Of a stretch of 64,000 bases of DNA, positions 1 to 64,000 are shown one piece after another. The DNA is from Maribacter ulvicola (GTDB lineage: Bacteria > Bacteroidota > Bacteroidia > Flavobacteriales > Flavobacteriaceae). The stretch lies in NCBI RefSeq assembly GCF_900155985.1, contig NZ_FTMA01000001.1, positions 1,054,001 through 1,118,000 of the forward strand, read 5' to 3'. Numbering within the stretch: position 1 is the stretch's first letter; each line of letters begins with the position of its first letter. The position numbers were made by a program, and so were the translations under genes. The notes beneath the pieces were generated by a model that saw only the letters and a program-made list of their open reading frames with translations, searched no databases and was not told the origin of the DNA.

Positions 1-3000
1 TCTAAAAGCTGTAGTAACTCTGTCGATATATTTACTTTTTGTCGCCTGCTATTTAAAGTAACCTTAATTTTTTCTTCCATTTCATAGACGATAAAGTTGA
101 CAGGATGTTCTCCTACATGGTCAATGAAGGTGTCTTTTAGAGCGCGAACTTTTTCCGCTTTTAATTCGGCAATGTTCAATTTTATCGTAAGCTTTCGGGC
201 GTAGGTTTCCATTACTTCTTGTAAAAGCATAAAGCTATTAAACTGCATTCTGGGGTCTCCTTTTATGCCGGTATCCTTATTCATCCATCCATCGCGAACA
301 AATAATTTAACGTAGGCAAAAGAATTGATCATTAAGAAATGCCTGAATTTTAGATACTCCTCACCAAAAATTCTAAATTCATAGGAATCTGTATAATCTT
401 CCATGGTGAAAGCTGCCCATCCTTTTCCATTTTTAGAAACCCTATGCTGTACATCTGTAATTACAGCGGCAAAGGTGAGTTCTCTATTTACGTAGGTCGG
501 TAGATCATTTACACAAGCTATGTTGGCGTTACAAAATGCTTTTACTTCGGTTTTAAAATCATCTAACGGGTGACCGGAGATGTAAATACCTACCACTTCT
601 TTTTCTCTTCGCAGTTTCTCCATCGTGCCCCATTCCTCACATGGCGGTACTACGGGTTCCGGTATTTGTACTTCGCTGGCATCACCAAAAAGACTAACCT
701 GACTTGAGTTTTCACTTTCTTGGAACTTTGCGCCATATTTTATGGTCTTTTCTAAAAAGGTGACTCCGTCTCCTTCATTATGAAAATACTGGGCTCTGTG
801 TGTGTTACCAAAAGAATCGAATCCTCCGGCAACGGCTAAACTTTCGAAGGCTTTTTTATTGGCTGCGCGAAGGTCTATGCGTTTTGCGAAATCGAAAACC
901 GATTTATAAGGTCCTTCTTCTTTTCTGTTTTCAACGATGGTTTCTACTGCACCACGCCCCACACCTTTTACGGCACCCATTCCAAAACGAACGGCACCGG
1001 CATCGTTCACGGCAAACTTGTAATAGGATTCATTTACATCTGGCCCAAGAACGTCTAAGCCCATGCGCTTACATTCTTCCATGAAGAAGGTAACCTGCTT
1101 AATATCGTTCATGTTGTTACTTAATACAGCTGCCATATATTCAGCAGGGTAGTGGGCTTTACAATACGCAGTTTGGTAGGCGATCCAGGCGTAGCAGGTA
1201 GAGTGAGATTTGTTAAAGGCGTAGGCTGCGAACGCTTCCCAGTCTTTCCAGATTTTTTCCAATTTATCTACCGCATGCCCTTTTGCAGAAGCTTGTTCAA
1301 TGAACTTTGGCTTCATCTTATCTAGTACATGCTTTTGTTTTTTACCCATGGCCTTACGTAAGACATCGGCTTCACCTTTTGTAAAGTCAGCCAGCTTCTG
1401 GGACAGCAGCATCACTTGCTCTTGGTATACCGTAATTCCATAGGTTTCCGCTAGGTATTCCTCGCAGGCATCAAGGTCATATATAATTTCTTCAGTACCG
1501 TGTTTACGGGCAATGAAGCTTGGTATATACTCCATTGGACCTGGTCGATACAGGGCATTCATAGCAATTAAATCTGCAAAAACTGTTGGTTTTAGAGATC
1601 TCATGTGCTTTTGCATCCCTGGAGATTCATATTGGAACACTCCAACGGTTTCCCCTCTTTGGAAGAGCTCGTAGGTTTTTACATCATCTAAAGGAAAGTT
1701 CTCCGGATCTAGTTCAACACCGTGTTTTGCTTTTACAATTTTAACGGTGTCCTTAATTAAGGTCAGCGTTTTCAATCCCAAGAAATCCATCTTTAGCAGT
1801 CCGGCATCCTCCACAACAGAGTTATCAAACTGGGTACAGTACATTTCTGAATCTTTGGCAAGCGCCACAGGAACGAACTTGGTAATATCATCTGGAGTAA
1901 TGATCACCCCACAGGCATGAATACCGGTATTACGTACAGATCCTTCTAGAATATATGCCTGGTTCAAGGTTTCTGATTCAGGGCCATCACCCTCGGAAAT
2001 TGCTAAAAGTTCATTGATTTTAACTAGATCTTCTGATCTAAATTTCGATTTTAAGACTTTTTCATCGACCCCAATAATCTTTTTAAGCTTAGACATATCG
2101 GGTATCAATTTCGCCATGCGATCGGAATCTTGCAAAGGCAAATCTAAGGCACGAGCCGTATCTCTAATGGCAGACTTGGCGGCCATGGTACCGTACGTGA
2201 TGATTTGCGCTACTTGGTTAGCCCCGTATTTATCGATTACATAGTCCATGACGCGACCACGACCTTCATCATCAAAGTCAATATCAATATCGGGCATACT
2301 TACACGATCCGGATTTAGGAAACGCTCAAAAAGTAGATCGTACTGAATAGGGTCTAAATTCGTAATCCATAAACAATAGGCAACGGCCGATCCCGCTGCA
2401 GAACCACGACCGGGACCAACGGATACATCCATTGTTCTGGCGGCTCTAATAAAGTCTTCCACGATCAGGAAATAGCCAGGGTAACCGGTTTTTTCAATTA
2501 CCTTGAGCTCAAAGTCTAGTCGCTCATCAATTGCCGGTGTAATTTCACCATATCTTTTCTTGGCGCCTTCATAGGTGATATGGCGTAGAAATTTATTCTC
2601 ACCACGTTTACCGCCATCTAATTTATCTTCTTCAAATTGAAACTCTTCTGGAATATCAAAAGCAGGTAAGAGTACATCACGTGCCAGTGTAAAGGTCTCT
2701 ACTTTATCTACAATTTCTTGAATATTGATGATGGCTTCAGGAATATCCTTAAAAAGCTCTTTCATCTCATCAGATGATTTAAAGTAGTACTCTTGGTTGG
2801 GTAGTCCATATCGGTACCCGCGACCACGACCAATTGGTGTGGCTTGTTTTTCACCATCTTTTACACATAATAGTATATCATGCGCATGTGCATTTTCTTT
2901 CTCTGCGTAGTAGGTGTTGTTGGTAGCAACTAGTTTTACATTATGTTTTTTGGCAAACTGGATCAGAACCTGATTTACACGATCTTCATCTTCCTGACCA

Positions 3001-4406
3001 TGACGCATAATTTCAATATAAAGGTCATCGCCAAAAGTCTCTTTCCACCAAATTAAAGCTTCTTCAGCTTGGTTTTCGCCAACATTCAAAACTTTGCTAG
3101 GAACCTCACCGTATAGGTTTCCAGTTAGCACTATGACATCTTCTTTGTACTGCTCTACCACTTTTTTATCAATACGTGGCACATAGTATTTACCGGATAC
3201 AAATGCAATGGAAGACATTTTTGCCAAATTCAGATAGCCTTGCTTGTTCTTGGCAAGCATAACTATTTGGTAGCCGTTGTCTTTTTGCGATTTATTGGTG
3301 TGGTCTTCACAGACCTGAAATTCACAACCTATAATTGGAGTGATTTCTTGTTCTGGTTCCGGTAATTCGTCTAAAGGTTCTTCTCCTTCCTCTAAAGTAC
3401 CGGTTTGTGTAGCTTCGTACCTTTTTTGATTGGCTTCATTTCTAGATACTACTCCCTTATTATGGTTCAGTACTCCGTTTACGAAGTGGAAGGCACCCAT
3501 CATATTTGCATGATCCGTCATGGCAACCGCAGGCATGTTTGCTTTTGCTGCAGCTTTTACCAAATCAGGAACGCTTATGGTAGATTGTAATATGGAGAAT
3601 TGTGTGTGATTATGTAAGTGCGCAAAACTGGCATTTTCTAAAGTAGCTAGGTTTTCTTCTATCTCTTCTTGAGAAACACCGCCAGTATCTTTTGCCCAAA
3701 GTGCATCGGCAATTTTTTTCGATGCTTTTTTAAGGTTGATGTGTTTAAGGCCGATAAGTTCAATTTCCTGCGGATTCGCCTCGGAGAAATTCTTGAAATA
3801 ATCGGGCTGAACATCTAATTGCTCTTTGGTGTATTGTTGCTTACGGATAAGTTCTAGGAAACAACGTGTAGTTGCCTCAACATCGGCAGTTGCATTATGT
3901 GCCTCTCCAAAAGGCTCTCCAAATAAATATTGATGCAATTCTGTTAACGTTGGTAGCTTGAACTTACCTCCTCTACCACCAGGAATCTGGCACAATTGTG
4001 CGGTGTGTTCCGTACAGGTATCTAAAACAGGAAGTTCTTGTAACGGATTTTCAACACCCAAACGGTGAAATTCAGCACCCATAATGTTTAAATCGAATCC
4101 CACATTCTGTCCAACAATGAATTTTGTTTTGGACATGGCAATGTTGAATTTCTCCAAAACCTCTGCAAGGGAAATACCTTTTTGTTCTGCAAGCTCCGTA
4201 GAAATACCGTGAATTTGCTCTGCATCATACGGAATATTGAATCCGTCTGGGCGAACTAGATAATCTTCATGCTCAATGCATTTTCCCATATCGTCATGCA
4301 ACTGCCATGCAATTTGTATACAACGCGGCCAGTTGTCGGTGTCGGTTATAGGGGCGTTCCAGTTTTTTGGAAGACCGGTAGTTTCGGTATCAAAGATGAG
4401 GTACAT
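1..4406 (-). CDS. dnaE: DNA polymerase III alpha subunit with fused 3'-5' exonuclease domain, C-terminus off the left edge
   Basis: Replicative polymerase catalytic subunit; about 1,468 codons are visible and the stop lies beyond position 1. The start is the ATG at 4406-4404, giving MYLIFDTETTGLPKNW, which is the DEDDh exonuclease motif I (D6, E8); a later HNATADVEAT segment supplies the H and last D. A PHP domain follows (HLHNHTQFS, MTDHANMMGAFHF). The polymerase core has GPGRGSAAGS (near 2391-2420) and MPDIDIDFD at residues 704-712, the catalytic aspartates. Exonuclease fusion to a DnaE-type polymerase is the normal Bacteroidota arrangement, so proofreading is in cis. It is transcribed away from rpsP. 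Identification is secure; only the C-terminal tail is missing. Confidence 0.96.
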   Translation of the reverse strand, partial: MYLIFDTETTGLPKNWNAPITDTDNWPRCIQIAWQLHDDMGKCIEHEDYLVRPDGFNIPYDAEQIHGISTELAEQKGISLAEVLEKFNIAMSKTKFIVGQNVGFDLNIMGAEFHRLGVENPLQELPVLDTCTEHTAQLCQIPGGRGGKFKLPTLTELHQYLFGEPFGEAHNATADVEATTRCFLELIRKQQYTKEQLDVQPDYFKNFSEANPQEIELIGLKHINLKKASKKIADALWAKDTGGVSQEEIEENLATLENASFAHLHNHTQFSILQSTISVPDLVKAAAKANMPAVAMTDHANMMGAFHFVNGVLNHNKGVVSRNEANQKRYEATQTGTLEEGEEPLDELPEPEQEITPIIGCEFQVCEDHTNKSQKDNGYQIVMLAKNKQGYLNLAKMSSIAFVSGKYYVPRIDKKVVEQYKEDVIVLTGNLYGEVPSKVLNVGENQAEEALIWWKETFGDDLYIEIMRHGQEDEDRVNQVLIQFAKKHNVKLVATNNTYYAEKENAHAHDILLCVKDGEKQATPIGRGRGYRYGLPNQEYYFKSSDEMKELFKDIPEAIINIQEIVDKVETFTLARDVLLPAFDIPEEFQFEEDKLDGGKRGENKFLRHITYEGAKKRYGEITPAIDERLDFELKVIEKTGYPGYFLIVEDFIRAARTMDVSVGPGRGSAAGSAVAYCLWITNLDPIQYDLLFERFLNPDRVSMPDIDIDFDDEGRGRVMDYVIDKYGANQVAQIITYGTMAAKSAIRDTARALDLPLQDSDRMAKLIPDMSKLKKIIGVDEKVLKSKFRSEDLVKINELLAISEGDGPESETLNQAYILEGSVRNTGIHACGVIITPDDITKFVPVALAKDSEMYCTQFDNSVVEDAGLLKMDFLGLKTLTLIKDTVKIVKAKHGVELDPENFPLDDVKTYELFQRGETVGVFQYESPGMQKHMRSLKPTVFADLIAMNALYRPGPMEYIPSFIARKHGTEEIIYDLDACEEYLAETYGITVYQEQVMLLSQKLADFTKGEADVLRKAMGKKQKHVLDKMKPKFIEQASAKGHAVDKLEKIWKDWEAFAAYAFNKSHSTCYAWIAYQTAYCKAHYPAEYMAAVLSNNMNDIKQVTFFMEECKRMGLDVLGPDVNESYYKFAVNDAGAVRFGMGAVKGVGRGAVETIVENRKEEGPYKSVFDFAKRIDLRAANKKAFESLAVAGGFDSFGNTHRAQYFHNEGDGVTFLEKTIKYGAKFQESENSSQVSLFGDASEVQIPEPVVPPCEEWGTMEKLRREKEVVGIYISGHPLDDFKTEVKAFCNANIACVNDLPTYVNRELTFAAVITDVQHRVSKNGKGWAAFTMEDYTDSYEFRIFGEEYLKFRHFLMINSFAYVKLFVRDGWMNKDTGIKGDPRMQFNSFMLLQEVMETYARKLTIKLNIAELKAEKVRALKDTFIDHVGEHPVNFIVYEMEEKIKVTLNSRRQKVNISTELLQLL

Positions 4407-4809
4407 AGTAAATATTCTGTGTGTTCAAAAGCGGCCAGATATTTGACCTAAAAAGTGCCTATAAAACTACAAAAAAGGTGGTGTTTGGGAAAGGGTAGTG
4501 GCAAAGAGTTATTAACGGATACTATTTAGGTATTGAATTAATTAGTGTTAAGCAGAGTATTTATTCTTGGAAGTTGAGCTTGAAGTCAATGTTTGTAAAG
4601 CTTTTTGTATGATTGCCGAATTTTTGAACCCCCTGTTTTAACATTTCCAAAAAAAGCCAGTTCAAATAACTTGAATTCAATGTTGTCAATTCAGCAATTT
4701 AAATTATATTTGCACCCGCTTTTAGATGAGCTTTGCTTTCTGATGGCGAACGAGTTAAAAAAACTAGAATTAATAATCAAGGGTCGGGCACCCTACAAAT
4801 TAATGTGAT
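4407..4809. other. Non-coding divergent region between dnaE and rpsP
   Basis: About 400 bases without a convincing gene. A 67-codon open frame (4605-4808) runs through the rpsP promoter and has no recognisable protein features, so I treat it as chance. The right part holds the rpsP promoter; I see no RNA gene or repeat in the rest. Confidence 0.6.
4683..4712 (+). promoter_or_regulatory. Bacteroidota sigma-A type promoter for rpsP-rimM
   Basis: TTG at 4683-4685 and TATATTTG at 4705-4712, separated by 19 bases, match the Bacteroidota TTTG / TAnnTTTG pattern. Transcription would begin around 4719, about 90 bases before rpsP. Confidence 0.65.
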
Positions 4810-5376
4810 ATGCCAGTAAAAATTAGATTACAAAGACACGGTAAAAAAGGAAAACCATTCTATTGGGTAGTTGCTGCAGATGCAAGAGCTAAAAGAGATG
4901 GTAAGTTCTTAGAGAAATTAGGAATCTACAATCCTAATACAAACCCTGCAACTATTGAACTTGATATTGATAGTTCTGTAAAGTGGTTACAAAACGGTGC
5001 GCAACCAACAGATACAGCTAAAGCTATACTTTCTTATAGAGGTGTTCTTTTAAAGCATCACTTGTTAGGTGGTGTGCGTAAAGGAGCATTAACTGAAGAG
5101 CAAGCGGAAGAAAAATTCAATGCTTGGGTTACTGAAAAAGAAGCTGCTATTGCTGATAAAGTTGGTGGTATTGATAAAGTAAAAGCTGATGCAAGAGCTG
5201 CTGCCTTAAAAGCAGAAAAAGAAGTAAACGATAAGCGTGCTGCCGATGCTGCCGCTGCTGCTTTACCAGAAGTTGCTGAAGGTGAAAACGCTGAAGCTGA
5301 AGTAGAAGCTGTTGAAACTGCTGGGGAACCAGAACAAGCTACAGAAGCTCCTGCTACTGAAGAAAATAAAGCATAA
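4810..5376 (+). CDS. rpsP: 30S ribosomal protein S16 with acidic/alanine-rich C-terminal extension
   Basis: Small-subunit ribosomal protein. The first ~80 residues are the conserved S16 fold ([20 protein letters not shown], then a [14 protein letters not shown] segment). The protein is 188 residues, against roughly 80-90 in most bacteria. The extra C-terminal half is rich in Ala, Glu and Lys and probably extended or helical; such tails are common in Bacteroidota S16. rimM follows after 13 bases, the usual rpsP-rimM pairing, so co-transcription from the promoter at 4683-4712 is expected. Confidence 0.97.
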
Positions 5377-5389
5377 TTTTTAAGAAACG

Positions 5390-5917
5390 ATGCGCAAGGA
5401 AGATTGTTTCTACCTAGGTAATGTCGTTTCAAAATATAGTTTCAAAGGTGAGGTGCTAGTAAAACTAGATACCGATGACCCCGAGATTTACGAAAACATG
5501 GAATCAGTATTCGTTTCTTTAGGAAACAATCTGGTTCCATTTTTTATTAAAAGATGCCGTCTTCATAAATCTAACTTACTTCGTATAGATTTTGAAGAGG
5601 TGAAATCAGAATCTGATGCTGATCGCATTATGAAATCTGGACTTTATTTGCCACTAACTATGTTGCCCAAACTTACAGGCAATAAATTTTATTACCACGA
5701 AATTATTGGTTTCAATATGATAGATTCGGTTCATGGTGATATTGGTATTGTACAAAGTGTCAACGATACTACGGCACAAGCTTTGTTCGAAGTTGAAAAA
5801 GATGGCACTCAATTATTGATACCTGTTAGTGATGATATTATCACCAAAGTAGACCGTGAGAACAAAAGTATTTTTGTTAGTACCCCAGAAGGGCTTGTGG
5901 ATCTGTATTTGTCCTAA
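5390..5917 (+). CDS. rimM: 16S rRNA processing protein RimM
   Basis: Assembly factor that binds S19 and helps mature the 30S head domain. The 175 residues show the N-terminal RimM beta-barrel (DCFYLGNVVSKYSFKGEVLV) and a C-terminal PRC-barrel (FYYHEIIGFNMIDSVHGDIG, ending LIPVSDDIITKVD). Length is normal for the family. It lies 13 bases after rpsP in the expected order and needs no promoter of its own. A short stem (AATCTT/AAGATT, 5943-5960) follows the stop but has no strong U-run, so it is only a weak terminator candidate. Confidence 0.96.
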   Translation: MRKEDCFYLGNVVSKYSFKGEVLVKLDTDDPEIYENMESVFVSLGNNLVPFFIKRCRLHKSNLLRIDFEEVKSESDADRIMKSGLYLPLTMLPKLTGNKFYYHEIIGFNMIDSVHGDIGIVQSVNDTTAQALFEVEKDGTQLLIPVSDDIITKVDRENKSIFVSTPEGLVDLYLS

Positions 5918-6109
5918 AACTAATTACACGTTCTTGATTGATAATCTTTAAAAGAAGATTGGTTTGTCCTGTAATTATCTGAATATTTGATCGAATTTTT
6001 TAGATATTTCTATATTATTTAACTTATTTGCTTGGTTATTGGTCGAATTTTAACTGTCGTCATGTGATTTAATATGTAAGTTAAAGGGTGTTTCCAAAAA
6101 TCAGCATCT

Positions 6110-8461
6110 ATGACTATGTATTTATTAAATCAATTATTGAAAATTGTTTTTTTAATTTTTACTTGTTCAATGTTGTTGAGCTGTTCTTCTGAAACAGAAA
6201 AAACAATTGCCTTGGAAGATGGCTCAAGTAAGCAGAATACCGTTCCGGAAAAAATCGATTTTACCTTTCATGTTAAACCTATTTTATCAGACCGTTGTTT
6301 TATTTGTCACGGTCCAGATAAGAATGCCGTAGAAGGTGATCTCTCCCTACATTCCGCCGAAGAAGCTTATAAGGTTTTGGGAGAACTAAAAGACCATGCT
6401 GCTATTGTTCCCGGTGATGCTTTAAAAAGTAGTTTGATAGCACGTATTTTTAGTGATGATGCCCATTTGATAATGCCGCCACCAGAGTCTAATTTAGTTT
6501 TAGAGGATTTTGAAAAAGAAATTTTAGAAAAGTGGATTGAGCAAGGGGCGGAATATAAAACGCATTGGGCATTTATACCACCAAGTCCACACGAGATTCC
6601 GGAAAATAAAAATGCAAGCTGGGGGAATAATGAGATTGATGCCTTTGTCTTGAATAAGATGACCGAAAAAGGTTTACGTCCAAGTTCAAGGGCTAGTAGT
6701 GATAAGTTGCTACGAAGAATTACGTTCGATCTAACAGGATTGCCACCTACATTAGAACAATTAGAACGATTTGCAGCTGACCCTTCAGAAGAAAGATACG
6801 CTGAAATTATAGATTCCTTATTGACTTCTGTTGATTATGCCGAAAATATGGCGGCAGAATGGATGGATATTGCGCGATACGCGGATACTCATGGCTACCA
6901 AGATGATTTTGAACGTACCATGTGGCCTTGGCGAGATTGGGTTATTCATTCGTTCAAAGAGAATATGCCTTATGATCAATTTGTAACCTATCAGTTGGCG
7001 GGAGATTTAATGCCCAATGCCAATTTAGAACAGATATTAGCTACCGGTTTTAACAGGAATCACAAAATAACTGCTGAAGGCGGGGTGATTCCTGAAGAAT
7101 ACCGGGTAGAGTATGTGGAGGATAGAAATACTACCCTAGGCACGGCATTTTTAGGTTTGACCTTGGAGTGTGCACGTTGCCATGACCATAAGTATGACCC
7201 TATAAGTCAAAAAGAACACTTTCAATTGTATGGTTTCTTCAATAATATACCAGAGAAAGGCTTGTTGGCAAATGCTGCAGAATTGCCTGAGCCATATATA
7301 AAAGTGACTCCTAAAGAAGTGGGTGATATTCTCGGATTCATTAATCTTGATAAAAGTGAAATGAAAGAGGTGCCTGTAATGGTCATGAAAGAAATGGATA
7401 AACCTAGAAATACCTATATTTTAGAAAGAGGTATTTATGATCAATATGGCGAAGAGGTGTATCCTGATACTCCTGAATCTATATTACCATTCAATGATTT
7501 CCCAAAGAACAGATTGGGATTAGCAAAATGGTTGTTTGAAGATGAACATCCACTTACGGCAAGAGTTGCCGTGAATAGACTGTGGCAACGTATGTTTGGT
7601 AGTGGTATTGTTGCTTCTTCGTTTGATTTTGGTAATCAAGGTTCCTTACCAACGCATCCAGAATTGTTGGATTATTTGGCTATTAAATACAAAACGGAAG
7701 GTTGGGATACCAGAAAAATGCTTAAGTACATTGCAATGTCAGAAGCTTATCAACAAGACACCAAAGCTAGTCCTGAGAAACTAGAGCAAGACCCGGAGAA
7801 CAAATATTTGGCAAGAGCATCAAGATTGCGATTGTCTTCTGAAGCCATCCGTGATCAAGCATTGGCGTTTAGCGGATTACTGAATAGGGAAGTTGGCGGG
7901 CCAAGTGTGAAACCATATCAGCCAGAAGGTATTTGGGAAGAAACCACTGGTGGCGGTGGGGGAAGTACTGCCTCATATACGCTTAGCGAAGGAAAAGATG
8001 TGTACAGAAAGAGTATTTATACGTTTTGGAAACGTACCGTACCACCACCAAGCATGATGACTTTTGATAGTAGCTCTAGGGATTATTGTTCTGTTAAAAG
8101 ACAAGAAACCAATACTCCGTTACAAGCTTTGGTCTTGTTGAACGATCCGCAAATTGTAGAAGCAGCCAGAGTTGCTGCCGTTGGTGAAATGGAAGAAAAT
8201 CCTGATGCAGAAAAAGATCAGATCAAGAAATTGTTCTATAAAGCGACTTCACGTTTGCCTAATGAGGCCGAAATACAATCATTGACCGATTATTACAGTG
8301 AAATGTTGGCTAAAGTAGAAAGTGGAGAAATTATTACAAGTGAGTATTTAAGTATTGGTAGAAGTGAAGTGCCAGCTGATTTGAACAAAGAAAAACTGGT
8401 GGCACTGACCCTAACGGCACACACCATTTTGAATTTAGACGAAACAATTAATAGAGGCTAA
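6110..8461 (+). CDS. DUF1549/DUF1553 lipoprotein with planctomycete-type cytochrome c motif
   Basis: Predicted exported lipoprotein: a hydrophobic leader ends in LLSC (C25). A cytochrome-c haem motif CFICH lies at residues 63-67 in the PSCyt1 style ([15 protein letters not shown]). The DUF1549 region follows, with FDLTGLPPT and a second Cxx[13 protein letters not shown], at residues 354-358. The C-terminal half is DUF1553 ([13 protein letters not shown], later [14 protein letters not shown]). Length 783 is normal to slightly short. Biochemical function of this family is unknown; the motifs imply haem attachment and an extracytoplasmic redox role. The DUF1501 gene follows after two bases, the usual partner, so an operon is nearly certain. 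Confidence 0.9.
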
Positions 8462-8463
8462 TT

Positions 8464-9957
8464 ATGAGCGAAAAAAAAATTGTTGAGGAGCGGTCTCTAA
8501 TTTTAAATAGACGTTCTTTTTTAGGAAAAGCGGCAATGGGGGTTGGCGGAATTGGATTGGCATCCTTGTTAGGAACTAATTTATTTAGAAAAGGAGAAAA
8601 CGGATTGTATACAGCCGATAGCGGACCTACAGGAGTGAAGGGCGTATTGGATTCCCTACATCATCCTTCAAAAATAAAAAGAGTAATCTATTTGTTTCAA
8701 AGTGGTGGTCCATCGCAATTGGAGCTGTTTGATTATAAACCGCTTTTAAATAAACGGAGAGGAGAGGATTTACCGGAGTCTATAAGAAACGGGCAACGTT
8801 TAACCGGTATGACTTCTGGTCAAGATAGATTTCCTTTAGTAGGGTCTAATTTCGGATTTCAACAATACGGTAAAAATGGTACGCATATCAGTGACTTATT
8901 GCCGTACACGGCTAAAATTGTGGATGATATCTGTATTGTAAAATCAATGTATACGGAAGCGATTAATCATGACCCTGCGGTTACGTTTTTTCAAACAGGA
9001 TCACAGCAACCGGGCAGACCAAGTATTGGCTCGTGGCTAAGTTATGGTTTAGGTAGTGAGAATGAAAACCTGCCTGCGTTTACGGTACTTCTCTCTAGAG
9101 GTTCTGGTAGACCCAACGGACAACCGTTGTATACACGTCTTTGGGGGAACGGATTTTTACATTCCCTACACCAAGGGGTACAGTTTAGAGCGGCAAAAGA
9201 TCCCGTTTTATATTTAAATGATCCAAAGGGGACTACGGCAGATGTAAAAAGGTCTATGCTAGATAAATTGGCAGAACTGAACGATCAGCATTACCAAGAA
9301 TCTAATGACCCAGAAATTCAGAGTAGAATTTCCCAATATGAAATGGCATACAGAATGCAGACTTCTGTACCTGAAGTAATGAATACCGAAGGGGAGCCAG
9401 ATTATATTTATAAAATGTACGGTTCTGATGCTAAAATACCGGGTACGTTCGCAGCAAACTGTCTTTTAGCAAGAAGATTGGCAGAGAAAGATGTGCGTTT
9501 TATTCAATTATACCATATGGGATGGGATCAGCATGATAATTTACCCGGTGCAATAGAGAAACAGGCTAAAGATGTAGATCAAGCGTCTGCGGCTTTAGTT
9601 GCAGATTTAAAACAACGAGGTATGCTAGAAGATACTTTAGTTGTTTGGGGCGGAGAATTTGGTAGAACCAACTACTCTCAAGGTTTGTTGACCGATACTA
9701 ATTATGGTAGAGATCACCACCCAAGATGCTTTACCATGTGGATGGCCGGTGGCGGTATAAAACCGGGTATCGTTTATGGTGAAACCGATGATTTCGGATA
9801 TAATATTACCAAAAACCCGGTGCATGTGCACGATTTTCAGGCTACCATGCTGCATCAATTGGGAATTGACCACGAGAAATTCACGTATAAATATCAGGGT
9901 AGACGTTTTAGGCTTACCGATGTTGAGGGTCATGTGGTTAAAGATATTTTATCGTAA
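8464..9957 (+). CDS. DUF1501 family protein, Tat-exported, alkaline-phosphatase/sulfatase-like fold
   Basis: The N-terminus has a twin-arginine signal ([12 protein letters not shown] followed by a hydrophobic glycine/leucine stretch), so export as a folded protein is likely. The body is typical DUF1501: [39 protein letters not shown] and a C-terminal [14 protein letters not shown]...GRDHHPRC region with candidate metal-binding Asp/His residues. DUF1501 proteins almost always pair with a DUF1549/DUF1553 protein, as here. The reaction is unknown; a hydrolase-type fold is inferred from family similarity. The stop overlaps the start of the next gene by one base (taATG). Confidence 0.9.
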
Positions 9958-10991
9958 TGCAAAGAAGAACATTTATTAAAAATACAGCCGCTGCATCTGC
10001 GGGAATACTAACGTGCTCTTCTGTGGGCGCAAGTATATTAGCATATAAAGATGCCATTGTTGGTCACGGTAGTCATCAATACAAGATTGATTTAAATTGG
10101 GGCGCTCTGAACCCTAATTATTACCCTGTGAACGATTGTCACGAAATGGTACAAGATTCTAAAGGCAGAATTTTGTTGCTAACCAATCACACCAAAAACA
10201 ATATCATCGTTTATGATCGTTCGGGTAATTTGTTGGAAACTTGGGGTACGGATTATCCCGGTGCACACGGACTAACCCTCAACGTTGAAAATGGAGAGGA
10301 CTTTCTGTACATAGCCGATAACAATCGTCATGAGGTGATTAAAACCACAATAGACGGTAAGGTGGTGCAAGTTTTTTCATATCCGAAGGAATCAGGAAAA
10401 TATACGGCTAAAGAACAATACATACCCACAGAAACGACTATTGCTGAAAACGGAGATGTCTATATTGCCGATGGTTATGGTGCTCAATACATAATGCGCT
10501 ACAATGCAAAAGGAGAATTGTTGCAGACTTTTGGAGGTAAAGGCGATGCAAATCACCTTTTTAATAATGCCCACGGTATTTGTATAGATACAAGAGGCGG
10601 TAAAACACCAGAGCTTTTGATTACGGCCAGACAACAAAATAAGTTGAAGCGTTTTACTATGGATGGTAAATTTATTGAAAGCATAGATTTACCGGGGGCT
10701 TATATCTGTAGACCGGTAATTAAGGGTGATAATGTGTACCTGGCAACGATTTGGTCTGGTGATGGGTCTGATGGTTCAGGATTTATTTCAATACTGGATA
10801 AGGAAAACAAATTGATTTCTGCACCCGGCGGATGTACTCCCATATATGGTGAAAACGGATTGGAACCTATGTATCAATCCATTAAAATATTTACACACCC
10901 ACATGATGTGTGTGTAGATGATGACGATAATATGTATGTTGCCCAGTGGAATTCTGGAAAGACATATCCTATAAAACTAAATAGAATATGA
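9957..10991 (+). CDS. Tat-exported NHL-repeat (six-bladed beta-propeller) protein
   Basis: Starts [16 protein letters not shown], a twin-arginine signal with short hydrophobic core. The rest reads as NHL blades: HEMVQDSKGRILLLTN, IIVYDRSGNLLETWG, EDFLYIADNNRHEVIKT, NGDVYIADGYGAQYIMRYN and a final HDVCVDDDDNMYVAQWN. Peptidylglycine-lyase-like and other NHL propellers share this pattern, but no catalytic residues can be assigned with confidence, so it may be a binding scaffold. It overlaps the next gene by four bases (ATGA), indicating translational coupling inside the operon. Confidence 0.82.
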   Translation: MQRRTFIKNTAAASAGILTCSSVGASILAYKDAIVGHGSHQYKIDLNWGALNPNYYPVNDCHEMVQDSKGRILLLTNHTKNNIIVYDRSGNLLETWGTDYPGAHGLTLNVENGEDFLYIADNNRHEVIKTTIDGKVVQVFSYPKESGKYTAKEQYIPTETTIAENGDVYIADGYGAQYIMRYNAKGELLQTFGGKGDANHLFNNAHGICIDTRGGKTPELLITARQQNKLKRFTMDGKFIESIDLPGAYICRPVIKGDNVYLATIWSGDGSDGSGFISILDKENKLISAPGGCTPIYGENGLEPMYQSIKIFTHPHDVCVDDDDNMYVAQWNSGKTYPIKLNRI

Positions 10992-11794
10992 TGAAACGTA
11001 CACTCTATTCTATATTTGCAATATTGATGTCGTGCCAAGCTGGTTTTTCTCAAAACACAATTTATGCTCCGACTGAGATGTTTCAATTATCTAACCCTCG
11101 AATTCAAGTTTCGTCCATATTTTTTGATTCGGATATTACACTGAATTTTGGATTGGATATGCCAAATTCAATGATAAAATATACGTTAGATGGCAGTTCT
11201 GTAAATAAAAATGCAAAAGTATTTACCGAACCTTTTGAAATTACCGAAAGTGCCGTAATCAAGGCTAAAATGTTTCATCCAGATTATATGGAGAGTGATG
11301 AAGTTGAATTAGAAGTGATAAAAATTGCACAGAAAAATGTTATTCAGCAGATAGAAATTATTCCAGCTCCCAGTGAGAAATATTCAGGAATGGGAACTGC
11401 AGGATTAATAGACCTAAAGAAAGGAAGCGCCCAGTTTGGTGGAGATAAACAGTGGTTGGGGTATCAAACGGAAAAGATATCCGCATCGCTTCAGCTTAAA
11501 AAAAATAGTGTTGTCAACAAAATTGTGGTCAGTGCATTGACCAATCAATCAAATTGGATATTTGCACCGGGAAAGGTCGAAGTTTTTCATGGGGATAAAT
11601 TAGTTGGGAAAATGACGTTTGCTAAGAGCGCAAACGAATCATTGAATAGTGCCACATTTTTAAGTGTGCCTATCAACAAAGACAATTATGATGCTTTGAA
11701 AGTAATCATTTATCCGCTTAGCGAAATACCACAATGGCATCAAGGAAAAGGAACAATACCTTGGGTTTTTATAGATGAAATAATTATACAATAG
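10988..11794 (+). CDS. Secreted protein with chitobiase-like (Fn3-associated) domain and discoidin-like C-terminal module
   Basis: A Sec signal peptide (MMKRTLYSIFAILMSCQAGFSQ) precedes a short chitobiase-C/FN3_assoc-type domain (IKYTLDGSSVNKNAKVFTEP, then AVIKAKMFHPDY). Residues ~125-268 form a module with KGSAQFGGDKQWLGY, a Ser-Asn-Trp-Ile-Phe segment and a final WVFIDEIIIQ. The same module ends the next protein, so the two are related by duplication or share a ligand. The fold looks like F5/8-type carbohydrate-binding domains, which is an inference. No enzyme domain is visible. Confidence 0.7.
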   Translation: MMKRTLYSIFAILMSCQAGFSQNTIYAPTEMFQLSNPRIQVSSIFFDSDITLNFGLDMPNSMIKYTLDGSSVNKNAKVFTEPFEITESAVIKAKMFHPDYMESDEVELEVIKIAQKNVIQQIEIIPAPSEKYSGMGTAGLIDLKKGSAQFGGDKQWLGYQTEKISASLQLKKNSVVNKIVVSALTNQSNWIFAPGKVEVFHGDKLVGKMTFAKSANESLNSATFLSVPINKDNYDALKVIIYPLSEIPQWHQGKGTIPWVFIDEIIIQ

Positions 11795-11795
11795 C

Positions 11796-13853
11796 ATGAT
11801 TCAATTAGGAATACAAATAGGGCACCTTCATCCACTTTTTGTTCATTTGCCCATAGGGATCATTATGCTTGCCTTTGTTTTGGAGGTGTATAGTAGGTTA
11901 AGGTCAAAAGAGTCTTTCCATGAGGTAATAGAATTTACACTTTTAGTAGCTGGCGTTACGGCATTATTATCACTAGGGACAGGTTGGTTATTGGGTGAAG
12001 AAAGCGGCTATGATGCAGATTCCCTTTTTCTTCATAGATGGATGGCAGTTGCCTTTACCGTGACCGCTATTCTACTTTATTTGGTAAAACGAAGCAACAT
12101 AGCTTGGGTAAGAAAGACCTATATTCCAACGTTTTTAGTAGTGTTGGCGCTGATAAGTCTTACCGGTCATTTTGGGGGTAACATGACCCATGGCGAAAAT
12201 TATTTGTTCATTGAGGAAAAAGAGGAACTAATCATTACGAATATACAAGAGGCTCAGGTATATGCTCAAGTAATTCAACCTATTTTAAATGATAAATGTG
12301 TAAGCTGCCATAATGCAAATAAAGCTAAAGGCGGATTATTAATGAGTACACCAAAAGAGATACTTAAAGGTGGTGATACAGGTAGCTTATTGGATACAAT
12401 TTCTGGTCACGAGCAATCATTATTTTTAGAAAGGGTTCATCTTCCTTTAGATAATGATGATCATATGCCGCCAAAAGGAAAGGCTCAGTTGACCAATAAT
12501 GAAAAGGCATTGTTAGAATGGTGGATAGCCAATAAAAATTGCTTTGAATGCAAGGTGAACGAACTGCCGAGTGAAGGGGAGATGATGACTATTTTGACTA
12601 CGCTAGAGCAAGATACTTCTGCAATTGCCGTATTAACCAAAGGCGCCATTGAAGTTCCTCAAGAATGGTTGCAAAATGTTAGGGCTGCCGGAATATCTGT
12701 ACAAACATTATCAAACGAAAATCATTTGCTAATAGTGAATATGGCTAGTATGAATTCTGTTTCTGAAGCATCTTTAGAAGTTTTGGAGGAATACGCTGCC
12801 AATATTGTAGAGCTAGATTTAGGGTTCAGCAATTTCAACGATGATTTAATGTCAGAATTAAAGCCATTTAAGAATTTACTGAAATTAAAACTGCAGCATA
12901 CGAATGTTACGGATGCCATTGGTAAACATCTTGGCGATTTTGAATGGTTAGAATCATTGAATTTATATGGTACGGCAGTGACAGATAATGTAGTGCCTGC
13001 ATTGAAAGAAAACAAAAGGCTTAAAAATATTTATTTATGGAAAACCGATGTTTCTGAAGACGGATTGGCTCAGTTGCAGCAAAATTTACCGAATGTGACT
13101 ATTCAGCAAATTGGAGCAGATGTATTCAAAGCAACCGTGTTGGATCCGCCAACAATTATTAGTGAACGTAGTTTTTTTAGCGATTCTTTAACCATAGCCA
13201 TTGAAAGTCTTTTTGATGGTTCAGAAATATATTACACGCTTAACGGTTCTGAACCAACAGCATCTTCCCTGAAATATGAAGGCGAGATTACTCTTAAAAC
13301 AACCGCAAACGTGAAGGCTATTGCAATAAAAAAGGAGTGGAAACCAAGTCATAGTGCCGAGCGTACCTTTATAAAAAATAATATAGCATATGCAAATGTA
13401 GATTTACTGTCAGTTCCTAACGAAAAGTATAAGGGGCAAGAGGGGAAAACCCTAATGGATCAAAAAAGAGGTTCCATAAATTTTGTAGATGGCAATTGGT
13501 TGGGTTTTGAAGGCAAGCATTTGAACGCAGTAGTGGAGTTGAAAGAAAAGAATGCTATCTCAAAAGTATCTATTGGTGCATTGTCAGCACCTGCAAGTTG
13601 GATTTTTTATCCTACATCTTTTGTGGTGTCCGTTTCTAATAATGGTACTAATTTTAAAGAAGTAGGAAGAAAAGACCTGGGGAATGAAGAACCAAATGCC
13701 GAAGTAAAACTTACTTTTTTCGATCTGGACATTCCTACGACGGATGCTAAATTTGTAAAACTATCTATAAAGAGTCCGTTGAAGAATCCTGATTGGCACA
13801 CAGATCCAGGTGGTAAAAGTTGGATATTCATTGATGAGGTGGTACTGAATTAA
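11796..13853 (+). CDS. Membrane protein fusing DUF2231, cytochrome c motif, leucine-rich segment and chitobiase-like/discoidin-like C-terminus
   Basis: Residues 1-130 are a DUF2231-type membrane domain with about four hydrophobic helices (HLHPLFVHLPIGIIMLAFVLE). A cytochrome-c motif follows: QPILNDKCVSCHNANKAKGG, haem Cys168/Cys171/His172, with HMPPKGKAQL as a likely distal Met region. Residues ~300-440 carry leucine-rich-like repeats (LKLQHTNVTD, LNLYGTAVTD). Then come an FN3_assoc domain (IYYTLNGSEPTASSLKYEG) and a C-terminal module ending SWIFIDEVVLN, shared with the preceding protein. The architecture suggests a periplasmic electron carrier tethered to the inner membrane. Two bases separate it from the upstream gene. 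Confidence 0.8.
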   Translation: MIQLGIQIGHLHPLFVHLPIGIIMLAFVLEVYSRLRSKESFHEVIEFTLLVAGVTALLSLGTGWLLGEESGYDADSLFLHRWMAVAFTVTAILLYLVKRSNIAWVRKTYIPTFLVVLALISLTGHFGGNMTHGENYLFIEEKEELIITNIQEAQVYAQVIQPILNDKCVSCHNANKAKGGLLMSTPKEILKGGDTGSLLDTISGHEQSLFLERVHLPLDNDDHMPPKGKAQLTNNEKALLEWWIANKNCFECKVNELPSEGEMMTILTTLEQDTSAIAVLTKGAIEVPQEWLQNVRAAGISVQTLSNENHLLIVNMASMNSVSEASLEVLEEYAANIVELDLGFSNFNDDLMSELKPFKNLLKLKLQHTNVTDAIGKHLGDFEWLESLNLYGTAVTDNVVPALKENKRLKNIYLWKTDVSEDGLAQLQQNLPNVTIQQIGADVFKATVLDPPTIISERSFFSDSLTIAIESLFDGSEIYYTLNGSEPTASSLKYEGEITLKTTANVKAIAIKKEWKPSHSAERTFIKNNIAYANVDLLSVPNEKYKGQEGKTLMDQKRGSINFVDGNWLGFEGKHLNAVVELKEKNAISKVSIGALSAPASWIFYPTSFVVSVSNNGTNFKEVGRKDLGNEEPNAEVKLTFFDLDIPTTDAKFVKLSIKSPLKNPDWHTDPGGKSWIFIDEVVLN

Positions 13854-13906
13854 TTGCTTTGAACCGCAATGGAATATGTAATTTATGAAAATTAAAAACT
13901 AAACTA

Positions 13907-15340
13907 ATGAGTTTAAAATCGTTTTGCTTTGTATTTTTATTTATGGTGTTCTCTAACACTTTAAAAGCTCAGAATACTAAGATTGAAGAAAAAAATAGGC
14001 CAAATATAATTTTGATTTTCACAGACGATCAAGGTTATAATGATGTTGGCGTTTTTGGAGCGGATGATATTGATACACCCAACTTAGATCAAATGGCTGC
14101 AGACGGAGCCAAACTTACGCATTTTTATGCTGCACAAGCCGTATGTTCAGCTTCAAGAGCTGGTATTTTAACCGGATCGTACCCTAATAGAATAGGAATT
14201 CATAATGCCTTTATGCCCAACAGTAAAGTAGGGTTGAATACTGATGAAACAACGCTGGCAGAAATGTTGAAAGCAGAAGGCTATGCCACAGCTATTTTTG
14301 GTAAATGGCATTTGGGAGATGCCCAAGAATTTATGCCGAACAATCAAGGTTTTGACGAGTATTTTGGAATCCCTTATTCCAATGATATGTGGCCGCTACA
14401 CCCGCAGCAAGGTCCTATTTTTGATTTTGGGCCGTTGCCTTTGTATGAGAATCAGAAAGTGATTGATACCTTAACGGATCAAACGAATTTAACTACTAAG
14501 ATTACCGAGCGTAGTGTTGATTTTATAAACCGCAATAAAGAGAATCCGTTCTTTTTGTATGTTCCGCATCCGCAACCCCATGTACCTTTATTCGTTTCGG
14601 ATAAATTCAAGGGAAAATCTAAAAGAGGTATGTATGGTGATGTTATTATGGAACTGGATTGGTCTGTTGGTGAAATTATAAAGGCTGTAGATAAAAACGG
14701 ACTTACCGATAATACGCTGATTATTTTTACTTCTGATAACGGACCTTGGTTAGCATACGGAAATCACTCTGGCAGTGCTTTACCATTTAGGGAAGGCAAA
14801 GGTACCGGATGGGAAGGTGGGCAACGAGAGCCATTCATCATAAAATATCCAAAAGGAATAAAAGCGGGAAAAACAATTGAAGCGCCTGTAATGGCGATTG
14901 ATATTTTACCATCCATTGCCGAACTAACCAACGCTCAATTACCTGAAAAAAAGATTGACGGTAAAAGCGCTTGGTCTTTATTTACAGGTAAGACAGATGA
15001 GAGTCCGCAAGAAGCTTATTTCTTTTATTATAGGGTAAACGAGTTGTTTGGTGTGCGCTATGGGAAATGGAAACTGTACTTTCCACATCGATATAGAACC
15101 ATGAATGGTCAAACACCCGGAAAAGATGGTTTGCCTGGAGAATATAAGATGATTGATTTGGAGCAGATTGAACTTTACAATTTGGAAATTGATGAAAGTG
15201 AGACGACCAATGTAGCATCAGCTAACCCAAAAGTGGTAAAAACCATTCAGAAGTTAGCGGATGATATGCGTGAAAAATTAGGCGACTCACTGCTAGATAT
15301 GGAGGGGAATGAAACAAGGTCTGCAGGGCGAATAGACTAA
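13907..15340 (+). CDS. Secreted type I sulfatase (arylsulfatase family S1)
   Basis: A signal peptide (MSLKSFCFVFLFMVFSNTLKA) precedes the sulfatase domain. It shows NIILIFTDDQGYNDVGVFG with metal-binding D40-D41 and CSASRAGILTG, the C-x-A-x-R motif whose Cys80 would become formylglycine. Further motifs are GKWHLGDAQEF, HPQPHVPLF and IIFTSDNGPW. Length 477 is typical. The likely substrate is a sulfated polysaccharide or sulfo-sugar, given the operon and the facing SusC/SusD genes; the exact substrate cannot be read. An anaerobic or FGE-type maturase must be supplied from elsewhere. It ends exactly one base before the stop of the convergent gene. Confidence 0.93.
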   Translation: MSLKSFCFVFLFMVFSNTLKAQNTKIEEKNRPNIILIFTDDQGYNDVGVFGADDIDTPNLDQMAADGAKLTHFYAAQAVCSASRAGILTGSYPNRIGIHNAFMPNSKVGLNTDETTLAEMLKAEGYATAIFGKWHLGDAQEFMPNNQGFDEYFGIPYSNDMWPLHPQQGPIFDFGPLPLYENQKVIDTLTDQTNLTTKITERSVDFINRNKENPFFLYVPHPQPHVPLFVSDKFKGKSKRGMYGDVIMELDWSVGEIIKAVDKNGLTDNTLIIFTSDNGPWLAYGNHSGSALPFREGKGTGWEGGQREPFIIKYPKGIKAGKTIEAPVMAIDILPSIAELTNAQLPEKKIDGKSAWSLFTGKTDESPQEAYFFYYRVNELFGVRYGKWKLYFPHRYRTMNGQTPGKDGLPGEYKMIDLEQIELYNLEIDESETTNVASANPKVVKTIQKLADDMREKLGDSLLDMEGNETRSAGRID

Positions 15341-18300
15341 TCAGTTTTTCTGTAGCTCGAAAAATTGTAATATGTCATTGTTATTACCTACTAAGAAATA
15401 GTCATTTTGAACATTGCTTATAGTAACTAGTTTTTTAGCATCTTTAGCTGCAAAGAATCCTACTTCTGATCCTCGTTGGGCGGTGAAAGCACCTTTTCCA
15501 TTTCCAAGCAATAAAATTCCTGTTCCGGCATCGTTTCTTGGGGTTTCTATCTCTGATACGAACAAATTGCCAACAGCAAGCACATCTAAGGCGCCATCGT
15601 CATTAAAATCTCTTACAAGCATGTCGTTGAGGTTAGATAGCTGTGCAAGATTTGGCAAGTTGGTCATTTTAAATTGACCGTTGCCTAAATTCTCTATGTA
15701 GACCGAAGCAAAGGTGTCTGCACTGTAATGCAAAGAACTTTTTAATTTCTCTTCGCCGTATACATCTTTCAGCTCCATAGAAGCAAAGGCATCATACTTT
15801 ACTATCTTTTTCTTTAAAGCAGGGATTTGTTCAGACGAACATGAAAACCCTCGTAATGGGTAGTGTTTTTCTTTATTATAATAACCTAATACTATGTCTG
15901 CATTTCCGTTGGCATCAAAGTCATTATAGTACACGTCAAAAGGTTTATCTGAACTGGTTTTGTATTTATAGTTTAGCCCTAAATTACCAGCTATGTAATC
16001 CATATCACCATCATTATCAAAATCACCTTGTTCTATACTGAACCACCAGCCATAACTAGATTTAAAATCTTCAGTTTCCACTTTGGTTAAATTGCCGTTG
16101 GTGTTTTCAAAAGTGGTAATCGGCATCCATTCGCCAACAACCATTAAATCTAGATCTTGATCATTATCATAGTCGCTCCAAACAGCATCTGTAATCATGC
16201 CAATATGCAATAATTCCGGAGCTAAGTGTTCAGTATTATTTGATAATTGACCGTTTTCATTTATGAGTAACATACTAGAAGACGGATTTGGGTACTGCTG
16301 TGGCGTATGTCTACCACCAACAAAAAGGTCCATATCGCCATCACCATCATAGTCTGCGGATTTTACTATAGACCCACTAATTCTACTCGAATTAAGTATG
16401 GCTCCTTTTTTAAAGGTGTCTTTACCTTGATTCAAGTAAATCCTATCGGTATAATGAAAATCATTTTTTGGATATTCGTTACCGCCACTGACAACGTAAA
16501 GATCTTTTAGCCCGTCATTATTAATGTCTACAAAAAGGGCGTCTACATCTTCGTACCCAGCTTCTTTTTGCCAGAAAGCGGTCTGACTCTCTTTAAAATT
16601 CCCATCTTTTTGTTGAATGAATAGGGTTGGGGCTTGGTTTGCTGCACCGCCAATGTAGAAATCATCTAACCCGTCATTATTGATATCACCAGCAGTTAAT
16701 GCAGGTCCAAATTGGGAGAGTTTATGGGGTAAAAGTACTTGCTTCTCAAAGTCATCAAACTTGTTTTCTTGATGTTTAAAATCTGCAGGAAAAACATCGG
16801 TCATATCTGCAAAAAGATGCTTGTACGGTTTTTGAGTTCTAACTTTTATAGTTTCAGATTCGTTAGAAGAGATTTGTAATAATTGGTTTGCGTGGATTCC
16901 TCTTTTGATAGTACTTTTTCCGTTAGGCCAAAGTACCGATAGGCTGTCAACTTTTTCGATGTTATTCAATCCGAAATGCAAGGCAGACTCACTCGTAGAG
17001 TATATGCCACGAACATTGGTGGTTTCTAAGGTTTGAGTGCCTTCTGAAGTATATAAGTTCACTCTAACGCCAAAGGTAGGTTTGTTGTTTTCGTCAACTA
17101 GTTGAATTCTTAGGTAATTACTGTTCTTGTTGGTTTCTGAATTGTTTCTATAAATAAAGGCCTCACTATTGATGTTGTTGACCACCAAATCTAGGTCGCC
17201 ATCATTGTCAAGGTCGGCATAGGCGGATCCATTGGAGAACGACTCATGGTCTAAACCCCAATCATTTGATGTATTCTTAAATTCTAAATCGCCCATATTT
17301 TGGTAGGCATAGTTTTTTAAAGGTTGGGAAGGAACCATACTCACGGCTTTTTTGAGATCAACAATATCCCAAATGCTTTTTACATTTTTTGCATTCGGAT
17401 TTTTTTGAAGCCAATTAGCTCTAGTCGTATTAATATAGTTGGCTACATTTTTGTCGGCATCGGTATTTCTAATATCTCTTAATAGTCCGTTGGTGACATA
17501 GGTGTCTTTTAATCCGTCGTTATTAAAGTCGGCTATAAGGTTAGACCAGCTCCAATCTGTTGCTGACATGCCGGTAAATTGCGCAATGTTACTGAAAGTT
17601 TCGTTACCATTATTCAATTGTAAGGTATTGTACATATACTGAAAGCCACCACCGTCTTCTACTACCTTCCAGAAAGAAGCAATGTTCATGCCGCTCATGT
17701 TAGATTTTAATCTGAAGTTATCCTCGGAAACCATATCTAATACAAAAACATCTAAATTTTGGTCATTGTTGATATCGGCAACATCAACCCCCATACTGTA
17801 GTAGGAAGTTTGTTTTAAAGCACTTTTTTCTGCGCTAGTAAATGTACCGTCTTGATTGTTGAGAAATAGAAAATCTGGAGCGTAAAAATCATTGGCAATA
17901 TAGAGGTCTGTCCATCCGTCATTATTAATATCACTTGCTGAAACTGCATTGGGGAAACCGGTTTTGTCAATACCCGCAATTTTAGATACGTCTTCAAATG
18001 TATCTCCATTGTTTTTGTAAAGTTTCAGTGCATATTGGGAGATGATTAAATTGTCTGGTCTGTGGTATTTGGAAAGACTGCCTGGGTTGGGTGGTTGTGT
18101 TAACAGGAAAAGATCTAAGAGTCCGTCTTTATTAAAATCTAAAAAGGTGGCATGTCTAGTTCTTTCGGTATTTGCAATAAAAAAATCCTCAGCTTTTTCA
18201 TCAAAGGTACCATCACCTTTATTTAAGTATAGTAGATTTCTGCGCCATTCTGGATTTTCATCATATAGCTCTCTGCTTACATAAATATCTAAGAAACCGT

Positions 18301-18679
18301 CATTATTGATGTCTGCAACCGTTACACCGGTAGACCATCCATCAAAATTTTTAATACCTGCTTTTTTCGTAACATCTTCAAAAGTTAAATCACCTTTGTT
18401 GATATACAATTTATCAGGAACTATATTACCAGCGAAGAAAATATCTTCTAGTCCATCATTATTAAAATCACCGACGCCAACACCAGCACCGCCATAGAAA
18501 TTGGCATAGGCGAAGATGTTTTTATTCTTATCATCTTCAATACTATTGTTGAAGCCAACACCGGTTTCATCTGATGATAATAGTGTGAATAATTTTGTAT
18601 TCTGTTTATTGTCTTTAGGAGCTTCTTTACAACATAAAAAAAGCAACGAACAAATGTATACTAAATGGCTGGTTTTCAT
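15341..18679 (-). CDS. Surface lipoprotein with FG-GAP/VCBS repeats and ASPIC/UnbV domain
   Basis: A short leader ends in LLFLCC, a lipobox-type signal. The protein then carries many FG-GAP/VCBS blades with Ca-binding Asp/Asn loops (VGDFNNDGLEDIFFAG, VADINNDGFLDIYVSR, ADLDNDGDLDLVVNN and others), consistent with beta-propellers. Around residues 520-610 lies an ASPIC/UnbV domain (GVRVNLYTSEG, LHFGLNNIEKVDSLSVLWPNG). At 1,112 residues it is a usual size for this Bacteroidota family, often found beside SusC/SusD pairs. It probably binds glycan or protein at the cell surface. A strong terminator separates it from susD upstream, so it likely has its own promoter or relies on read-through. Confidence 0.88.
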   Translation of the reverse strand: MKTSHLVYICSLLFLCCKEAPKDNKQNTKLFTLLSSDETGVGFNNSIEDDKNKNIFAYANFYGGAGVGVGDFNNDGLEDIFFAGNIVPDKLYINKGDLTFEDVTKKAGIKNFDGWSTGVTVADINNDGFLDIYVSRELYDENPEWRRNLLYLNKGDGTFDEKAEDFFIANTERTRHATFLDFNKDGLLDLFLLTQPPNPGSLSKYHRPDNLIISQYALKLYKNNGDTFEDVSKIAGIDKTGFPNAVSASDINNDGWTDLYIANDFYAPDFLFLNNQDGTFTSAEKSALKQTSYYSMGVDVADINNDQNLDVFVLDMVSEDNFRLKSNMSGMNIASFWKVVEDGGGFQYMYNTLQLNNGNETFSNIAQFTGMSATDWSWSNLIADFNNDGLKDTYVTNGLLRDIRNTDADKNVANYINTTRANWLQKNPNAKNVKSIWDIVDLKKAVSMVPSQPLKNYAYQNMGDLEFKNTSNDWGLDHESFSNGSAYADLDNDGDLDLVVNNINSEAFIYRNNSETNKNSNYLRIQLVDENNKPTFGVRVNLYTSEGTQTLETTNVRGIYSTSESALHFGLNNIEKVDSLSVLWPNGKSTIKRGIHANQLLQISSNESETIKVRTQKPYKHLFADMTDVFPADFKHQENKFDDFEKQVLLPHKLSQFGPALTAGDINNDGLDDFYIGGAANQAPTLFIQQKDGNFKESQTAFWQKEAGYEDVDALFVDINNDGLKDLYVVSGGNEYPKNDFHYTDRIYLNQGKDTFKKGAILNSSRISGSIVKSADYDGDGDMDLFVGGRHTPQQYPNPSSSMLLINENGQLSNNTEHLAPELLHIGMITDAVWSDYDNDQDLDLMVVGEWMPITTFENTNGNLTKVETEDFKSSYGWWFSIEQGDFDNDGDMDYIAGNLGLNYKYKTSSDKPFDVYYNDFDANGNADIVLGYYNKEKHYPLRGFSCSSEQIPALKKKIVKYDAFASMELKDVYGEEKLKSSLHYSADTFASVYIENLGNGQFKMTNLPNLAQLSNLNDMLVRDFNDDGALDVLAVGNLFVSEIETPRNDAGTGILLLGNGKGAFTAQRGSEVGFFAAKDAKKLVTISNVQNDYFLVGNNNDILQFFELQKN

Positions 18680-18702
18680 GCTTACAAGATACTATTTTAA
18701 AC

Positions 18703-18730
18703 AAAAAAAAGGAGAGTTTCCTCTCCTTTT
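18703..18730 (-). terminator. Intrinsic terminator after the SusC/SusD operon
   Basis: Read on the minus strand: perfect 10-bp stem AAAAGGAGAG / CTCTCCTTTT with a GAAA tetraloop, followed by a run of T. It lies 64 bases after the susD stop and just upstream of the FG-GAP/ASPIC gene start. Confidence 0.85.
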
Positions 18731-18793
18731 CATACTCAATAAAAATTAACATAAATAAATTAAAACGGTGTAAGGTTTTAATTACATTTAGTA

Positions 18794-20368
18794 TTATTCA
18801 ACATCCCACCATACTCTGGTAGTAAGGACATCTGGACCTTGTGCAGCTATTGCAGCAGCATAATTATCAGGATTATTACTTTGCTCGCTTTCAGAATACG
18901 TAAGTCTTCTTGGAATTGTTCCGTTTGTTACATTTCCAGGATAATTTACAGGGGTAAGAACAGGGAAACCGGTTCTTCTCCAATTAGAAAATGTTTCATA
19001 TTCATTTAAAAAAGTGGCAACCCAATATTGTGTGTTAATCTGCTCTATAGCATTGTTAGCGTCATATGGGTTTGCTGTAAGGTAATCGGTAATATCTGAA
19101 TCTGAAATGATACCTGCATCACCATAAAGTGATAATTGTTTCATTGCTGCGGTAACGCCATTGTTGTAATGGGTGGCGGCATCTCCTGCAAGACCCCAAC
19201 GAACATTTGCTTCGGCTAACATGAATTCAACTTCTGCATATGTTTGAAAAATCATCGGAGAAGTTTCTGAAGTAACCAATAAGCGATTAGGTTCTGAATA
19301 GTCATTTAAATTACTGAATAGATTATCTAAATCAACATTTTGGTCATTTAGCATTTCATTGTCATTACCATTGGCTAAACCTCTTTGAGAATCAAAATCC
19401 AACCTTTCAGCAACAGTTCTATCTTCTCTGAAGTCTTCAACATAGGTGCCTGGGTTATCAGGAAGATCTTCTTTGAAAATAATTTTCTCTGCAGGCAAAG
19501 AAGCTAAGACAGTCAACCTTGGGTCGTTATTGTCTTGTAATAAGTTGATAAAGGTGTCACTCATTCTTGGGTTAGAATCGGCAGTAAATACTTCGCCTAA
19601 ACCATTTTTATTATTAACATCATGAGTTAGATAAAAGATATCTTCATTAGAGGTCATAACTCCACCAGCGATGGCCTTGGTAACCCATGCTTGGGAAGCG
19701 GTAGGGTCAACTTTTACCAAACGTAGTCCTAAACGCAACATTAATGAATTTGCTAGTTTTTTCCATTTAGTCTGATCACCATTATAAATAACATCTGCAG
19801 CACCAAAGCCAGAAGTTCCAGTACCTAATGCGGCTGCAGCTTCCTCTAGTTCATTTAGCAAATCAGGATAAATTTCACTTTGCGCATCGTATTTTGGTAA
19901 AAATATTTCATCAAGTACAGCTTTACCTGCTTCACTATAAGGCACATCACCATATAGGTCAGTAATTCTTGAAAACGCAAATACACGTAGAATTCTAACA
20001 ATTGATTTCATTTCTTCCGGTGCCTCTTCTTCGTCTAACTGAACTTGTAGGTCTACGATGGTCTTAATGGCATTTTCGTAATAACGATCTAAAAGAGATG
20101 AAGCGTACCCTTTATTCCAGGTATATTTATCTCCACTCCAGTAACCAGCTGTTGTTGCTACGTGCTGCATCATTGTTGATTGATAGATCATTCCTGCTCT
20201 CCAGTTATCATAACGCTCACTAGATATAAACTTCATTACCGAAGTAAGCTTATTACTAGCTGCAACTTGATTGGGTTTTGTTGGATTAACGTTTAATTCC
20301 TCAAAGCCGTCATCACATGCACCAACAGAAAGTAGTGCGAATAGTAGTATGTATATTGATTTTTTCAT
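18794..20368 (-). CDS. SusD/RagB family starch-binding-like outer membrane lipoprotein (SusD-like 2 type)
   Basis: The leader ends SVGAC (lipidated Cys18), followed by DDGFEELNVNPTKPNQ, a start characteristic of the SusD-like 2 subfamily. TPR-like helices and an NNGVTAAMKQLSLYGD segment are typical, and PVNYPGNVTNGTIPRRLTY matches the conserved end. The protein is the surface glycan- or peptide-binding lid of the SusC transporter. Its start is nine bases after the susC stop, so the two are co-transcribed. Substrate is not readable, but neighbouring sulfatase and GHL10-like genes suggest a glycan. Confidence 0.93.
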   Translation of the reverse strand: MKKSIYILLFALLSVGACDDGFEELNVNPTKPNQVAASNKLTSVMKFISSERYDNWRAGMIYQSTMMQHVATTAGYWSGDKYTWNKGYASSLLDRYYENAIKTIVDLQVQLDEEEAPEEMKSIVRILRVFAFSRITDLYGDVPYSEAGKAVLDEIFLPKYDAQSEIYPDLLNELEEAAAALGTGTSGFGAADVIYNGDQTKWKKLANSLMLRLGLRLVKVDPTASQAWVTKAIAGGVMTSNEDIFYLTHDVNNKNGLGEVFTADSNPRMSDTFINLLQDNNDPRLTVLASLPAEKIIFKEDLPDNPGTYVEDFREDRTVAERLDFDSQRGLANGNDNEMLNDQNVDLDNLFSNLNDYSEPNRLLVTSETSPMIFQTYAEVEFMLAEANVRWGLAGDAATHYNNGVTAAMKQLSLYGDAGIISDSDITDYLTANPYDANNAIEQINTQYWVATFLNEYETFSNWRRTGFPVLTPVNYPGNVTNGTIPRRLTYSESEQSNNPDNYAAAIAAQGPDVLTTRVWWDVE

Positions 20369-20377
20369 AGTTCTTTA

Positions 20378-23300
20378 TTAAAACTTTACGTTAATAGTTA
20401 GACCATAACTCCTAGATGTTGGAACTCCAAAATATTCCAAACCTTGAGAATTACCTGCAGTGTAAGCACTTTCTGGGTCAATATTATCAACACTTCTTGA
20501 GATGTAAAATAAGTTAGAGGCGATTAGCGAAACATTTACATTAGTTAAGAAAATATTTTCTAAAGATTTCTCTGGTAAAGAATATCCTATGCTTAATTGT
20601 CTGAACTTGATATAATCTGAATCTTCAACAAATTCCTCTGCAATGTCAGCTATTTCACCGTAATATGTAGCTAGGTTTTCAGGAGCAACGGTAGTTGTAA
20701 ATGCTTGACCGGTTGCTTCGTCAATACCAGAAACGGATAAGCCATTTTCTCTTCCTTCTAAAGTGTTTTTATGTAATCCGTTACCATATAGAGTGGTGTT
20801 TGTTCCAGAAAATATCTGTCCACCAAATTTACCATCTATTAAGAAGTTCATGTTGAAGTTCTTGTATCTAAATGAGTTTGTGAAGCCGAGTGTTAAAGGG
20901 GGTACACCTTCACCTAGTATTTTACGCTCGCCTTCTACAGCTCTTGGTACACCATCACCGTCAATTTCATAAATAATTGTTCCATTAGCATCGCGCTCGT
21001 ATGATACACCAAAGATAGTACCATAGGTTTCTCCTACGATATGGGTAATACGTACATTCTGAGTTCTAGGCTCGTCAAGGTTAACGCTTGAGTCAACATC
21101 ATCAGTAGCAACTACAAGACCTTCGTTATATGCTCCATTAACGGTCATATTCCATGAAAAATCATTAGTTCTTATTGGTGATCCACTTACTAAGAATTCA
21201 AATCCTTTATTGGTTATTTGACCTAAGTTAGCACTTGCACCAGAATATCCTGAGTATACTGAAGTGGCAACATCCACGATATCATTGGTAGTTTCATTAC
21301 TATAGTATGCCAAGTCAAAAGAAAGTCTATTATTGAATAGTCTCATATCCAAACCAATTTCTGTTTCGCTTTTACTGAATGCTACTAAATTTGCATTAGG
21401 TACGGTACTACCAGAAATTCTACCCAAAGGTTGGTTGTTGATTGGATTTCCAAAAATTTCATAGGTCAAAGCCAATGAATATGCATCTTGAGCACCGCCG
21501 GCTACTTCAGAGTAACCACCTCTTAATTTTAAGAAGTTGATAAAAGAAGGCATTGGTAAAGCTTCAGATAATATTAAACTACCATTAACTGACGGATAAA
21601 AATCTGAATTAGGAGTAGTTTTGCCTGGGAACGATAAAGTAGAGAACCAGTCATTTCTGCCTGTAAAGGTTACATAAGCCCAACGATCATAAGATAATTC
21701 TAAAGAACCGTAAACAGATCCTATTTTTCGTTCAGAGTATTCTCTGCTTCTTGATTGGGTAACAGTGTTACCTATATCTTCTAAGCCTGGTACAATAAAA
21801 TCATTACCACCTAAAAATAAATTTTCTGATTTAATGTGGTTGTTGTTAGCACCAACTAGGGCAGAAATAGCAAATTTGTCTGTAATATCTTTTTCTGCTG
21901 ATAAGATTAAATCGGCATCAACTTGGTTATATCTTCTTTCTTCTTCATTAATACCTCCTAAAGGTTTGTAAGCGGTACCAAAAGGTTCTACAGATGTTCT
22001 TCTAATTACATCATGGTCAATACCAACTCTACCAGTTAAGGAAAGCCAGTCTAAAATATCATAACGTAAAGAAGTTGAAGCTATAATTCTATTTCTTACA
22101 TCGTTATTATTGAAATTGTAAGCTGCAAAATATGGATTGGTAGAGAAAGTGTTAGATGAAAACGATCTTTCTGACCCATCTGTATTCGTTGCCGGTAATA
22201 ATGAAGTTACGTCAATATTGCCCGGTAAAAGTGCAACCGAGAAGTTTGCGTTACCTGGCGAATCTGAAAGGCGAGGTCTATTTTTAACCTTTTCGATGAT
22301 ATATTTAGCATTGACGCTGCTTGTAAGCTTATCGGCTAAAATGGCGCTTGAGTTTATAGAAAATGATTTTCTGTTTAATCCCGCATTAGGTAACACATCT
22401 TCATTGTTTAAATCTGAAGCAGATAGCCTATATGTTAAATTTTCAGTAGCACTTGTAATGGCTACAGTGTTAATTAATGTTGAACCGCTTCTGTAGAATT
22501 TATCTACATTATTTCCATTGTAGGAATATGGTCTAGAAACACCATCAAATTGTACCGAATTAACACCGTCAAAAGCTTCTCCCCAAGAAGAGCTTCCGGC
22601 ATCTAATGCTGCACTCTGAGATCCAGGGCGTACACCTCTAACACCTTGTCCGTATTCAGTTTGAAAATCCTGTAAATCCGTATTTACCTTATCAAAAGTA
22701 ACGGAACTACTGAATTCAACACCAAAACCTTCTTGACCTTTACCAGATTTAGTAGTAACAATAATTACACCTCCTGCTGCACGAGAACCGTATAATGCGG
22801 ATGCAGCACCACCTTTAAGAACTGAAATAGATTCGATGTCGTCTGGATTTAAACTAGAAATACCATCACCGCCATCTGATCCTCCCCATAAACTGGCAGA
22901 ACCATTATTTCCATTACCGATAGGAATACCATCAACTACATAAAGTGGTTGGTTGTTACCAGATAATGAACTTGCACCTCTAATTACAACTCTACTAGAA
23001 CCGGCAGCACCCGTTGCATTTTGGGAAATGTTTACACCGGCAATCTTACCCTGTAAAGAGTTAATCGCATTTGGTGTTTTAATGGTCGAAATCTCCTCGG
23101 CATCAACTTCTGTTAGGGAATAGCCTAAAGCCTTGGTTTCTTTTCGTATACCTAAGGCGGTAACAACTACTTCATCTAATTGGCTAGCGTCTTCTGCGAT
23201 AGAAGTATTAACGATTGATCTGCCGTTAATACTAACTTCTTTAGTCTTATAACCTAAAGAGGAGAAAACTAAAGTTGCATTCGCATCAACATTAATAGCA

Positions 23301-23482
23301 TAATTTCCATCAAAATCGGTGGAGGTACCATTTGACGTGCCTTTTTCAACTACGTTAACACCTGGCAAAGGTGATCCTGTATCATCTGTGACAACACCGG
23401 ATACGTTTTTGTCTTGACCAGTTACTGCTTGAAAAAATAACAGTAATGTTAGGGTCAAAAAACTTAATAATTTTTTGTTCAT
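20378..23482 (-). CDS. SusC/RagA family TonB-linked outer membrane transporter
   Basis: The frame opens upstream at 23590, but the real start is the ATG at 23482-23480, giving MNKKLLSFLTLTLLLFFQAV, a clear signal peptide; the upstream residues are not signal-like. A CarboxypepD_reg-like domain follows (VSGVVTDDTGSPLPGVNVVE), then a TonB plug with the SusC signature LYGSRAAGGVIIVTTKSGK, then a beta-barrel ending in a hydrophobic strand finishing with Phe (YGLTINVKF). About 1,034 residues, normal for the family. It imports oligosaccharides (or other polymers) with SusD encoded just downstream. Confidence 0.95.
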   Translation of the reverse strand: MNKKLLSFLTLTLLLFFQAVTGQDKNVSGVVTDDTGSPLPGVNVVEKGTSNGTSTDFDGNYAINVDANATLVFSSLGYKTKEVSINGRSIVNTSIAEDASQLDEVVVTALGIRKETKALGYSLTEVDAEEISTIKTPNAINSLQGKIAGVNISQNATGAAGSSRVVIRGASSLSGNNQPLYVVDGIPIGNGNNGSASLWGGSDGGDGISSLNPDDIESISVLKGGAASALYGSRAAGGVIIVTTKSGKGQEGFGVEFSSSVTFDKVNTDLQDFQTEYGQGVRGVRPGSQSAALDAGSSSWGEAFDGVNSVQFDGVSRPYSYNGNNVDKFYRSGSTLINTVAITSATENLTYRLSASDLNNEDVLPNAGLNRKSFSINSSAILADKLTSSVNAKYIIEKVKNRPRLSDSPGNANFSVALLPGNIDVTSLLPATNTDGSERSFSSNTFSTNPYFAAYNFNNNDVRNRIIASTSLRYDILDWLSLTGRVGIDHDVIRRTSVEPFGTAYKPLGGINEEERRYNQVDADLILSAEKDITDKFAISALVGANNNHIKSENLFLGGNDFIVPGLEDIGNTVTQSRSREYSERKIGSVYGSLELSYDRWAYVTFTGRNDWFSTLSFPGKTTPNSDFYPSVNGSLILSEALPMPSFINFLKLRGGYSEVAGGAQDAYSLALTYEIFGNPINNQPLGRISGSTVPNANLVAFSKSETEIGLDMRLFNNRLSFDLAYYSNETTNDIVDVATSVYSGYSGASANLGQITNKGFEFLVSGSPIRTNDFSWNMTVNGAYNEGLVVATDDVDSSVNLDEPRTQNVRITHIVGETYGTIFGVSYERDANGTIIYEIDGDGVPRAVEGERKILGEGVPPLTLGFTNSFRYKNFNMNFLIDGKFGGQIFSGTNTTLYGNGLHKNTLEGRENGLSVSGIDEATGQAFTTTVAPENLATYYGEIADIAEEFVEDSDYIKFRQLSIGYSLPEKSLENIFLTNVNVSLIASNLFYISRSVDNIDPESAYTAGNSQGLEYFGVPTSRSYGLTINVKF

Positions 23483-23630
23483 AAATAATTGAGTTAAGTT
23501 AGATTGTATAAAATACGAGCTCAAGGTGTGCCTTATTCGACGCAATTGCTGAATATTTTCGACAAATAACTGTTGTGAAAAGCTTAACAACGTGTTAATA
23601 AAACGTAAAAATTTATAAATTAAACGATAA

Positions 23631-24758
23631 TCACTGTTTTTGTGATGATTTTATTATCTGCCATTGTTCCTCTGTAATTGCTGGTCCGTCAAAGAAAGAA
23701 ACTCCGTTTGCCCCATTATTTTTTGCTTGTTGAATGGCTTCTTTCAATTGCTCTGCAGACATCTGTGGTACATATATACCAGTATGTAATTCGGTATTCC
23801 TTCCTTTTAAATCTTCTACGCCTTGTTTGGTGGCATAGCCGATCCAGTCAATTTCTTCGTTGTAAAATTTATTGTATATCATAGGTAAAACAGCATCTAT
23901 ATTCCATTTATCCCATCGCTGACGTACCATATGATCCGCCATTTCTGGATAAGGAAATACGGCTGCGGTCAATATCTTTCCGTTTTCGTGGGTAATTTTA
24001 TAGGCTTCGTCTACTATGGCTTTTACTTTGTTTAATCTAAAATTCTTCCATTCCATGTCAATGGATGGATTGCTAAAGTCTTTAGGATTTTTATGATGTA
24101 ATTTTTCAAATTCAGAGGTGCATACATCGCAATAGCAAAAGTCATATCTTGGTAGTTCCGTTTCTTGTTTTAAATCATATTTTGGAAGCAAACCAATAGG
24201 AAGAAAGATATCTGAATATCTAATGTAATCTAAATGAAAACTGGCTACGCCCTCTACTTTAGACAATCCTTCAATTAAACTAAGAATGTGTTCCCTTGAT
24301 TCTTTTCGTGTTGGGCAAAGCCATTTATAATACCCTACATAAGGTGGTTCGTCATAGCAAGATTTTCCATCTCTACTTACAGCATACCATTCTGGGTGTT
24401 GTTCTGCAATTTTATCCCCAGGACGGTTTATGGTAAACATCCACGCATGAACTTCTAGGTTGTATTTTTTGGCGATAGGTACCAATCTAGCAAGTAACTC
24501 TGGGTCACCATTAGTGTTAATTAAGAGAGCTTGTAGACCATTCTCGCTATACTTTTTAAACTCTTCGTTAAAAGATTCGTCTGATCTAGTCTTGTTTGCT
24601 GTTATCCAAGTCCAAAACTTAAAGTCCTTTTCTTTGTTTAACGAATTTTCACTGGTTTTAGGCTCTTTACTTTTCTCTTGTGATTTTGTTTCACAAGAAA
24701 TAGAGAGACTTAAAATAATAAATGTTACTAATGGAATGAACTTAGTTAAATGTTTCAT
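23631..24758 (-). CDS. GHL10-like putative glycoside hydrolase lipoprotein
   Basis: Predicted lipoprotein: hydrophobic leader ending LSISC (Cys22). The body is a TIM-barrel of the glycosyl-hydrolase-like 10 family: FKFWTWITANKTR, a GLQALLINTNG segment, EVHAWMFTINRPG, SFHLDYIRYSD and DAVLPMIYNKFY. Asp in LDYIRY and nearby acids are candidate active-site residues, but no activity is established for this subfamily. It lies about 150 bases upstream of susC on the same strand, so it may be the first gene of the uptake locus. Confidence is good for the family, low for substrate. Confidence 0.75.
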   Translation of the reverse strand: MKHLTKFIPLVTFIILSLSISCETKSQEKSKEPKTSENSLNKEKDFKFWTWITANKTRSDESFNEEFKKYSENGLQALLINTNGDPELLARLVPIAKKYNLEVHAWMFTINRPGDKIAEQHPEWYAVSRDGKSCYDEPPYVGYYKWLCPTRKESREHILSLIEGLSKVEGVASFHLDYIRYSDIFLPIGLLPKYDLKQETELPRYDFCYCDVCTSEFEKLHHKNPKDFSNPSIDMEWKNFRLNKVKAIVDEAYKITHENGKILTAAVFPYPEMADHMVRQRWDKWNIDAVLPMIYNKFYNEEIDWIGYATKQGVEDLKGRNTELHTGIYVPQMSAEQLKEAIQQAKNNGANGVSFFDGPAITEEQWQIIKSSQKQ

Positions 24759-25544
24759 GATGGGTTTCTATTTTTCGTCTGTATAATTAATTGAATATAA
24801 AGGGGTTTAATTTTCTGTTTTAAAAAGTCAAAACTATGCTTTTCTATAATCTGTATCTCTGTTTGTACGGTAATTATTTTGGCATGTTTCTGTTGTTTAT
24901 TATCATTTGCTCAACATATTGTAGTATGATTTTTAAGCTATATAATGTTCTTGGATGTGGCGTTAGAGCTATTCTTGTTCGGTTTATGCATCCTAGCATA
25001 ATTTATTAGCAACATAACCAAAAAGCTCCAAGCACCATTAGGGTACTTACCTATACCTAATGCCGTTTTATTACCATGTTTAAAAGCTTACGTCTTTTTT
25101 TAGCTCAAAAATGGTGGCTATTTATGGTAGGAATAAAAGAGGGGTCACCGTTTTTTTATATTCCGATGATTTTGTTTTAAGTAAGACCAGGATTTTTTTT
25201 TATTAATGATAGTGTGGATGTTAAGCATAATCAATATTAAATGTGATAGAATTTGGAAAGTAACATGGTTGCTTTACCTCTATATTCTAATTAAACCGGT
25301 TAGAACAACTATATAAAAAGGGTTAAATTTTATATTTTAAACCCTATTATTGTTAATCTCCTTTTAAAACGGAGTTAAGCTATTGTTGTTTTTAAGTACT
25401 TTTAGCAACAATTAAGCCTTTTTTGCTATTCTAATATTTAGGCTGAATATTTATAAATTTTTTTTTAATCGGAATGTTTTTAGCCTAACAACAAAAAAAT
25501 GAAGCCTAACGTCAGATTATGTATAGAAAAATTGTTTGTAGCCG
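24759..25544. other. Long AT-rich non-coding region with a series of hairpins
   Basis: Nearly 800 bases with no gene. Its right half holds three consecutive potential hairpins: AGGGTT...AACCCT at 25319-25345, TTAA(t)CTCC...GGAGTTAA at 25354-25379, and ATTGTTG...CAACAAT at 25382-25411. They lie upstream of the LytS-type kinase gene and could form a structured leader or the termini of an unannotated RNA. I see no tRNA. Confidence 0.5.
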
Positions 25545-26630
25545 ATGGATATTAGATTGATCAAGTTTTTACGCAAACCTAAGTTTTTTGGGACAAGTGA
25601 TATTAAACTTTGGCACCATTTTCTATTTTGGTCGATTTACTTCATTTTCAATACTTTTCGTTGGACATTTATTCATGACGATTTTCTACTTTCTTTACGT
25701 ACCAATTTAATTGGTTTTCCTATTCACATGTTTTTGGCGTATTTAAATGCGTATTACTTAATGCCCAAATTCATTTATAGAAAAAAGTACGTTCAATACA
25801 CTATATTCATTTTCTTATCCTTGTTTATAATGCTCTTGGTAAAGTTTAATCTTACCTATTTTTTGGTGAGTACCGATGTAATGCCAGAAGGGCCGGAAGT
25901 AATAAGTACATTGACCATTGGTTATGCTGTACAAACTATGATCGGCGAGGTGTACGTAATTTCATTCTTTACTGCAATTAAACTGACAATAGATTGGCTT
26001 AGAGAGAGTAGTAAGCTTCATGATCTGGAAAAACGCCAATTAAAAACAGAACTTCGTTTTTTAAGGTCGCAGGTTTCTCCACATTTTTTCTTTAATACCT
26101 TAAATAATATATACTCTTTAACTTTAGAAAAATCTGATCAGGCGCCAGAGGTTATTTTAAAATTATCTGAATTAATGCGCTATCTGTTGTATGCGACTAA
26201 AAAGCAACGTCAAGATTTAACGAGTGAAATTAATTGTATTAGAAATTATATAGATTTGGAACGTATTAGGTTCGATGATTCTTTGAAGATAGATATGAAT
26301 ATTTCAGGTGACCTTATGAATTGTAAAATCCCACCTATGTTGCTGATTCCGTTTATAGAGAATTGTTTTAAACATGGCGCAAATAAAAATATTGGGGAGA
26401 TGAAGATAGTTATTGATATCCATGTTGATAATGATTATATGGATTTTAAAGTATCTAATTCTATACCATTGGTTAATAAAGAATATGTTTACCCAGTGAA
26501 AAGAGGAGGAATAGGCCTATCTAATGTGAAAAAACGTTTAGAGTTAGGGTATGGTAAGAACGATTACGATTTAAAGATTTTCGAAGAGAATAAAATGTTC
26601 AATGTATTTTTAAAGCTTAAGGTAGTATGA
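25545..26630 (+). CDS. LytS-type sensor histidine kinase (HisKA_7TM-less, His_kinase domain)
   Basis: Membrane sensor kinase. The first ~150 residues contain four hydrophobic segments (FWSIYFIFNTF, LIGFPIHMFLAY, YTIFIFLSLFIMLLVKF and a segment near 130-148). The cytoplasmic part has the LytS/YpdA-type phosphoacceptor region LRSQVSPHFFFNTLNNIYSL with His180, and an ATP-binding domain (PPMLLIPFIENCFKHG, GGIGLSNVKKRLEL). It overlaps the response-regulator gene by four bases (ATGA), so they form one two-component system. The input signal is unknown; the transmembrane block has no extracellular domain of size. Confidence 0.93.
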   Translation: MDIRLIKFLRKPKFFGTSDIKLWHHFLFWSIYFIFNTFRWTFIHDDFLLSLRTNLIGFPIHMFLAYLNAYYLMPKFIYRKKYVQYTIFIFLSLFIMLLVKFNLTYFLVSTDVMPEGPEVISTLTIGYAVQTMIGEVYVISFFTAIKLTIDWLRESSKLHDLEKRQLKTELRFLRSQVSPHFFFNTLNNIYSLTLEKSDQAPEVILKLSELMRYLLYATKKQRQDLTSEINCIRNYIDLERIRFDDSLKIDMNISGDLMNCKIPPMLLIPFIENCFKHGANKNIGEMKIVIDIHVDNDYMDFKVSNSIPLVNKEYVYPVKRGGIGLSNVKKRLELGYGKNDYDLKIFEENKMFNVFLKLKVV

Positions 26631-27340
26631 TTTTGAAAGTAATAGTAGTAGATGATGAACCATTGGCGGTAAATGTGATTAAAAACTATATAGAAAGAGT
26701 AAAAGAATTGCAACTTGTGGGTACTTTTTCTAATGCCTTAGATGCATCTACTTTTTTAAGAGATCATCAAGTAGATATTATGTTTTTAGATATTAATATG
26801 CCTTTTCTAAATGGGTTAGAGTTTTTAAGCACTCTTCATAATAAACCATTTGTTATTATGACCACAGCTCATGAAGAACACGCATTAAAAAGCTTTGAAC
26901 TTCAGGCAATAGACTATTTGGTAAAACCAATTTCATTGCCCCGTTTCTTTAAGTCCGTAGATCGTGTTATAGGTCTAAAGAAAGGTGCTAGTTCTGGTAG
27001 TTCAGATAAGGATGAGAAGCCATCTATTTTTGTGAAAGTCGATAAAAAGAAACTTCAGAAGATATATTTAGATGAAATTATGGTTATAGAAAGCCTTAAG
27101 GATTACATCAGAATTATCACCCCCACAGATAAATATATTATTCATAGAACGCTAAGTAGTTTTACCGATGAGCTTCCTGGAGATAATTTTATTAGAATTC
27201 ATCGGTCATACACTATTGCAGTAGACAAAGTTAGTGTTGTTGAAGGGAATAGTGTAGAAATTGGCGGTATTAGATATACCATTGGTAGAAGCTATTTGGC
27301 AGATGCAAAAAGTAGAATTTTGAATGATTTAACGGATTAG
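26627..27340 (+). CDS. LytTR-family response regulator
   Basis: Residues 1-120 form a receiver domain with VVDDEPLA (acidic pair D9/D10), phosphoacceptor D55 (MFLDINMPF) and YLVKPISLP. The C-terminal ~100 residues are a LytTR DNA-binding domain (IFVKVDKKKLQKI, IESLKDYIRI, FIRIHRSYTIAVDKV). Phosphorylated by the kinase encoded just upstream. The targets are not evident: neither neighbour is an obvious LytTR regulon member. Translation is coupled to the kinase, and the tRNA methyltransferase gene follows after seven bases. Confidence 0.95.
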   Translation: MILKVIVVDDEPLAVNVIKNYIERVKELQLVGTFSNALDASTFLRDHQVDIMFLDINMPFLNGLEFLSTLHNKPFVIMTTAHEEHALKSFELQAIDYLVKPISLPRFFKSVDRVIGLKKGASSGSSDKDEKPSIFVKVDKKKLQKIYLDEIMVIESLKDYIRIITPTDKYIIHRTLSSFTDELPGDNFIRIHRSYTIAVDKVSVVEGNSVEIGGIRYTIGRSYLADAKSRILNDLTD

Positions 27341-27347
27341 GAAGGCA

Positions 27348-28061
27348 TTGAGCAATATTTTTAGATTTAAACAATTCAGTATCAATCAAGACCGTAGTGC
27401 TATGAAAATTGGGACGGACGGAGTACTGCTTGGTGCTTGGACTAGAGTAGGTCATAACCCAAATGCTATTCTTGATATTGGTGCCGGCACAGGTGTGGTC
27501 GCATTAATGTTGGCGCAAAGAAGCAACGCTGAGGTAATTGATGCCTTAGAAATAGATGCAGATGCCTATGAGCAATGTGTAGAGAATTTTGAAATGTCCC
27601 CTTGGGGAAATCGGTTATACTGTTATCACGCAGGACTAGATGAGTTTGTAGAGGAAATTGAAGATCAATATGAATTGATCGTCTGTAATCCACCATTTTA
27701 TTCAGAAACGGTTACTTCTGGAAGCGTACAGCGGGATCGGGCAAGACAAAATGAGTTTCTTCCTTTTGACGAACTATTAACAGGGGTAGCAAAGTTATTA
27801 GCTGAAAATGGCGTGTTCACCACAATTATACCTTTTAAGGAAAAAGATGATTTTGTGGAAATGGCTTCAGGTCTAGGGTTGTTCCTAAATGAATGCTTGC
27901 AAGTAAAAGGAAATGCTACCTCAGCTATAAAACGAACGTTATTAAATTTTTCACGTCAAGAGAAAGTATGCAAAACAGTGGAGTTAATTATAGAAAGTGA
28001 CAGACATCAGTATACCACTGATTATGTGAATTTAACCAAAGAATTTTATTTAAAAATGTAA
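27348..28061 (+). CDS. trmN: tRNA1(Val) adenine-37 N6-methyltransferase
   Basis: Transfers methyl from SAM to A37 of tRNA-Val. Class I methyltransferase: DIGAGTG at residues 43-49 (SAM binding) and catalytic NPPF at residues 114-117. The opening MSNIFRFKQFSINQDRSAMKIGTDGVLLGAW is the YfiC/TrmN6 signature. The start is a TTG seven bases after the response-regulator stop; no ATG nearby keeps the conserved N-terminus. Length 237 is normal. Co-transcription with the two-component genes is likely but probably not functional. Confidence 0.9.
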   Translation: MSNIFRFKQFSINQDRSAMKIGTDGVLLGAWTRVGHNPNAILDIGAGTGVVALMLAQRSNAEVIDALEIDADAYEQCVENFEMSPWGNRLYCYHAGLDEFVEEIEDQYELIVCNPPFYSETVTSGSVQRDRARQNEFLPFDELLTGVAKLLAENGVFTTIIPFKEKDDFVEMASGLGLFLNECLQVKGNATSAIKRTLLNFSRQEKVCKTVELIIESDRHQYTTDYVNLTKEFYLKM

Positions 28062-28094
28062 CTTAATCAATCAGTAATGTTGTATTTCTTTATT

Positions 28095-28102
28095 TATCTT
28101 TG
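28095..28102 (+). promoter_or_regulatory. Possible -7 element for the acyl-CoA dehydrogenase gene
   Basis: TATCTTTG matches the Bacteroidota TAnnTTTG -7 element, 15 bases before the start codon. No well-spaced -33 TTG is present, so this is tentative. Confidence 0.35.
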
Positions 28103-28116
28103 GTAAAACCATAGTT

Positions 28117-29295
28117 ATGAGACCAGATTTATTTGAAGCACCAGACTACTACAATTTAGACGATTTACTTTCTGAAGAACATTTGCTAGTCCGTGATGCC
28201 GCACGCCAGTGGGTGAAGCGGGATATATCTCCGATCATTGAGGAATATGCCCAAAAGGCAGAGTTTCCAAAGCAGATTATTAAAGGTCTTGCAGAAATTG
28301 GTGCTTTTGGACCCTATATTCCGGTGGAGTATGGTGGTGCTGGGTTGGATCAAATAAGTTACGGCCTCATCATGCAAGAAATTGAAAGAGGGGATAGTGG
28401 TGTTCGTTCTACGGCATCTGTACAATCTTCTTTGGTGATGTACCCAATTTATACCTACGGGACAGCGGAACAACGTAAAAAATACTTGCCAAAATTAGCT
28501 TCTGGCGAATGGATGGGTTCTTTTGGTTTAACGGAGCCTAACCACGGTTCTAACCCTAGTGGTATGGAAACCAGGTACAAAGATATGGGCGACCATTATT
28601 TGCTAAACGGTGCCAAACTTTGGATTTCAAATTCACCATTTTGTGATATAGCCGTAGTTTGGGCCAAAAATGAAGAAGGTCGTATTCACGGTTTAATCGT
28701 GGAACGTGGTATGGAAGGATTTACTACGCCAGAAACGCATAATAAATGGTCACTTAGAGCATCGGCAACTGGTGAATTGATTTTTGATAATGTAAAAGTT
28801 CCAAAGGAGAATCTGCTACCAAATAAATCTGGACTAGGGGCGCCGTTAGGTTGTTTAGATTCTGCAAGATTTGGTATTGCATGGGGAGCAATCGGTGCGG
28901 CAATGGATTGCTATGATACGGCATTAAAATATGCAAAAGAACGAATTCAATTTGGTAAACCTATTGCTGCGACACAATTGCAGCAAAAGAAACTGGCAGA
29001 AATGATTACAGAGATTACCAAAGCGCAATTATTGGCTTTTCGTTTAGGGCAATTGAAGAATCAAGGCAGAGCTACCTCGGCCCAAATATCTATGGCGAAA
29101 AGAAACAATGTGGAGATGGCCATTAACATAGCTCGCGAAGCTAGACAGGTTCTTGGTGGTATGGGCATTACCGGCGAATACAGTATAATGCGCCATATGA
29201 TGAATTTAGAAAGCGTAATTACCTATGAGGGTACGCATGATATTCATTTGTTGATTACAGGTGCCGATATTACGGGTATGCCTGCTTTTCAATAA
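28117..29295 (+). CDS. Glutaryl-CoA dehydrogenase-type acyl-CoA dehydrogenase
   Basis: FAD flavoenzyme oxidising an acyl-CoA, most likely glutaryl-CoA with decarboxylation in lysine/tryptophan catabolism. The sequence has FGLTEPNHGSNPSGMETR, LNGAKLWISNSPFCDIAVVWA and a catalytic glutamate at residue 371 in ITYEGTHDIH; the same YEGTHDIH context is found in glutaryl-CoA dehydrogenases. RIQFGKPIAATQLQQKKLAEM is also close to that group. Length 392 is normal. A strong terminator follows. Substrate assignment is by sequence resemblance; other short-chain substrates are possible. Confidence 0.88.
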   Translation: MRPDLFEAPDYYNLDDLLSEEHLLVRDAARQWVKRDISPIIEEYAQKAEFPKQIIKGLAEIGAFGPYIPVEYGGAGLDQISYGLIMQEIERGDSGVRSTASVQSSLVMYPIYTYGTAEQRKKYLPKLASGEWMGSFGLTEPNHGSNPSGMETRYKDMGDHYLLNGAKLWISNSPFCDIAVVWAKNEEGRIHGLIVERGMEGFTTPETHNKWSLRASATGELIFDNVKVPKENLLPNKSGLGAPLGCLDSARFGIAWGAIGAAMDCYDTALKYAKERIQFGKPIAATQLQQKKLAEMITEITKAQLLAFRLGQLKNQGRATSAQISMAKRNNVEMAINIAREARQVLGGMGITGEYSIMRHMMNLESVITYEGTHDIHLLITGADITGMPAFQ

Positions 29296-29398
29296 AGTAA
29301 CAATTTGGTATAATTACCTTAATACAGAATAAAGAGCGTACCAGTACCTTTGAATAGTGCAAGTAAGATGGATGCATATTTTTTTGGATAAAAGCTTA

Positions 29399-29424
29399 AG
29401 CCGATGGGAGCATCGGCTTTTTTT
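29399..29424 (+). terminator. Intrinsic terminator after the acyl-CoA dehydrogenase gene
   Basis: Stem AGCCGATG / CATCGGCT (8 bp) with GGAG loop, followed by seven T. It lies between convergent genes, and the U-run favours the plus strand. Confidence 0.9.
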
Positions 29425-29435
29425 GTGCCTTTATT

Positions 29436-30791
29436 TTAGCTGGATAGGAATTTAGAAAACCATTTTCCAGATTCTTTAATTGTTCTTTTTAATGTATTGA
29501 AATCAATGTGAACCAATCCGAATCTTGGGCGATAGCCTTCTGCCCATTCAAAGTTATCTGTAAAAGTCCACACGAAATAACCGTGTATATTTAAACCTTC
29601 TTTTTTTGCCTTTAAAACTTGAGTTAAATAACGGTGTAGAAAGTTGATCCGTTTCGTATCGGTAATGTTGATACCATCTATCTTGTCTTTAAATGCGGCT
29701 CCATTCTCGGTGAGAATTATTTTTTTTATCTGAGGATAGTTACTATATTTTTTAATTATATTGTAAATGCTAGGTGGGTACACTTCCCAATCCATCAACA
29801 TGGTCTGTACATTTCGTTTACTTGCTTTTACAATCTTGGCTCTTATGTAGGGTACCAAAAGATTGTATTTTACTTTTTCTCGCGTATAGTTCTGAATCCC
29901 GATAAAATCAAAATCGAACTTACAATCATCCATATCAGTAGATTGAATGTAGGGTTGAAGCTTTTTTAGTACTGGAGCTTCATTTGTAGGGTAACCTAGA
30001 CCAAATGCTGGCTCAATAAATAAACGATTGAGTAAGGCATCTACTTTAACAGCCGTTTTTCTGTCGCGCTCATTTTGTCTGTAAGGCGTAATCTGCGAAC
30101 ATGAAAATGTGGTTCCTATGTTGGCATTGGGTACTAGCTTCCGAAGTATTCTACCACCTTCTGCTTGACAAAGAACAGCGTGGTGCGTAGCGGGTAGAAA
30201 ATTCTTTAAGCCTTTCTTTCCAGGTGCATGTACTCCTAAAAAATATCCGGCAACGGTAAAGACCATGGGTTCGTTCAAGACCATCCAATTTTTTACACGG
30301 TCGCCAAAAGCATTAGCACAGATTTTGGTGAATTCTGAAAACCATTGAATAATGTTCCTGTTGGTCCATCCTCCTTTGTTTTCTAGTATCTGAGGTAAAT
30401 CCCAATGATATAGGGTAACCCAAGAGGTAATTTCGTTTTCTAGGCAAAAGTCTATTACCTTATTATAGAAATCTACACCTGCGGCATTTATGGTTCCAAC
30501 GCCATAAGGTAAAATTCTGGTCCATGATATTGAAAAACGGTAGTTATCAATATTCATGGACTTCATTAAAAGAATATCTTCCTTGTACTTATGGTAAAAG
30601 TCGCAGGAGACATTTGCGTGGTCTCCATTATGAATCATTTTTGGGGTGTGGGTAAACTTATCCCAAATGGATGGTCCTTTACCATCTGCATCATAACCGC
30701 CTTCAATTTGATATGCTGCAGTTGATACGCCCCAAATAAAATTCTTACCAAAATCTGATGCGTTCAAAAAGGATTCTTTTTGTTCTTTCAA
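29436..30791 (-). CDS. GH1 family beta-glucosidase
   Basis: Retaining beta-glycosidase. The N-terminal FIWGVSTAAYQIEGG is the GH1 N-terminal signature. Acid/base Glu174 lies in VLNEPMVFTV and the nucleophile Glu362 in ILTENGAAF; FTDNFEWAEGYRPRFGLVHI is the usual C-terminal motif. Length 451 is standard and no signal peptide is seen, so the enzyme is cytoplasmic. It is the last gene of a three-gene minus-strand operon, 13 bases after the glycosyltransferase gene. Whether it cleaves imported disaccharide or the operon's own glycoside product is open. Confidence 0.94.
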   Translation of the reverse strand: MKEQKESFLNASDFGKNFIWGVSTAAYQIEGGYDADGKGPSIWDKFTHTPKMIHNGDHANVSCDFYHKYKEDILLMKSMNIDNYRFSISWTRILPYGVGTINAAGVDFYNKVIDFCLENEITSWVTLYHWDLPQILENKGGWTNRNIIQWFSEFTKICANAFGDRVKNWMVLNEPMVFTVAGYFLGVHAPGKKGLKNFLPATHHAVLCQAEGGRILRKLVPNANIGTTFSCSQITPYRQNERDRKTAVKVDALLNRLFIEPAFGLGYPTNEAPVLKKLQPYIQSTDMDDCKFDFDFIGIQNYTREKVKYNLLVPYIRAKIVKASKRNVQTMLMDWEVYPPSIYNIIKKYSNYPQIKKIILTENGAAFKDKIDGINITDTKRINFLHRYLTQVLKAKKEGLNIHGYFVWTFTDNFEWAEGYRPRFGLVHIDFNTLKRTIKESGKWFSKFLSS

Positions 30792-30804
30792 ATGAATGGT
30801 GTTT

Positions 30805-31803
30805 TTAGCAAATTACGAGGGATTCTTCTAGAAGTTTAGAAACGATATCATCTGTGACATCTGGGTAATTAACAGGTACAATGGTATCGGTATCTAACCA
30901 ATGCTTTACCTTGTCCAAATACTTTTTTTTGAGCGATTTAATTATCGGAACTCCCATATCTGATAACGCTGCGGCATTACATTGCTGCTCGTATTGCCCT
31001 TTCATGGGTACTACAAGTAATTTTTTTTGCATGAAAAGACTTTCTGCTGGAGTTTCAAAACCAGCTCCGCATAACACTCCCTTGCTTGACGCCATGCTTT
31101 TTACAAAGGCCTCATCGGTAATCGGTTTAATTTGAATGTTTTTATTATAAAATGCATAGGTAGTATACTTAGAGAATACCTCCCATGTAGTGTTTTTCAT
31201 CTTGCTTAAAAATTTTAACAATTTTTCATCACTGTAGGAGGGAAGATACACCGTATAGTGTTCACCTTTTGAAATTGAAGCAGAACGTATATCGTTTCTA
31301 ATTATTGGAGTGTAGATAGTAGATTCATAAGCTTTAAAATGTAACCCGAATTGATGACTGGTAGGGGCGTAATTCTTTAGGATCCATTTGCCTATTCTGT
31401 CTTTTTTCTTGGGCTTTGGTGCCCAACTTGATAGTACTGCTGTTTGGTGACTAAAACTATAGCAGGGTTTGCCCTTGAGTTTGCATGCCCAAGCGGTTAC
31501 CGGTTCAAAATCATTGATAACGAGGTCGTAGTTGTCTACAGGTATGCTTTTAATTTCTTTCTGTAAACGCATAGAATTTGCCCTGTAATAGGTTTTCCAC
31601 ACATCTACGCCCCCTTTTTTACCAAAGATAAAACTGAGCCCTTGCAATTGGTATTTAATAGGGTAGGGCAACTTAATGTCTGCCTGTATGCCACTGACCA
31701 AAATATCTAATGATATGTTGTGTTTCAAAAGCGCTGGGATAACATCTTGCGCTCTGCTTAAGTGTCCGTTTCCGGTTCCTTGAATTGCGTATAATACTTT
31801 CAT
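30805..31803 (-). CDS. MurG/UGT-like glycosyltransferase family protein
   Basis: GT-B-fold-like protein starting MKVLYAIQGTGNGHLSRAQD, the glycine-rich loop seen in MurG and UGT enzymes. The C-terminal half has VLCGAGFETPAESLFMQKKLLVVPM, the classic donor-binding segment, followed by QYEQQCNAAALSDMG. Length 332, no membrane segment. The acceptor and donor are unknown. It overlaps the upstream phosphoesterase gene by four bases, so the two are translationally coupled; a lipid- or glycolipid-modifying pathway with that LpxH-like enzyme is a reasonable inference. Confidence 0.82.
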   Translation of the reverse strand: MKVLYAIQGTGNGHLSRAQDVIPALLKHNISLDILVSGIQADIKLPYPIKYQLQGLSFIFGKKGGVDVWKTYYRANSMRLQKEIKSIPVDNYDLVINDFEPVTAWACKLKGKPCYSFSHQTAVLSSWAPKPKKKDRIGKWILKNYAPTSHQFGLHFKAYESTIYTPIIRNDIRSASISKGEHYTVYLPSYSDEKLLKFLSKMKNTTWEVFSKYTTYAFYNKNIQIKPITDEAFVKSMASSKGVLCGAGFETPAESLFMQKKLLVVPMKGQYEQQCNAAALSDMGVPIIKSLKKKYLDKVKHWLDTDTIVPVNYPDVTDDIVSKLLEESLVIC

Positions 31804-32663
31804 TTGGTTTGTTGGGTCATTCCACTAATTCTAAACTCTTCTAATAAGTTTTGAAATAGTTCTGCCTTTTCTAAGACAAAAGTTTCTTCCTTTATATCTT
31901 CTGTATGGTCTATGGTCAGTTGATCTTCTAAATATGAATACAATTTCCACTCTCCTTTATGGTATTCTAGAGCGGTCAAATTCTCTATCCAGTCTCCCGA
32001 ATTTAGATACGTGACTTCGCCTTTGTCGGTTCTTATTTTACGTAATTCCGGTTGGTGAATATGTCCGCAAATCACGAAGTCATATCCGTTTTCTATGGCA
32101 ATATCAGCCGCAATCTGTTCAAAGTCGTTAATGAATTTTATGGCAGATTTTACCCCGTTTTTTATTTTTTTAGACATGGAAATAGGTCCCTTTCCCAGCT
32201 TTTTGCTGATGAAATTAATAGCCCTATTTAAAAGTATTAAAAAGTCATAACCTTTGGCTCCCAGTTTGGCAACCCATTTAGAATGTTGCATGGTCACGTC
32301 AAAAACATCACCATGAAAAATCCATGCTTTTTTGTCTTCTAGCGGAATTACCATTTTGTTGACAATACTTAAAGAACCCATGCTATTTCCAGAGAACTTG
32401 CGCAAAAGCTCGTCATGGTTACCTGTTACGTAATGAACGGGAATACCCTTCGCTACCCATTCTAATAAAAGCTTAATTACCTTCATGTGGGATTTGGGCC
32501 AATAGCGCTTGCTAAACTGCCAAATATCTATAATATCACCATTGAGAATCACCTCATTTGGTTTAATAGATTTCATATATTTTAAAAGTTCTTTGGCGTG
32601 GCAACCGTATGTTCCTAAATGAACATCAGAAATGACCACAATATCTACGGGTCTTTTTTTCAT
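31800..32663 (-). CDS. LpxH-like calcineurin-type metallophosphoesterase
   Basis: Resembles UDP-2,3-diacylglucosamine diphosphatase. All five metallophosphoesterase motifs are visible: DVHLGTYG, NGDIIDIWQF, TGNHDE, HGDVFDV and CGHIHQPELR. Length 287. Bacteroidota usually carry more than one LpxH-type protein, so this may be a paralogue acting on another nucleotide-linked or phospholipid substrate rather than the essential lipid A enzyme. It is the first gene of the operon with the glycosyltransferase and GH1 genes. Confidence 0.82.
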   Translation of the reverse strand: MKKRPVDIVVISDVHLGTYGCHAKELLKYMKSIKPNEVILNGDIIDIWQFSKRYWPKSHMKVIKLLLEWVAKGIPVHYVTGNHDELLRKFSGNSMGSLSIVNKMVIPLEDKKAWIFHGDVFDVTMQHSKWVAKLGAKGYDFLILLNRAINFISKKLGKGPISMSKKIKNGVKSAIKFINDFEQIAADIAIENGYDFVICGHIHQPELRKIRTDKGEVTYLNSGDWIENLTALEYHKGEWKLYSYLEDQLTIDHTEDIKEETFVLEKAELFQNLLEEFRISGMTQQTK

Positions 32664-32901
32664 AAAATGATTGGATGTTTTTGAGCTGAAATTTTAAAAA
32701 AGTAAAGGGGGGTAGATTGACCTCTAACTTGGCATGATGTGCAAGAAGGGTATTCGTGAAAACGGTCAATTCATTAGATTTTATGTACGGAAACATATGA
32801 CCGTAAAGTTTCAAAAAATAAGAGCATAGATAGGTTACTGCTAACTTATTTTTGAGTTACCAGATTGTTATGTAATTGAAATTCAGCGAAATATTGGTTA
32901 A

Positions 32902-35199
32902 CTATTTCTTTACCAATCTCACCTTAACCGATTTGCTAATTGGTGTTTTACTGCGGTCTGCAAAATGATTGAAAGGCACTAGTACATTGGTTTCTGGAAA
33001 ATAAGAAGCTAAATTACCTGATGGAATATTATATGGTACAACTTTGAAATTGTGGGCAGTTCTAATAGTTTCATCATAAGTGCTGGTAATATCTACTACA
33101 TCTAATTTGTTGAGCCCTACCGCTTTCATGTCATCAATATTCATGAAAATTATTCGTCGCGCGTTATATACCCCTCTATATCTATCATCTAACCCGTAAA
33201 TGGTAGTATTGAATTGATCGTGAGAACGAATGGTCATCAACATGTATTCGTCTTTTGCCAGTTGGTGTTCTGGTAATTTGTTGATGGAAAATTGCGCTTT
33301 GCCATTGGGTAGCATGCTAAAATCTAGCTCCCGAACGTTATTGGGTAAATAGTACCCTGCGCCAACAGAACGCTTTTCTGTTTTGCTGAATCCTTTCGCT
33401 ACTTGGTCTATTTGGGTTCTTATTAACCCGTAATCATTACCAAGAAGTTTCCAGTTCATAGGATGACCTTCTCCAAAATAAGTATGCCCCATATTGGCAA
33501 TGATCTCTGGCTCGCTCATGATGGTATCGGCAGCGGGTTTCAATATTCCTTTAGAACGTTTTACGCGCCCCATACTGTTTTCCACCGTATAATGACGAGG
33601 CTTACCATCTTTCATATCTTTTTCGGATCTACCTATAGTAGGGAGGATAAGTGCTGTTTTACCAGTAATTAAATGTGTGCGATTAAGTTTAGTACTGACC
33701 TGAACCGTAAGGTCGCAATTTTGTAATCCCTTTGCGGTATATTCGGTGTCTGATGCCGCCATTAAAAAGTTACCACCAAGGCACATAAATACTTTGGCAT
33801 TGCCTTCGTACATTGCTTTTAATGTCCCTACAACATCTACACCTTCATGATCTGGTGGCGTAAAACCTAAGTGTTCCTTAATACGGGCATTCATGTCCTT
33901 GTCAACAAAATGTTGAATACCAACGCTACGGTCTCCTTGTACATTACTATGCCCGCGAACGGGACAAGTACCTGCGTTTGGTTTGCCTATGGCTCCTTTG
34001 AGTAAAAGCAGGTTGATATATTCTCTAATATTTTCTACACCATTTTTATGTTGGGTTAGCCCCATTGCCCAACACACTATAATTTTAGATGTATTGGCTA
34101 GTAGTGCTACGGTTTCATTAATTTTTTCTTCGGGTACGCCAGTTTGGGCCAATAGCTCTTCTGATTTGTAGCTTTTTAAATTAGCAATTAAAGGCTCATA
34201 TCCATCTGTATATTTTTCAATGAAGGCATGGTCAAAGACATCTTTTGATTTTTCCTCTAATGCGACCAGTTTCTTCAATATCAATTTCACTAAAGGGATG
34301 TCTTGGTTGATGTTGACCGGCAAGTGAATGTCTGCCATGTCTTCACCGCCACCGATCCACCCGCCCAAATGCTGTGGATTTTTAAAATTCACTAATCCTG
34401 ATTCTTCAAGTGGATTTATACTAATCACCTTACCGCCGTTCTGCTTACATTTTTCTAATGCCGATAGCATTCTTGGGTGATTGGTACCCGGGTTTTGACC
34501 TGCTATCAATATGACCTCGGCTTCATATAAATCTTCTAAAGTTGTAGATCCTTTACCTATGCCTAAAGTTTCGCTTAATGCAACACCACTACTTTCATGG
34601 CACATATTAGAGCAATCTGGTAAATTGTTGGTGCCTAATGCACGTGCAAACATGCCGTATAAAAAGGCTGCTTCGTTACTGGATCTGCCAGAAGTATAAA
34701 AAATAGCTTCATCTGGGTTGTCTAATTTTTTTAATTCAGATGCTATTAAATCAAAAGCGGATTGCCATGAAATGGGTTCGTAATGAACACTGCCCGGTTT
34801 TAAAACCATAGGTTCTACTAAACGACCAAATTTATTCAACTCATAATCGGTTAGTAGAGAGAGCTCTTCAACTGAATTTTTTTCAAAAAAGCTTGCTCCA
34901 ATTTTTTGTGTTGTAGCTTCGTCACCTAAGGCTTTTGCCCCATTTTCACAATATTCCGCAACGGGATTTGGATGTTCCGGATCTGGCCAAGCACAACTGG
35001 GGCAGTCAAAACCATCTTTTTGATTCATGCTCAGTAATGTGCGCATGGATCGTAAAACGCCCATTTCTTTAAAAGTGTGCTTTAAAGCTTCGCGAACACC
35101 TAAATAACCGGCAGCATGGGTAATGGGTTTTTTTATTTCAATATCAAGAAATTCTTCCGATCCTCTTAAAGAGACGTTGCGTTCAGTTTTTATATCCAT
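32902..35199 (-). CDS. FdhF/YdeP family molybdopterin oxidoreductase
   Basis: Mo-bisPGD enzyme related to formate dehydrogenase H and YdeP. Landmarks: FYTSGRSSNEAAFLYGMFAR, NMCHESSGVALSETLG, VILIAGQNPGTNHPRML, NAGTCPVRGHSNVQGDRSVG and a C-terminal MTIRSHDQFNTTIYG molydopterin dinucleotide-binding segment. Length 765 is typical. An N-terminal 4Fe-4S pattern is not complete (only CPSCAWPDPEHPNP), as in the YdeP subgroup. The real substrate of this subgroup is unsettled; acid-stress and formate-related roles have been proposed. A small protein gene lies 85 bases upstream on the same strand and may be a partner. Confidence 0.9.
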   Translation of the reverse strand: MDIKTERNVSLRGSEEFLDIEIKKPITHAAGYLGVREALKHTFKEMGVLRSMRTLLSMNQKDGFDCPSCAWPDPEHPNPVAEYCENGAKALGDEATTQKIGASFFEKNSVEELSLLTDYELNKFGRLVEPMVLKPGSVHYEPISWQSAFDLIASELKKLDNPDEAIFYTSGRSSNEAAFLYGMFARALGTNNLPDCSNMCHESSGVALSETLGIGKGSTTLEDLYEAEVILIAGQNPGTNHPRMLSALEKCKQNGGKVISINPLEESGLVNFKNPQHLGGWIGGGEDMADIHLPVNINQDIPLVKLILKKLVALEEKSKDVFDHAFIEKYTDGYEPLIANLKSYKSEELLAQTGVPEEKINETVALLANTSKIIVCWAMGLTQHKNGVENIREYINLLLLKGAIGKPNAGTCPVRGHSNVQGDRSVGIQHFVDKDMNARIKEHLGFTPPDHEGVDVVGTLKAMYEGNAKVFMCLGGNFLMAASDTEYTAKGLQNCDLTVQVSTKLNRTHLITGKTALILPTIGRSEKDMKDGKPRHYTVENSMGRVKRSKGILKPAADTIMSEPEIIANMGHTYFGEGHPMNWKLLGNDYGLIRTQIDQVAKGFSKTEKRSVGAGYYLPNNVRELDFSMLPNGKAQFSINKLPEHQLAKDEYMLMTIRSHDQFNTTIYGLDDRYRGVYNARRIIFMNIDDMKAVGLNKLDVVDITSTYDETIRTAHNFKVVPYNIPSGNLASYFPETNVLVPFNHFADRSKTPISKSVKVRLVKK

Positions 35200-35284
35200 A
35201 CTATAAACTTAGTGATTGTTACAGAAATGGCAGTACTCAAAGGTATTAAAAACACTCTTTAAACTTTTGAAAAACAGTTGAATA

Positions 35285-35650
35285 TTAGCTTAACTTTGGG
35301 TTTGGGTAATTGTCAGATTGATCTTCTATGGTATTGTCCAAACAAGTAAAATCTTTCTCTAACAACAGATACAGGTTATTTCCTAAGGTAGTTTTCATGA
35401 TGTGGTCATAGGTGACAATGTCATTTGAAAACCAAGCCTTACCTATTGTTTCTGGCATTTCTAAAATTATACTATTGTTAGTAAAGCTGATGTGAAGTTG
35501 GTTAACATCACGCTTAAGAACTACTCCATAACTAAATTTTATAGTTCCAAAATTAGTACTGTCATAAATCTGTCCATTTTCTGATAATGATTTCACTTCT
35601 GATTGGGTAAGCCGAAATCTAATGGAATCACCTTTTATTCTAATTTTCAT
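35285..35650 (-). CDS. Small conserved protein of the kind found beside FdhF/YdeP enzymes
   Basis: 121 residues, soluble, no signal peptide; begins MKIRIKGDSIRFRLTQSEV and is rich in beta-strand. I recognise this type as a short family (probably DUF7009) repeatedly adjacent to FdhF/YdeP-like genes in Bacteroidota, but no function is known. It lies upstream of the molybdoenzyme gene on the same strand. A role in that enzyme's cofactor handling or maturation is only an inference from position. Confidence 0.7.
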   Translation of the reverse strand: MKIRIKGDSIRFRLTQSEVKSLSENGQIYDSTNFGTIKFSYGVVLKRDVNQLHISFTNNSIILEMPETIGKAWFSNDIVTYDHIMKTTLGNNLYLLLEKDFTCLDNTIEDQSDNYPNPKLS

Positions 35651-35803
35651 AGCTATAAATTGAGTTCACAACAAAAATAGGCCATCTTACATCTAAATAT
35701 ATATGGTTGACATCATTTTGTTTTTGTTGTATAGCCTTAGGAGTATATTTACTATGTAGTGAAAACCGAAATATAAATTTTCATTTTCATATAGTGTTCT
35801 CGT

Positions 35804-35837
35804 AAAAGAGTCCGATCTGTTAAGATCGGACTCTTTT
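35804..35837. terminator. Strong symmetric hairpin terminator
   Basis: Perfect 15-bp inverted repeat (AAAAGAGTCCGATCT and its complement) with a GTTA loop and T-runs on both strands. It lies between two minus-strand genes, downstream of the nucleotidyltransferase gene, so its main job is probably to stop that transcript. Confidence 0.85.
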
Positions 35838-35859
35838 TAGTTTACTTCAATAGAGACAT

Positions 35860-35893
35860 AAAAAAGCCCATTAAGGATTATTTAACAGGCTTT
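35860..35893 (-). terminator. Intrinsic terminator directly after the nucleotidyltransferase gene
   Basis: On the minus strand, AAAGCCTGTTAA pairs with TTAATGGGCTTT using two G-U wobbles, loop ATAATCC, followed by T6. It begins 19 bases after the stop and is backed up by the stronger hairpin at 35804-35837. Confidence 0.65.
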
Positions 35894-35911
35894 GATAAGT
35901 GTATGTAGAGT

Positions 35912-36790
35912 TTACTTCCAAATAGGGGCAGGGTATTTACCTGCATCTGATTTTTCCTTTAAACTGTTCATTGCTTTTTCTTTGTCGCTTGCATAAGTTA
36001 CACCGAACCATTCACCGCCAGAAGGAATACATTTTACTTCAATTTCGTTGGCTTTTAACATTTCTTGTATCATTAATGGAATGTAAAGCTCGCTGTTGGC
36101 TATGCGGTCATCATCTTTTAAGAATATTCTAAATTCAGATTCTATTTTATCAAATATAGAAGGTCTACATACCCAAAAGTTCATACTGGCTTGTTCGTCA
36201 CCAGTAAATTCTAGGTTGGTATCTTCATCTATAATGTTGTTCTCTTTTTGTACGAGCTTAAGTCTTTCTTGAACCGAAACAAGGTTATCACCGTTTACTT
36301 CACAAACACCTCTAGAAACAGAGCCGTGTTCAGATAAGGTGTCTTTTAAGGTATATCCTAAAAGAGCATATGCACTATCATTGGAATTCATGAAATCAGC
36401 TGCTTTTTTATATGCAGATTGTCCGTAAAAATCATCGGCATTGATCACCACAAATGGTCCGTCTATAACTTTTCTTGCTGTCCAAACGGCATGAGCGGTG
36501 CCCCAAGGTTTTTTACGTTCCCCTATGAAAGTGACCCCGTCAGGTAAATCTGTAAGTTCTTGGGCAAGAACATGTAATTTTATAGTACTTGGTATTCTTT
36601 TTGAAAGATGTTCTTCTAAAAAAGAAACATTTTCTTTTTTAGTAATTACTACAATCTGATCAAATTTATTCTGAATGGCGTCATAAATGGCGAACTCCAT
36701 TAAAAACTCACCATTAGGTCCTAAATCATCAAATTGTTTTAGTTTTCCATATCTGCTACCGCTACCGGCAGCCATTAAAAGTAAGGTCAT
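35912..36790 (-). CDS. Sugar nucleotidyltransferase (NTP transferase family)
   Basis: Rossmann-like nucleotidyltransferase: MTLLLMAAGSGSRYGKLKQF carries the GxGxRxxxL-type loop. FVVINADDFYGQSAY supplies the metal-binding Asp. The family forms NDP-sugars from a sugar phosphate and an NTP; the particular sugar cannot be told. 292 residues, cytoplasmic. A TATTTTTG at 36817-36810 on the minus strand is a possible -7 element. It is followed by two terminators, so it is likely monocistronic. It is divergent from the GH109-like gene. Confidence 0.82.
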   Translation of the reverse strand: MTLLLMAAGSGSRYGKLKQFDDLGPNGEFLMEFAIYDAIQNKFDQIVVITKKENVSFLEEHLSKRIPSTIKLHVLAQELTDLPDGVTFIGERKKPWGTAHAVWTARKVIDGPFVVINADDFYGQSAYKKAADFMNSNDSAYALLGYTLKDTLSEHGSVSRGVCEVNGDNLVSVQERLKLVQKENNIIDEDTNLEFTGDEQASMNFWVCRPSIFDKIESEFRIFLKDDDRIANSELYIPLMIQEMLKANEIEVKCIPSGGEWFGVTYASDKEKAMNSLKEKSDAGKYPAPIWK

Positions 36791-36909
36791 GATTTCTATG
36801 TTTATCTGTCAAAAATATGAAATGCTATTATAATTCAGGGCTCATTTTAGATGTATCGTGATTAAAATTGTTAATTCGTTGATTTGGGTCATCAAGTTTT
36901 TATAAATTT

Positions 36910-38286
36910 ATGAGTTCAATTCAACAACAAAAAATGACAACAAGAAGAAATTTTATCAGAAATACCTCTATAGCAAGTATGGGTATTATTACTGTGCCAG
37001 GATTTGCACATAATTCATTTAGTGCTGCAGATAAACTTAATGTGGGTTTAATAGGTGTAGGGCTTAGAGGGACTAATCATTTGCAAAATCTATTATTAAG
37101 AAAAGATGTAAATGTTACCGCTATTTGTGATGTTGATGATGATAGAATACGCATAGCCAAAAATCATATAGCTGCTGCAAAAGGGAAAACTCCTAAAGTG
37201 TTTGGAGCTAATGACTTGGATTATAAAAACTTGTTGGCCTTGCCTGATGTTGATGCCGTAATAATTGCAACCCCTTGGCTATGGCATACCCGTATGACCG
37301 TTGATGCTATGGAAGCTGGTAAATATGCAGGAGTAGAAGTTTCCGCATCTAATACATTAGAAGAATGTTGGGATTTGGTGAATACACATGAGCGTACCGG
37401 TACGCATATGATGATTTTAGAAAATGTAAATTACCGAAGAGATGTATTGGCTGTTATAAACATGATAAAGCAAAATGTTTTTGGTGAAATGGTGCATTAT
37501 AGATGTGGCTATCAACACGATCTACGTCATGTGAAATTTAATGATGGTAAAACGGCTTATGGTAAAGGGGCTGAGTTTGGTGAACAGGGAATTTCGGAGT
37601 CCAAATGGCGCACCCAGCATTCTGTTAAACGCAACGCAGATGTTTACCCTACTCACGGTTTAGGTCCCATTGCGGTGATGGCAGATGTTAACCGTGGTAA
37701 TCGGTTTGTTTCAATGACATCTCATGCCTCTAAAGGGATTGGGTTACATAATTATATTGTCCAAGAAGGTGGGGAGAATCACCCAAATGCTAAAGTAAAG
37801 TTTAAGCAGGGAGATGTTATTACCTCTACAATTAATACCGCAAATGGAGAAACAATCATTATTACACATGATTGTAATTTACCTAGGCCTTATTCCTTAG
37901 GTTTTCGTGCGCAAGGTGCCAACGGACTATGGGAAGTGGATGGTAGCAGAATATATGTAGAAGGAAAATCTGAACCACACCAATGGGATGAAGCACAACC
38001 TTGGTTAGATAAATACGATCACCCGCTTTGGAAAAAATATGGAGAATATGCATTGAATGCAGGTCATGGTGGCATGGACTTTTTTGTGCTTAACTCTTTT
38101 GTAGAATCTGCAAAGCAGAATATAGCTCCGCCTTTAGATGCGTATGATGCTGCAGCGTGGAGTGCGGTAACACCGCTTTCAGAAGTTTCTATTGCCAATA
38201 ATGGTGAGTCTCAGGATTTCCCTGATTTTACTCGTGGTCTTTGGGTGAAAAGGAAACCTTATCAGTGGATGAAAGAAGATTATTAA
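36910..38286 (+). CDS. GH109-like alpha-N-acetylgalactosaminidase, Tat-exported Gfo/Idh/MocA fold
   Basis: NAD-dependent glycosidase of the Gfo/Idh/MocA superfamily. A twin-arginine signal (TTRRNFIRNTSIASMG) precedes the NAD-binding loop GLIGVGLRG. The sequence closely follows known GH109 enzymes: PWLWHTRMTVDAMEAGKYAG, ENVNYRRDVLAVINMI, GYQHDLRHVKFND, SKWRTQHSVKRNADVYPTHG and AGHGGMDFFVLNSFVES. Length 458 is typical. Likely periplasmic, releasing terminal GalNAc or a related sugar by transient oxidation. An alternative start is the second Met at residue 9; the first ATG is kept because it is in frame with a weak upstream region. Confidence 0.87.
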   Translation: MSSIQQQKMTTRRNFIRNTSIASMGIITVPGFAHNSFSAADKLNVGLIGVGLRGTNHLQNLLLRKDVNVTAICDVDDDRIRIAKNHIAAAKGKTPKVFGANDLDYKNLLALPDVDAVIIATPWLWHTRMTVDAMEAGKYAGVEVSASNTLEECWDLVNTHERTGTHMMILENVNYRRDVLAVINMIKQNVFGEMVHYRCGYQHDLRHVKFNDGKTAYGKGAEFGEQGISESKWRTQHSVKRNADVYPTHGLGPIAVMADVNRGNRFVSMTSHASKGIGLHNYIVQEGGENHPNAKVKFKQGDVITSTINTANGETIIITHDCNLPRPYSLGFRAQGANGLWEVDGSRIYVEGKSEPHQWDEAQPWLDKYDHPLWKKYGEYALNAGHGGMDFFVLNSFVESAKQNIAPPLDAYDAAAWSAVTPLSEVSIANNGESQDFPDFTRGLWVKRKPYQWMKEDY

Positions 38287-39245
38287 CGTTTCGTTTTTAC
38301 GTTGATTTCTAGGACAAGGGTTTTTCTTGGTTTTTAAAGCAGCAAGGCAATTTTAGATTGTTTAGCTGCTTTGAAATTGCTAGTTCTGAGAATAGCTGAA
38401 GAAAAGGAAATCGTTATAAGAGTTTATACCCATTGTCAAAAGGGTTGAAAACAGATGGGGAGCACACTAATATGTTCTACCGGTAATTGTTATTAAAATT
38501 TTGTTTCAGCCGCCCGTCTTTATATCTTATTTATTGTGTGGGCCTTATTTGTTTATTCGGTTAAAAAGTAGTTGCCTATCACTCACCTGAGAAAGATGAA
38601 AATCATGATAACTCATAGAGTTATTTTAAAGGCTCTTTTGTGTCTTATTTTTAAAGGTGCCGAGAAAATTATTGCTATAACACAGCTACTAAAGTATGTT
38701 TTTTAGTGTCTTTTACATCTTACTTGAAAGTTTCTTCTTTGACCATTTTTTAAGTGATATTTTTTTTTACTTGATACTCAAGGTTAAATGCGCCTATGCT
38801 AGCGTTGAAATATTAATTATGTTTTTAGTTCAGAGCTTGGCGGGGTTGCTCCGAGGTTATTATATGCTGTATCTGTTGAGTTTCAACTGAAAAGATATTG
38901 GAGGTGGTTTTGTTGTTATAACAATTTCCGTTAATAATGAGGTGTTGTAAGTGAAGTTATAATCTGTATGTGTTTCATTATAAGTAGTTTTTATCTTGAA
39001 TAATAGTTAATGTTAGATATCTAAAATTGAAAAGGTTTCAATAGGTTCTTATTTCTTGAAATTATACTATTGATAATTTGATTAGACTAAAATAAAGGAC
39101 ACTTCAATTTTTAGTCAATTTATTATGGAATAATAACTAAAATTTGATTTATATTAAATTAAATTTGTTAAAAAAGTTAAATGTCTGCAATTTATTAATA
39201 AAAATTCAAATTTTATTGATAGGGTCGTTCAAATTATAAGGACAG
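38287..39245. other. Long AT-rich non-coding stretch
   Basis: About 960 bases with no supported gene; the only open frame (64 codons, hydrophobic) looks like chance. Fifty bases after the GH109 gene is an hourglass-like hairpin (38336-38372): outer stem AAAGCAGC/GCTGCTTT, inner stem CAAT/ATTG, loop TTTAG. It may be a 3' processing site or weak terminator. The right end carries the promoter region of the Lrp gene. I see no RNA gene. Confidence 0.5.
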
Positions 39246-39719
39246 ATGAGGAACAAATTAGACCAAGTTGATTTTAGTATTTTAAACATTTTAGCTGAAA
39301 ATGTACAAACACCCTATACAGATGTAGCAAAGAAATTAATAGTCTCACCCGGTACGGTACACATGCGAATGCGGAAAATGAGAGAAATGGGGTTGATTAC
39401 TGGTGCTACTTTAAGTTTAGACTATGCCAAAATGGGGTGGAAAATGACTATTTTTTTAGGTATTTTCTTAAGTGAAATTAACCTTTTTAAAAAAGTAATG
39501 AAGCAATTGAGTGAAATTGAAGAAATAGTTAAAATACACCACGTAACCGGTAAATATGACATCTTTATAAAAATGCATGCAAGAGATAGTTTTCACTATA
39601 AACAAGTGTATCAAGATAAAATTCTCAGTATTTCTGGTATACGTGGTATAGAGTCATTTATTTCTATTGAAGAGAATTTGGAACGCCATATTCAATTCAA
39701 AGAAGTGAAAGAGGATTAA
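39246..39719 (+). CDS. Lrp/AsnC family transcriptional regulator
   Basis: 157 residues: N-terminal winged helix-turn-helix (QVDFSILNILAENVQTPYTDVAKKL, SPGTVHMRMRKM) and C-terminal RAM effector domain (FLGIFLSEINLFKKVMKQL, IVKIHHVTGKYDIFIKMHARD). Closest to Bacteroidota Lrp-like proteins. Its effector and targets are not visible; the convergent Gfo/Idh/MocA gene ends on the very next base, which makes direct operon control unlikely, and the long upstream region is the better place for autoregulation. Confidence 0.92.
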   Translation: MRNKLDQVDFSILNILAENVQTPYTDVAKKLIVSPGTVHMRMRKMREMGLITGATLSLDYAKMGWKMTIFLGIFLSEINLFKKVMKQLSEIEEIVKIHHVTGKYDIFIKMHARDSFHYKQVYQDKILSISGIRGIESFISIEENLERHIQFKEVKED

Positions 39720-41111
39720 TTAGATTAGTTTCATTTCTTTTGGATTCCAAAGTACAGGTTGTTTTTTTGAATAGCTTTCATTTGCTAAAAGTGCCGCACC
39801 TGCTGCTCTAAGTCCAAATTTTGGGTCCTGTATAATCTTACCGTTATTTCTTATACTAGTAAAGAAATTATAAAAATGATCATAATGTGCTCCTTTATAA
39901 TCGCGTGGTGCTTGCCAAGTGGTTGTCCCGGTTGCCAAGCTATTAGTTCTTGTGTCTAATTTTTTAGAGGCGTATTCCTTTCTTATTTTGGCTTGCATAT
40001 CTTCGGTAAAGGAAACCATGGAGTATCCGCTAGGTTCCATGCTTAATTTAGAACGATTGACGGTAACTGAATTTTGACCTATTTCCATTTCACCTTCGGT
40101 TCCAATTAATTTGAATCCGCCCCCACCGCCACTTCCAGCAATGAAATTGATGCGAAATGCAGCATTGAAAGGTGCATGAGTTTCCGTTTTTGGGTAATCA
40201 TATAGCGTTATGGAAACATCCGGGACATCTCTACCATCTTTCCAGTAACGTAAACCACCAGTTGCTAAAGCCCTATTAGGTCCGTCTGAACTAATGACAT
40301 AATTCAGTGTAGAAAAGGCATGAACAAATAGGTCGCCCGCAACACCGGTACCGTAATCTTGGTAATTTCTCCATCTAAAAAATCGGTTATTGTCGTAAGG
40401 TGTTTTTGGAGCATTCCCTAAGAAGGTGTCAAAGTCAACGGTCTTGGAAGTTGCATCTGTAGGTATAGGATACTGCCAAGCTCCTTCGGAGGAATAACGG
40501 TCGTTATACATATCTAACATGACAATATCACCTATTGCCCCATCTTCATAGAGTTCCTTTGCTTTTTCATTACCTAATGATGCCATGCCTTGACTACCAA
40601 TTTGGCAAATTTTACCAGAGGCTTGCTGTGCTTTAATGATTTCTTGACCTTCATTAAAATTCTGTACCATAGGTTTTTCACAGTACACATGCTTACCCGC
40701 TTCTAACGCTGCAACGGTAATGGTTTGGTGCCAATGATCGGGAGTCGCAATTAATACGGCATCAATATCTTTTCTATTTAAAATATCCCGATAATCTCTG
40801 GTTACAAAAATGTCTTCGCCCCACAATTCTTTTGCACGAGCTAACCTACCGGTGTATAAATCACATGCGGCTACAATTTTTACACCTGCTACTTGCAATG
40901 CGGCTTGGGTGTCATAAATGCCTTGAATTCCTGTGCCTATTAATGCTATGTTAATTTTATCGTTAATCCCAAATTCTTGAAAAGAATACACTCTTTCTAA
41001 AGGTTGAGATTCATTTGTGGTTGCTGATAATATAAATGGTGCTGTACTTAGGGCAGCAGAGGTAAGTGAAGCTCGTTTTATAAACGATCTTCTTGAATTT
41101 TTTTCAATCAT
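39720..41111 (-). CDS. Tat-exported Gfo/Idh/MocA family oxidoreductase
   Basis: Twin-arginine signal NSRRSFIKRASLTSAALSTAPFILSA. NAD(P)-binding loop IALIGTGIQG and the catalytic EKPMVQNFNEG (CEKP lysine) follow, with ATPDHWHQTI just before. 463 residues. Similar to secreted sugar/inositol dehydrogenase-like proteins of marine Bacteroidota; the C-terminal half includes an AGSGGGGGFKLIGTEGEM loop. Substrate unknown. Its stop abuts the stop of the Lrp gene with no spacer. Confidence 0.88.
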   Translation of the reverse strand: MIEKNSRRSFIKRASLTSAALSTAPFILSATTNESQPLERVYSFQEFGINDKINIALIGTGIQGIYDTQAALQVAGVKIVAACDLYTGRLARAKELWGEDIFVTRDYRDILNRKDIDAVLIATPDHWHQTITVAALEAGKHVYCEKPMVQNFNEGQEIIKAQQASGKICQIGSQGMASLGNEKAKELYEDGAIGDIVMLDMYNDRYSSEGAWQYPIPTDATSKTVDFDTFLGNAPKTPYDNNRFFRWRNYQDYGTGVAGDLFVHAFSTLNYVISSDGPNRALATGGLRYWKDGRDVPDVSITLYDYPKTETHAPFNAAFRINFIAGSGGGGGFKLIGTEGEMEIGQNSVTVNRSKLSMEPSGYSMVSFTEDMQAKIRKEYASKKLDTRTNSLATGTTTWQAPRDYKGAHYDHFYNFFTSIRNNGKIIQDPKFGLRAAGAALLANESYSKKQPVLWNPKEMKLI

Positions 41112-41345
41112 GAATTGGTATGCGTTGAATTTAGTTGTTTTTGTAAGCTTTTAAAAATACCAAATAATTATGGTTTAAGTCAAATGCTTTAGAAGCATAA
41201 TGTTAGAAACTTTATTTTCTTATAGCAGACGGTAGGTGTTTTAAGGTCATTTACGTGTATAATGGACCAATTGATAATATTTATGATTTAAATGGCATTA
41301 AATTTTTCAGGAACAACGTAATTTTGCAATCGCTTAAAAAGAAAT

Positions 41346-41804
41346 TTGTTGAAAGATATACTTATAGCAGCACTTTGGAGTATCTCCCCATTAGGAGAAG
41401 CTAAGGTAGGTATACCCTATGGTCTTCTTCATGGGGTAAATATTTACGTGGTGTTAGCTGTGTGTTTTTTTGCAAATGTTTTAGTGTTTCCTATTATGAT
41501 GTTTTTTTTAAACACAGTTAATAGGTATTTGCTAAGATGGCATTTTTATAAAAAGAATGCACTTTTTGTAGCGAGAAGAGCAAAAACCGGGTCTGGAAAT
41601 AAGATTAAAAAGTACGGTTTCTACGGACTCATTTTCTTTGTTATGTTGCCGGTGCCGGGTACTGGTGTCTATGCTGGTAGTATTGCGAGTTACTTATTTA
41701 AGATTGAAAGAAAGAAAGCTTTTTTAGCAAATACCATAGGTATATTTTTATCTTCTTTAATAGTTTGGGCAACTACTTTATTGACTATGAAAGGAATGGC
41801 ATAA
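41346..41804 (+). CDS. Small multi-drug export protein family (COG2426) membrane protein
   Basis: 152 residues with about four membrane helices (YVVLAVCFFANVLVFPIMMF, then GLIFFVMLPVPGTGVYAG and a C-terminal IGIFLSSLIVWATTLLTM). The family opens with ISPLGEAKVGIPYGL, as here, and shares the VPGTGVYAG loop. Its name derives from annotation tradition; actual transport is unproven. The start is TTG (two consecutive TTG codons, either could serve); no ATG fits the conserved N-terminus. Confidence 0.78.
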   Translation: MLKDILIAALWSISPLGEAKVGIPYGLLHGVNIYVVLAVCFFANVLVFPIMMFFLNTVNRYLLRWHFYKKNALFVARRAKTGSGNKIKKYGFYGLIFFVMLPVPGTGVYAGSIASYLFKIERKKAFLANTIGIFLSSLIVWATTLLTMKGMA

Positions 41805-41909
41805 TGTGTAGGTGCTAATTTTTTTATCCTTTTATTTTGTGAATAACTCTACTCAAAATTAATTTCATTAACAGCATAGGCCTTTTAAATTTGCAGCTTT
41901 TTTTGAGTT

Positions 41910-42263
41910 ATGGATACCCTGAAAATTGGAGATAAATTATACAATGTTGAACAAAATGGATTCAGCGATTTTGCACGATATTCTTTTTCTGAAGTAGTGC
42001 GACTTACGGAAACATTGGCGGTTTTAAAAAATGGGGTAAGGCTCATTAACAGACCTAAACAATCATATATCATGGAAGATGTGGGCTATTCTGTGAATAG
42101 AAATAAAGGGACGCACTGGCATATTGTTTCTTTAAAAGCAATTAGAAATGCCCAGATCGAAAATGAAAAAATCAAAATTCATGATTGGTTTGAAGAAAAG
42201 CAATTTTCTTTAAAGGAAAAACAATATATCTATAAAATGTTCAAAGCCAATGAGGCTCTTTAA
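41910..42263 (+). CDS. Conserved hypothetical flavobacterial protein
   Basis: I do not recognise a family. 117 residues, no signal or membrane segment; begins MDTLKIGDKLYNVEQNGFSDF, with a beta-rich N-terminal half and a charged, probably helical C-terminal half (EEKQFSLKEKQYIYKMF). It lies 105 bases after the membrane-protein gene, upstream of the small-RNA candidate at 42342. Codon use matches its neighbours, which supports it as a real gene. Confidence 0.65.
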   Translation: MDTLKIGDKLYNVEQNGFSDFARYSFSEVVRLTETLAVLKNGVRLINRPKQSYIMEDVGYSVNRNKGTHWHIVSLKAIRNAQIENEKIKIHDWFEEKQFSLKEKQYIYKMFKANEAL

Positions 42264-42341
42264 TCATCAGGACGGCCATAGTTATTACAAGAAATGAACA
42301 GACCGTTTTTTTATTAAAAAAGCTTTATTACCTTTACGGCG

Positions 42342-42437
42342 TTGTGTTGTGTCTCAAAGAAATTTGAGACAATTGTGTTTATCGGATTATACCGATAGAA
42401 CCCAATGAAAGGCTTTCCATTAAGGGAGGCTTTTTTT
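42342..42437 (+). ncRNA. Candidate three-hairpin small RNA with its own promoter and terminator
   Basis: Non-coding interval between the hypothetical gene and hutG. A promoter-like TACCTTTA sits at 42329-42336. Downstream are three hairpins: GTCTCAAA-GAAA-TTTGAGAC (42351-42370, 8 bp with a GNRA tetraloop), TATCGG...CCGATA (42380-42397), and a terminator stem (42408-42437). The terminator stem uses G-U pairs that exist only on the plus strand, which fixes the orientation. The size of about 96 bases and the dense structure suit a small RNA. It could be a known flavobacterial motif (for example Flavo-1), which I cannot confirm, or only the 3' UTR of the upstream gene. Confidence 0.55.
42408..42437 (+). 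terminator. Plus-strand intrinsic terminator of the small-RNA candidate
   Basis: AAAGGCTTTCC pairs with GGGAGGCTTT (11 bp, three G-U pairs), loop ATTAA, followed by T-run. On the minus strand the wobble pairs become A-C mismatches, so it does not serve hutG. Confidence 0.75.
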
Positions 42438-42448
42438 GTTTATGATCA

Positions 42449-43405
42449 CTATATTTTATGAATTGCATAATGTATCAAGGAAGCGGCTAATTTTGCTGTT
42501 TGATTATCAATATCATACTTGGGGTTTAGTTCTGCCACATCTAGTCCAAGTAATTTTTCGGACTCAATAATCAACTTTAGACTTTCTAATACGATATCTG
42601 GTGAGAACCCCATAGGGGATGCTGCACTAACACCTGGTGCATACGCTGAAGAGAATCCATCTAAGTCTATTGTAATATAGATATAATCTACATCTTCCAT
42701 AAATTGAATAAGAAGTAATTGCACATGCTCCAAATAATTGATATCAAAATGATTTTGAAGTAGGTAATTAACCTTGCGGGATTCAGCAAATTCAAAGAGA
42801 TTTTTTGTATTGGCATCTTTGCGTATACCCAGTGCCATGTATTTTATAGTCTTATTTTTAGCTTCTTCCTCTAAAGCTATTTGATAGAATGGTGTGCCAG
42901 AATTATTACCATTGGTATTTGACCTAAGATCAAAATGCGCATCAAAATTAATAATGCCTAATTTTTTGCCTTTTGGCAGGTGTTGTGCCAAGCCGTTGTA
43001 GTGCCCATAGGCAAGATCATGGCTTCCGCCTAAAATTATAGGTACAGTTTTTTTGCTTAACAAAGAGGTAACAGCTGAAGTCAAATTTTGCTGTAATTCG
43101 TTTAAATTATTGTTTGCACATTCTAAATTACCAAAATCTATAAGTTCAACTTCTTCTTCAAGGTGATTAGGCATTTTGCCCAATTGTATACGAATAGCAT
43201 CTGGTCCTAATGCGGCACCCGTTCTTCCTAAGTTGCGCTTTACTCCTTCGTCACTACCATAACCTAATAAAGCAAATGTTTTCTGTTCGCTTTGTAAATC
43301 ATATTCTTTTAAGTTGGAAAACTTAACTTTTTCATGCAGATAGAGTTGTTGTTTAGAAGAGCGACCAAACCATTTATCTTTATTCGCTAATTTATAAATG
43401 GACAT
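42449..43405 (-). CDS. hutG: Formimidoylglutamase (ureohydrolase/arginase fold)
   Basis: Last step of the histidine pathway: N-formimino-L-glutamate to glutamate and formamide. Arginase-family Mn sites are present: GGSHDLAYGH, INFDAHFDLRS and TIDLDGFSSAYAPG. ALGPDAIRIQLG and GLDVAELNPKYD also match the family. Length 318 is typical. Its place beside hutU, hutI and hutH decides the substrate against arginase or agmatinase. It is separated from hutU by about 170 bases, so it may have its own promoter as well as read-through. Confidence 0.92.
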   Translation of the reverse strand: MSIYKLANKDKWFGRSSKQQLYLHEKVKFSNLKEYDLQSEQKTFALLGYGSDEGVKRNLGRTGAALGPDAIRIQLGKMPNHLEEEVELIDFGNLECANNNLNELQQNLTSAVTSLLSKKTVPIILGGSHDLAYGHYNGLAQHLPKGKKLGIINFDAHFDLRSNTNGNNSGTPFYQIALEEEAKNKTIKYMALGIRKDANTKNLFEFAESRKVNYLLQNHFDINYLEHVQLLLIQFMEDVDYIYITIDLDGFSSAYAPGVSAASPMGFSPDIVLESLKLIIESEKLLGLDVAELNPKYDIDNQTAKLAASLIHYAIHKI

Positions 43406-43574
43406 ATTATTCTTTTTTTTTCGGAATTATAAAATCTTAAGTTACCTAAATTTCGGCGGAATTTAGAATTCTTAAAAGTGTTTTAGTTAAACGAAAAAGT
43501 AATATAAATCTTACATATTAATATATCAAAAAGACGAATTATTTTTAAGTGATTCAATGTTAAAGATTTATATT

Positions 43575-45575
43575 TTAGAATAAATTTTTTAAATGTTTCT
43601 CTGCTACTAGAGTAGGGAAAGTTACTTTTAAGGTTTTTGTTCTTTCCATTTCTCGTTGTAAGGCAAACATGGCTTCTTTGTTTCTTGCCCAACTACGTCT
43701 TGCAATTCCGTTATTGACATCATAAAAAAGCATATTTTTTAATTTACGTTCGGCATCTTTTGATCCGTCCAGTACCATACCAAAACCGCCATTAGTAACT
43801 TCGCCCCAGCCAACTCCGCCGCCATTGTGTATAGATACCCAGGTTGCACCTCTAAAACTATCACCAATGACATTGTGTATGGCCATGTCTGCAGTAAACT
43901 TGCTTCCGTCATAAATATTACTGGTTTCTCTGTACGGTGAATCTGTACCGCTAACATCATGGTGATCCCTACCTAAAATTACCGGGGCAGTCAATGCTCC
44001 GTTTTTAATTGCCTCATTGAAAGCCAATGCTATTTTTGCTCTTCCTTCTGCATCGGCATATAAAATTCGTGCTTTGGAACCAACTACTAGCTTGTTTTGC
44101 TCCGCTTCAGATATCCATTTGATATTGTCTGCTAATTGTTGCTGAATTTCTGCCGGTGCCTCTTTTTTAATTTGCCTTAATACCTGTAGGGCAATGGCAT
44201 CGGTTTTGCTTAAATCTTCTGTGCTGCCAGAGGAGCATACCCATCTGAATGGTCCAAACCCATAATCAAAACACATAGGTCCTAAAATATCTTGCACGTA
44301 AGATGGATACTTAAAGTCTATTTCGTTTTCTGCCATGACGTCTGCACCCGCTCTTGATGCTTCCAATAAAAAGGCATTGCCATAATCAAAGAAATAGGTT
44401 CCTTTTGTTGTATGTTGATTAATAGCATCTGCATGCCTGCGCAGCGATTCTTGCACTTTTGTTTTAAATGCATCGGGATCCTGATTCATCATTTTGTTAG
44501 ATGCTTCAAAAGTCAACCCTACAGGATAATAACCACCTGCCCACGGATTATGCAGAGAGGTTTGATCAGATCCTAAGTGAATGAATATTTCTTCTGCATA
44601 AAAACGCTCCCATACATTGACCACATTGCCAATAAACGCTAGTGAAACGAGTTCGTTTTTAGAGATGGCTTCCTTTGTTCTTGCTACTAAAACATCTAAA
44701 TCATCAATAAGTTCATCTACCCAGCCTTGTTCATGTCTTTTCATTGCCGCAAGCGGATTCACTTCTGCGCAAATAGTAATGCATCCGGCAATGTTACCGG
44801 CTTTGGGTTGTGCACCGCTCATTCCGCCTAATCCCGCAGTTAAGAATATTTTTCCGTTGGGAATCTCATCCGCCTTCAACACTTTTCTAAACGCATTCAT
44901 AACGGTAATTGCGGTGCCGTGAACGATCCCTTGCGGACCAATGTACATATACGAACCCGCAGTCATCTGCCCATATTGGGTTACACCAAGTGCATTGTAT
45001 TTTTCCCAATCATCTTGTTTAGAGTAATTGGGAATCATCATTCCGTTCGTTACCACAACTCTTGGTGCTTCTTTTGATGATGGAAATAAACCCATTGGGT
45101 GCCCAGAATAGATATGCAAGGTCTGCTCGTTGGTCATTTCTGATAAATACTGCATGGTCAAAAGATACTGCGCCCAATTTTGAAATACGGCTCCGTTACC
45201 ACCATAGGTAATGAGTTCTTGAGGATGTTGTGCAACGGCAGGATCCAGATTGTTCTGAATCATGAGCATAATCGCGGCAGCATGACTCGTTTGTGCAGGA
45301 TATGCTGAAATAGCTCTTGCATACATTTCATAAGAGGGTTGAAAACGATACATATAGATTCTGCCATACGTCTGTAATTCCTCTGCAAATTCAGGAGCCA
45401 ATACTGCATGCCAGTCCGCCGGAAAATAGCGCAAGGCATTTCTAACCGCTAAATGCTTCTCTTCTTTAGAAAGTATCTGCTTTCGGTTGGGTGCGTGGCT
45501 AACCGCTGAAGAACGCTCCTTTTTTGGAGGTAATTCAGTAGGTATTCCCATTTGTATCTGTGCTTTAAAATCCAT
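43575..45575 (-). CDS. hutU: Urocanate hydratase
   Basis: NAD-dependent hydratase converting urocanate to imidazolonepropionate. Motifs: FLTAGLGGMSGAQPKAG and QNWAQYLLTMQYLSEM, plus HNGGGVGWGEVTNGGFGM near the C-terminus. I choose the ATG at 45575 (MDFKAQIQMG); an upstream ATG three codons earlier (45584) is also possible. About 666 residues, the longer urocanase form seen in Bacteroidota and animals, not the ~555-residue form of Pseudomonas. The 7-bp tandem repeat at 45634-45668 lies in its upstream gap. Confidence 0.95.
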   Translation of the reverse strand: MDFKAQIQMGIPTELPPKKERSSAVSHAPNRKQILSKEEKHLAVRNALRYFPADWHAVLAPEFAEELQTYGRIYMYRFQPSYEMYARAISAYPAQTSHAAAIMLMIQNNLDPAVAQHPQELITYGGNGAVFQNWAQYLLTMQYLSEMTNEQTLHIYSGHPMGLFPSSKEAPRVVVTNGMMIPNYSKQDDWEKYNALGVTQYGQMTAGSYMYIGPQGIVHGTAITVMNAFRKVLKADEIPNGKIFLTAGLGGMSGAQPKAGNIAGCITICAEVNPLAAMKRHEQGWVDELIDDLDVLVARTKEAISKNELVSLAFIGNVVNVWERFYAEEIFIHLGSDQTSLHNPWAGGYYPVGLTFEASNKMMNQDPDAFKTKVQESLRRHADAINQHTTKGTYFFDYGNAFLLEASRAGADVMAENEIDFKYPSYVQDILGPMCFDYGFGPFRWVCSSGSTEDLSKTDAIALQVLRQIKKEAPAEIQQQLADNIKWISEAEQNKLVVGSKARILYADAEGRAKIALAFNEAIKNGALTAPVILGRDHHDVSGTDSPYRETSNIYDGSKFTADMAIHNVIGDSFRGATWVSIHNGGGVGWGEVTNGGFGMVLDGSKDAERKLKNMLFYDVNNGIARRSWARNKEAMFALQREMERTKTLKVTFPTLVAEKHLKNLF

Positions 45576-45633
45576 GATTAACATTTTAAATTTTGAAAAG
45601 TTTAATTCGATTTCGGACCTTAAAATTTATGTT

Positions 45634-45668
45634 CCAACAACCAACAACCAACAACCAACAACCAACAA
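45634..45668. repeat. Five-copy 7-bp tandem repeat (CCAACAA) between hutI and hutU
   Basis: Five perfect copies, 35 bases, starting directly beside the hutI stop codon (45669-45671, minus strand) and ending about 58 bases before the hutU start. Slippage could change gap length in 7-base steps. Confidence 0.9.
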
Positions 45669-46916
45669 CTACTTATGTCGATCAAAAACCAACTCCCCAT
45701 TTTTCCAAATCATACATGGTTTTAGATTCCCTTGGTTATAGAGAATATCTTGATAATTATCTGAATGAAATACGGCTAAATCAGCTAAAAGTCCCGTTTC
45801 TAATTTTCCGCGATCTTCCAATTTCAAAGCAGCAGCTGCTCTAAATGTAATCCCTGCTAAAACCTCGGCATTGGTCAGTTTTTCAAATGTTCCTAGAATA
45901 CTGGCTTGGGTCAGTAAGTCGCCCATTGGGGCAGATCCAGGGTTATGGTCACTAGCAATGGCAAGTGCTGCACCGGCATCTAGTAATTTTCGTGAGGGTG
46001 TAAAATCGCATCCTAATCCTATGGAAGCTCCGGGTAGTGCCACGGCAATGGTATCGCTGTTTGCCAATAGAGCAATTTCTGTATCGGTACTAGCTTCAAG
46101 GTGGTCTGCGCTAATGGCTTTATGGTTCACGGCAACTTTGCTTCCGCTTGTAGAAAATTGATCTGCATGAACGGTAATATCAAAATTCAATTCTCTGGCT
46201 TTTGAGAAATATGCCTGAATATCATCTGCAGAAAAAGCACTTTGCTCAATAAAGGCATCAATTCGATGCGTTAGGTCTTCTTCTTTAAGAATAGAGAACA
46301 ACTCTTCACTGATCATTTCCAAATATTCCTTTTCTGTTCCTTTAAAATCTTTCGGTAACATATGCGCTGCAAGACATGTAGAAATCAACTCTGGTAATGC
46401 CTTTTTATTCGCTTCTTTAATTGCGCGCAGCATTTTCAATTCTTCATTTACTGTTAATCCGTATCCACTTTTAACTTCTAGCGTTGTGGTACCATTTTTT
46501 AAATGACGATTGGCTCTTTTAATGGTATTTTTGGTCAATTCTTCAGTACTCGCCTTTCGGGTTTCGGTAACGGTATCCCAAATGCCACCACCGGCATTTG
46601 CGATTTCTAAGTAGGACTTGCCGGCATTTCTCATGGCGTAATCTTTAGCTCGGGAGCCACCAAAACAGATATGGGTGTGGGCATCTACAAAGCCAGGTAG
46701 GCAAACATGATTTCCTTTTAATAATTGGATGTCGGCTTCTGGATATTTCGATTTTAAGTCATCAAAATTTCCTGTGGCCAGTATGACCTTGTTTTCTATT
46801 ACAATTCCGCCTTCCGCAATAACATTAAGTTCATGGTCAGAAATTGCACCTTTCAATGCCAATCCGGTCATGGGAATGATCTGTTTAAACGGGCCTATAA
46901 GTGTTCTTTTTGTCAT
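45669..46916 (-). CDS. hutI: Imidazolonepropionase
   Basis: Amidohydrolase opening the imidazolone ring to N-formimino-L-glutamate. FVDAHTHICFGGSRAKDYAMR carries the first metal-binding histidines; TTTLEVKSGYGLTVNEELK, ITVHADQFSTSG and ASDHNPGSAPMGDLLTQ follow in the family order. 415 residues, normal. The start is four bases after the hutH stop on the minus strand, so the two are translated together. A C-terminal LADLAVFHSDNYQDILYNQG segment is typical of this family. Confidence 0.95.
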   Translation of the reverse strand: MTKRTLIGPFKQIIPMTGLALKGAISDHELNVIAEGGIVIENKVILATGNFDDLKSKYPEADIQLLKGNHVCLPGFVDAHTHICFGGSRAKDYAMRNAGKSYLEIANAGGGIWDTVTETRKASTEELTKNTIKRANRHLKNGTTTLEVKSGYGLTVNEELKMLRAIKEANKKALPELISTCLAAHMLPKDFKGTEKEYLEMISEELFSILKEEDLTHRIDAFIEQSAFSADDIQAYFSKARELNFDITVHADQFSTSGSKVAVNHKAISADHLEASTDTEIALLANSDTIAVALPGASIGLGCDFTPSRKLLDAGAALAIASDHNPGSAPMGDLLTQASILGTFEKLTNAEVLAGITFRAAAALKLEDRGKLETGLLADLAVFHSDNYQDILYNQGNLKPCMIWKNGELVFDRHK

Positions 46917-46920
46917 TAGA

Positions 46921-48495
46921 TTAGTAGTTTTCGAACTCTTCTGAGTGTTTTGTCTTTAAAGATATGTTATCTTCTTTTTGTACACGGGCTATAACCTTTA
47001 ATATTGTCTGATCTTTTATCATAGCAATACCTTTTTCAATATCATCTGCAAATACGCGGTCTTTGCTTGCAAAAGCTACTTGCTCCCGAACCGAATTATG
47101 TACCTCGTCTAAATATATGCCCGATTTCAACGGCTTTCTAAATTCAAAAGCTTGGGCAGCGGTCAATAATTCAATGGCCAATATTTTTTCAACATTACCA
47201 ATAACCTGTAACGCTTTTCTGCCACCAATAGATCCCATGCTTACATGGTCTTCTTGACCTAATGAAGTAGGAATACTATCTGCGCTAGACGGAAAACAAA
47301 GTCCCTTATTCTCACTTGCCAATGCTGCGGTAGTGTATTGTAAAATCATGTACCCGGAATTGATGCCGGTGTCGTTCATGAGAAGTTTTGGTACACCGGG
47401 ACTATTACCTTCTAGGGACAGATAAATACGTCTGTCTGAAATATTACCGATTTCAGAAGCTGCCAAACAAGCATAGTCCAAAGCCATTGCTAATGGTTGA
47501 CCGTGAAAATTACCACCGCTAATGGTCAATTCTTCATCGATAATAACAGGATTGTCGGTAACTGAATTTAATTCTACTTCTAATAATTCTTTTAAATGTA
47601 ACCATGCTGTTCGCGAAGCTCCGTGAACTTGCGGAATGCAGCGGATGGAGTAGGGGTCTTGTACTTTTTCGCAATCTACATGCGCTTCCATTATTTCAGA
47701 ACCTTTCAATAATTTTTTAACTCGTTTTGCTACATGTACATTGCCTTTAAAAGGGCGTAATGCATGTAGTTCGTTGTAAAATGGTTTTACAGAACCTTGC
47801 AAACCTTCTATCATCATGGCGCCAATTACATCTGCTTGTGCTAGAATAGAATGTAATTGTGCTACCACTTTTACGGCATGTGCGGCTATAAATTGTGTGC
47901 CGTTTATCAATGCCAGCCCTTCTTTTGGCCCTAAGGCAATTGCTTCCAATCCTGTTTTTTTAAAAAGCGCTTCAGTAGTAATCGTTTCATTCTTGTATTC
48001 CACCTTACCTAAACCAATAAGTGGTAAGAACAGGTGGGATAGTGGAGCTAGATCTCCAGACGCACCAACCGAACCTTGAGAGGGTACTATAGGGATGGCA
48101 TCATTTTCTATATGCCAGATAATCCGCTTTAATGTAGTCAATGCTATTCCGGAATATCCTTTTGCCAAGGATTGTGCTTTTAAGATCAACATTAATTTAG
48201 AAATGTCTTTAGCTATAGGTTCACCAACGCCTACGCTGTGACTTTGGAGAATATTGGTCTGCAAAATATTGGTTTCAGACTTAGATATTTTTGTAGTACA
48301 TAAGGGTCCAAATCCGGTATTGATGCCATAAACAGGATGACCTTTTTCTACAATATTCTGTACAATTTTCCAACTCTCGGTTATCTTACGTTCTGTAGCT
48401 TCAGAGAGTATGGTAGAAAATTCGCCATGTACAATTTGCATTGCTTTCCCGGCTGTTAACCAATCTTCACCCAATTTAAACGTCTGTATCCCCAT
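46921..48495 (-). CDS. hutH: Histidine ammonia-lyase
   Basis: Deaminates L-histidine to urocanate, first step of the pathway. The MIO prosthetic group comes from Ala145-Ser146-Gly147 in GSVGASGDLAPLSHL. NGTQFIAAHAVKV and SRTAWLHLKELLEVELNSVTDNPVI match the family, as does FPSSADSIPTSLGQEDHVSMG. 524 residues, at the long end of normal. It is the first gene of the minus-strand hut cluster and divergent from the LysR gene across 84 bases. Confidence 0.96.
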   Translation of the reverse strand: MGIQTFKLGEDWLTAGKAMQIVHGEFSTILSEATERKITESWKIVQNIVEKGHPVYGINTGFGPLCTTKISKSETNILQTNILQSHSVGVGEPIAKDISKLMLILKAQSLAKGYSGIALTTLKRIIWHIENDAIPIVPSQGSVGASGDLAPLSHLFLPLIGLGKVEYKNETITTEALFKKTGLEAIALGPKEGLALINGTQFIAAHAVKVVAQLHSILAQADVIGAMMIEGLQGSVKPFYNELHALRPFKGNVHVAKRVKKLLKGSEIMEAHVDCEKVQDPYSIRCIPQVHGASRTAWLHLKELLEVELNSVTDNPVIIDEELTISGGNFHGQPLAMALDYACLAASEIGNISDRRIYLSLEGNSPGVPKLLMNDTGINSGYMILQYTTAALASENKGLCFPSSADSIPTSLGQEDHVSMGSIGGRKALQVIGNVEKILAIELLTAAQAFEFRKPLKSGIYLDEVHNSVREQVAFASKDRVFADDIEKGIAMIKDQTILKVIARVQKEDNISLKTKHSEEFENY

Positions 48496-48579
48496 AGCTT
48501 TTGCTTTTCAATATTTTTCTTAAAATTAATACCTATTTTTAATACTTGGTAATATCAATTTTGTCATCAATTCATAACT

Positions 48580-49473
48580 ATGAGTAATCAAATAGAATTG
48601 CGCCACCTGACTTATTTCCTAGCTGTAGCGCAAGAATTGCACTTTAGAAAGGCTGCGGAAAAGTTGTTTATCTCCCAACCGGGACTCAGTAGGCAGGTGA
48701 AGCAGATGGAAGAGATATTGGAAACTCAATTATTTGAAAGAAGCAAGAAGAAAGTGGCGCTTACACCTGCTGGTCACTATTTAAAAAAGGAGGTTGAATA
48801 TATCTTTAATCACCTTGAAAAAGTAGAGCGGCAATTAAAATTGGTGGGCGATGGTAATAGTGGCGAGTTACGAATTGGCTTTTTAGGTTCTGCCATGCAA
48901 CAGGTGATTCCTAAATTATTATTACAGATAAAAGATGTCTACCCCAAAGTGAAAACATCTTTAGAAGAATTGTCGAATATTGCTCAAGTAGATGCCGTTT
49001 TAAATGATCAATTGGATATAGGATTTGTGCGGGTATCTAGAGTACCCAGTACGTTAGAAATGAAAACCGTTTTTACCGATACTTTTTCTTTAGTTCTACC
49101 TGAAAGATACCCGATGCTGACAAGGGATTTTGACGGAATGCAGCGATTTACCAAAGAAGACTTTATATTATTCAGTCAGGCATATAGTCCTTTATACTAC
49201 GATACCATTATGAGTATTTGTCAAGATGCAGGCTTTGCTCCGAAAATATCTCATAAATCGGTACATGCACATACTATATTTAAGCTAGTAGAAAATCATA
49301 TGGGTATTGCCATTGTGCCTACATCTTTGCAAAACGGATTTCAAATGCGGGTGAAGTTTGTGGAGCTAAAGGACATTCCTCAACGGGCCGAATTATCGGT
49401 TATTTGGAAAAAAGAACATACCAATCCTGTTCTTAAGAATTGTACGGAGTTACTTTTAAAAGATAAGTTTTAA
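48580..49473 (+). CDS. LysR-type transcriptional regulator, probably of the hut genes
   Basis: N-terminal winged helix (ELRHLTYFLAVAQELHFRKAAEKLFISQPGLSRQVKQME) followed by a substrate-binding domain (GELRIGFLGSAMQQVIPKLL; FVRVSRVPSTLEM). 297 residues. Its divergent position next to hutH suggests it controls the hut operon; the usual inducer for such genes would be urocanate or another pathway intermediate, which is inference. A possible operator is the imperfect dyad ATTAATACC...GGTAAT within 48525-48552. Confidence 0.88.
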   Translation: MSNQIELRHLTYFLAVAQELHFRKAAEKLFISQPGLSRQVKQMEEILETQLFERSKKKVALTPAGHYLKKEVEYIFNHLEKVERQLKLVGDGNSGELRIGFLGSAMQQVIPKLLLQIKDVYPKVKTSLEELSNIAQVDAVLNDQLDIGFVRVSRVPSTLEMKTVFTDTFSLVLPERYPMLTRDFDGMQRFTKEDFILFSQAYSPLYYDTIMSICQDAGFAPKISHKSVHAHTIFKLVENHMGIAIVPTSLQNGFQMRVKFVELKDIPQRAELSVIWKKEHTNPVLKNCTELLLKDKF

Positions 49474-49566
49474 TACTTATCTAACATAGAATGAGGTTTT
49501 GAAGGGTTAATTTTACTTTGAGTAGGAAAGAGAGCGCGCTGCGCTTGGCGTTCATCGCATAGCAAA

Positions 49567-49601
49567 CAACGAACAACGAACAACGAACAACGAACAACGA
49601 A
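49567..49601. repeat. Five-copy 7-bp tandem repeat (CAACGAA) before the nitroreductase gene
   Basis: Five perfect copies, 35 bases, ending four bases before the nitroreductase ATG (49606). The GC-rich palindromic-looking stretch GCGCGCTGCGC precedes it at about 49535. The repeat occupies the place of a ribosome-binding site. Confidence 0.9.
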
Positions 49602-49605
49602 ATTT

Positions 49606-50163
49606 ATGATATTAGATATAATTAAGAAGAGACGATCGGTATTTCCGGTACAGTATAATGATACGCCAATTGCGAAGGCAGATATAGAGAAGGTGTTAGA
49701 AGCTGCAAATTGGGCGCCAAACCATAAGTGTACAGAACCATGGCGATTTAAAGTAATTCAAGGTGAGGCACAGGGAAGACTTGGTGCGTTTTTAGCTAAA
49801 AAATATGAAGAGCTTGATCCTAAGCCAAAGGCAATGAAGATTAGGAAATTGCAACAGAACCCGAAAATGGCGGGTGCCATTATCGCAATTTGTATGCAAA
49901 GAGACCCAAAAGAGTCCATACCGGAATGGGAAGAAGTTGCTGCGGTAGCTATGGCAGTCCAGAATATGTGGTTGCAATGCACGGATATGGGCATCGGGTC
50001 GTATTGGTCTTCACCGGGACTCATAAAACACATGGGCGAGTTTTTAGGCTTAGTCGATGGTGAAAAATGTTTAGGATTTTTCTATATGGGTAATTTTGAT
50101 GGTGAATTAAAAGATGGTAAACGCGAACCTATTGCAGCTAAAACCGAATGGATAAAAGAATAA
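49606..50163 (+). CDS. Nitroreductase family protein (YdjA-like)
   Basis: FMN-binding nitroreductase-fold protein: DIIKKRRSVFPVQYNDTPIAK holds the Arg-Arg-Ser FMN contact, EAANWAPNHKCTEPWRFKVI the second. C-terminal FFYMGNFDGELKDGKREP is typical. Substrate unknown; NAD(P)H-dependent reduction of nitroaromatics or quinones is the family pattern. 185 residues, normal. Its gap is almost entirely a 7-bp tandem repeat, an odd translation-initiation context. Convergent with the DUF456 gene, eight bases apart. Confidence 0.88.
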   Translation: MILDIIKKRRSVFPVQYNDTPIAKADIEKVLEAANWAPNHKCTEPWRFKVIQGEAQGRLGAFLAKKYEELDPKPKAMKIRKLQQNPKMAGAIIAICMQRDPKESIPEWEEVAAVAMAVQNMWLQCTDMGIGSYWSSPGLIKHMGEFLGLVDGEKCLGFFYMGNFDGELKDGKREPIAAKTEWIKE

Positions 50164-50171
50164 TTACTCTA

Positions 50172-50687
50172 TTAATTAAAGAAAGGAAATAGGGCGTTAC
50201 TATGCTCCCAAGCTTTTGAAATGAAGAGTCCCAGATAAACAATAGCGACCATAAATTTCAAGAATGTGCCTGTTAAAAATCCTAAAAAAGAACCAAAAGC
50301 CGCTTTCGTAGCGGTTTTTTTGTCTGCCTTATTCAGCAATTCTCCTACTAATGCCCCCACAAATGGCCATATAATAATTCCGAAGGGTCCCAAGATCGGG
50401 AATATCAATGCAACTAATAAACCAACTGTAGTACCGATAACTCCGGCTTTTGTACCTCCAAACTTTTTTGTTCCGATGGCAGGTATGACATAATCTAACC
50501 CGAAAACAACAAGAGCAATAGCCAAGGTGATACCTAAGAATGTCCAGTTCATGGTAATTGCACTGGTAGAGTACAATAACAGCAGGCCTACCCAACTAAT
50601 TGGTGGTCCGGGTAAAACGGGTAAAAAGCTTCCTAGAATACCTACGAGCATTAATATAAAGCCTAGAATTAATATAAATATATCCAT
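50172..50687 (-). CDS. DUF456 family small membrane protein
   Basis: 171 residues, four to five hydrophobic segments rich in Gly and Ile (FILMLVGILGSFLPVLPGPP, LAIALVVFGLDYVIPAIG, FGIIIWPFVGALVGELLN). The GPPISWVGLLLLY and GTKKFGGTKAGVIGTT motifs are characteristic of DUF456. Inner-membrane protein of unknown function. Its start is about 145 bases upstream of the divergent blaI-like gene. Confidence 0.85.
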   Translation of the reverse strand: MDIFILILGFILMLVGILGSFLPVLPGPPISWVGLLLLYSTSAITMNWTFLGITLAIALVVFGLDYVIPAIGTKKFGGTKAGVIGTTVGLLVALIFPILGPFGIIIWPFVGALVGELLNKADKKTATKAAFGSFLGFLTGTFLKFMVAIVYLGLFISKAWEHSNALFPFFN

Positions 50688-50775
50688 TGTAAATAGTAAG
50701 TGTTGCTTATAAGACTAATATAGGTTGCATTTGTTACATGATCACCTACCGAAAGTAATTTTTTCAACTATAAAA

Positions 50776-50829
50776 TTAGTTTAAACTAAATATTTAGTTA
50801 TATTTGAGCATAGAACTAAAAGATTAGTT
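50776..50829 (+). promoter_or_regulatory. Promoter with palindromic operators for the BlaI-like repressor operon
   Basis: TATATTTG at 50799-50806 is a Bacteroidota -7 element; no clear -33 TTG. Around it are four TTAGTT/AACTAA half-sites: a perfect 14-bp palindrome at 50776-50789, a single half-site at 50794-50799, and an inverted pair with a four-base gap at 50814-50829. Binding of the repressor would cover the promoter and transcription start. Confidence 0.65.
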
Positions 50830-50831
50830 GA

Positions 50832-51194
50832 ATGAAGCAGTTGACAAAAGCAGAGGAAGAAGTAATGATCGTATTGTGGGAATTACAGAAATGTAACGTA
50901 GCGTCGATTCTTGAAAAATTGCCTGAACCAAAACCAGCATATAATACCGTTTCGACTATTGTTAGAATTTTAGAAAGCAAGGGCTTTGTGGATCATGAGC
51001 AAGTAGGTAAAGGGTATTTGTATTTCCCTTTGGTGAAGAAATCAGATTACAGTAACCAATCTATCAACAAATTGGTAGACGGTTATTTTCAAGGTTCATT
51101 TAAAAGTATGGTGTCATTTTTTATGAAGAAGAATGATATGAGCCTGTCGGAGCTGGAATCGGTATTAAATGAAATTAAAAAGGAAAAACCATGA
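50832..51194 (+). CDS. BlaI/MecI/CopY family repressor
   Basis: 120 residues: LTKAEEEVMIVLWELQKCNV followed by PAYNTVSTIVRILESKGFVDH is the winged-helix core of BlaI/MecI. The C-terminal part would dimerise. It overlaps the blaR1-like gene by four bases (ATGA). Likely represses its own operon through the TTAGTT palindromes directly upstream. The signal is relayed by the adjacent M56 sensor peptidase, as in beta-lactam sensing, but no beta-lactamase gene is present, so the trigger is probably something else. Confidence 0.92.
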   Translation: MKQLTKAEEEVMIVLWELQKCNVASILEKLPEPKPAYNTVSTIVRILESKGFVDHEQVGKGYLYFPLVKKSDYSNQSINKLVDGYFQGSFKSMVSFFMKKNDMSLSELESVLNEIKKEKP

Positions 51195-52912
51195 TACAAT
51201 ATATTTTGGAGTGCATCGCCTTTCAACTTCTTTTCTTGGTTATTTATGACTTTTTTCTAAAGAAGGAAACCTTTTTTCAATGGAACAGATGGTATCTGCT
51301 AGGTACATTTTTGTTGTCCTTGATATTACCTTGGGTAAAAATAGAAGCTTTTAAGCAGCAAGTACCACAAACATTTGCCCAATACCCAGAATATTTATGG
51401 GGAATGGAAAATGCTGATGTAGTCGTTAAAGTTCAAGAATCAGCTAGCTGGAATGTTACGTGGCAAGAAGGAGTGCTGTATGGCGGTATGTTAGTAGCAT
51501 TGTTGCTATTCGCTTTGAAGATTAGACAATTATATCTCTTGAGAAAAAGCGGAGAAAAGATTTCTTACCCTTTATTTACCCAGATAGTAATAGCAAATAG
51601 CAATATTGCTTTTTCATTCTTTAAATCCATTTTTATTGGAGATAAAGTGTTGAAGATGAAGCACGATACCATAATAGCTCATGAATTGGTACATATTAAA
51701 CAAAGGCATACGTACGATTTATTGTTCTTTGAGTTTATGCGAATTGTAGGCTGGTTTAATCCGCTAGTGTACGTATATCAAAATCGCATTTCAGAATTAC
51801 ATGAATTTATTGCAGATGCTCAAGTATCAAAAGAACACAAATCAGATCATTATGAGCAGTTATTGGCTCAGGTTTTTCAAACCGAACATATATCATTCAT
51901 CAATCAATTTTTTACAAAATCATTAATCAAAAAACGAATAATCATGTTAAAAAAATCAAAATCAAAGAAAGTATGGCAGTTGAAGTATTTGCTGTTAGTA
52001 CCCATGGTGCTAGGGATGTTGTTGTACACGAGTTGTGAAATGAACTCAGAGAATACGGATGAATTGAATCCGAATATTGAAGTTGCTAATATTAGCAAAC
52101 TCAGTTCAGAGCAAAGAATAAAACTTTATAATCAATTAATTGAACTTTCGCTACAGCCTAAAGATTGGACAATGGTTGTAAAAGATCACAGTTCTAAAAT
52201 TACTTTTTCAAAGGCTCCAAAGGGCTCTGGTATTTCTGGACCAGATGGTGAAATAATAGAAGCAAGAATGCATATTGAATCGAAGGTTTTGGAGGATGAT
52301 TTTGAACTATTTAAAACTAATTCAAAGCAAATAAGAATATTAGATAATGATGTTCCTTTTGCTGTAGTAGATGAAGTTCCAATTTTTCCGGGTTGTGAAG
52401 ATACTGCTGATAAACGTGCTTGTTTTAATAAGAAAATTCAAAAACATATTAGTAAACATTTTAATTACCCAAAAGAAGCACAAGAAAAAGGGGTTCAAGG
52501 TAGGGTAAATACTATGTTTATGATAAGTTCTGAGGGTACTATTGAAAACATAAAAATGCGTGGTCCAGATAAATTATTAGAAGATGAGGTGGAACGTATT
52601 ATTAAATTGTTACCAAAAATGACTCCTGGTAAGTACGAAGGTAACGCAGTAAATGTTCCTTTTTCTATTCCTGTACAGTTTAAATTACAAGAGGATAATG
52701 TAGTAAATATGCTTTCCGAAATTTCCAATAAAAATGATATAGATCCATTATATTATGTTGATGGTAGAAAAATAACTAAGCTTGAAATGGAAGCTATTTA
52801 CCCAGACACTATTGAAAGTGTATCTGTTTTCAAAGGTGAAAAAGCCATTGAAAAATATGGTAAAGAGGGTGAAAATGGAGTGGTTGAAATTAGAATTAAA
52901 AAAAATAAGTGA
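51191..52912 (+). CDS. BlaR1-type M56 metallopeptidase with TonB-like C-terminal domain and plug-like tail
   Basis: Membrane sensor protease. N-terminal helices (IAFQLLFLVIYDFFL; WYLLGTFLLSLILPW; GGMLVALLLFALKIR) and the zinc motif HELVHIKQRH (H164, E165, H168). A fourth helix near LLLVPMVLGMLLYTSC exits to the periplasm. Residues ~380-510 resemble the TonB C-terminal domain (KEAQEKGVQGRVNTMFMIS). The last ~55 residues (YYVDGRKITKLEMEAI, SVSVFKGEKAIEKYG) look like a SusC plug fragment. 573 residues. The TonB-like and plug-like parts are common in Bacteroidota BlaR1 but poorly understood. Confidence 0.88.
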   Translation: MIQYILECIAFQLLFLVIYDFFLKKETFFQWNRWYLLGTFLLSLILPWVKIEAFKQQVPQTFAQYPEYLWGMENADVVVKVQESASWNVTWQEGVLYGGMLVALLLFALKIRQLYLLRKSGEKISYPLFTQIVIANSNIAFSFFKSIFIGDKVLKMKHDTIIAHELVHIKQRHTYDLLFFEFMRIVGWFNPLVYVYQNRISELHEFIADAQVSKEHKSDHYEQLLAQVFQTEHISFINQFFTKSLIKKRIIMLKKSKSKKVWQLKYLLLVPMVLGMLLYTSCEMNSENTDELNPNIEVANISKLSSEQRIKLYNQLIELSLQPKDWTMVVKDHSSKITFSKAPKGSGISGPDGEIIEARMHIESKVLEDDFELFKTNSKQIRILDNDVPFAVVDEVPIFPGCEDTADKRACFNKKIQKHISKHFNYPKEAQEKGVQGRVNTMFMISSEGTIENIKMRGPDKLLEDEVERIIKLLPKMTPGKYEGNAVNVPFSIPVQFKLQEDNVVNMLSEISNKNDIDPLYYVDGRKITKLEMEAIYPDTIESVSVFKGEKAIEKYGKEGENGVVEIRIKKNK

Positions 52913-54048
52913 AGTATTTTGTTACGTTAACACTACTACTGATGCTGGTTAAAGCCGAAGCGCAATCTTCGGGTTTAGCTGTTGCCGATAGTTTATACAC
53001 TATTGGTAATTATTCAAAAGCGATTAATGAATATTCCAAAGTTGGCGGACTTTCTGCTGCGCTTCAGATTGCAAGAAGTTACAATGCCGTTGGCAATTAT
53101 GAGAAAGCTATCACACAGTATCAATATGTGGTTGAGGAAGATGTCAAAAATCAACTCGCACAATTTGAACTTGGAAAATTATTGTTGAAAGTAAATAGGT
53201 TTGAAGAGGCAAAATCAGTGTTTGCAAATTTGTCTAATCTCAATACAACTAACCCTGAATTTCAATTTTATTTGGGGGAAGTCAATCGTCATTTAGATGC
53301 TACAGACGCAAGTTTAAAACAATATAAAAAAGCAATTGAATTAGATAGTATGCATCTAAGAAGCCTGTTTCAGCTTGCAAAACATTACACTATTAAGCAA
53401 GATCGCGATAATGCTTTAAAGTACATTTTACAGGGTTTGGATTACTATGAAAATGATGTATCTCTCATAAACCTTCATGCACTTGTTCTCTTTAACGATT
53501 TTCAGTTTGAAAAGGCTATTCCGTTATTTGAACGCGTTTTAGAGCTTGGGGAAGATAAAAATTATGTGTACGATAAATTAGCCTTTTCATACAACAAGAA
53601 TTGGGAGTTCCAAAAAGCGAAGGAAGCCTATAAAATCTTATTAAAAAGAGATGATACCAATTCACAAACCTATTTTGACTTAGCCGGTGTTTATCAGAAA
53701 GAAAGCAAATTAGACAGCGCTAAAATTTATATTAACAAAGCAATGGCTGTTCAAAAACCCATTTTTGCAAATGGCTATAATCAATTGGCATATATCGCCC
53801 GTGAACAAAAAGATTTAGAAAAGGCTTTCAAATTATTTGAAAGAGCACATAGAGAAGATACATCTGATGCGCTTATCTATTACAATATAGCTACAACGTA
53901 CGATCAGTTTGGTACCGACTTGCAAAAGAAATTAGGCTATTATGAGAATTTCTTAAAGGATTATCCTAATGAGCATCCGTACTATTATGAAACTGCTAAA
54001 AAACGTATTTCTGAATTAAAGGAAGAAATCCATTTTACCAAAGATTAA
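52909..54048 (+). CDS. Exported tetratricopeptide repeat protein
   Basis: 379 residues; the start is GTG overlapping the stop of the preceding gene (GTGA), giving a short signal peptide MKYFVTLTLLLMLVKAEA. About nine TPR units follow (for example YSKAINEYSKVGGLSAALQI, DASLKQYKKAIELDSMH, EKAFKLFERAHREDTSD). TPRs are protein-protein interaction surfaces. It probably assists or responds to the membrane peptidase encoded upstream. Periplasmic location is inferred from the signal peptide. Confidence 0.85.
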   Translation: MKYFVTLTLLLMLVKAEAQSSGLAVADSLYTIGNYSKAINEYSKVGGLSAALQIARSYNAVGNYEKAITQYQYVVEEDVKNQLAQFELGKLLLKVNRFEEAKSVFANLSNLNTTNPEFQFYLGEVNRHLDATDASLKQYKKAIELDSMHLRSLFQLAKHYTIKQDRDNALKYILQGLDYYENDVSLINLHALVLFNDFQFEKAIPLFERVLELGEDKNYVYDKLAFSYNKNWEFQKAKEAYKILLKRDDTNSQTYFDLAGVYQKESKLDSAKIYINKAMAVQKPIFANGYNQLAYIAREQKDLEKAFKLFERAHREDTSDALIYYNIATTYDQFGTDLQKKLGYYENFLKDYPNEHPYYYETAKKRISELKEEIHFTKD

Positions 54049-54090
54049 ACTCCTTAAAAAAATCGTAATTTCACTTGTAGAACAGGTGTA

Positions 54091-54567
54091 ATGAAACAAG
54101 TTGTGTTTTTTCTTTTAATGATACTTATAAGTTCATGTTCGTTCTTTGAGTCGAAACAAAAACGAACGCAAGAGCTTATAGATGAGGAGTTGCGCCATAT
54201 GGATTGGAACAGTGTAGATTCTTATCCGTTCTTTTACACTTGTGATGAAGCGGTTACTAAAGAACAGCAGAAAATTTGTTTTGAAGAAACCTTAATCTCC
54301 CATTTTCAAGAAACCTTAAATGATTTTGAATTCACCTTGACCGATAAGGAGAGTGAAACCGTTGAGGTTATTTTTGTAATTGATACCCTAGGTAAAATAC
54401 GAGTTGCCGATATTTATAAAAATGAACTAGTATTAAATCAGATGCCAGAATTTGATGGTGTTATTACCCAAAGCTTAAAGAATCTTCCTAAACTTGCACC
54501 CGCTTTAAAAAGAGGAATTCCGGTGAATACTAAATATCGAATTCCGGTTCAATTAAATACAAACTAA
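54091..54567 (+). CDS. Small lipoprotein with TonB-C-like domain
   Basis: 158 residues. The leader ends LISSCSF, a lipobox with Cys16. The rest resembles the C-terminal TonB-like domain of the BlaR1-type protein two genes upstream: VEVIFVIDTLGKIRVADIYK, and a NLPKLAPALKRGIPVNTKYRI segment matching its KLLPKMTPGKYEGNAVNVPF stretch. It lies 42 bases after the TPR gene, so probably the last gene of the operon. Function unknown. Confidence 0.7.
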   Translation: MKQVVFFLLMILISSCSFFESKQKRTQELIDEELRHMDWNSVDSYPFFYTCDEAVTKEQQKICFEETLISHFQETLNDFEFTLTDKESETVEVIFVIDTLGKIRVADIYKNELVLNQMPEFDGVITQSLKNLPKLAPALKRGIPVNTKYRIPVQLNTN

Positions 54568-54572
54568 GCATT

Positions 54573-55130
54573 TTGGCGAACGAGAAAATAATATTGGGTA
54601 TTGACCCAGGTACGACTATTATGGGTTTCGGACTCATAAAAGTGGTGGGCAAAAAGATGGAGTTTATTCAAATGAACGAATTGCTTCTTCAAAAATACAG
54701 CGACCCATATACGAAACTAAAGCTCATTTTTGAACGTACCATAGAACTCATAGATACGTATCACCCAGATGAGATTGCTATTGAGGCTCCTTTCTTTGGT
54801 AAGAATGTACAGTCTATGCTAAAGTTGGGTCGTGCACAAGGGGTTGCCATGGCAGCGGGATTATCACGTCAAATACCGATTACGGAATACTTGCCCAAAA
54901 AAATTAAAATGGCGGTCACCGGAAACGGTAATGCCAGTAAAGAACAAGTCGCTAGAATGCTACAAAGCGTTTTAAGTTTAAAAACACTCCCTAAAAACCT
55001 GGATAGTACGGATGGTTTAGCGGCTGCCGTATGCCATTTTTATAACCAAGGTAGAGTTGACGTTATTGGTAAAAGTTACTCGGGCTGGGATGCTTTTGTA
55101 AAGCAGAATGAGAAAAGGGTTAAGAAGTAG
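54573..55130 (+). CDS. ruvC: Holliday junction resolvase RuvC
   Basis: Endonuclease resolving four-way junctions with RuvAB. First catalytic Asp in ILGIDPGTTIMGFG (residue 11), Glu in IAIEAPFFGKN, C-terminal Asp pair in LDSTDGLAAAVCHF. 185 residues, normal. Start is TTG, five bases after the preceding stop; the next in-frame Met would lose the IDPG motif. The S23-type cassette lies directly after the stop. Confidence 0.93.
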   Translation: MANEKIILGIDPGTTIMGFGLIKVVGKKMEFIQMNELLLQKYSDPYTKLKLIFERTIELIDTYHPDEIAIEAPFFGKNVQSMLKLGRAQGVAMAAGLSRQIPITEYLPKKIKMAVTGNGNASKEQVARMLQSVLSLKTLPKNLDSTDGLAAAVCHFYNQGRVDVIGKSYSGWDAFVKQNEKRVKK

Positions 55131-55140
55131 TTTTTGGTAA

Positions 55141-55173
55141 CAGTATTCAGTATCAGTTGGCAGTGACAGTAAT
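55141..55173 (+). repeat. Left inverted repeat of the S23-type cassette
   Basis: Contains CAGTATCAGTTGGCAGT, which appears in reverse complement at the right end. Starts ten bases after the ruvC stop. Confidence 0.8.
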
Positions 55174-55188
55174 ATGTAAAAATGATTT

Positions 55189-55554
55189 ATGCAATTTCAA
55201 GATTTATTGGCTTATAAGAAGTCTTTTGCGCTTGCCATGAAGATATTTCATGCTTCAAAAAAGTTTCCTAAGGAGGAGAAATATTCTTTGACTGACCAAA
55301 TTAGACGTTCCTCTAGAAGTGTTAGCGCTAATATTGCAGAAGCATATCGTAAAAGAAATTATCCGAAGCACTTTATAAGTAAGTTGACAGATAGTGATGC
55401 GGAAAATTCAGAAACACAAACTTGGTTAGAATTTGCATTAAAATGTGAATATATTGATCAAATAACATTTGATGATTTTAAAAATAATAGTGAAGAAGTA
55501 GGTAAGCTGTTAAACTATATGATTAATAACCCAACTAAATTCGGGTCAGAATAA
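55189..55554 (+). CDS. Four-helix-bundle protein of the 23S rRNA intervening-sequence (S23/IVP) family
   Basis: 121 residues, positively charged and helical: LLAYKKSFALAMKIFHASKKFP, SLTDQIRRSSRSVSANIAEAYRKRN (the family signature) and a DSDAENSETQTWLEFALKC segment. This family includes the protein in 23S rRNA intervening sequences and the Avd accessory protein of diversity-generating retroelements; no reverse transcriptase or rRNA is nearby. Its own role is unknown; nucleic-acid binding as a multimer is an inference. Lies between 33-bp inverted repeats, and seems independent of ruvC and hemW. Confidence 0.88.
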   Translation: MQFQDLLAYKKSFALAMKIFHASKKFPKEEKYSLTDQIRRSSRSVSANIAEAYRKRNYPKHFISKLTDSDAENSETQTWLEFALKCEYIDQITFDDFKNNSEEVGKLLNYMINNPTKFGSE

Positions 55555-55560
55555 AAACTG

Positions 55561-55593
55561 AATACTGCTACTGCCAACTGATACTGAAAACTG
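55561..55593 (-). repeat. Right inverted repeat of the S23-type cassette
   Basis: ACTGCCAACTGATACTG core is the reverse complement of the left end. It ends five bases before the hemW start, so the cassette supplies hemW's leader. Confidence 0.8.
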
Positions 55594-55598
55594 AAAAC

Positions 55599-56732
55599 AT
55601 GAGCGGAATCTACATTCACATCCCATTTTGCAAGCAAGCTTGTCACTATTGCGACTTTCATTTTTCTACCACTATGGGGAAGAAAGAAGCGATGGTGAAT
55701 GCATTATGTAAAGAGATAGAACTCCGTAAAGGCGAGTTTTCTGGAGAAACTGTTGCTACCATTTATTTTGGTGGTGGTACCCCGTCAGTTTTAAAAACTA
55801 CGGAAATTGAGCAGTTGATACGTACGGTTCGGGAACATTATGATATTGTAGACGATCCGGAGATTACTTTAGAGGCGAATCCTGATGATTTGTCCGAAGA
55901 GAAAATACTGCAACTGGCAGCTAGCCCTATAAATCGCTTAAGTATAGGGATTCAATCTTTTTTTGAAGAAGATTTAAAGTTGATGAACAGAGCGCATAAT
56001 GCTCTGGAAGCAGAAAAATGTTTGCAATTGGCGAGTGCGAATTTCGATAATATTTCGATTGACTTGATCTACGGAATGCCCAATATGACTTTAAAACGTT
56101 GGAAGCAGAATATTGATAAGGCTCTTGGTTTTAATATTCCGCATATCTCTAGTTATGCTCTAACGGTTGAGCCAAAAACAGCACTGGCTAAATTTGTGGA
56201 GAAAGGATTGATCACACCGGCATTGGATGAAGAAACTCAGGAGCATTTCAACCTGTTGAACGAGATTTTGCTAGCTGAAGGATTTGATTGCTACGAAATA
56301 TCCAATTTTGGAAAACCTGGGTATTACTCTAAAAACAATTCCGCCTATTGGCAGCAGAAAAAATATATAGGTATTGGTCCGTCCGCACATTCATTTGATG
56401 GTGTGCAACGTGGGTGGAACATTAATAATAATCCTAAGTATATTAAATCCATAGAACAAAACATTTTACCTATGGAAGTTGAGGTGCTCTCTTCAACCGA
56501 CAAATATAATGAGTATGTAATGACTGGCTTACGGACTATCTGGGGCGTATCCTTGTCTAGGATAGCAAACGAATTCGGACCTAAGTACAAAGAGTACGCA
56601 CTTATGCAAGCCGATAAATTTATTGAAGAGCATTTGCTTTTTGTAGATGGAGACATGCTTAAAACCACTAAAAAAGGTATGTTTTTAGCCGACGGCATCG
56701 CTGCAGATTTGTTTATGGTGAATTTGAAATAG
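55599..56732 (+). CDS. hemW: HemW-type radical SAM protein (haem chaperone; coproporphyrinogen-III-oxidase-like)
   Basis: Radical SAM protein with the cluster motif CKQACHYCDF (C11, C15, C18) and YFGGGTPSVL. HemW C-terminal region: YWQQKKYIGIGPSAHSF and NEYVMTGLRTIWGVSL. 377 residues. Family members were long called HemN-like but bind haem and lack the oxygen-independent coproporphyrinogen oxidase activity, so the haem chaperone name fits better. The leader is inside the right repeat of the S23-type cassette. Confidence 0.92.
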   Translation: MSGIYIHIPFCKQACHYCDFHFSTTMGKKEAMVNALCKEIELRKGEFSGETVATIYFGGGTPSVLKTTEIEQLIRTVREHYDIVDDPEITLEANPDDLSEEKILQLAASPINRLSIGIQSFFEEDLKLMNRAHNALEAEKCLQLASANFDNISIDLIYGMPNMTLKRWKQNIDKALGFNIPHISSYALTVEPKTALAKFVEKGLITPALDEETQEHFNLLNEILLAEGFDCYEISNFGKPGYYSKNNSAYWQQKKYIGIGPSAHSFDGVQRGWNINNNPKYIKSIEQNILPMEVEVLSSTDKYNEYVMTGLRTIWGVSLSRIANEFGPKYKEYALMQADKFIEEHLLFVDGDMLKTTKKGMFLADGIAADLFMVNLK

Positions 56733-56744
56733 TATAAAACGCAC

Positions 56745-57205
56745 TGTCAGTTCGAGTGATTTTTTATTGAAGTGAAACGGGAATAACAAATTGTATCGAG
56801 AACAGGTTTGGAACACGAATCCCTCACGTTTTTACGAAAACTTCTTCTTTGCAAGATTTGGTAATTCGTCATATTCTCCTGCAATAAGCGCTCTTTTCTT
56901 TCCTTGTGACAACTTCTTTATACGTTTTTCGGTTTCTATTGCCATATTTAGGTCAGTGAATTCACAATAAAAGGCGAGAGTGACAGGTCTTCTTTTACTT
57001 GTGTAGCTGTCCTTATATTTTCCTGATTGGTGCGATTCTAACCTTTGAATTAGGTTAGAGGTAATACCTGTGTAAAAAGTGTTGTCGGCACATTCTAAAA
57101 TGTAAACGTAGTAAGTGATCACCTTTTTAATTTACGATTTAGATAGTAACAAATGAGTTCTCGATACAAATTTCTTCGTGCCTCAGAAATTCACTCGAAG
57201 TGACA
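56745..57205. mobile_element. Palindrome-ended GIY-YIG element, copy 1
   Basis: 461-bp unit. Left end TGTCAGTTCGAGTG (56745-56758), right end CACTCGAAGTGACA (57192-57205): 14-bp inverted termini with one mismatch. A second, perfect 13-bp inverted pair lies inside: TTGTATCGAGAAC (56791-56803) and GTTCTCGATACAA (57157-57169). Between them is one GIY-YIG gene on the minus strand. Equal in length to copy 2 and separated from it by 45 bases. Confidence 0.8.
56832..57122 (-). CDS. Single-domain GIY-YIG nuclease, copy 1
   Basis: 96 residues that are almost entirely the GIY-YIG domain. YYVYILECADNTFYTGITSN shows the YVY / YTG version of the GIY-YIG motif; the Arg of LIQRLESHQ and Glu of MAIETEKRIKK are the expected catalytic residues. 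No extra DNA-binding domain. 87 of 96 residues match copy 2. Family members of this size (YhbQ/UPF0213-like) are usually standalone; here the gene lies inside a palindrome-ended element, so a role in moving or cutting that element is a plausible inference. Confidence 0.88.
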   Translation of the reverse strand: MITYYVYILECADNTFYTGITSNLIQRLESHQSGKYKDSYTSKRRPVTLAFYCEFTDLNMAIETEKRIKKLSQGKKRALIAGEYDELPNLAKKKFS

Positions 57206-57250
57206 TGGGTACTTGAAATAATCCATTTACAAGGGGTAATAAAAACGTGT

Positions 57251-57711
57251 TGTCAGTTCGAGTGATTTTTTATTGAAGTGAAACGGAAATTAAAAATTGT
57301 ATCGAGAACAGGTTTGGAACACGCAAGCTTCTCGCTTTTACGAAAACTTCTTTTTTGCAAGATTTTGTAATTCGTCATATTCTCCAGTAATAAGCGCTCT
57401 TTTCTTAGCTTTTGACCACTTTTTAATACGCTTTTCTGTTTCTATTGCCATATTTGGGTCAGTGAATTCACAATAAAAGGCGAGAGTTACTGGTCTTCTT
57501 TTGTCTGTGTAGCTGTCCTTATATTTTCCTGATTGGTGCGATTCTAACCTTTGAGTTAGGTTAGAGGTAATACCTGTGTAAAAAGTCTTGTCGGCACATT
57601 CTAAAATGTAAACGTAGTAAGTGATCACCTTTTCAATTTACGATTTAGATGGTAACAAATGAGTTCTCGATACAAATTTTCTCGTACCTCAAAAATTCAC
57701 TCGAAGTGACA
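57251..57711. mobile_element. Palindrome-ended GIY-YIG element, copy 2
   Basis: 461 bp with the same termini (57251-57264 and 57698-57711) and the same internal pair. It begins 506 bases after copy 1 begins, and the 45-base gap between them recurs, nearly identical, between copies 3 and 4. This points to amplification of element plus flank, not to independent insertions. Confidence 0.8.
57338..57628 (-). CDS. Single-domain GIY-YIG nuclease, copy 2
   Basis: 96 residues with the same motifs as copy 1 (YYVYILECADKTFYTGITSN; ETEKRIKKWSKAKK). The nine differences are spread over the protein and leave the motif residues unchanged, so both copies could be active; the sequence difference also shows the duplication is not brand new. 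No frameshift or stop. Its neighbours are only element sequence. Function as for copy 1. Confidence 0.88.
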   Translation of the reverse strand: MITYYVYILECADKTFYTGITSNLTQRLESHQSGKYKDSYTDKRRPVTLAFYCEFTDPNMAIETEKRIKKWSKAKKRALITGEYDELQNLAKKKFS

Positions 57712-57757
57712 TGAGTACTTGAAACAATCTGTTTGCCGAAGTTGTAGTAATACGCAT

Positions 57758-57904
57758 TGTCAGTTCGAGTGATTTTTTATTGAAGTGAAACAGAAATTAA
57801 AAATTGTATCGAGAACAGGTTTGGAACACGCAAGCTTCTCGATACCCTCCTCAATGGCGGGCAGGTAAATTTTCTCGTGCCTCAGAAATTCACTCGAAGT
57901 GACA
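57758..57904. mobile_element. Gene-less derivative of the GIY-YIG element, copy 3
   Basis: 147 bp with complete outer termini (57758-57771 and 57891-57904) but no nuclease gene. The left part joins directly to the right part near CTTCTCGATAC (57836-57845), where the two ends of the full element share TTCTCG, and 21 unrelated bases (57846-57866) are inserted. It resembles a MITE-like remnant that would need a nuclease in trans. Confidence 0.75.
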
Positions 57905-57949
57905 TGGGTACTTGAAATAATCTATTTACAAGAGGTAATAAAAACGTGT

Positions 57950-57990
57950 TGTCAGTTCGAGTGTTTTCTGCAAGAAAATGTATCGAGAAC
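57950..57990. repeat. Solo element end, REP-like hairpin (copy 4)
   Basis: Starts with the same TGTCAGTTCGAGTG and includes TTTTCT-gca-AGAAAA and ATCGAGAAC, giving an imperfect hairpin closed by GTTC (57955-57958) and GAAC (57987-57990). There is no right end. The pattern is that of an extragenic palindromic repeat. Confidence 0.7.
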
Positions 57991-58098
57991 AGACTAGGAA
58001 CACGAATATTCACCTCTTCTAGAATCCTTCGAAATAACCGCTCAAAAAGTTGTAATTTTCTTATCTCAAAGCTACTATGTAATTTGAGGCCAAATACA

Positions 58099-58845
58099 AT
58101 GAAGACTACCATAACCCACAATGCTATCCAGTATAAAATTGACCTATCTAAACCATTGGATATTTCAATACCAATTACCAGTAAAAAAGTCAATGTAAAC
58201 GCTTGGTATATTGATGCGCCCAAGATAGAGCCGCATCGGGAAAAAGATTTTACGGGGAGCGTTCCAGCAGGTGCTAGTACTAATTTTTATGATATTTCAT
58301 TTAATCCGCATGCACATGGTACGCATACGGAGTGTGTGGGGCATATATCTGCAGCGCATCAATCTGTAAATCAGCATTTACAGCAGTTTTTCTTTTTGGC
58401 TGAGGTCATTACCATTACACCATCTGAAGTACAAGGAGACTTGGTAATTACAAAAGATCAACTAGAAAAAGCACTGGGCAGTAAAACACCAACGGCATTA
58501 GTCATAAGAACGCTTCCGAATGAAGCATCAAAACGAAAAAGACAGTATTCACACACCAACCCGCCATACATCTTAGAAGATGCTATGGTATTTGTTAGAG
58601 CACTTGGTATAGCTCATTTATTGGTAGACTTGCCATCTGTAGACAAGGAAAAGGATGACGGCAAGCTTTTGGCACACAAGGCATTTTGGAACTTTAATGA
58701 AGAGGTGAGATTAAATGCTACCATCACAGAATTTATTTATGTTCCAGATTCTATCGCCGATGGTTCGTATTTTTTAAACTTGCAGGTAGCACCTTTTGAA
58801 AATGATGCTAGCCCAAGCAGACCAGTACTTTATAAAATAGAATAG
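58099..58845 (+). CDS. Cyclase family protein (kynurenine formamidase-like)
   Basis: The frame opens earlier, inside the solo repeat, but the start is the ATG at 58099 giving MKTTITHNAIQYKIDLSKPL. Metal-site motif HAHGTHTECVGHI (the family HxGTHxD/E) and LLVDLPSVDKEKDDGKLLAH. About 248 residues. The fold supports metal-dependent hydrolases such as kynurenine formamidase; no tryptophan-pathway neighbours are present, so the substrate is open. It is followed two bases later by the DUF4260 gene. Confidence 0.82.
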   Translation: MKTTITHNAIQYKIDLSKPLDISIPITSKKVNVNAWYIDAPKIEPHREKDFTGSVPAGASTNFYDISFNPHAHGTHTECVGHISAAHQSVNQHLQQFFFLAEVITITPSEVQGDLVITKDQLEKALGSKTPTALVIRTLPNEASKRKRQYSHTNPPYILEDAMVFVRALGIAHLLVDLPSVDKEKDDGKLLAHKAFWNFNEEVRLNATITEFIYVPDSIADGSYFLNLQVAPFENDASPSRPVLYKIE

Positions 58846-58847
58846 CT

Positions 58848-59207
58848 ATGAAAAATCTACTCAAATTAGAAGAACTCGCCTTAATGGTTCTCGGTATTTT
58901 TATGTTTGGCTTATTAGGATATCAATGGTGGTGGTTGCCAGTGCTAATACTGGCTCCAGATATTTCTATGCTGGGTTATTTATTAGGTTCTAAAATAGGC
59001 GCAGCGTGTTATAATGTGTTACATCACAGGGGTTTTGCTATACTTTTATATTTTGTTGGTATCTATTTTATGCTGCCCATTATTCAATTAATAGGTACAA
59101 TTCTTTTTATACATACCGCCATGGACCGTATCTTTGGGTACGGACTTAAATATGATAAAGGGTTTAAGTTTACGCATTTAGGAGAAATAGGAAATAAAAA
59201 TGAATAA
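58848..59207 (+). CDS. DUF4260 family membrane protein
   Basis: 119 residues with about three hydrophobic stretches (LALMVLGIFMFGLLGYQWWW, LYFVGIYFMLPIIQLIGTIL) and the DUF4260 hallmarks LAPDISMLGYLLGSKIGAACYN and TAMDRIFGYGLKYDKGFKFTH. Function unknown. Its stop overlaps the next gene by eight bases, and it begins two bases after the cyclase gene, so all three share a transcript. Confidence 0.85.
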   Translation: MKNLLKLEELALMVLGIFMFGLLGYQWWWLPVLILAPDISMLGYLLGSKIGAACYNVLHHRGFAILLYFVGIYFMLPIIQLIGTILFIHTAMDRIFGYGLKYDKGFKFTHLGEIGNKNE

Positions 59208-59820
59208 TATATTTGATACGATTCTGGGGCTGGTTTTAGGAGCCATTGGTATGTATTGGCTTTTTAATTTTTTTAAAGGCAAGAAACGCAAAGAGATTAC
59301 CACGCACCAATCTTCTGTTTTGTTAGAGAAAATGAAAAGTGTTTGTAAATTAATATCAGTAGAAGGAGAATTTGCCGAAATCTATAAATATGAGAATGTC
59401 AAAGATTTTCTGAGCTTGGTAAGTAGTAAAAAAAAGGCATTGGTGGTTATTAAGGCAAAAGCTCATATTGGATACGATTTAAGCAAAATTCTTATGCATG
59501 CCGATGAGGGAAATAAAAAAATCGTATTAGATAATTTTCCACAACCAGAGGTATTGAGCATTGAGCCAGAGCTGGAATTTTATGATATTAAGAGTGGATT
59601 TTTCAACTTTTTTGCTCCAGATGATCTTACAAAACTAAATGCTGAGGCGAAGGCGCATATACGAGAAAAAATTCCAGAAAGCGGATTGATGGATACGGCT
59701 AGAAAAGAAGCTTTACAGACGGTTTTGATTATGGAGAAAATAGTAGAGACAATTGGTTGGTCACTTGATTATTCTGCCTTAAAAATTTCACAAAAGCAAA
59801 TAGATCTACTCGAAGAATAA
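59200..59820 (+). CDS. DUF4230 family protein, membrane-anchored
   Basis: 206 residues: N-terminal membrane anchor (TILGLVLGAIGMYWLFNFF), then a soluble domain with LEKMKSVCKLISVEGEFAEIYKYE and VVIKAKAHIGYDLSKI, typical of DUF4230. No known function. Translationally coupled to the DUF4260 gene; followed by the Dabb gene 23 bases on. Confidence 0.85.
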   Translation: MNNIFDTILGLVLGAIGMYWLFNFFKGKKRKEITTHQSSVLLEKMKSVCKLISVEGEFAEIYKYENVKDFLSLVSSKKKALVVIKAKAHIGYDLSKILMHADEGNKKIVLDNFPQPEVLSIEPELEFYDIKSGFFNFFAPDDLTKLNAEAKAHIREKIPESGLMDTARKEALQTVLIMEKIVETIGWSLDYSALKISQKQIDLLEE

Positions 59821-59843
59821 CAGCAAAAAACTACCATTTACAA

Positions 59844-60239
59844 ATGAAAAACGTAATTTGTATCCTTGTTTTAACACTAATGACCATAGTAACTTTTGGT
59901 CAAAATGATAAAAATATGACTGAATTTGATGCTAATTTTTCACATACCGTATTTTTTTGGTTGAAAAATCCTGATAATCAAGCAGACCGTACTGCTTTTG
60001 AAACTTCTTTGCGTAAGTTTTTAGATCACTCGGCATATGCTAAAACACAATTTATTGGCAAGCCGCCAAAAGCAAGTAGAGATGTAGTAGATGGTTCATT
60101 TACCTACTCCTTAATTGTAAGTTTCGATTCTGCTGAATCTCAACAAGCTTACCAAGACGAGGCACCACATAAAGTGTTTATTGAAGAATCTAGTGATTTA
60201 TGGTCCAAGGTAATCGTTTACGATTCTACAGGGATTTAA
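59844..60239 (+). CDS. Exported Dabb (stress-responsive A/B barrel) family protein
   Basis: 131 residues with a signal peptide (MKNVICILVLTLMTIVTFGQ). The rest is one Dabb barrel: FSHTVFFWLKNPDNQADRTAFE, SLIVSFDSAESQQAYQDEAPH and HKVFIEESSDLW. Such domains are dimeric alpha/beta barrels; the function is unknown, and periplasmic location follows from the leader only. Confidence 0.85.
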   Translation: MKNVICILVLTLMTIVTFGQNDKNMTEFDANFSHTVFFWLKNPDNQADRTAFETSLRKFLDHSAYAKTQFIGKPPKASRDVVDGSFTYSLIVSFDSAESQQAYQDEAPHKVFIEESSDLWSKVIVYDSTGI

Positions 60240-60248
60240 GTTTGTAGT

Positions 60249-60797
60249 ATGGTTCTTAGGGAAGCTATTGTGGCTGATGTCAAGAAAATTGCCAAATTAC
60301 ATTCCGTCAGTTGGCAACAAAACTATCGAGCATCATTTAGTGCGGATTTTCTGGATAATTTGGTATTTGATAATAGGTTGAATGAATGGAAAAAACGCTA
60401 TAAAAATCCGTCACAGAATCAATATATTTTAATTGCGGAAGCGGATGGTGATTTTCTAGGTTTTATGTGTGCCTATTTTAATCATGACGATCAATATGGA
60501 ACACTGTTAGATAATTTACACGTAGGTCTTAATGCTCAAGGGAAAGGAATAGGTACAAAGTTGATGGCTGCATTGGCAAAAGAGGTTTTACGTAGAGATG
60601 GTACTAATGATTTTTACTTATGGGTGTTAGATACTAACGCAGCAGCTATCTCGTATTACGAACGGTTAGGGGGCGTAGCTAAGGAAACGGTCGAATCTAA
60701 CGATATAGGCGATAAGACTTTTTTAAAAATCAGATATTACTGGGAAGATGCTTCTTTGTTTTTACAAAGCTTAGAAGTTAAAACACTCCATAAATGA
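60249..60797 (+). CDS. GNAT family N-acetyltransferase
   Basis: 182 residues with the acetyl-CoA loop LNAQGKGIGTKLMAALAKE (Q/RxxGxG/A) and a C-terminal LWVLDTNAAAISYYERLGG. The substrate is not deducible. It overlaps the next gene by four bases (ATGA), so both are co-translated. Confidence 0.88.
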   Translation: MVLREAIVADVKKIAKLHSVSWQQNYRASFSADFLDNLVFDNRLNEWKKRYKNPSQNQYILIAEADGDFLGFMCAYFNHDDQYGTLLDNLHVGLNAQGKGIGTKLMAALAKEVLRRDGTNDFYLWVLDTNAAAISYYERLGGVAKETVESNDIGDKTFLKIRYYWEDASLFLQSLEVKTLHK

Positions 60798-61147
60798 ACG
60801 TTGAAGAATACCGAGAATACTGCATTTCAAAAAAAGGAGTAACAGAATCTTTTCCTTTTGATGAGGTGACCTTGGTATTTAAGGTAATGGGTAAAATGTT
60901 CGCCTTATGCGGATTAGAGCATGTGCCCTTACGTGTTAACCTAAAGTGTAACCCTGATAAAGCCATTGAACTACGTGAAGAGCATGATGGTATTATAGCG
61001 GGCTGGCACATGAGTAAAAAACATTGGAATACTGTATTTCTAGACAAAATTGCTAAAGACCTTACAAAAGAACTCATTGACCATTCTTATGATTTGGTGG
61101 TTTCTAAATTGACTAAGAAGGTGAAAGCCGAGTTAGAAATACTTTAA
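60794..61147 (+). CDS. MmcQ/YjbR family protein
   Basis: 117 residues of one CyaY-like YjbR domain: YREYCISKKGVTESFPFDEV, KVMGKMFALCGL and PDKAIELREEHDGIIAGWHM. Sometimes described as DNA-binding, which is not demonstrated for most members. The ATG lies inside the end of the acetyltransferase gene. Confidence 0.88.
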   Translation: MNVEEYREYCISKKGVTESFPFDEVTLVFKVMGKMFALCGLEHVPLRVNLKCNPDKAIELREEHDGIIAGWHMSKKHWNTVFLDKIAKDLTKELIDHSYDLVVSKLTKKVKAELEIL

Positions 61148-61216
61148 ATCTACTTTCCATTTATAGAAATCATTTTCTAGGGTTATCTTTACCTTTTCTA
61201 TAACAGGTTGGTTTTC

Positions 61217-62989
61217 ATGAATAATTTAGAAGAATTTTACGCCCAAAAAGTAAAGGATTTTGAAACGCAAATTGAAGCGCTAAATAAGAAGTTATTTACC
61301 TTCAGCATTCTCCGCTTACTTATATTTTTAGGGACTATCGCAGCTGTGTATTTCGCATCGGTAAGTGCAAAATATGTTATTGGAGTATTGTGTGTGGGTA
61401 TTCCGTTATTCTTGTTCTTGGTAAGTAAATATACCAACTTAAAGCACCAAAAAGCTAAGATGACGGCTTTGAAAGACATCAATGAGGTAGAGCTGCAAGT
61501 GTTGAATAGAGATTTTTCTAAATTGCCCAACGGAAAAGAATTTGCAGACGATATTCATTTTTTTAGTCAAGATATTGACCTTTTTGGTGAAGGTTCGTTT
61601 TATCAAATTTCAAACAGAACAAAACTTGCCGAGGGTAGCCTGTTGTTAGCTGACATCTATAAAGAAAATGCTATAAACGACATACAAGAAAAACAAGAAG
61701 CTATTGCCGAAATAGGTGAGCAGGTAGATTGGCGGCAAGAGTTTTCAGCTATGGCGGCATTGACCAAAACAGAAACTTCTACCCATACCATTGCAACATG
61801 GTTAAAGAACTACACTTCATTTGTGCCTAAGGCAATGAAATTTATTCCACTAGTATTTTCAATAATGTCAGTGGCTATTTTTGTGGCTTACTTTTTAGAT
61901 TACTTGCCAGAGTCTGTGTTGATTACATGGTTGGTTTTAGGGATGATCATCGTTGGTTTGTACACAAAAAAAGTAACTAATTTAGGGCAAAGTGCTACTA
62001 AAATGAAATCTACCTTTGATCAGTACAATCAGCTTTTGGCAATGATTGAAAAAACTGAATTCACGTCAGATTTATTAAAGAAGCGTAAAGCTAATATCCT
62101 AAGCAATGGTGAACAGAATTCTAAGGTGCTAAAGAAATTTGCATCGCTGTTGAGCAATCTAGATCGTAATAATAACTTAGTGTATTTAATTTTTGCAAAC
62201 GGGTTTTTCCTTCGCTCATTAACCGATTGTTTAGCAGTAGAAAAATGGATCGAAGAACATGGTAAAAGTGTAGAAGCCTGGTTCAATACCATCGCATTTT
62301 TTGATGCCTATAACAGTTTGGGCAATTTCGCTTTTAATCACCCCAAGTTTACGTACCCAACCATTACTAATGACGGGGTGGTATTGAATTCTAAAAATGC
62401 AGGTCACCCGTTACTTGACCCCAAAAAAAGTATACTGAATGATATTACGATAGCGGGCGGACAGTTTTTTATCATCACCGGTGCTAATATGGCTGGTAAG
62501 AGTACGTTTTTAAGAACGGTGTCACTACAGATTATGATGGCAAACGTTGGTTTGCCTGTTTGTGCAGAATCCGTCAGTTACTCTCCTATCAAATTAATTA
62601 CAAGTATGCGTACCACAGATTCATTGACAGATGATGAATCGTACTTCTTTTCAGAATTAAAACGCTTAAGATACATTGTAGACGAAATACAAACAGACCG
62701 CTATTTTATCGTTTTAGATGAAATCTTGAAAGGAACAAATAGTACCGATAAGGCTTTGGGTTCAAGAAAATTTGTAGAACGCTTAGTAAAAAGTAAATCT
62801 ACGGGAATAATCGCTACGCATGATCTTAGTCTTTGTGAGGTTGCCGATGAATACGAAGCGGTCAAGAACCATTATTTCGATGCTGAGATTATAGACAACG
62901 AACTACATTTCGATTATACGTTTAAAAACGGAATTTGCCAGAATATGAATGCTTCTTTCCTGTTAAAGAAGATGGGGATTATAGAATAG
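61217..62989 (+). CDS. MutS-like ATPase with membrane helices
   Basis: The frame could open at a TTG (61208), but the ATG at 61217 gives MNNLEEFYAQK and is preferred. ABC-type ATPase of the MutS family: Walker A GANMAGKST at residues 422-430, SYFFSELKRLR, Walker B FIVLDEILKGTNS, IATHDLSLCEV. The mismatch-binding domain I is absent, so it is not a true MutS. Two hydrophobic pairs near residues 30-65 and 205-250 suggest membrane anchoring. 590 residues. The family is conserved in Bacteroidota with no known role; a mismatch-repair name would mislead. Confidence 0.82.
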   Translation: MNNLEEFYAQKVKDFETQIEALNKKLFTFSILRLLIFLGTIAAVYFASVSAKYVIGVLCVGIPLFLFLVSKYTNLKHQKAKMTALKDINEVELQVLNRDFSKLPNGKEFADDIHFFSQDIDLFGEGSFYQISNRTKLAEGSLLLADIYKENAINDIQEKQEAIAEIGEQVDWRQEFSAMAALTKTETSTHTIATWLKNYTSFVPKAMKFIPLVFSIMSVAIFVAYFLDYLPESVLITWLVLGMIIVGLYTKKVTNLGQSATKMKSTFDQYNQLLAMIEKTEFTSDLLKKRKANILSNGEQNSKVLKKFASLLSNLDRNNNLVYLIFANGFFLRSLTDCLAVEKWIEEHGKSVEAWFNTIAFFDAYNSLGNFAFNHPKFTYPTITNDGVVLNSKNAGHPLLDPKKSILNDITIAGGQFFIITGANMAGKSTFLRTVSLQIMMANVGLPVCAESVSYSPIKLITSMRTTDSLTDDESYFFSELKRLRYIVDEIQTDRYFIVLDEILKGTNSTDKALGSRKFVERLVKSKSTGIIATHDLSLCEVADEYEAVKNHYFDAEIIDNELHFDYTFKNGICQNMNASFLLKKMGIIE

Positions 62990-62997
62990 AAATATAA

Positions 62998-63020
62998 ATT
63001 CCCCTTTGGGGGCTAGGGGA
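62998..63020. repeat. Short C/G-rich palindromic repeat
   Basis: TTCCCCTTTGGGGGCTAGGG-type sequence between the MutS-like gene and the next start, able to form a CCCC/GGGG hairpin. I recognise this kind of short element as common between flavobacterial genes; only one copy is present here. Confidence 0.5.
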
Positions 63021-63023
63021 CTT

Positions 63024-64000
63024 ATGGATTCACTAACACAATTAGTACTTGGAGCAGCAGTAGGAGAAGCCGTTCTTGGAAAAAAAGTAGGCAACAAAGC
63101 AATGCTTTATGGTGCTATTGCTGGTACCATTCCAGATTTAGATGTGATCACTCGGTATTTTCTAGATACGGTTACCGCAACGGAATGGCATAGAGCGTTT
63201 AGTCACTCTATTTTCTTTTCCGTACTATTTGCTCCTGTTTTTGGGTGGTTGATTTGGAAGATAAACAGGAAAGAGTCGGCCTCTTGGAAAGAGTGGTCTT
63301 GGTTGATGTTCTGGGGACTTTTTACACATCCGCTATTAGATGCTTTTACCACCTGGGGAACGCAACTGTTCTGGCCTTTCAAAATTCGTTTGGCATTCCA
63401 AAGTGTTTTCGTGATTGATCCTTTGTATACGGTTCCGTTTATTATCTTCTTGATACTGGCGATGTTTCAAAAACGCACAGCTGTAAAACGTAAAAAATAT
63501 GTGCACTTGGGTCTGATAATCAGTGGTGCTTATTTACTGTTGACCTTAGTTTTGAAAGGTATCGCTTTTAAGAATTTTGAGAATGCGCTTAATGAACAGG
63601 GTATTATGTACAATGAAATGAATACACGTCCGGCACCATTGAATACGGTACTTTGGATGGCAAACATTGATACTAAAGATGCTTATCTGATAGGTGATTA
63701 TTCTTTTTTTGATAGCCAATCAATTTCATTTACATCCTTCCCTAAAAATCATGCATTGCTAGGGAAATGGGCAACGAATGATAAAATTGAACGACTTATT
63801 AACATAACCGAAGGTTGGTATACCATTACCGAAAAGGAAGGACAACTGTATTTTAATGATTTAAGATTCGGACTCATTAGTTTAGATGATAATGAAACCC
63901 AGTTTGCATTCAGTTATAAATTGGTGCCAAACGGTGAAGATTTAATGGTGGAAGAAAGGCCCAAATTTAAAAGAGACGCCAAACGTTTAATGGCTGCGCT
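63024..64000 (+). CDS. YdjM-like metal-dependent hydrolase family membrane protein, C-terminus off the right edge
   Basis: 325 codons are visible without a stop. MDSLTQLVLGAAVGEAVLGKKVGNKAMLYGAIAGTIPDLDV and EWHRAFSHSIFF are the DUF457/YdjM hallmarks (His and Asp metal-type residues). Membrane helices follow in the first ~180 residues (LMFWGLFTHPLLDAF, YTVPFIIFLILAMF, HLGLIISGAYLLLTLVL). The part after ~200 is soluble. Family role is unclear. The start follows a CCCC/GGGG repeat. Confidence 0.85.
   Translation, partial: MDSLTQLVLGAAVGEAVLGKKVGNKAMLYGAIAGTIPDLDVITRYFLDTVTATEWHRAFSHSIFFSVLFAPVFGWLIWKINRKESASWKEWSWLMFWGLFTHPLLDAFTTWGTQLFWPFKIRLAFQSVFVIDPLYTVPFIIFLILAMFQKRTAVKRKKYVHLGLIISGAYLLLTLVLKGIAFKNFENALNEQGIMYNEMNTRPAPLNTVLWMANIDTKDAYLIGDYSFFDSQSISFTSFPKNHALLGKWATNDKIERLINITEGWYTITEKEGQLYFNDLRFGLISLDDNETQFAFSYKLVPNGEDLMVEERPKFKRDAKRLMAA

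Follow-up and report, generated by a model that had tools for sequence, protein, structure and literature searches.

Our preferred interpretation of the array between hemW and a cyclase gene in Maribacter ulvicola is that it is a REP system of the CGTC type, with a single-domain GIY-YIG nuclease as its dedicated enzyme. We put the probability of this interpretation at roughly 60%, and it is important to emphasize that its parts differ in their support. The association between the nuclease and the repeats is strong. The binding of the repeats by the nuclease, their nicking, the place of the nick and the copying of the repeats are inferred; there is no biochemistry, and mobilisation has not been shown. 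With these caveats, a widespread class of scattered palindromic repeats whose enzyme has been missing now has a strong candidate in this nuclease. The analysis thereby names an enzyme family for CGTC REPs, with a hairpin type for each branch and species in which the proposal can be tested.

The array and its repeat unit

By "the window" we mean the whole stretch of 64,000 nucleotides that was analysed. According to the original prediction, four copies of one element lie between hemW and the cyclase gene, and this is the case: there are two full copies, one gene-less copy and one lone unit (Table 1). The full copies were predicted to span 461 bp each and to contain an intact 96-residue GIY-YIG reading frame, as is borne out by the ORFs and their matches to PF01541 (8.4e-16 and 1e-17); the start-to-start spacing of these copies is 506 bp. 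The 14-bp ends do form an inverted repeat, but not a perfect one, as position 6 is mismatched (TGTCAGTTCGAGTG / CACTCGAAGTGACA). The inner 13-bp pair (TTGTATCGAGAAC / GTTCTCGATACAA) is indeed perfect. The repeated element is thus real, but its basic repeat has to be corrected to a half-element of approximately 40-70 bp, which is a tagged hairpin. Two half-elements face each other, with or without a gene between them, and the gene, where present, separates the loop of the gene-less form from its right arm. A search of Rfam at gathering scores gave no match in positions 56500-58200.

Table 1. Positions in the window of the array's elements, genes and repeat units, and of the neighbouring genes
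Feature	Position	Strand	Remarks
Full element, copy 1	56745..57205	.	461 bp; GIY-YIG gene framed by two facing tagged hairpins
Type A REP unit (TGTCAG...GAGAAC), copy 1	56745..56803	+	
GIY-YIG nuclease gene, copy 1	56832..57122	-	96 aa, GTG start, NLAKKKF tail; ORF; PF01541 match
Type A REP unit (TGTCAC...GAGAAC), copy 1	57157..57205	-	
Full element, copy 2	57251..57711	.	461 bp
Type A REP unit, copy 2	57251..57309	+	
GIY-YIG nuclease gene, copy 2	57338..57628	-	96 aa, GTG start; ORF; PF01541 match; predicted fold
Type A REP unit, copy 2	57663..57711	-	
Gene-less copy 3, REPIN-like	57758..57904	.	147 bp; facing units 57758-57816 (+) and 57835-57904 (-)
Single type A unit	57950..57990	+	perfect 7-bp inner hairpin
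hemW, left neighbour	55599..56732	+	outside element; name from first reading of the sequence and from the protein's look, no family search
Cyclase-family gene, right neighbour	58099..58845	+	outside element; name from first reading of the sequence

Just upstream of hemW, at 55189-55554, there is a four-helix-bundle gene (23S rRNA IVP / bAvd-like). By eye, it is followed by CAGT-rich repeats, and similar repeats fill the spacers of the C13 array described below (window 55189-55554; L068 2480-2660).

The unit in the array consists of YGTCA, N1N2, TCGAGTG, a variable hairpin, GTATCGAGA and N2'N1'. Such type A units have a short outer stem, an internal loop and a longer inner stem. A second type, B, occurs beside genes of a second nuclease branch and has the form TGTCA-NNN-[CT]GAGC-2 or 3 bases-GTCGA-N'N'N'. 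Constant in both types are a GAG and, on the opposite side, a TCGA, whose two GA steps could pair as tandem sheared G.A, a motif described in DNA structures. Among 349 distinct units, N1:N1' is paired in 330 (shuffled mean 166, maximum 194) and N2:N2' in 343 (shuffled mean 314, maximum 320). In type A, the four pairs of the outer stem are preserved in 454, 467, 455 and 442 of 492 units, as compared to shuffled means of 410, 422, 378 and 222, and those of type B in 79, 78, 76 and 69 of 84 units, with shuffled means of 43, 37, 22 and 24. Type A inner stems (n=373) average 6.0 bp, versus 2.1 bp in shuffled and 3.2 bp in half-swapped units. The stems therefore covary, and the hairpins are under selection. 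In terms of folding energy, a 125-nt stretch with one gene-less copy has a z of -5.06 relative to shuffles and the 147-bp copy in the window a z of -3.46 (1 of 200 shuffles was as good). Single units alone fold weakly (z from +0.5 to -2.6), although the coordinates used for L318 in this test missed the unit.

In the 4.5-Mb genome to which the window belongs (G000), 45 sequences match the 21-base end pattern with at most 3 mismatches, 7 of them inside the array, and the reversed control pattern has no match in this genome. Many of the 45 belong to gene-less copies of about 120 bp, including an array on contig C13 in which ten such copies lie 303-389 bp apart; the copy at C5:691470 is decayed. 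We considered whether the C13 array might be integron-like and dropped the idea by eye, as the spacers contain other repeats but no clear cassette genes.

Neither nuclease in the window matched a family of NCBIfam or PHROGs, and the nearest named relatives are from Maribacter. A match of the first protein to a type IV Cas5 model (PADLOC, 0.0085) is weak, and we judged it to be due to chance. The predicted structure (pLDDT 87.6, pTM 0.76) is closest to UPF0213 (1zg2, 5.4e-6), followed by 1ywl (1.4e-3) and Slx1 (6seh, 3.7e-3). Residues Y7, Y17, R27 and E65 are invariant in 27 sequences, which fulfils the requirement of PF01541 for Tyr, Tyr, Arg and Glu; we take these to be the catalytic residues of the GIY-YIG nuclease. 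A third GIY-YIG gene in the same genome (L004 / L073, G000:C14:78155-78367) has an LxECxNxTH tail, and units of types A and B are both absent up to a distance of 350 bp; by eye, there are GGCTACGCTC-like repeats in its flanks.

Association of repeat units with nuclease genes

We scanned 84,980 species for relatives of the nuclease, kept the best 80 of 110, and counted a gene as flanked where a unit lies within 300 bp of it. Units are found on both sides of 71 of these 80 genes and on at least one side of 77. For control windows of the same size in the same loci, the corresponding numbers are 81 (1.5%) and 570 of 5370, and for other ORFs of at least 80 aa in these loci they are 3 and 37 of 171. 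The unit pattern occurs 547 times in the 472,826 bp of the 80 loci, but only twice in dinucleotide shuffles. The nearest units of these best 80 of 110 relatives face each other in 48 cases, are back to back in 12 and point in the same direction in 11, with one or both missing in 9. The two ends differ in the branch that includes the window's genes (branch A, see below): GTCAC is carried by the nearest unit upstream of the gene in 48 of 67 cases, and GTCAG by the nearest one downstream in 58 of 69. On the basis of neighbouring genes, the same 80 fall into 36 groups that have no such gene in common.

Some caveats apply to these counts. L154 is included among the 80 genes, some genes are present twice under different locus ids (e.g., L247 and L308), and L001 and L002 resolve to the same copy in the phylum-wide analysis below. 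The C-termini of L276, L291, L342, L352 and L368 resemble, by eye, translated repeat units, so the repeats may overlap the end of the gene there and be missed by the counting rule.

Flanking units might also arise if dense REPs simply gather at any small intergenic gene, by chance or through a preference in insertion. This would fit with the densest locus, which holds up to 30 units in 6.3 kb, and with the 570 control windows that have a unit on at least one side. However, it does not account for units on both sides at a frequency so far above the 1.5% of the controls, nor for YazA-like genes without units or the matching of types inside one genome (both described below), and we regard it as very improbable. 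The original prediction drew an analogy to REP/RAYT systems with a GIY-YIG enzyme in the place of the transposase. The flanks on both sides support this analogy, as do the matching of branch and type, the co-occurrence in genomes and the absence of a Y1 transposase from the window's own genome.

To compare repeat types with nuclease branches, we used a profile (A1) made from 27 proteins, which matched 202 of 299 Flavobacteriaceae genomes at 1e-6. Its matches comprise a high-scoring group that ends in NLAKKKF (branch A) and a lower-scoring group (branch B). We added 39 regions, mostly of branch B, and excluded L274, which has no nuclease; L003 and L007 had no HMM match, and L007 again lacked one in the phylum-wide analysis below. 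The 104 branch A genes are associated with type A in 95 cases, with both types in 2 and with no unit in 7, while the 43 branch B genes have type B in 33 cases, type A in 2 and none in 8. Three further lower-scoring genes have no unit. In a tree of 243 proteins (3 of 246 were too short), the four repeat labels need 24 changes, as opposed to 112 when shuffled, and none of 200 shuffles was as low, although the tree rests on a short alignment and leaves 118 of its 226 inner branches open. The C-terminal tails in the KW-KK group give a similar picture: NLAKKKF-like tails go with 97 A, 1 B, 1 C and 4 without a unit, LxECxNxTH-like tails with 25 B, no A and 5 without, and other tails with 5 A, 18 B, 1 C and 15 without (Fisher p 3e-25, kinship ignored). 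Four genomes (G048, G166, G241 and G295) contain both branches, and in the regions examined every gene is accompanied by the type of its own branch; the branch B gene of G249 has no unit. Thus, the repeat type follows the nuclease branch. Kinship inflates these tests, and none of them is phylogenetically corrected except for the tree count. At L385, upstream of a cysM-like gene (named by eye) in genome G027, a type B left unit faces a type A right unit as a hybrid pair; at this site in G000 and G031, both units are of type A.

The association extends to whole genomes. Of the 47 genomes with branch A among the 299, 46 contain type A tags, as do 90 of the 252 without this branch (odds ratio 83). 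Taking branch B genomes as those with a profile score of about 110 bits or more among the matches listed, type B tags occur in 67 of 69 with branch B and in 102 of 230 without it (odds ratio 42), and the crosswise odds ratios are 3.9 and 4.4. One or two tags in a genome can be the nuclease gene's own flanks. At least three type A tags are present in 41 of 47 genomes with branch A versus 49 of 252 without, and at least three type B tags in 64 of 69 versus 72 of 230 for branch B, again among the matches listed. We also looked for ends without a nuclease, whose wide occurrence had been named as a potential refutation. At least 10 type A tags are found in 20 of the 252 genomes without branch A (e.g., 84 in G213, 55 in G237 and 32 in G229), which argues against a strict link. 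The units in these genomes are readable as relics, though this has not been shown.

In principle, an HUH transposase of the Y1/RAYT type, or another transposase elsewhere in the genome, could move the repeats with the nuclease as a mere passenger, and Y1 transposases do exist in 10 of the 36 genomes of the genus. However, none of the 26 Y1 loci of the genus has a unit within 450 bp, and G000 has no match to PF01797. We therefore rejected a RAYT as the mover of the repeats in G000 and give little credence to this explanation in general, with the limitation that other transposase classes were outside the search.

A phylum-wide set of 90 loci was picked by PF01541 score, ignoring flanks, and split by C-terminal motif. 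The 28 KW-KK loci have type B in 15 cases, A in 5, C in 2 and no unit in 6, and the 14 NPxW loci have type C in 5 and, by rule, none in 9. There is no unit at 18 of 19 YazA/YhbQ-like loci (type B at 1) or at 28 of the 29 other loci (type C at 1). In control windows from 246 loci, any unit was present in 278 of 3056.

In another branch of single-domain GIY-YIG genes, 25 of 29 loci include a tRNA gene, mostly no more than about 200 bp away, as compared to 1 of 60 loci for other branches; the first count covers 28 of the 29 other loci above plus L376, and the second 60 of the remaining 61. The tRNA-linked loci are L298, L304, L324, L327, L334, L341, L343, L345, L349, L357-L362, L365, L367, L370, L372, L374, L375, L377, L378, L380 and L381. 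At L298, the tRNA 3' end is seemingly repeated after the gene (by eye), and the gene of L321 lies at RNase P RNA (Rfam RF00010). Two tandem arrays of this tRNA-linked branch have equal-scoring GIY-YIG matches, five of them every 450 bp in L381 (G556:C1:119000-123600) and three every 317 bp in L327 (G456:C1:1732381-1736227).

It is conceivable that single-domain GIY-YIG proteins form a superfamily of hairpin-guided mobility enzymes, in which some branches spread CGTC-type REPs in Bacteroidota and Proteobacteria, each with its own hairpin type and by a second route of REP spread that is free of transposases, and others are located at tRNA or RNase P genes. We hold this broader idea only tentatively, at somewhat less than even odds.

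Mobility and a possible mechanism

We were able to read the hemW-cyclase site in 30 of the 36 genomes of the genus (35 have hemW). Units are present there in 12 of the 30, with one to thirteen each, and the nuclease gene in 8, with 10 copies that all have facing units. A fixed locus without termini would have counted against the link. In these 8 Maribacter genomes the gene is indeed at one fixed locus, but the termini accompany all 10 copies, so the link between gene and termini stands. The gene seems to move rarely in Maribacter. In G000, the two copies are sisters of each other, and the same holds for G010, which implies separate duplications. Neither at the hemW site nor at the cysM-like site (17 genomes) could we resolve a clean empty-site junction or a target duplication, as the flanks are too diverged.

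All ten gene copies at the hemW site are intact, with a median dN/dS of 0.07 (36 usable of 45 pairs), so the gene is under purifying selection. Such strong selection at a fixed locus, along with an Slx1-like fold, might indicate a housekeeping role, in which the nuclease resolves or trims REP cruciforms, is kept by REP-rich hosts and copies nothing. This possibility would leave unexplained why the gene lies between units at many unrelated loci, and we consider it distinctly unlikely. Another rival is homing. GIY-YIG homing endonucleases are known, and the gene could be a parasite of an older REP family, cutting gene-less REPIN pairs so that repair copies the gene between the units while the REPs themselves are not spread. 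Homing is favoured by the position of the gene between the loop and right arm of the gene-less form, by gene-less pairs at the same hemW site in G027 and by the existence of REP-rich genomes without the nuclease. However, homing alone requires neither that facing units of the gene's own type flank it nearly always nor that REP number follows the presence of the nuclease, and we regard it as unlikely. Homing into older REPINs and housekeeping at REP cruciforms are the main rivals as to mechanism.

If the nuclease is instead the dedicated enzyme of the repeats, as we prefer, we propose the following mechanism. Two facing tagged hairpins frame either the nuclease gene, giving the full element, or a short loop, giving the REPIN-like copies. 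Each nuclease would recognise hairpins of the type that belongs to it, most likely in single-stranded or extruded form, by contacts with the outer stem and with the internal loop that contains the conserved GAG...TCGA, and its C-terminal tail is a candidate for the element that confers specificity. It would then nick the DNA at the YGTCA tag or close to it. The cut hairpin strand would, rarely, give rise to new copies elsewhere by way of host repair or ligation, with the gene itself mostly inherited in place. We invoke the host here because GIY-YIG enzymes cleave DNA by hydrolysis and no joining or transfer of strands is known for them.

Several points weigh against our preferred reading, namely this lack of known strand-transfer chemistry, the lack of a resolved insertion junction, target duplication or empty site, the 20 of 252 genomes that are rich in type A despite lacking branch A, the weak folding of single units and, in the phylum-wide set, the 6 of 28 KW-KK and 9 of 14 NPxW loci with no unit by rule. 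If the reading is nonetheless true, repeats can be spread by a small structure-selective nuclease and host repair, without a transposase, and a function could be assigned to many genes that carry no more than the annotation 'GIY-YIG nuclease family protein' or 'excinuclease ABC subunit C'.

Comparison with known enzymes and repeats

The UPF0213 / YazA / YhbQ proteins (1zg2, 1ywl) have the fold and size of the window nuclease, but YazA/YhbQ-like genes, unlike it, are without flanking units in 18 of 19 loci. Slx1 (6seh and others) also has this fold and is a structure-selective GIY-YIG enzyme for branched DNA. As far as we know, it acts with Slx4 and has no tie to repeats.

REPs have been divided into two super-families, GTAG and CGTC (Di Nocera et al. 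2013, PMC3733652). In the portion of that paper available to us, CGTC REPs are described in five phyla and 'apparently lack a dedicated transposase'; their carriers include A. lipoferum, S. meliloti, N. aromaticivorans and the Neisseriae (dRS3). The same portion gives their form as an unpaired CGTC/TGTC/CCTC tag at one end, a stem of 8-9 bp and a loop of 4-5 nt, mostly in head-to-head dimers (PMC3733652).

We took 19 of 60 matches in a plasmid collection, chosen for taxonomic spread. In Methylobacterium bullatum, CCTCATCCTGAGG...CCTCGAAGGAG units lie on both sides of the nuclease gene; a type-B-like repeat in Sphingomonas parapaucimobilis was recognised only by eye, and the Cupriavidus locus has no repeat at the nuclease gene. 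Of the remaining 16 loci, 10 satisfy the rule for units on both sides, as compared to 4 of 81 control windows. Among these loci are 14 with NPxW genes, a third branch that is mainly proteobacterial in our sample; at 9 of the 14, classical CGTC REPs lie to either side of the gene: Azospirillum lipoferum, Rhizobium CIAT894, Sinorhizobium meliloti, Neisseria gonorrhoeae, Aeromonas caviae, two Shinella, Sphingobium and Neorhizobium. Methylobacterium aquaticum is the tenth locus with both sides, and units are confined to one side in Photobacterium and Rhizobium tumorigenes. Related repeats are visible by eye only in Novosphingobium, Planktothrix and Spirosoma, and the Sphingomonas paeninsulae locus has none. 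Classical CGTC repeats thus enclose a GIY-YIG gene in A. lipoferum, S. meliloti and N. gonorrhoeae. The A. lipoferum gene is placed between sufB and sufC and that of S. paeninsulae between rnc and era (L439, L452), which looks like insertion into gene clusters.

We found no paper that couples GIY-YIG proteins with REPs or REPINs, in a search of open-access literature without preprints in which broad queries covered the best-ranked matches. The closest analogs in organization are REPtrons (RAYT/TnpA-REP, GTAG REPs and REPINs), in which, as far as the available parts of the sources go, inverted REPs likewise frame one gene, gene-less REP pairs are dispersed and the enzyme is matched to the repeat (PMC3733652, PMC6006769). 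The REPtron enzyme, however, is an HUH tyrosine transposase and its tag is GTAG, while here the enzyme is GIY-YIG (PF01541) and the tag YGTCA, so neither of these two REPtron criteria is met.

Types A and B have the end tag, palindromic stem, facing dimers and dispersed copies in common with CGTC REPs, as far as these are described in the accessible part of the source (PMC3733652). The tag criterion is met by types A and B (YGTCA) and by the NPxW loci (CGTC), and that of head-to-head dimers by the 48 of 80 facing pairs (best 80 of 110) and the gene-less pairs. The stem and loop sizes are met by the NPxW-linked repeats only, and not by the type A units of the window. Types A and B differ from CGTC REPs in their internal loop with GAG...TCGA, and type A also in its long, variable inner stem. 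Moreover, CGTC REPs as published, in the part of the source available, have no dedicated enzyme (PMC3733652), whereas here a GIY-YIG gene lies between the repeats. The units of the window widen the CGTC class, lying outside its published stem and loop sizes.
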